Shown: positions 1 to 12,601 of the stretch, piece by piece
Layout of the letters: each line of letters opens with the position of its first letter
How positions within the stretch are numbered: the stretch's first letter is position 1
NCBI GenBank assembly: GCA_001799975.1
Contig: MGUQ01000060.1
Coordinates: forward strand, 1-12,601
DNA length: 12,601 bases
Reading direction: 5' to 3'
Source: Elusimicrobia bacterium RIFCSPLOWO2_01_FULL_54_10
GTDB lineage: Bacteria > Elusimicrobiota > Elusimicrobia > 2-02-FULL-39-32
Translations under genes and position numbers: made by a program
The notes under the pieces: generated by a model
What the model was told of the DNA's origin: nothing
Seen by the model: only the letters and a program-made list of their open reading frames with translations
Database searches by the model: none

Positions 1-33
1 GGGACATCTTCAACTGCATAAAACTGAGGAAAA

Positions 34-735
34 CTACACTGCTGCTATCATATCCCGCGTCGAAAGTGATTTGCTCGACTTTAAATACTCAAATGCCTCC
101 ACCAAAAATCCAGCCGATCCCACTGCGCCGTCATATATTTTGTCTCCAATTTTTGGGGCCACTACTTTGACGATCGTTTTGATCAATGGTCTGGGAGTGT
201 AATATTCTCCGCCGTTTCGTCCAGCATTACCCATGTTCTTGATTTTGGCTTCATAAAGGTGTGAGAGCTCATGTTTTTCCGTTTGGGATCGGAAACGCAT
301 GCCATCTACAATATTTAGGACTTCCCGGAGATTGTGTCCACTCTGTATTTTATTTTTAATTTCGTTGAAGATTTCGCCAATCTTGTATTCGATGGTATCG
401 GGATGCTCAGCTTCGGATTTGAATCTTTTTAGGTAGGGGAAAAGCTTGTGGTCAACGAATTCCTTGAGATCATCACCTCCAAGCGCCACATTGTGGTCCA
501 ATTTGCCCGTGGTGGTTTTTGGAGCCGCCCATGCTTCCCATCTGAACTTTGGATCAATCAGGAATTTGTAGGGTTTACCTGCAAGAGCGGCTTCCGTCTT
601 TTTGTCTTTTTCTAGGTCGTCCAGGTACTTCAAAAAAAGAATCCAAGAGGTCTGCTCCACATAATCCAGCTCGCTAGCCGCGCCGGCATCTTTGTGGAGG
701 ATGTCATCAATGTTCTTGAATGATTGTTCAAACAT
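34..735 (-). pseudogene. hsdM: Type I restriction-modification DNA methylase subunit HsdM, truncated 3' end
   Basis: The 233 residues match the HsdM N-terminal helical domain (residues 1 to about 150, starting MFEQSFKNIDDILHK) and the beginning of the N6-adenine methylase domain. Visible methylase landmarks are GGEYYTPRPLI at about 176-186, a feature of HsdM proteins, and the SAM-binding motif I variant DGAVGSAGFL at about 203-212. HsdM proteins usually have about 480-520 residues. Here similarity stops after STRDM, four residues later there is a TAG, and the catalytic motif IV (NPPF/NPPY) is missing, so this copy should not methylate DNA. No alternative frame in bases 1-33 restores the family sequence. 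The cause may be an insertion or deletion just outside the window. No hsdS or hsdR is seen upstream, where a divergent gene begins. The start is supported by the family-typical N-terminus, although the Shine-Dalgarno sequence is weak. Confidence 0.85.
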
Positions 736-793
736 TACGGGGGCCTAGAACTTCAATTGGCATGGTTTTAGAGGCATTTTTATAGTTTCGACA

Positions 794-821
794 AGTATAC
801 CACTTCCCATCGGGGGTCAAA
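794..821 (-). promoter_or_regulatory. Putative sigma-70-type promoter for hsdM
   Basis: On the minus strand a TATACT -10 box (794-799) is preceded by TTTGAC (816-821, spacer 16) or TTGACC (815-820, spacer 15). The predicted start would give a leader of about 50 nt before the hsdM ATG. This rests on motif matching only. Confidence 0.45.
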
Positions 822-893
822 AAAGGCTATCAAAACCCGGAATCTATACTCATGCCCGCTCTAAAACTACTTACAATTGAGACACTAAGCGCA

Positions 894-921
894 TTGTCAT
901 GACATCGTGGAAAAATATGTT
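894..921 (+). promoter_or_regulatory. Putative promoter for the transglutaminase-like/mini-RHS cluster
   Basis: TTGTCA (894-899), a 16-nt spacer and TATGTT (916-921) form a plausible but weak sigma-70 promoter in the AT-rich gap upstream of the gene at 996. A perfect 10-bp palindrome, TGTCATGACA (895-904), overlaps the -35 box and could be an operator. The rest of the divergent gap (736-995) shows nothing else I can support. Confidence 0.35.
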
Positions 922-995
922 ACATTTTATTTACAATTTATGGGTTATTTTTAGGCGCGTATAAGCTAAAATTAAAAGTCCAATATTAAAATATT

Positions 996-2030
996 ATGAA
1001 CCCATTAGTTCAAATGAGAGCCAGGTTATATTCAGTCCATCTTTCAGCGCTAACATTACCGAAGAAGTCGTTTTTAATTTCCTTACTTCTTTTGGTATCG
1101 GTTATTGCTATCTCCCAGTCTTATGAAAATAATTTCCAAAAGAAAGACAATTATTTTTTACATGGGGTTAAATCGAAAGTCCTTTTGGAATCCATTCTGG
1201 CAATCCCGGAAAATGAAATTGACATATCAAAAATTGCATATATCCTTGCTAAAGATGCTGACCCATCATTAGACCTTAATGTCCTATACTATGATTTTGA
1301 AAACTTGATTAATGAAATAAAGGAATTTACGGGTCCGAACGATGATCCCGAGCATCGCGTTCGCGCATTGAACACCTATCTCTATAAAAAGATGGGGATT
1401 GGTTATGACAAAGATGACTACCAGGGGAAAAAACTTGAAAACAGATACATTCACACAGTTCTTGTTAAGAGAACAGGTGCATGTTTAAATTTGGCAATTT
1501 TTTATATTGCTGTCGCTCAAAAACTGGGATATCCTGTTTATGCCGTGGCCGCTCCCCAACATTTGTTTTGCAGATATGTTGACCCCTCATTCTTGCGCCA
1601 AAATATTGAGCCCACCGGTAGCGGAGCTTTTTCCTCAGATGAGGACTATATTTTGGACATGGAGATTAAACGAAATGCCGTTGAAAACGGCAGTTATTTG
1701 AGAACGCTTAACAACAAGGAATTGGTGGCCGAAATGGTGGCAGATCATGCATCATTTTATTATGGTCAGATTATAAAAAACTATAACATTGCCACCATCA
1801 TTCTCCACAAGGCCGTGCTTTTAAGCCCTAAAACTCCTGAAAATTGGAGTCTTCTTGGACAGCTTTACATTAAACGATCTCGTCATGAATTCGAGCCGTT
1901 AATCAAGGAATCAGATTATGCTCGAGGAATGCACATGATTCAGAAGTCAAAAGAGATGGGTATTAATCCGCCTTTAGCGGACGAATATTGGAAAAAACCA
2001 TTGCCAAGCAAGTTTAGGCCCAGAAGTTAA
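996..2030 (+). CDS. Membrane-anchored SirB1/Transglut_core2-like protein with TPR-like C-terminus
   Basis: 344 residues. A hydrophobic segment at about 24-41 is a signal anchor or uncleaved signal peptide, so the rest is probably periplasmic. Residues about 115-210 resemble the SirB1 N-terminal/Transglut_core2 fold, a papain-like transglutaminase/protease relative: KRTGACLNLAIFYIAVAQKLG carries the candidate catalytic Cys163, APQHLFCRY the His189, and NIEPT the acidic Glu205. Residues about 255-320 (ATIILHKAVLLSPKTPENWSL and following) look like one or two TPR helical pairs, an arrangement common in SirB1-type proteins. The substrate is unknown. There is no clear Shine-Dalgarno sequence; Met7 (1014) is an alternative start. 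The codons are AT-rich compared with the genes right of 3900. The gene lies 21 nt upstream of the mini-RHS gene and is probably cotranscribed with it, so a role in processing or handling that protein is possible but inferred only from position. Confidence 0.75.
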   Translation: MNPLVQMRARLYSVHLSALTLPKKSFLISLLLLVSVIAISQSYENNFQKKDNYFLHGVKSKVLLESILAIPENEIDISKIAYILAKDADPSLDLNVLYYDFENLINEIKEFTGPNDDPEHRVRALNTYLYKKMGIGYDKDDYQGKKLENRYIHTVLVKRTGACLNLAIFYIAVAQKLGYPVYAVAAPQHLFCRYVDPSFLRQNIEPTGSGAFSSDEDYILDMEIKRNAVENGSYLRTLNNKELVAEMVADHASFYYGQIIKNYNIATIILHKAVLLSPKTPENWSLLGQLYIKRSRHEFEPLIKESDYARGMHMIQKSKEMGINPPLADEYWKKPLPSKFRPRS

Positions 2031-2051
2031 ATAATGTCACAATAGGAATGT

Positions 2052-2645
2052 ATGGTTAAATTAATGAGATTGGTTTTACTGGTTACTGCAATATTGATTT
2101 TTAATTCGGCTGTTTGGGCAAGAATATATGACCCCGGGAATGGAAGATTCTTGCAGGAGGATCCAATTGGATTTGAAGGAGGGGATGTTAATCTTTTTGC
2201 ATACACCGAAAACAACCCCGTTAACTATACGGATCCTTGGGGCCTGTACTCTGAAAATCCATTTGCATTTTTCTATGATCTTGATAATTTTGCGATTGGC
2301 ACCTCGAACTTTAGTGCAGGTTATGGAGATGCATTAACATCGCTTTTTGGTTTCTTTGATACCAGTCTGACGGAACAAACCAGAGAGGAACTTGGAATAA
2401 ATTGGAATGCGGATGAGTGTGGCGGGTTTTTTAGGGCAGGAAGAATTGGGGCTTATTCTTGGGCGGCCATAACTTCTGGGGCGGTTGGCGCCCGTCTTGT
2501 CGGCTGGCAAACAAGGGTTGGGCTTCATGGGCCACATCATCAATTTGGAAGATTCGGTCGGCTGTCACATCTGCAACTAAACTACTGGAAAAATGGAATA
2601 TCGAAAAGCGGGAGGGCCATTCGATTCCCTTTGCCGTGGAGGTAG
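2052..2645 (+). CDS. Miniature secreted RHS-core protein with putative C-terminal toxin domain
   Basis: 197 residues in three parts. Residues 1-23 are a Sec signal peptide (basic KLMR, hydrophobic core, VWA cleavage site). Residues 24-65 are the very end of an RHS-repeat-associated core: RIYDPGNGRFLQEDPIGF, then NLFAYTENNPVNYTDP and WGL. This includes the PxxxxDPxGL motif (PVNYTDPWGL, 56-65) that marks autocleavage in full-length RHS proteins. Residues 66-197 are a different C-terminal domain rich in Gly, His and aromatic residues. Its end (GLHGPHHQFG at 157-166, LSHLQLNYWKNG, SGRAIRFPLPW) looks like a conserved RHS-tip toxin module with candidate catalytic His159, His162, His163 and His173; I do not know its activity. 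Normal RHS proteins exceed 1000 residues, and the YD-repeat shell is absent here. AGGA at 2044-2047 serves the start. The next gene follows after 3 nt and is the likely immunity gene. It could also be a decayed RHS end that happens to follow a signal peptide. Confidence 0.75.
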   Translation: MVKLMRLVLLVTAILIFNSAVWARIYDPGNGRFLQEDPIGFEGGDVNLFAYTENNPVNYTDPWGLYSENPFAFFYDLDNFAIGTSNFSAGYGDALTSLFGFFDTSLTEQTREELGINWNADECGGFFRAGRIGAYSWAAITSGAVGARLVGWQTRVGLHGPHHQFGRFGRLSHLQLNYWKNGISKSGRAIRFPLPWR

Positions 2646-2648
2646 CGC

Positions 2649-3077
2649 ATGCCCTTAAATATTGTAGCTGACCAATCTAATAACTTGCCGTCCATTACGG
2701 ATGCTATACATGACTGTTGGTTTGACAAAGAGGATATCGTTTTCCATAAGGACTCCTCTATTTTGGAAATAAAATTTGATCGGGAAGTCCCGGAGAATCG
2801 AAAAATTTTAAAGAACTTCTTGTTGTTGAAGGAAGTTCAAATCCCCGTGATTGAATGCATTTTAAGGATTTATCATATAAAAACCTGTCAAATCACCGAC
2901 ACAGAAAAGGTCGGACGATATGATTTTAATAAGCTGGAATACGATCCTAACAGGAGTCAGATTTGCGTGCGCACAGGGGTCCCAATTGACATTAAAGTAA
3001 CGGTTAATGGACTTAGGATAGCAGTTGAAGAAACAGGTCGGAAATTAGAAGACAAAGTGACTTGGGTATTTTTTTAA
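2649..3077 (+). CDS. Hypothetical protein, probable immunity partner of the mini-RHS protein
   Basis: 142 residues with no signal peptide or membrane segment, so cytoplasmic. It has alternating strands and helices, an acidic N-terminal half (DAIHDCWFDKEDIVFHKDSS) and a C-terminal part ending in VTWVFF. I do not recognise a named family. It starts 3 nt after the mini-RHS stop, and a strong GGAGGT (2638-2643) 5 nt before its ATG overlaps that stop codon, so translation of the two genes is coupled. Position, size, cytoplasmic character and the lack of a signal peptide fit a cognate immunity protein for an RHS-tip toxin. The function is inferred from context only. Confidence 0.65.
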   Translation: MPLNIVADQSNNLPSITDAIHDCWFDKEDIVFHKDSSILEIKFDREVPENRKILKNFLLLKEVQIPVIECILRIYHIKTCQITDTEKVGRYDFNKLEYDPNRSQICVRTGVPIDIKVTVNGLRIAVEETGRKLEDKVTWVFF

Positions 3078-3159
3078 TCATTAACAAATAAATAAAATCA
3101 GCTCATCCGTAATCTGCAAGGTAAGTGAAGTGATATGCAAAAGGTTTACTGTTTTGCGC

Positions 3160-3400
3160 GCGCGAGACGACAAGACTTTTGACTCCTAAGAAGGAATCCT
3201 TTTTGCCGTACGGCGAGACCCCAGGGGGCTGGGCGAGACGAAAGGGTGAGGCCGCCGAGAGGCGGCCGGAACCCAAAGGAGGTGATGAGCATGGGGGACG
3301 CTGTTGAACTCCAGCTCTCACAGGGCACGGGAGAGCGCGGGGCAACCTGAGCGAGGTGCGCCCGAGCGCCGCGCCGCGAAGCGAGTCCAGAAATCACGCG
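3160..3400 (+). ncRNA. Structured noncoding RNA candidate, possibly HEARO/IscB omega-RNA-like
   Basis: No protein gene is credible here, but consecutive stems are visible on the plus strand: CCCAG-GGGG-CTGGG (3220-3233), and GGCCGCC-GAGA-GGCGGCC (3250-3267) with a GNRA tetraloop, extended by GGGT/ACCC (3244-3247/3271-3274) across a GA/GGA internal loop that can form tandem sheared G.A pairs. A further helix pairs GTGA and GAGC (3282-3290, one bulged base) with GCTC and TCAC (3314-3321), and ACCT-GAGCG-AGGT forms a hairpin near 3345-3357. GCGAGAC occurs three times (3162, 3213, 3233). The GNRA loop exists only on this strand. From memory, the arrangement and the stretch around 3270-3335 resemble the omega-RNA of IscB (HEARO) elements. 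I could not verify this, and no IscB gene adjoins. Edges are approximate. Confidence 0.45.
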
Positions 3401-3765
3401 GAGCGTGTGCGTGCGAGAGGGAGCGGCGAGCGAACGAAGTTCACGAAGCGGAACGGCGCGGACGATGAAGGACGGCAACGATGAAGATGCGCGATGCGAC
3501 TCACCGAACGAACTGACCAACCAAAACTTTAGACGAGATCAATCACGAACATACGATACTCAACACAAAGGCCAAAGGGTTTATGCCATGGCGGCAACAA
3601 TCTCGACGACAGATTGGCTCACAGTTATATAAATCCAACTTACGACGAGAGTTTGCAAAGCGAGGAAGGAATGTCTAAAATTCCTATGGATGAATGTCAG
3701 GGTGGGTTCGAGGCTCGCGGCCTTATGTTTTCAAGGAATGCCGCTCGCCCCGGGGCGCTCACGAA
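3401..3765 (+). other. Gene-free continuation of the structured region
   Basis: No ORF here looks like a protein: those of 60-75 codons have Arg/Ser-rich, low-complexity translations and no good ribosome sites. Visible structure: AGGAAT-7 nt-ATTCCT hairpin (3667-3685), a perfect 12-bp palindrome CGCCCCGGGGCG (3746-3757), and recurring GCGAGCG/GCGAAGCG words around 3375-3450. It may be the 3' part of one long RNA or the remains of a mobile element body. I see no IscB, TnpA or other transposase remnant. Confidence 0.4.
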
Positions 3766-3849
3766 CTCGCGCCCGCGCGTAGCTCGGCGCAAGTCCCCAT
3801 CGTGACATTTAGTCACGATGGCTTGCGCCACGCGCCCATCACCCGCGAG
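3766..3849 (+). repeat. Long interrupted inverted repeat (about 30 bp of stem)
   Basis: Nested arms pair in order: CTCGCG (3766-3771) with CGCGAG (3844-3849), GCGCGT (3775-3780) with ACGCGC (3830-3835), GGCGCAAG (3786-3793) with CTTGCGCC (3822-3829), and CCATCGTGAC (3797-3806) with GTCACGATGG (3812-3821) around an ATTTA loop. The three innermost arms are contiguous on the right side, with bulges only on the left. This could be a hairpin of a structured RNA or the subterminal hairpin of an IS200/IS605-type element end. All four arm pairs are exact. Confidence 0.7.
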
Positions 3850-3861
3850 CTCTTTATGTGG

Positions 3862-3888
3862 AAGATTCGAACCAAGTTCGAATCTTTT
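3862..3888 (+). terminator. Terminator-like hairpin closing the noncoding region
   Basis: A perfect 11-bp stem, AAGATTCGAAC with GTTCGAATCTT (3862-3872/3876-3886), has a CAA loop and is followed by two more T residues. The short T-tract makes it a modest intrinsic terminator. It lies about 30 nt before the start of the Crp/Fnr gene and would separate that gene from upstream transcription. The GTTCGAATC word resembles a tRNA T-arm, but no tRNA surrounds it. Confidence 0.4.
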
Positions 3889-3920
3889 CCCAAGAGTCGC
3901 TAAAATTTCTTTTTAAAATT

Positions 3921-4598
3921 ATGAATACTTTAACCTTCCCTGACGTTCAAAAGTTCCTGGAGCGGATCAACCCTTTTAATGAGTTGGCCCGCAATAGCCT
4001 GGAGGAATTGGCCCGGGCGGCCCATCCCAAGTCTTTCAAAAAAGGGGAGGCTGTCTACAACGAAGGCGATGCCGCCGATTCGGTCTGGATCCTCCATACG
4101 GGACGGATCCAGGTCTATAAATACACTTCTGATTCAAAACCACTCGCGATAGAGAGCCTCGGTCCCGGCGAGCTTTTCGGCACATTATGCCGCCTGGGCG
4201 GAGAGGGAAGAGCCTACCCTTGCACAGCGGTTGCCTCAGGGCCCGCTTTGGCGTTGCAAATACCAGACCATGTTTTCTTAAAGCACTACAACGAGAGCCC
4301 CGGATTGGTCCGGGGCATGTGCTCACTTTGCTCGCAACGGCTCAAAGATGTCCAGAATTTAAGGTGTACGGGGCAGGAGCCGGTTCCTTTCCGGCTTGCA
4401 TCCACTCTCCTGCGCTTGAAGGAGGTGCATGGTTTGACCCTCCCCTTCACAAAAAGGGAAGTCTCAGAACTCATCGGGGCCACTCTGGAAACCACCTTCC
4501 GCGCTCTAGCGGACTTCCAAAAAAAAGGATATCTCTCGTCCCTTCGAGGGAAAATCCTTCTTATAAAACCCGAAGCTTTAAAATCCCTGCTTCTATGA
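3921..4598 (+). CDS. Crp/Fnr-family transcriptional regulator
   Basis: 225 residues from the ATG at 3921. That start gives a normal Crp/Fnr N-terminus; an in-frame ATG at 3858 would place extra residues inside the terminator hairpin. There is no obvious Shine-Dalgarno sequence. Residues about 14-125 are the cyclic-nucleotide-binding-type beta-barrel (FKKGEAVYNEGDAADSVWIL, GPGELFGTLCRLGG). A dimerisation helix follows at about 127-150. The C-terminal winged helix (FTKREVSELIGATLETTFRALADFQKKGYL, 176-205) retains Glu190 and Arg194, the positions that contact a TGA half-site in Crp relatives. It lacks the RAES phosphate-cassette signature of cAMP binders, so it is more like Fnr/Dnr/HcpR regulators. 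Cysteines at 90, 101, 134, 137 and 149 (a CxxC at 134-137) could hold a metal or Fe-S cofactor, but they are not in the classical FNR N-terminal pattern. The next gene is a hemerythrin with a matching operator, so an O2, NO or redox signal is likely. Confidence 0.88.
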   Translation: MNTLTFPDVQKFLERINPFNELARNSLEELARAAHPKSFKKGEAVYNEGDAADSVWILHTGRIQVYKYTSDSKPLAIESLGPGELFGTLCRLGGEGRAYPCTAVASGPALALQIPDHVFLKHYNESPGLVRGMCSLCSQRLKDVQNLRCTGQEPVPFRLASTLLRLKEVHGLTLPFTKREVSELIGATLETTFRALADFQKKGYLSSLRGKILLIKPEALKSLLL

Positions 4599-4609
4599 CC
4601 TGCGTCATA
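4594..4609 (+). promoter_or_regulatory. Crp/Fnr/HcpR-type operator upstream of the hemerythrin gene
   Basis: TATGACCTGCGTCATA is a perfect 6-4-6 inverted repeat, the geometry of Fnr/HcpR boxes (TTGAC-N4-GTCAA type). It overlaps the stop codon of the regulator gene. Its centre (4601.5) lies 41.5 bp before the start site predicted from the TAGACT -10 box, the standard class II activator position. The match to the adjacent regulator is inferred. Confidence 0.6.
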
Positions 4610-4623
4610 GTGCGGGTTTTTTT
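4599..4623 (+). terminator. Possible weak terminator after the Crp/Fnr gene
   Basis: CCTGC (4599-4603) can pair with GCGGG (4612-4616, one G-U pair) across an 8-nt loop, followed by seven T residues (4617-4623). The stem is short and shares bases with the operator palindrome, so the two readings compete. It could do both jobs. Confidence 0.4.
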
Positions 4624-4630
4624 CTCTTGC

Positions 4631-4636
4631 TAGACT
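4631..4636 (+). promoter_or_regulatory. Predicted -10 box of the hemerythrin promoter
   Basis: TAGACT (four of six matches to TATAAT) has no recognisable -35 box. A missing -35 is expected when a Crp/Fnr-type activator binds at -41.5, which is where the inverted repeat at 4594-4609 lies. The start site would be near 4643, leaving a leader of about 28 nt. Confidence 0.4.
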
Positions 4637-4670
4637 CAAATTGAAGGATTCTAGGCTTGGAGGTGCAATG

Positions 4671-5150
4671 ATGGACATTATCGATTTTTTGATCGAAGAC
4701 CACAACAGAATGCGTCTGGAACTGTCTAAAATCCACAAGCAGCTCAACGATCCCAACTTGCGGCAGATCGTTAAAACATTCATTACGGATTTTGAAACGC
4801 ACGAAAGCGCGGAAGAGGACATCCTTTTCCCCGCTCTGCGAAGGTATCAGAAGGAAGAGCTTGGGCCGCTGGCGTTGTCGTACGATCTGGATCACGAGAA
4901 AATATGGGAGTTGCTGGATGAGCTCATGAGCACGGTCGACTATGGTTCACTTGATCATATCCAGCGGGTCTACTTTGCTTTTGATTCGTTGGCTGAATCT
5001 CATTTTCGCTACGAGGAACGCACGCTGTTCCCGATCATACGGAAGATAATGGACAAAAAGTCCCTTCATTCGCTTGGCGCGATGGCTGAAAAACACTTCA
5101 AGCAAAGATCCCATCCCATTTTTGCCCTTGAAGGGGTCGGAACACTATAA
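4671..5150 (+). CDS. Hemerythrin-like (HHE) diiron protein
   Basis: 159 residues forming a four-helix bundle with the ligand pattern of bacterial hemerythrins: His11 (LIEDH), His44-x3-Glu48 (THESAEEDILFP), His75 (DLDHEKIWELLDEL) and His111-x3-Glu115 (SHFRYEERTLFP). These should bind a diiron centre that reversibly binds O2 or reacts with NO. The protein is soluble and cytoplasmic. Start choice: GGAGGT (4659-4664) is 6 nt before the ATG at 4671 and only 3 nt before the tandem ATG at 4668, so 4671 is preferred, though 4668 remains possible. Hemerythrins of this kind are commonly controlled by Crp/Fnr/HcpR-type nitrosative-stress regulators, matching the upstream regulator and operator. It may act in NO or O2 sensing, or in iron-sulfur protection. 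Confidence 0.88.
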   Translation: MDIIDFLIEDHNRMRLELSKIHKQLNDPNLRQIVKTFITDFETHESAEEDILFPALRRYQKEELGPLALSYDLDHEKIWELLDELMSTVDYGSLDHIQRVYFAFDSLAESHFRYEERTLFPIIRKIMDKKSLHSLGAMAEKHFKQRSHPIFALEGVGTL

Positions 5151-5225
5151 AATTATTTTTTAGAAGAATTATTATTTGTCTCTGGACATCAGTCGTTTAA
5201 TTTCGTTGACTATGATTGTCTTGGA

Positions 5226-5813
5226 ATGAAACATAAAGGTTTTCCGGCTGCTTTCTGCATTCTTCTGGCTTCGGTCTGCCTTCAAGCTTCCGAGCGGGCG
5301 GTTTTGCTGCCGGGCAGCGCGATTTGGCTGGAAGGCGATTCCACGCTTCACCGATTTTCCAGCACCTCCACGGCCTTGACGGCCGAGATGGAAGGGACAT
5401 TCCCCGATGTGAAGACCTTCGTCGTCCGAGTCCCCGTCCTTTCGCTCAAATCGGGCAAGGGCCAGCTGGATAAGAACCTTTATAAAGCCCTCCACTCAGA
5501 AAAATATCCAGACATCGTCTTTCATATGAAATCCTATGACATCAAGAGCTCTACAAACGGGACGGTCATTTTAGCCCAGGGCGATCTGGAGATCGCCGGC
5601 GCTTCCCGCCCTGCGGCCTTGCAAGCCCAAACCAAGCCCGATGAACTTGGCACGCGCGTGAGCGGGGCCTATGGCCTTCTCATGACGGATTTTGGGGTTT
5701 CTCCCCCCGTCATGATGCTGGGCGCCCTCAAGACCAAAAATGAGGTCACGGTCCGCTATATCCTTTATCTGGATTTCAACATACACCATAATACAAGGAA
5801 AACTAATGAATAA
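5226..5813 (+). CDS. YceI-family periplasmic protein
   Basis: 195 residues. A Sec signal peptide covers about 1-22 (MKHKGFPAAF, then LLASVCLQAS). The mature part is a YceI lipocalin-like barrel that in known members binds an isoprenoid-type lipid: WLEGDSTLHRF (34-44), VLSLKSGKGQLDKNLYKAL (71-89), YPDIVF (94-99) and the closing strand MTDFGVSPPVMMLGALKTKN (153-172). The ligand here is unknown. The 75-nt gap to the hemerythrin gene has no clear terminator, so readthrough is possible. No good Shine-Dalgarno sequence precedes the ATG. The stop overlaps the porin start by 8 nt, placing it first in a run of overlapping genes. YceI proteins often sit beside redox or stress-response genes, as here. 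Confidence 0.85.
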   Translation: MKHKGFPAAFCILLASVCLQASERAVLLPGSAIWLEGDSTLHRFSSTSTALTAEMEGTFPDVKTFVVRVPVLSLKSGKGQLDKNLYKALHSEKYPDIVFHMKSYDIKSSTNGTVILAQGDLEIAGASRPAALQAQTKPDELGTRVSGAYGLLMTDFGVSPPVMMLGALKTKNEVTVRYILYLDFNIHHNTRKTNE

Positions 5814-7086
5814 AAAAATAGCTGTAGCCATGCTCTCAATCTTGGCATGGATTCAAGCCGCGCAATCCATAGAGGTTATCAATAAAGAGAACGTCACCCT
5901 GAACATGCATGGGCGCCTGCAGACATTTGGCCTTTCAGACTATGTCCTGGACCCGTATCGGGATCACCTGAGGATCTTTCTTTTCGTCCGTCAGGCGCGC
6001 CTGGCATTTGACGGTCAGGTCAACACGCTCAAGTATGATGTGGAATACGCATTTGGCGGTGAAGAAGGCCTCAAGGACACCGGCGGCACCGTGGCCAACT
6101 CATCTCTGGGGCTTTTGGACTTCGCCGTGGATGTTCCTGTCCGCAATGATATCTACGCAAAGATCGGTCAGTTCAAGGTCCCGTATGGCCTGGAGCGCCT
6201 GCAGAATTCCGGCGATCTGCTCTATACGGATCGTTCGATCGCTCACCTTCCTTTCAATCAGGGCCGCGATGTGGGATTGGCCCTCTATGACAGTTCCCAG
6301 GGTTTTGCCTGGAACTTCGGTCTCTTCACCGGGGGCGGCCGCGACAACCCCATCCGCAACCTCCCCATGCGCCTGGGCACGCCCATGTTTGTGTTCCGGG
6401 GCGGGTATCAATCCGAAGCTGAAGAAAATCCTTTCGACCCCAAGCAGATCGATCCCGACGGCTTGAAGCCGGGCTTCTCCGTCATGACGAATCTTCTGTT
6501 CATCCGCGACACCCGCGTGGGACACTCCACCGTGCTCCGGGTCAAACCCGTGGAAAAGGGGCTGCTTACGGATTCAAACTGGAATCCGTTCATCGACACA
6601 GCTGACGGCGCATCCGGCTCGCACACCGGCGATCTCTTTCAGGGGGGCGGCGACCTGACCTGGCGCACCGGTATGGGCTCGGGTCTCCTCACCACAGAAG
6701 CCGAAGTCAACTACGGACAATATAAGAACAAAATCGGCTGGCTGGAAATGACCGGAGCGCGCACTCAGCTGGGCTATCAGCAGAATCAATGGGGCGCGGG
6801 CCTTCGCTACGGCGTGATCTTCGCGGACAACAAGTTCGCAAAGAGCGGCCGCGTCATTTTCGTCAACCATCGTCCGGTCCACGAAATCACCCCCTCATTC
6901 ACCTTCTTCCACAAGAAATTCCTGAAGATCGTGATCTCCGCGCCCGTGCTTGTGGACGTTCCCGTTTCGACGGAAACCAACCTGGGCATGTATGTCCTCA
7001 CAGACCAGACTGACCAGACAAATGCCGGACCCATCATCCGCCAGACGGTGCCATCCGCGAGAGCGGTGGTTCAATTCAGCTTCTGA
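5806..7086 (+). CDS. OprO/OprP-type outer-membrane porin
   Basis: 426 residues from ATG 5806, which is served by AAGGA (5795-5799). A signal peptide covers about 1-21 (MNKKIAVAMLSILAWIQAAQS). The body consists of alternating amphipathic beta strands with Gly/Asn/Asp-rich loops and ends in Phe, the usual C-terminal signal for outer-membrane insertion. The family hallmark of phosphate-selective porins is visible at about 118-145: AKIGQFKVPYGLERLQNSGD followed by LLYTDRSIA, and then GRDVGLAL. OprP binds phosphate and OprO polyphosphate. Anion selectivity cannot be read from this sequence, and the family also contains general porins. It overlaps the YceI gene by 8 nt and the following SRPBCC frame by 4 nt. 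An intrinsic terminator begins 13 nt after its stop. Confidence 0.87.
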   Translation: MNKKIAVAMLSILAWIQAAQSIEVINKENVTLNMHGRLQTFGLSDYVLDPYRDHLRIFLFVRQARLAFDGQVNTLKYDVEYAFGGEEGLKDTGGTVANSSLGLLDFAVDVPVRNDIYAKIGQFKVPYGLERLQNSGDLLYTDRSIAHLPFNQGRDVGLALYDSSQGFAWNFGLFTGGGRDNPIRNLPMRLGTPMFVFRGGYQSEAEENPFDPKQIDPDGLKPGFSVMTNLLFIRDTRVGHSTVLRVKPVEKGLLTDSNWNPFIDTADGASGSHTGDLFQGGGDLTWRTGMGSGLLTTEAEVNYGQYKNKIGWLEMTGARTQLGYQQNQWGAGLRYGVIFADNKFAKSGRVIFVNHRPVHEITPSFTFFHKKFLKIVISAPVLVDVPVSTETNLGMYVLTDQTDQTNAGPIIRQTVPSARAVVQFSF

Positions 7087-7646
7087 AGCCTAGCTTCACG
7101 CCCGCAGCGTTAGGAATATCCTCATTCCTGATCCTGCGGGCGGTTTTTTGCTGGGCCGAGGAGCCGCAGGTCACACTGTCGGAATCCCGGTCTGGAGTTT
7201 TTCATATTGAAGGGCGCTTTGAAGTTCAAGCGGGCAACACCGCTGCGTGGCGGGTTTTGAGCGACCACGATGCAATCGAAGGATTCATCCCATCTCTTGA
7301 ATCAAGCGTCGTGCGCGAACGGCATCCGGATTACCTTCTTGTGGAACAGATCAACAAAAGCGGCATTTGGTTTATGCGCCGCCGCTTTGAAGTCCTCCTT
7401 AAAGTAAAAGAGACGCCGACCCAAAAAATTGAGTTTGAAGATATCGGCAAGAAAAGCTTCAAATTTTACAAGGGTTATTGGGAGATAGAACCGCAAGGAC
7501 AAAGCAGCAGGATCAAGTACATGCTGGAAGTGGAGCGCCCGGCCGGCATTCCGTCTTTTATGAGCCGGAAAGTTCTCCACAGCAACGTTTTGAAGCTTCT
7601 GAAAGAAACCGCGGCTGAGATTGAGCGGAGGCAGGCACAGCCATGA
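7083..7646 (+). CDS. Secreted SRPBCC/START-like (Coq10-cyclase type) protein with apparent CTG start
   Basis: The frame from CTG 7083 gives 187 residues: a signal peptide (residues 1-25: hydrophobic GISSFLILRAVFC, cleavage at CWA before EEPQ), then the first strand of an SRPBCC fold (SGVFHIEGRFEVQAGNTAAW, 37-56), VLSDHDAIEGFIP, and a C-terminal helix. SRPBCC barrels bind hydrophobic ligands; the ligand here is unknown. The first in-frame ATG/GTG/TTG is TTG 7257, which would delete the signal peptide and the first strand of the fold. No ATG or GTG occurs in any frame between the porin stop and 7257. CTG 7083 overlaps the porin stop as CTGA, the same 4-nt overlap as the ATGA junctions of the next two gene pairs. 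Ends ATGA with the GGDEF gene. The family call is good; the start is uncertain. Confidence 0.68.
   Translation: MKPSFTPAALGISSFLILRAVFCWAEEPQVTLSESRSGVFHIEGRFEVQAGNTAAWRVLSDHDAIEGFIPSLESSVVRERHPDYLLVEQINKSGIWFMRRRFEVLLKVKETPTQKIEFEDIGKKSFKFYKGYWEIEPQGQSSRIKYMLEVERPAGIPSFMSRKVLHSNVLKLLKETAAEIERRQAQP
7099..7149 (+). terminator. Intrinsic terminator or attenuator after the porin gene
   Basis: CGCCCGCAG (7099-7107) pairs perfectly with CTGCGGGCG (7134-7142). An inner stem pairs GGAAT (7113-7117) with ATTCC (7124-7128), and GTTTTTT follows. This is a strong Rho-independent terminator by sequence. If the SRPBCC gene starts at CTG 7083, the hairpin lies inside its signal-peptide codons and would act as an attenuator, with translating ribosomes disrupting it. 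Otherwise it ends the porin transcript. Confidence 0.7.
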
Positions 7647-8428
7647 GGTTGAAATCGGCGTCTTTTGCGTGGAAATATGCCGCCGTCGGGGTCATTCTTG
7701 GCCTGGGCTCCCCATACGGCCTCTTGGCGTTCCGCATCCTGGGATCGCTCGAGGGCGGATTGGTGGAGTGGATAAAGACCGACTTCCAGGCCATGAAATG
7801 GATCTATCTGTATACCGGCGCAGGAAGCGTCATCGTTTTTTCACTCTTCGGCTTGCTGCTGGGCAGGCGCGAGGATTCGCTGCTGATGCATACCCGCGAT
7901 GTGGAAGGCGCCGCCCAGGACATGGAGCGTCTGTCTATCACGGACGGTCTCACCCGGCTGTACACGCATGCCTATCTCTTAAAAAGGCTAGATGAAGAAT
8001 TCTCGAGGGCCAAAAGATATTCCTATTCGCTCGGATGCCTGTTCATCGACATCGATAATTTCAAGGCGTTGAACGACGAATACGGGCATGTATTTGGCGA
8101 CCTGGTGCTGTCGGAGATCGCAGGCGCCATCAACGGGGAAGTGCGGGACAGCGACATTCTGGGACGCTACGGAGGCGACGAATTCCTTGCCATCCTTCCT
8201 CAAACAGACGCCGCCGAAGCCTCCGGGGTGGCTGAGCGCATCCGCAAGGGGGTGGAGGCGCTGAGATTGCATGCCGGCGGGGCCGCCGTGATCGCCACCG
8301 TCAGCATCGGCATTTACGCCTCGGATAAGCTTCCGTCGGAAGCCAAAGAAATCATGGAGTCGGCGGATTCCGCGCTTCATCAGGCCAAAAGAGTGGGCAG
8401 GAACCGTTCGATATTGGTCGGCCAATGA
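7643..8428 (+). CDS. Membrane-bound GGDEF diguanylate cyclase
   Basis: 261 residues. Two membrane helices at about 11-33 and 52-73 enclose a short loop that is too small to be a classical sensor domain. The C-terminal GGDEF domain runs from about 95 (LSITDGLTRLYTHAYLLKRL) to 258. It contains the FIDIDNFKALNDEYGH metal/GTP-binding stretch (134-149), an intact RYGGDEF active site (GGDEF at 177-181) and the product-inhibition I-site RDSD (168-171) spaced five residues before it. It should therefore make cyclic di-GMP from 2 GTP with feedback control. The start ATG overlaps the SRPBCC stop (ATGA) and its stop overlaps the transporter start (ATGA). The secreted SRPBCC protein upstream could be the periplasmic input partner; that is inference from gene order. 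Confidence 0.92.
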   Translation: MRLKSASFAWKYAAVGVILGLGSPYGLLAFRILGSLEGGLVEWIKTDFQAMKWIYLYTGAGSVIVFSLFGLLLGRREDSLLMHTRDVEGAAQDMERLSITDGLTRLYTHAYLLKRLDEEFSRAKRYSYSLGCLFIDIDNFKALNDEYGHVFGDLVLSEIAGAINGEVRDSDILGRYGGDEFLAILPQTDAAEASGVAERIRKGVEALRLHAGGAAVIATVSIGIYASDKLPSEAKEIMESADSALHQAKRVGRNRSILVGQ

Positions 8429-8441
8429 ATCCGGCCTGGAT
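8417..8441 (+). repeat. Direct repeat copy 1, spanning the transporter start codon
   Basis: 25 bases beginning GTCGGCCA and continuing through ATGAATCCGGCCTGGAT match 24 of 25 bases at 9692-9716. The single difference is A8424 versus G9699. The copy includes the first codons of the transporter gene (MNPAW). Confidence 0.85.
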
Positions 8442-9669
8442 ATCCCTGGCCGCCCTCTTCACGGTAATCCTGATCAGTTCATTTTCCCGGACGAATGTGG
8501 GCGTCCTGGCGCTCGGTTTTGCCTGGCTCATCGGGCATTATGTTTCCGGGATGCCGGTGAGCCGGATAGCGGCGGGCTTTCCCGCAGGGCTCTTTCTTTT
8601 GCTTCTGGGCGTCACCGTGCTTTTCAGCTCGGTGAAGGTCAACGGCACGCTGGACCGTCTGGCCGCCGCGGCCATCGGTCTCGTGCGCGGCCACCGCGCC
8701 CTGGTGCCATTCATTTTCTTTTTGTTAGCGGCGGTCTTTTCTGCCATCGGACCGGGCAATATCGGAGCCACGGCCTTGTTGGCGCCCCTGGCGATGGAAA
8801 TCGCGGGACGGATGAAGATCAGCGCATTCTTAACGACGGTCATGGTGGTGGCCGGAGCCAACGCCGGAACATTTTCCCCCTTTGCCTCCACCGGCTTGAT
8901 TGCCGGCGGCCTGGCCGCCAAATCCGGGATTGAAATGAATCCCTGGAGCCAGATTTTTTTCCCCAATATCTTAGCCCAGGGTTTTATCGCGTTTTCCAGC
9001 TATATGATTTTCGGCGGAGTCCGTTTGTGGCGTCCTCACCCGCATGATCCGGCGCCTGCGCCCGCAGTATCGCAGGCAAACTGGACCTGGACCCATTGGC
9101 TGAGTGTGGGCGCCATCGGGGCGCTGGTTCTGGGCGTCACCTATTTCAAGACAGATGTGGGTTTTCTGGCGTTGATCCTGGCGGCTCTATTGTCATTTAT
9201 GAGCCCCGGCGAACATAGAAAAACGATCGCCGGCGTGCCTTGGGACGCCATCGTGATGGTCTGCGGAGTGAGCACTCTGGTGTCGGTTCTGGAGGCCACT
9301 GGAGGCATGCAATTGTTCACGGAGCTGCTGGCGAAGATTTCCAATGCCTCCAATGTGACGGGCGTGATCGCTTTTGTGGCCGGGATCCTTTCCGTTTTTT
9401 CCAGCTCTTCCGGAGTCGTCCTGCCGGCTTTTATCCCCACCGTGCCGGGCTTGGCCGCGCTGCTGCCGGGTGCTGATTCTGCGGCCATCATCTCCTCGAT
9501 CAATGTTGGAAGCCATGTTGTGGATGTGAGCCCCTTGTCCACGCTGGGAGCCCTGTGCCTGGCCAGCGCCGGAGCTCACGAAGACAAGAACAAACTCTTC
9601 CGCAATCTGATGATTTACGGTTTGTCCCTTTCACTTTTTGGAGCGGGGGTTTGCTATCTTTTCTTTTAG
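8425..9669 (+). CDS. MatC-like dicarboxylate/anion transporter (ion transporter superfamily)
   Basis: 414 residues, nearly all hydrophobic, with about 10-12 membrane helices. The N-terminal part (NVGVLALGFAWLIGHYVSG, then AGFPAGLFLLLLGVTVLFS) matches the N-terminal domain of the MatC dicarboxylate carriers. Two related re-entrant-type segments, around IGPGNIGATALLAPLA (109-124) and SSSSGVVLPAFIPTVPGLAA in the second half, indicate the inverted repeat of the ion transporter (ArsB/NhaD/DASS) superfamily. The likely substrate is a small dicarboxylate such as malonate or malate, but the sequence does not decide it. It is the last gene of the overlapping run, joined to the GGDEF gene by ATGA. A near-identical 25-nt direct repeat covers its first codons and recurs 23 nt after its stop. 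Confidence 0.82.
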   Translation: MNPAWISLAALFTVILISSFSRTNVGVLALGFAWLIGHYVSGMPVSRIAAGFPAGLFLLLLGVTVLFSSVKVNGTLDRLAAAAIGLVRGHRALVPFIFFLLAAVFSAIGPGNIGATALLAPLAMEIAGRMKISAFLTTVMVVAGANAGTFSPFASTGLIAGGLAAKSGIEMNPWSQIFFPNILAQGFIAFSSYMIFGGVRLWRPHPHDPAPAPAVSQANWTWTHWLSVGAIGALVLGVTYFKTDVGFLALILAALLSFMSPGEHRKTIAGVPWDAIVMVCGVSTLVSVLEATGGMQLFTELLAKISNASNVTGVIAFVAGILSVFSSSSGVVLPAFIPTVPGLAALLPGADSAAIISSINVGSHVVDVSPLSTLGALCLASAGAHEDKNKLFRNLMIYGLSLSLFGAGVCYLFF

Positions 9670-9691
9670 CCGGCAGAAACCAGCGCTTTTA

Positions 9692-9716
9692 GTCGGCCGA
9701 TGAATCCGGCCTGGAT
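9692..9716 (+). repeat. Direct repeat copy 2, just after the transporter gene
   Basis: This is the partner of 8417-8441, located 23 nt after the transporter stop. Here it opens a frame (MNPAWMSLISRK) that stops after 12 codons, so it looks like the leftover 5' end of a duplicated transporter gene rather than a new gene. Confidence 0.85.
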
Positions 9717-9726
9717 GTCTCTCATC

Positions 9727-10713
9727 TCAAGGAAGTGATTGGGAATGCTCTGGAGCATTCCGGACTTTCAGCAGACTGAGCCGCCGCTTCCGGATCAACC
9801 ACGCCAGCAGGCTTACAGTCGCTCCGATGCTCGCGAAGAACTTTTCAAACTTAACATCCCTCGAGTTGGTCAGGCACTCTATGAAATCGATGAGGATGAT
9901 CCCGCTCAAGGAATAAGCAAAGATCAGGTAAGTCAGAAAATTCCTGTGCTTGTGTTTCTCAAAAACATAGTGATAATTTCTGATCTGCATCTGTTTTAAT
10001 GCGGCCGCGCTCAGGCGGTTGGATGCCGCTTCCTTGTGGAAAAACAGGACGTCGGGGACCATGAGGAGCTTGGTCAGTCTGGAAATGCGGTAGGAAAGCT
10101 CGGCGTCCTCGCGGTAGCAGTAGCCCGTAAACCACTCATCGAACATCTCCTGGTCCAAAAAGCATTTGCGGTAGATGGCGACGGCCTGGAAGAGCTCGAC
10201 CTGCACGGGCTTGTCGATCTGCCGCTCGAAGATGGGGTACCCGAAGCCCGAGGCTGTCATGCGGCCATTGAACTGATTGAGGAGAAAAGCGCGGAGCAGG
10301 ATTTTCCTTAACCTCCACTTGAAGCCCCCGGGAGCGCGGAAAATCCGCATGTTCCCCATGACGCCGCCCACTTTGGGATCGCTCTCGAAATAGCGGAGGG
10401 CCGCCTCAAGATAGTTCTTGTCCAGCACGATATCGTCGTCCACGAAGCTCACGAGGTCACCCTTCGCCATCGCGATGCCGCGGTTCCGGGCCTTGACCGA
10501 GCTTTTCTCTTTCTGATGGACATATTTGAACTGGACCGGCGTCCCGGAATGAGCCTTTTGAACGGCCTCCAGGACGTCCTGGGTCCTGCCGTCGCCGCTC
10601 TGGTCTACAACGATAATTTCCGCCGGAAGGCGGGTCTGGCCCAGGATGGAACGGAGGGCGGCGGCAAATTCCGCCGATCGGTTGAGCGTGGGAATGATAA
10701 CGGAAACTTTCAT
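9727..10713 (-). CDS. Family 2 glycosyltransferase, membrane-associated
   Basis: 328 residues. A GT-A fold begins at the N-terminus (MKVSVIIPTLNRSAEFAAAL), with the nucleotide-sugar site VVDQSGD (35-41), the metal-binding DDD at 92-94 (SFVDDDIVLD) and the acceptor-side acid in YREDAELSYR (200-209, probable catalytic Asp203). Two hydrophobic segments at about 259-279 and 294-308 suggest attachment to the inner membrane, as in enzymes that build polysaccharide or glycolipid. Donor and acceptor cannot be told. It lies 23 nt downstream of the uracil-DNA glycosylase gene on the same strand and is probably cotranscribed. No clear Shine-Dalgarno sequence precedes the ATG. It converges with the transporter gene. 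Confidence 0.9.
   Translation of the reverse strand: MKVSVIIPTLNRSAEFAAALRSILGQTRLPAEIIVVDQSGDGRTQDVLEAVQKAHSGTPVQFKYVHQKEKSSVKARNRGIAMAKGDLVSFVDDDIVLDKNYLEAALRYFESDPKVGGVMGNMRIFRAPGGFKWRLRKILLRAFLLNQFNGRMTASGFGYPIFERQIDKPVQVELFQAVAIYRKCFLDQEMFDEWFTGYCYREDAELSYRISRLTKLLMVPDVLFFHKEAASNRLSAAALKQMQIRNYHYVFEKHKHRNFLTYLIFAYSLSGIILIDFIECLTNSRDVKFEKFFASIGATVSLLAWLIRKRRLSLLKVRNAPEHSQSLP
9742..9761. repeat. Near-perfect palindrome at the convergent gene ends
   Basis: GGAATGCTC, TG, GAGCATTCC: nine perfect pairs around 2 bases, inside the last codons of the glycosyltransferase gene and between two convergent transcription units. There is no T-tract on either side, so it is not a classical terminator. 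It may stabilise or end mRNAs from both directions. Confidence 0.5.
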
Positions 10714-10736
10714 ATGGGTAACTCATGCATTGTACC

Positions 10737-11396
10737 TTAAATCTGAGCCAGCCCTTTTGCCTTCTTCAAAACATCCTTAAACATTTTCATTGTCAGCAAC
10801 CTCGTCTGGGTGTTTTGGCGGCTGGGATGATAGATGTCTACTAGAATTGGAAACCCTTCAAAGCGGTGCACCGCGCCGTGCTTAAAGACATTTTTGGACG
10901 CTTTTCCCCCCGCGTGCCTCAAGTAATAATCATGGGCAATCCGTCCCAAAGCCACCACCACTTTGACATCGGGAAGAAGCTCCATTTCCTTTTGGGCAAA
11001 GGGAAAGCATGTTTGCAGTTCTTTTGGGGTGGGTTTGTTTTGAGGCGGGGCGCAGCGGCCCACGGCAGTGATGTAAACTCCGTTTAACTTGAGCCCATCA
11101 TCCGCGCTCAATCCATCGGGTTGGCTGGCCAATCCCAGGTCATACAGAGCCTTAAAAAGGAATTTTCCGGATGCGTCGCCCGTGAACATGCGCCCCGTGC
11201 GGTTGGAGCCGTATCGTCCGGGCGCCAATCCCAAAAGCAGGATCCCCGCATTAAAATCGCCAAATCCCGGAACAGGCTTGCACCAATATCCTGGGAACTT
11301 TTCGCCGATTTGTCCGATGTAGTCCACAAGCCTCTTGCACTTGCGGCAGTCTATAATGTTTGTGTTCAGGGAGGCCAGTTCTCTGATAATCACCAA
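10737..11396 (-). CDS. Family 5 uracil-DNA glycosylase (UDGb type, iron-sulfur)
   Basis: 219 residues. The enzyme removes uracil, and in this family other deaminated bases, from DNA as the first step of base-excision repair. Family 5 marks: CRKCKRLV with Cys17 and Cys20, PVPGFGD (41-47), the active-site motif GLAPGRYGSNRTGRMFTGD (56-74) in which the usual catalytic Asp/Asn is absent as is normal for UDGb, RCAPPQNKPTPKELQTC supplying Cys115 and Cys130, and the DNA-intercalating motif HPSRQNT (190-196). The four cysteines are the expected [4Fe-4S] ligands. The start is a TTG (11394-11396) followed by GTG; the GTG may be the true start. The divergent flavoprotein gene begins only 35 nt away, so the promoters overlap. 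It probably forms a two-gene transcript with the glycosyltransferase. Confidence 0.9.
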   Translation of the reverse strand: MVIIRELASLNTNIIDCRKCKRLVDYIGQIGEKFPGYWCKPVPGFGDFNAGILLLGLAPGRYGSNRTGRMFTGDASGKFLFKALYDLGLASQPDGLSADDGLKLNGVYITAVGRCAPPQNKPTPKELQTCFPFAQKEMELLPDVKVVVALGRIAHDYYLRHAGGKASKNVFKHGAVHRFEGFPILVDIYHPSRQNTQTRLLTMKMFKDVLKKAKGLAQI

Positions 11397-11413
11397 TAGA
11401 ATCTTAGTTATTT

Positions 11414-11422
11414 TGATAAAAT
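11414..11422 (+). promoter_or_regulatory. Extended -10 promoter element of the flavoprotein gene
   Basis: TGATAAAAT gives an extended -10 (TG, one base, TAAAAT). No -35 box is recognisable. The predicted start site, about 11429, lies within a few bases of the ATG at 11432, so the mRNA may be leaderless. This fits the absence of a Shine-Dalgarno sequence. Confidence 0.35.
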
Positions 11423-11431
11423 AAAGATATC

Positions 11432-12601
11432 ATGAAAATCGTCATTGTGGGCGGTGTGGCTGCGGGGGCGAGCGCCGCCGCCAAAGCTCGCCGCGTGAAC
11501 GAGCAGGCGGAAATTATCATCTTTGAGAAAGGGCCATATGTGTCCTTCGCCAACTGCGGCCTGCCGTATTATGTGGGCGGGGAGATATCAGAGCGCGGGG
11601 ACCTGTTTCTTCAAACTCCGGCGGGGTTCAAAAAGCGATTCAACGTGGATGCCCGCGTTCTGCACGAAGCGTTAAAAATAGACCGCGCCGCAAAACGGGT
11701 GCAAGTCCGCAATATAAAGTCGGGCGAAACCTTTTTTGAGGGCTATGACAAGCTGATCCTTGCGCCCGGAGCGGGCGCGATCGTGCCTCCCCTGCCCGGC
11801 ATCCGCTCCAAAAATATTTTTGTGGTCAAGACCGTGCCCGATTCCGACGCCATCCGGGATTTTCTGGACAAGAACCGCTGCGAGAAGGCGGTTGTCATCG
11901 GAGCAGGATTCATCGGGATGGAAGCGACGGAAGCCTTGAAGCGCCGGGGCCTGGCTGTGACCGTGATAGAGATGCTCCCCCAAGTGCTCCCCCCTTTTGA
12001 CGCGGAAATGGCCATGTTTGTTTCCCAGCACCTTGAGGCCGAAGGCGTGAGGCTGATCCTTGCGGATGGGGTGAAAGGATTTATCGGCGGGGACCCGGCA
12101 AATGAAGTCGAGCTGGTCAGCGGCAAGAAAGTGTCCATGGATCTGGCGATTCTCTCCATCGGCGTGAGGCCGGAATTGATGCTTGCGCGCGGCGCGGGGC
12201 TTGAGATCGGAAATTCGGGCGGGATCCGCGTGGACGAGTTTCAGCGCACTTCCGACCCGGACATTTTTGCCGCCGGCGACGCCGCCGAGACCGTGAACCT
12301 CGTCACGAATCAAAAGACGCGCATTCCCCTGGCCGGGCCTGCCAACAAGCAGGGCCGCGCGGCCGGGGCCAACGCTGCCGGCGGAAGCGTCTCGTTTCCC
12401 GGATCCTTGGGCACAGCCATCGTGGAGACGCTGGGCATCACTGCCGCCAAAACGGGCCTCTCGGAAAAAGAAGCGCGGAGCGCGGGACTTGAAAGCTATG
12501 TTTCATACACCCATTCCCTGGACCACGCCGGCTATTATCCCGGTTCGAGTTTGATGCATATCAAGCTCGTGGCCGAAAAAGGCTCCGGCCGGCTGCTGGG
12601 G
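11432..12601 (+). CDS. CoA-disulfide reductase-like FAD/NAD(P)-dependent oxidoreductase, 3' end outside window
   Basis: 390 residues are visible and the frame is open at the window edge. The N-terminal FAD site is VGGVAAGASAAAKARR (6-21). The redox cysteine Cys42 lies in SFANCGLPYYVGG (38-50), the single-Cys signature of CoA-disulfide reductase/NADH oxidase/persulfide reductase enzymes. The NAD(P)H site is VVIGAGFIGMEATEAL (154-169), and the second FAD contact is DIFAAGDAAE (277-286). The dimerisation domain starts at about 325 (GTAIVETLGITAAKTGLS) and is cut off. Full-length members have about 440-560 residues, the longer ones carrying a C-terminal rhodanese domain that would lie beyond the window. 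Possible reactions are reduction of CoA disulfide, CoA persulfide or O2. The gene is divergent from the uracil-DNA glycosylase gene. Confidence 0.88.
   Translation, partial: MKIVIVGGVAAGASAAAKARRVNEQAEIIIFEKGPYVSFANCGLPYYVGGEISERGDLFLQTPAGFKKRFNVDARVLHEALKIDRAAKRVQVRNIKSGETFFEGYDKLILAPGAGAIVPPLPGIRSKNIFVVKTVPDSDAIRDFLDKNRCEKAVVIGAGFIGMEATEALKRRGLAVTVIEMLPQVLPPFDAEMAMFVSQHLEAEGVRLILADGVKGFIGGDPANEVELVSGKKVSMDLAILSIGVRPELMLARGAGLEIGNSGGIRVDEFQRTSDPDIFAAGDAAETVNLVTNQKTRIPLAGPANKQGRAAGANAAGGSVSFPGSLGTAIVETLGITAAKTGLSEKEARSAGLESYVSYTHSLDHAGYYPGSSLMHIKLVAEKGSGRLLG

Follow-up and report, generated by a model that had tools for sequence, protein, structure and literature searches.

Genes and features at the locus

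Analysis of the window, which is the whole stretch of 12,601 nucleotides studied here and corresponds to contig C60 of the Elusimicrobia bacterium RIFCSPLOWO2_01_FULL_54_10 genome (G000, 79% complete), revealed a block devoid of genes between about positions 3157 and 3837. Upstream of the stretch 3160-3400, which a preliminary description had singled out, a C-terminal fragment of an Rhs core (TIGR03696) is followed by a frame of 142 amino acids (window 2052-3077) for which neither Pfam nor NCBIfam gave a match; the pair resembles a polymorphic-toxin tip in displaced form next to a candidate immunity gene, which may be their role. The nearest genes to the right code for a Crp-type regulator and a hemerythrin, and no HNH or RuvC gene was found among the window frames examined.

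No Rfam 15 family matched the whole window at gathering thresholds (cmscan). Between 3000 and 3950 a terminator scan remained at chance level (1 found versus 1.4 expected), and a promoter scan indicated two overlapping promoter-like sites at 3652-3681 (0.5 expected). The features of the block are given in Table 1.

Table 1. Features of the gene-less block and of the three-hairpin unit at its right end (window coordinates).
Positions	Strand	Feature	Remarks
3157-3837	.	Gene-less block	Partly common to G000:C23, G002:C99 and G005:C236 (blastn, MAFFT)
3157-3216	+	Left part with a match in G002	74% over 61 columns, E 2e-4 versus that locus
3244-3274	+	GAGA-capped 7-bp stem and G.A internal loop
3275-3293	+	AAAGGAGGTGATGAGCATG, Shine-Dalgarno-like motif and ATG
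3282-3321	+	Bulged 8-bp helix and inner stem
3585-3603	+	GCCATGGCGGCAACAATCT	C23 identical, G005 one change
3604-3700	.	About 97 bases missing from C23 and G005
3713-3720	.	Left arm GCTCGCGG of inverted repeat around the unit	4 bases common with left arm of H1
3717-3744	.	H1: GCGGC / GCCGC, 18-base loop	By eye; weak in C23
3753-3774	.	H2: GGGCGC-TCACGAACTC-GCGCCC
3775-3835	.	H3: long hairpin, two one-sided bulges, outer stem GCGCGT/ACGCGC	Covaries
3843-3850	.	Right arm CCGCGAGC of inverted repeat around the unit

Hairpins, repeats and coding potential of the stretch 3160-3400

The GNRA-capped stem reported previously was recovered as GGCCGCC-GAGA-GGCGGCC at 3250-3267, prolonged by GGGT/ACCC across a GA/GGA internal loop. 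The region 3228-3290 folds with a z-score of -3.77 and none of 200 shuffled sequences was equally stable, while its counterpart in G005 is unremarkable (z -1.42, 16/200 shuffles). Inspection by eye indicated that G005 has a 7-bp stem with the same loop and other base pairs and that G002 has no such stem. The bulged 8-bp helix GUGA-U-GAGC / GCUC-UCAC is present as described, at 3282-3321, but its stability lies within chance (z -1.55, 18/200 shuffles); among three relatives, the best fold of G005 (2696-2755) shows the outer helix and those of the other two do not. The GCGAGAC repeats start at 3162, 3213 and 3233 and occur nowhere else in the window on either strand, and none was seen by eye at the matching places of the relatives.

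An unusual degree of structure over the entire stretch was not confirmed: 3140-3560 folds with a z-score of -1.27, and 13 of 100 shuffled sequences were equally stable. The strongest fold lies outside these coordinates, at 3740-3846 (z -4.80, 0/200 shuffles). As previously suggested, no plausible protein gene was found: the check took in minus-strand frames of at least 80 amino acids, and the two located in the stretch (3103-3345 and 3146-3520) had no Pfam family at E ≤ 1, on which ground a decayed protein gene was rejected. The Shine-Dalgarno-like motif and ATG at 3275-3293 belong to a pattern, GGTGATG..CATG, which four sequences have in common.

Searches for HEARO RNA and IscB

The preliminary description had interpreted the stretch as an orphan HEARO or omega RNA. 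Model RF02033 did not match the window at its gathering score, nor the region 3050-3920 at E ≤ 10, where cmscan returned two unrelated sub-threshold matches, neither of them HEARO, the better one being DUF3800-X (17.1 bits versus a cut-off of 38.2, E 1.9). Nor did RF02033 match at E ≤ 1 in nine genomes of the family; in the control search 1 of 14 genomes matched, below the cut-off. The N-terminal domain of IscB (PF14239) was found in none of the nine family genomes, the 79% complete genome of the window included, and this search is a weak one because the control genomes gave no match either. RF02033 is reported to match 65% of HEARO nuclease 5' UTRs (PMC9755519), and its failure to match therefore leaves room for a very divergent HEARO form.

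As an alternative, a new large RNA class had been put forward. A structured element without genes and outside Rfam is partly supported: sequences related to 3160-3400 exist in two other genomes, and the part that covaries lies to the right of these coordinates and resembles, in its behaviour, a dispersed repeat more than a single-copy RNA gene.

Relatives of the block and of its 5' core

A second copy of the right part of the block is located in the same genome at the edge of contig C23, which begins inside the element and holds its middle and right part. At the start of this contig (L009, G000:C23, 1-144) there is a 72-bp tandem duplication matching window 3354-3425. Genome G002, of the same genus, carries the 5' part of the block, and the searches for the 3' unit gave no match in it. 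In genome G005, of the same family, a diverged copy at about C236:2640-3312 covers nearly the full length, and a lone 5' core lies at C236:76-150. Genes for a LexA-like protein, TcmP (TIGR04474) and DUF5131 lie between the two 5' core copies of that contig (L034, G005:C236:1-6000, positions 76-3312).

Three covariance models were used, R1 (3700-3846), R2 (the 5' core) and R3 (the three-hairpin unit); all were built from sequences that they then find, and the E-values of such home-made models are rough. Strong matches to R2 (E < 1e-10) were confined to G000, G002 and G005 among 231 genomes; at E ≤ 0.1 the model matched 40 of the 231, and the 37 whose best E was 5e-4 or worse were taken as chance.

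A phage or plasmid origin was rejected, the block and a short unit having given only short matches with E from 0.1 to 1. Five exact motif scans of viral contigs returned 2, 0, 1, 0 and 3 stretches, respectively: similarity was confined to the motif in the scan giving two, the single stretch scored 14.5 bits with R2, and the three had a best E of 0.066 with R3. A motif scan of genome contigs returned eight stretches, one of which was the G005 contig; the other seven, whose match to the window extends over no more than 40 bases (E 1e-5), were regarded as chance. A different palindromic repeat occurring in the window's family (GAGCTTCAGCGAGGAAGTGCCGC...) was observed at G002:C3, C22, C42 and C99, at G007:C18:555979-556037, apparently within a reading frame, and at G008:C16:344263-344288.

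Structure and covariation of the three-hairpin unit

The right end of the block, 3717-3835, consists of three hairpins, H1, H2 and H3. This unit is shorter than 200 bp, non-coding and provided with internal inverted repeats; the longer block 3157-3837 exceeds 200 bp. Alignment of ten copies revealed that both sides change in 18 of the 30 base pairs and that 95.0% of the cells are paired, versus 72.4% after shuffling. The covariation score of these copies was 0.563 (0.146±0.024 when shuffled) and was abolished when partners were slid (0.04-0.10). Over 82 distinct rows, in an alignment fitted to R3, the score was 0.320 versus 0.083±0.005. H2 taken alone covaries too (14 rows, copies at tRNA-Pro and tmk included), and its loop, TCAC-N(1-3)-CTC, is kept in 81 of 83 units. 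Rfam 15 gave no match other than tRNAs in six related loci.

Distribution of the unit in the phylum

Model R1 matched eight of 231 genomes of the class at E ≤ 0.1, and in six the match reached E < 1e-4; the loci that were read lie at tRNA genes and have the three-hairpin unit in common. Model R3 matched at least 8 of 40 chosen genomes and, across the phylum, at least 75 places in at least 27 of 340 genomes at E ≤ 0.01, its matches extending beyond the class of the window. These counts are lower bounds because at most 12 candidates per genome were scored in the search of 340 genomes and at most 109 in that of 40; one genome, G022, matches in the smaller search and not in the larger. The richest genome, G296, has at least ten copies of the unit, G289 and G290 have at least seven each, G326 at least six, and the genome of the window at least two. 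A 20-mer of H2 allowing up to three mismatches occurred in at least 108 of the 340 genomes, but reversed-pattern controls occurred about as often and no count was based on it.

Genomic context of the units

Flanks and context were determined for 83 matches in 72 loci, the units of one locus not being independent. The controls were 62 of 71 listed loci, namely chance pattern matches from the same phylum longer than 2,500 bases, shorter ones having been dropped. A tRNA gene identified by ARAGORN lies within 300 bp of 41 of the 83 units, versus 2 of the 62 control loci, and the remaining 42 units have none within that distance. On the strand of R3, 34 of the 41 tRNA-near units are antisense and seven are sense to the tRNA, so that it is mostly the reverse strand that reads with the tRNA. 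Flanking direct repeats with a score of at least 14 were found at 34 of 83 units and at 1 of 62 controls, and 49 units have none. The length spanned by these repeats is 14-90 bases, with a median of 33, tandem copies of the unit being included in some; in 24 of the 34 cases, eight bases or more are shared with an intact tRNA gene.

Individual loci, in which nested tRNA halves and promoters were identified by eye, showed how the units are placed. Several units accompany a tRNA-Pro gene with tRNA halves on both sides (L148), while pieces of tRNA-Asp split near the T-loop surround the units in L112, where an intact tRNA-Asp is present too. In L178 a truncated tRNA-Ala holds the unit in the region of the variable loop, and an intact tRNA-Ala follows 115 bp on. 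Three tandem sets, each composed of a promoter-like TTGAAA..TATAAT, a tRNA-Ala 5' half and a unit, precede an intact tRNA-Ala in L201 (G290:C25, 960-1590). Away from tRNA genes, a unit of L146 comes after a 42-base duplicate of the beginning of a frame taken by eye for thymidylate kinase (tmk), and further units lie within REP-like palindromes (by eye).

Enclosing inverted repeats at the 5% level were present at 16 of 75 units (of the 83, seven were left out and one was short-flanked) versus 13 of 221 random sites. The copy in the window is among the best, with its 8-bp arms (Table 1); no enclosing inverted repeat was found around the units of C23 and G005, and neither a tRNA nor a direct repeat lies alongside the copies of the window and C23. 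The flanks of the units pair better with each other than swapped flanks do (n = 76, p 0.0012; six of the 83 left out, one short-flanked).

Two further arrangements were recorded. In L176 (G292:C1, 1430-1630) the D-arm of tRNA-Asn occurs, by eye, as an inverted copy just before a D-arm piece that bears a unit, which suggests template switching. In L157 (G022:C1:185199-188266, 1100-1840) tandem repeats of about 65 nt lie on both sides of a tRNA-Gln; each combines a copy of the end of the tRNA leader with a small variable hairpin, and they may represent a second, smaller family of inserts.

Interpretation of the unit and alternatives

The unit keeps a covarying structure, is dispersed, and recurs near tRNA genes and between direct repeats. 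We consider that 3717-3835 is probably (roughly 0.6) a copy of a small, non-autonomous, palindromic mobile repeat which enters hairpin-forming targets with a preference for tRNA genes and is found throughout the Elusimicrobiota. Such a unit (about 65-150 bp, non-coding and multi-hairpin) would be copied or moved in trans by a putative enzyme, and would enter DNA able to form hairpins, such as the loops of tRNA genes, a gene start or REP-like palindromes. The intact target gene would remain alongside and the target stretch would often be duplicated. In the family of the window the unit is the right end of the longer block 3157-3837. Several observations speak against this interpretation: 42 of 83 units have no tRNA gene within 300 bp and 49 no direct repeat, the copies of the window and C23 have neither, C23 and G005 lack the enclosing inverted repeat, that of the window shares four bases with H1, and G002 has the 5' part without a match to the unit. 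The interpretation covers the unit and not the 5' block 3157-3700, to which the flagged stretch belongs; the GAGA hairpin lies on the plus strand and the mostly tRNA-sense orientation of the units is the minus strand in the window, and therefore the 5' block may have nothing to do with the unit beside it.

The main rival, which we regard as rather less probable, is a selected small RNA, fused with tRNA 5' halves and expressed from duplicated tRNA promoters, which spreads through recombination and tandem duplication at tRNA loci and not by transposition. The strength of the covariation speaks for it, as do the prevailing antisense orientation on the R3 strand, the promoter-like sequence and tRNA-Ala 5' half before each tandem unit of L201 and the better pairing of own flanks, but some copies lie away from tRNA genes, within REP-like palindromes and, once, at what appears to be the start of a protein gene, and about half of the units have no tRNA nearby.

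Improbable, in our judgement, is a single large structured RNA of about 680 nt covering 3157-3837, of a new class limited to the window's family. The 5' block and the unit do occur together in the window and in G005, the middle and right part are joined in C23, and the GAGA loop is kept between window and G005 while the pairs of its stem change. Against this reading, 3140-3560 folds no better than its shuffles, G002 and G005:C236:76-150 have the 5' core but not the unit, the orientations of the GAGA loop and of the tRNA-sense unit suggest opposite strands, and the sequences are too few for a covariation test.

It is also conceivable, though with a slightly smaller chance, that the element is mobile at the level of RNA, a structured RNA that inserts itself into loops of tRNAs or other hairpin transcripts and is copied back into the genome together with the tRNA promoter and 5' half, as a bacterial counterpart of SINEs; this would account for the length of the duplications, the nesting of tRNA halves and the predominance of the tRNA-sense orientation. 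A reading of the conserved core 3275-3346 as the beginning of a short frame or of a leader peptide appears very unlikely: the Shine-Dalgarno-like motif and ATG recur in four sequences, but not far past its start a one-base shift sets the window frame apart from those of G002 and G005, and it stops after 19 codons (both by eye); the peptides differ. An orphan HEARO or omega RNA at 3160-3400 has next to no probability, the succession of hairpins without a gene being set against the failure of RF02033 on window, locus and family genomes and the lack of an HNH or RuvC gene among the frames examined. Integron attC sites, group II introns, CRISPR and retron-like layouts were also considered and dropped, the model search being that of Rfam.

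Significance and comparison with known repeat families

No description of the unit was found in searches of open-licence papers. It represents a repeat of conserved structure that recurs phylum-wide at tRNA genes, next to duplicated tRNA 5' halves and promoter-like sequence. If mobile, it would be a tractable system for asking how non-autonomous hairpin elements select structured targets and spare an essential gene; if transcribed, it would constitute a new class of tRNA-fused RNA. Calls of orphan HEARO elements, for their part, need relatives before they are believed.

HEARO/omega RNA (RF02033; PMC9755519) is, like the element of the window, structured, gene-adjacent and multi-hairpin, but the window element has no match to the model and no nuclease gene was found with it. 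The YPAL/RU-2 repeats of Yersinia have internal inverted repeats and variable target duplications, and their targets either span dyad symmetry or lie next to it (PMC2229807). The unit is likewise small, non-coding, dispersed, not A+T-rich and furnished with internal inverted repeats; the direct repeats at 34 of 83 units, the window copy not among them, may be comparable duplications, and its targets may have dyad symmetry too (enclosing inverted repeats at 16 of 75 units, that of the window included, those of C23 and G005 not). It differs from YPAL/RU-2 in that many copies lie at tRNA genes, in direct repeats of 14-90 bases, in its phylum-wide occurrence and in an H2 loop that is kept while the stems covary. 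Rickettsia palindromic elements (RPE) are reported to be hairpin repeats of 100-150 bp inside genes, including those of tmRNA and RNase P RNA (PMC2229807, PMC3767692). The unit, not classed as a member of either YPAL/RU-2 or RPE, is like RPE a hairpin repeat inside genes, RNA genes included, but here the genes concerned are tRNA genes and an intact copy of the gene is kept alongside.
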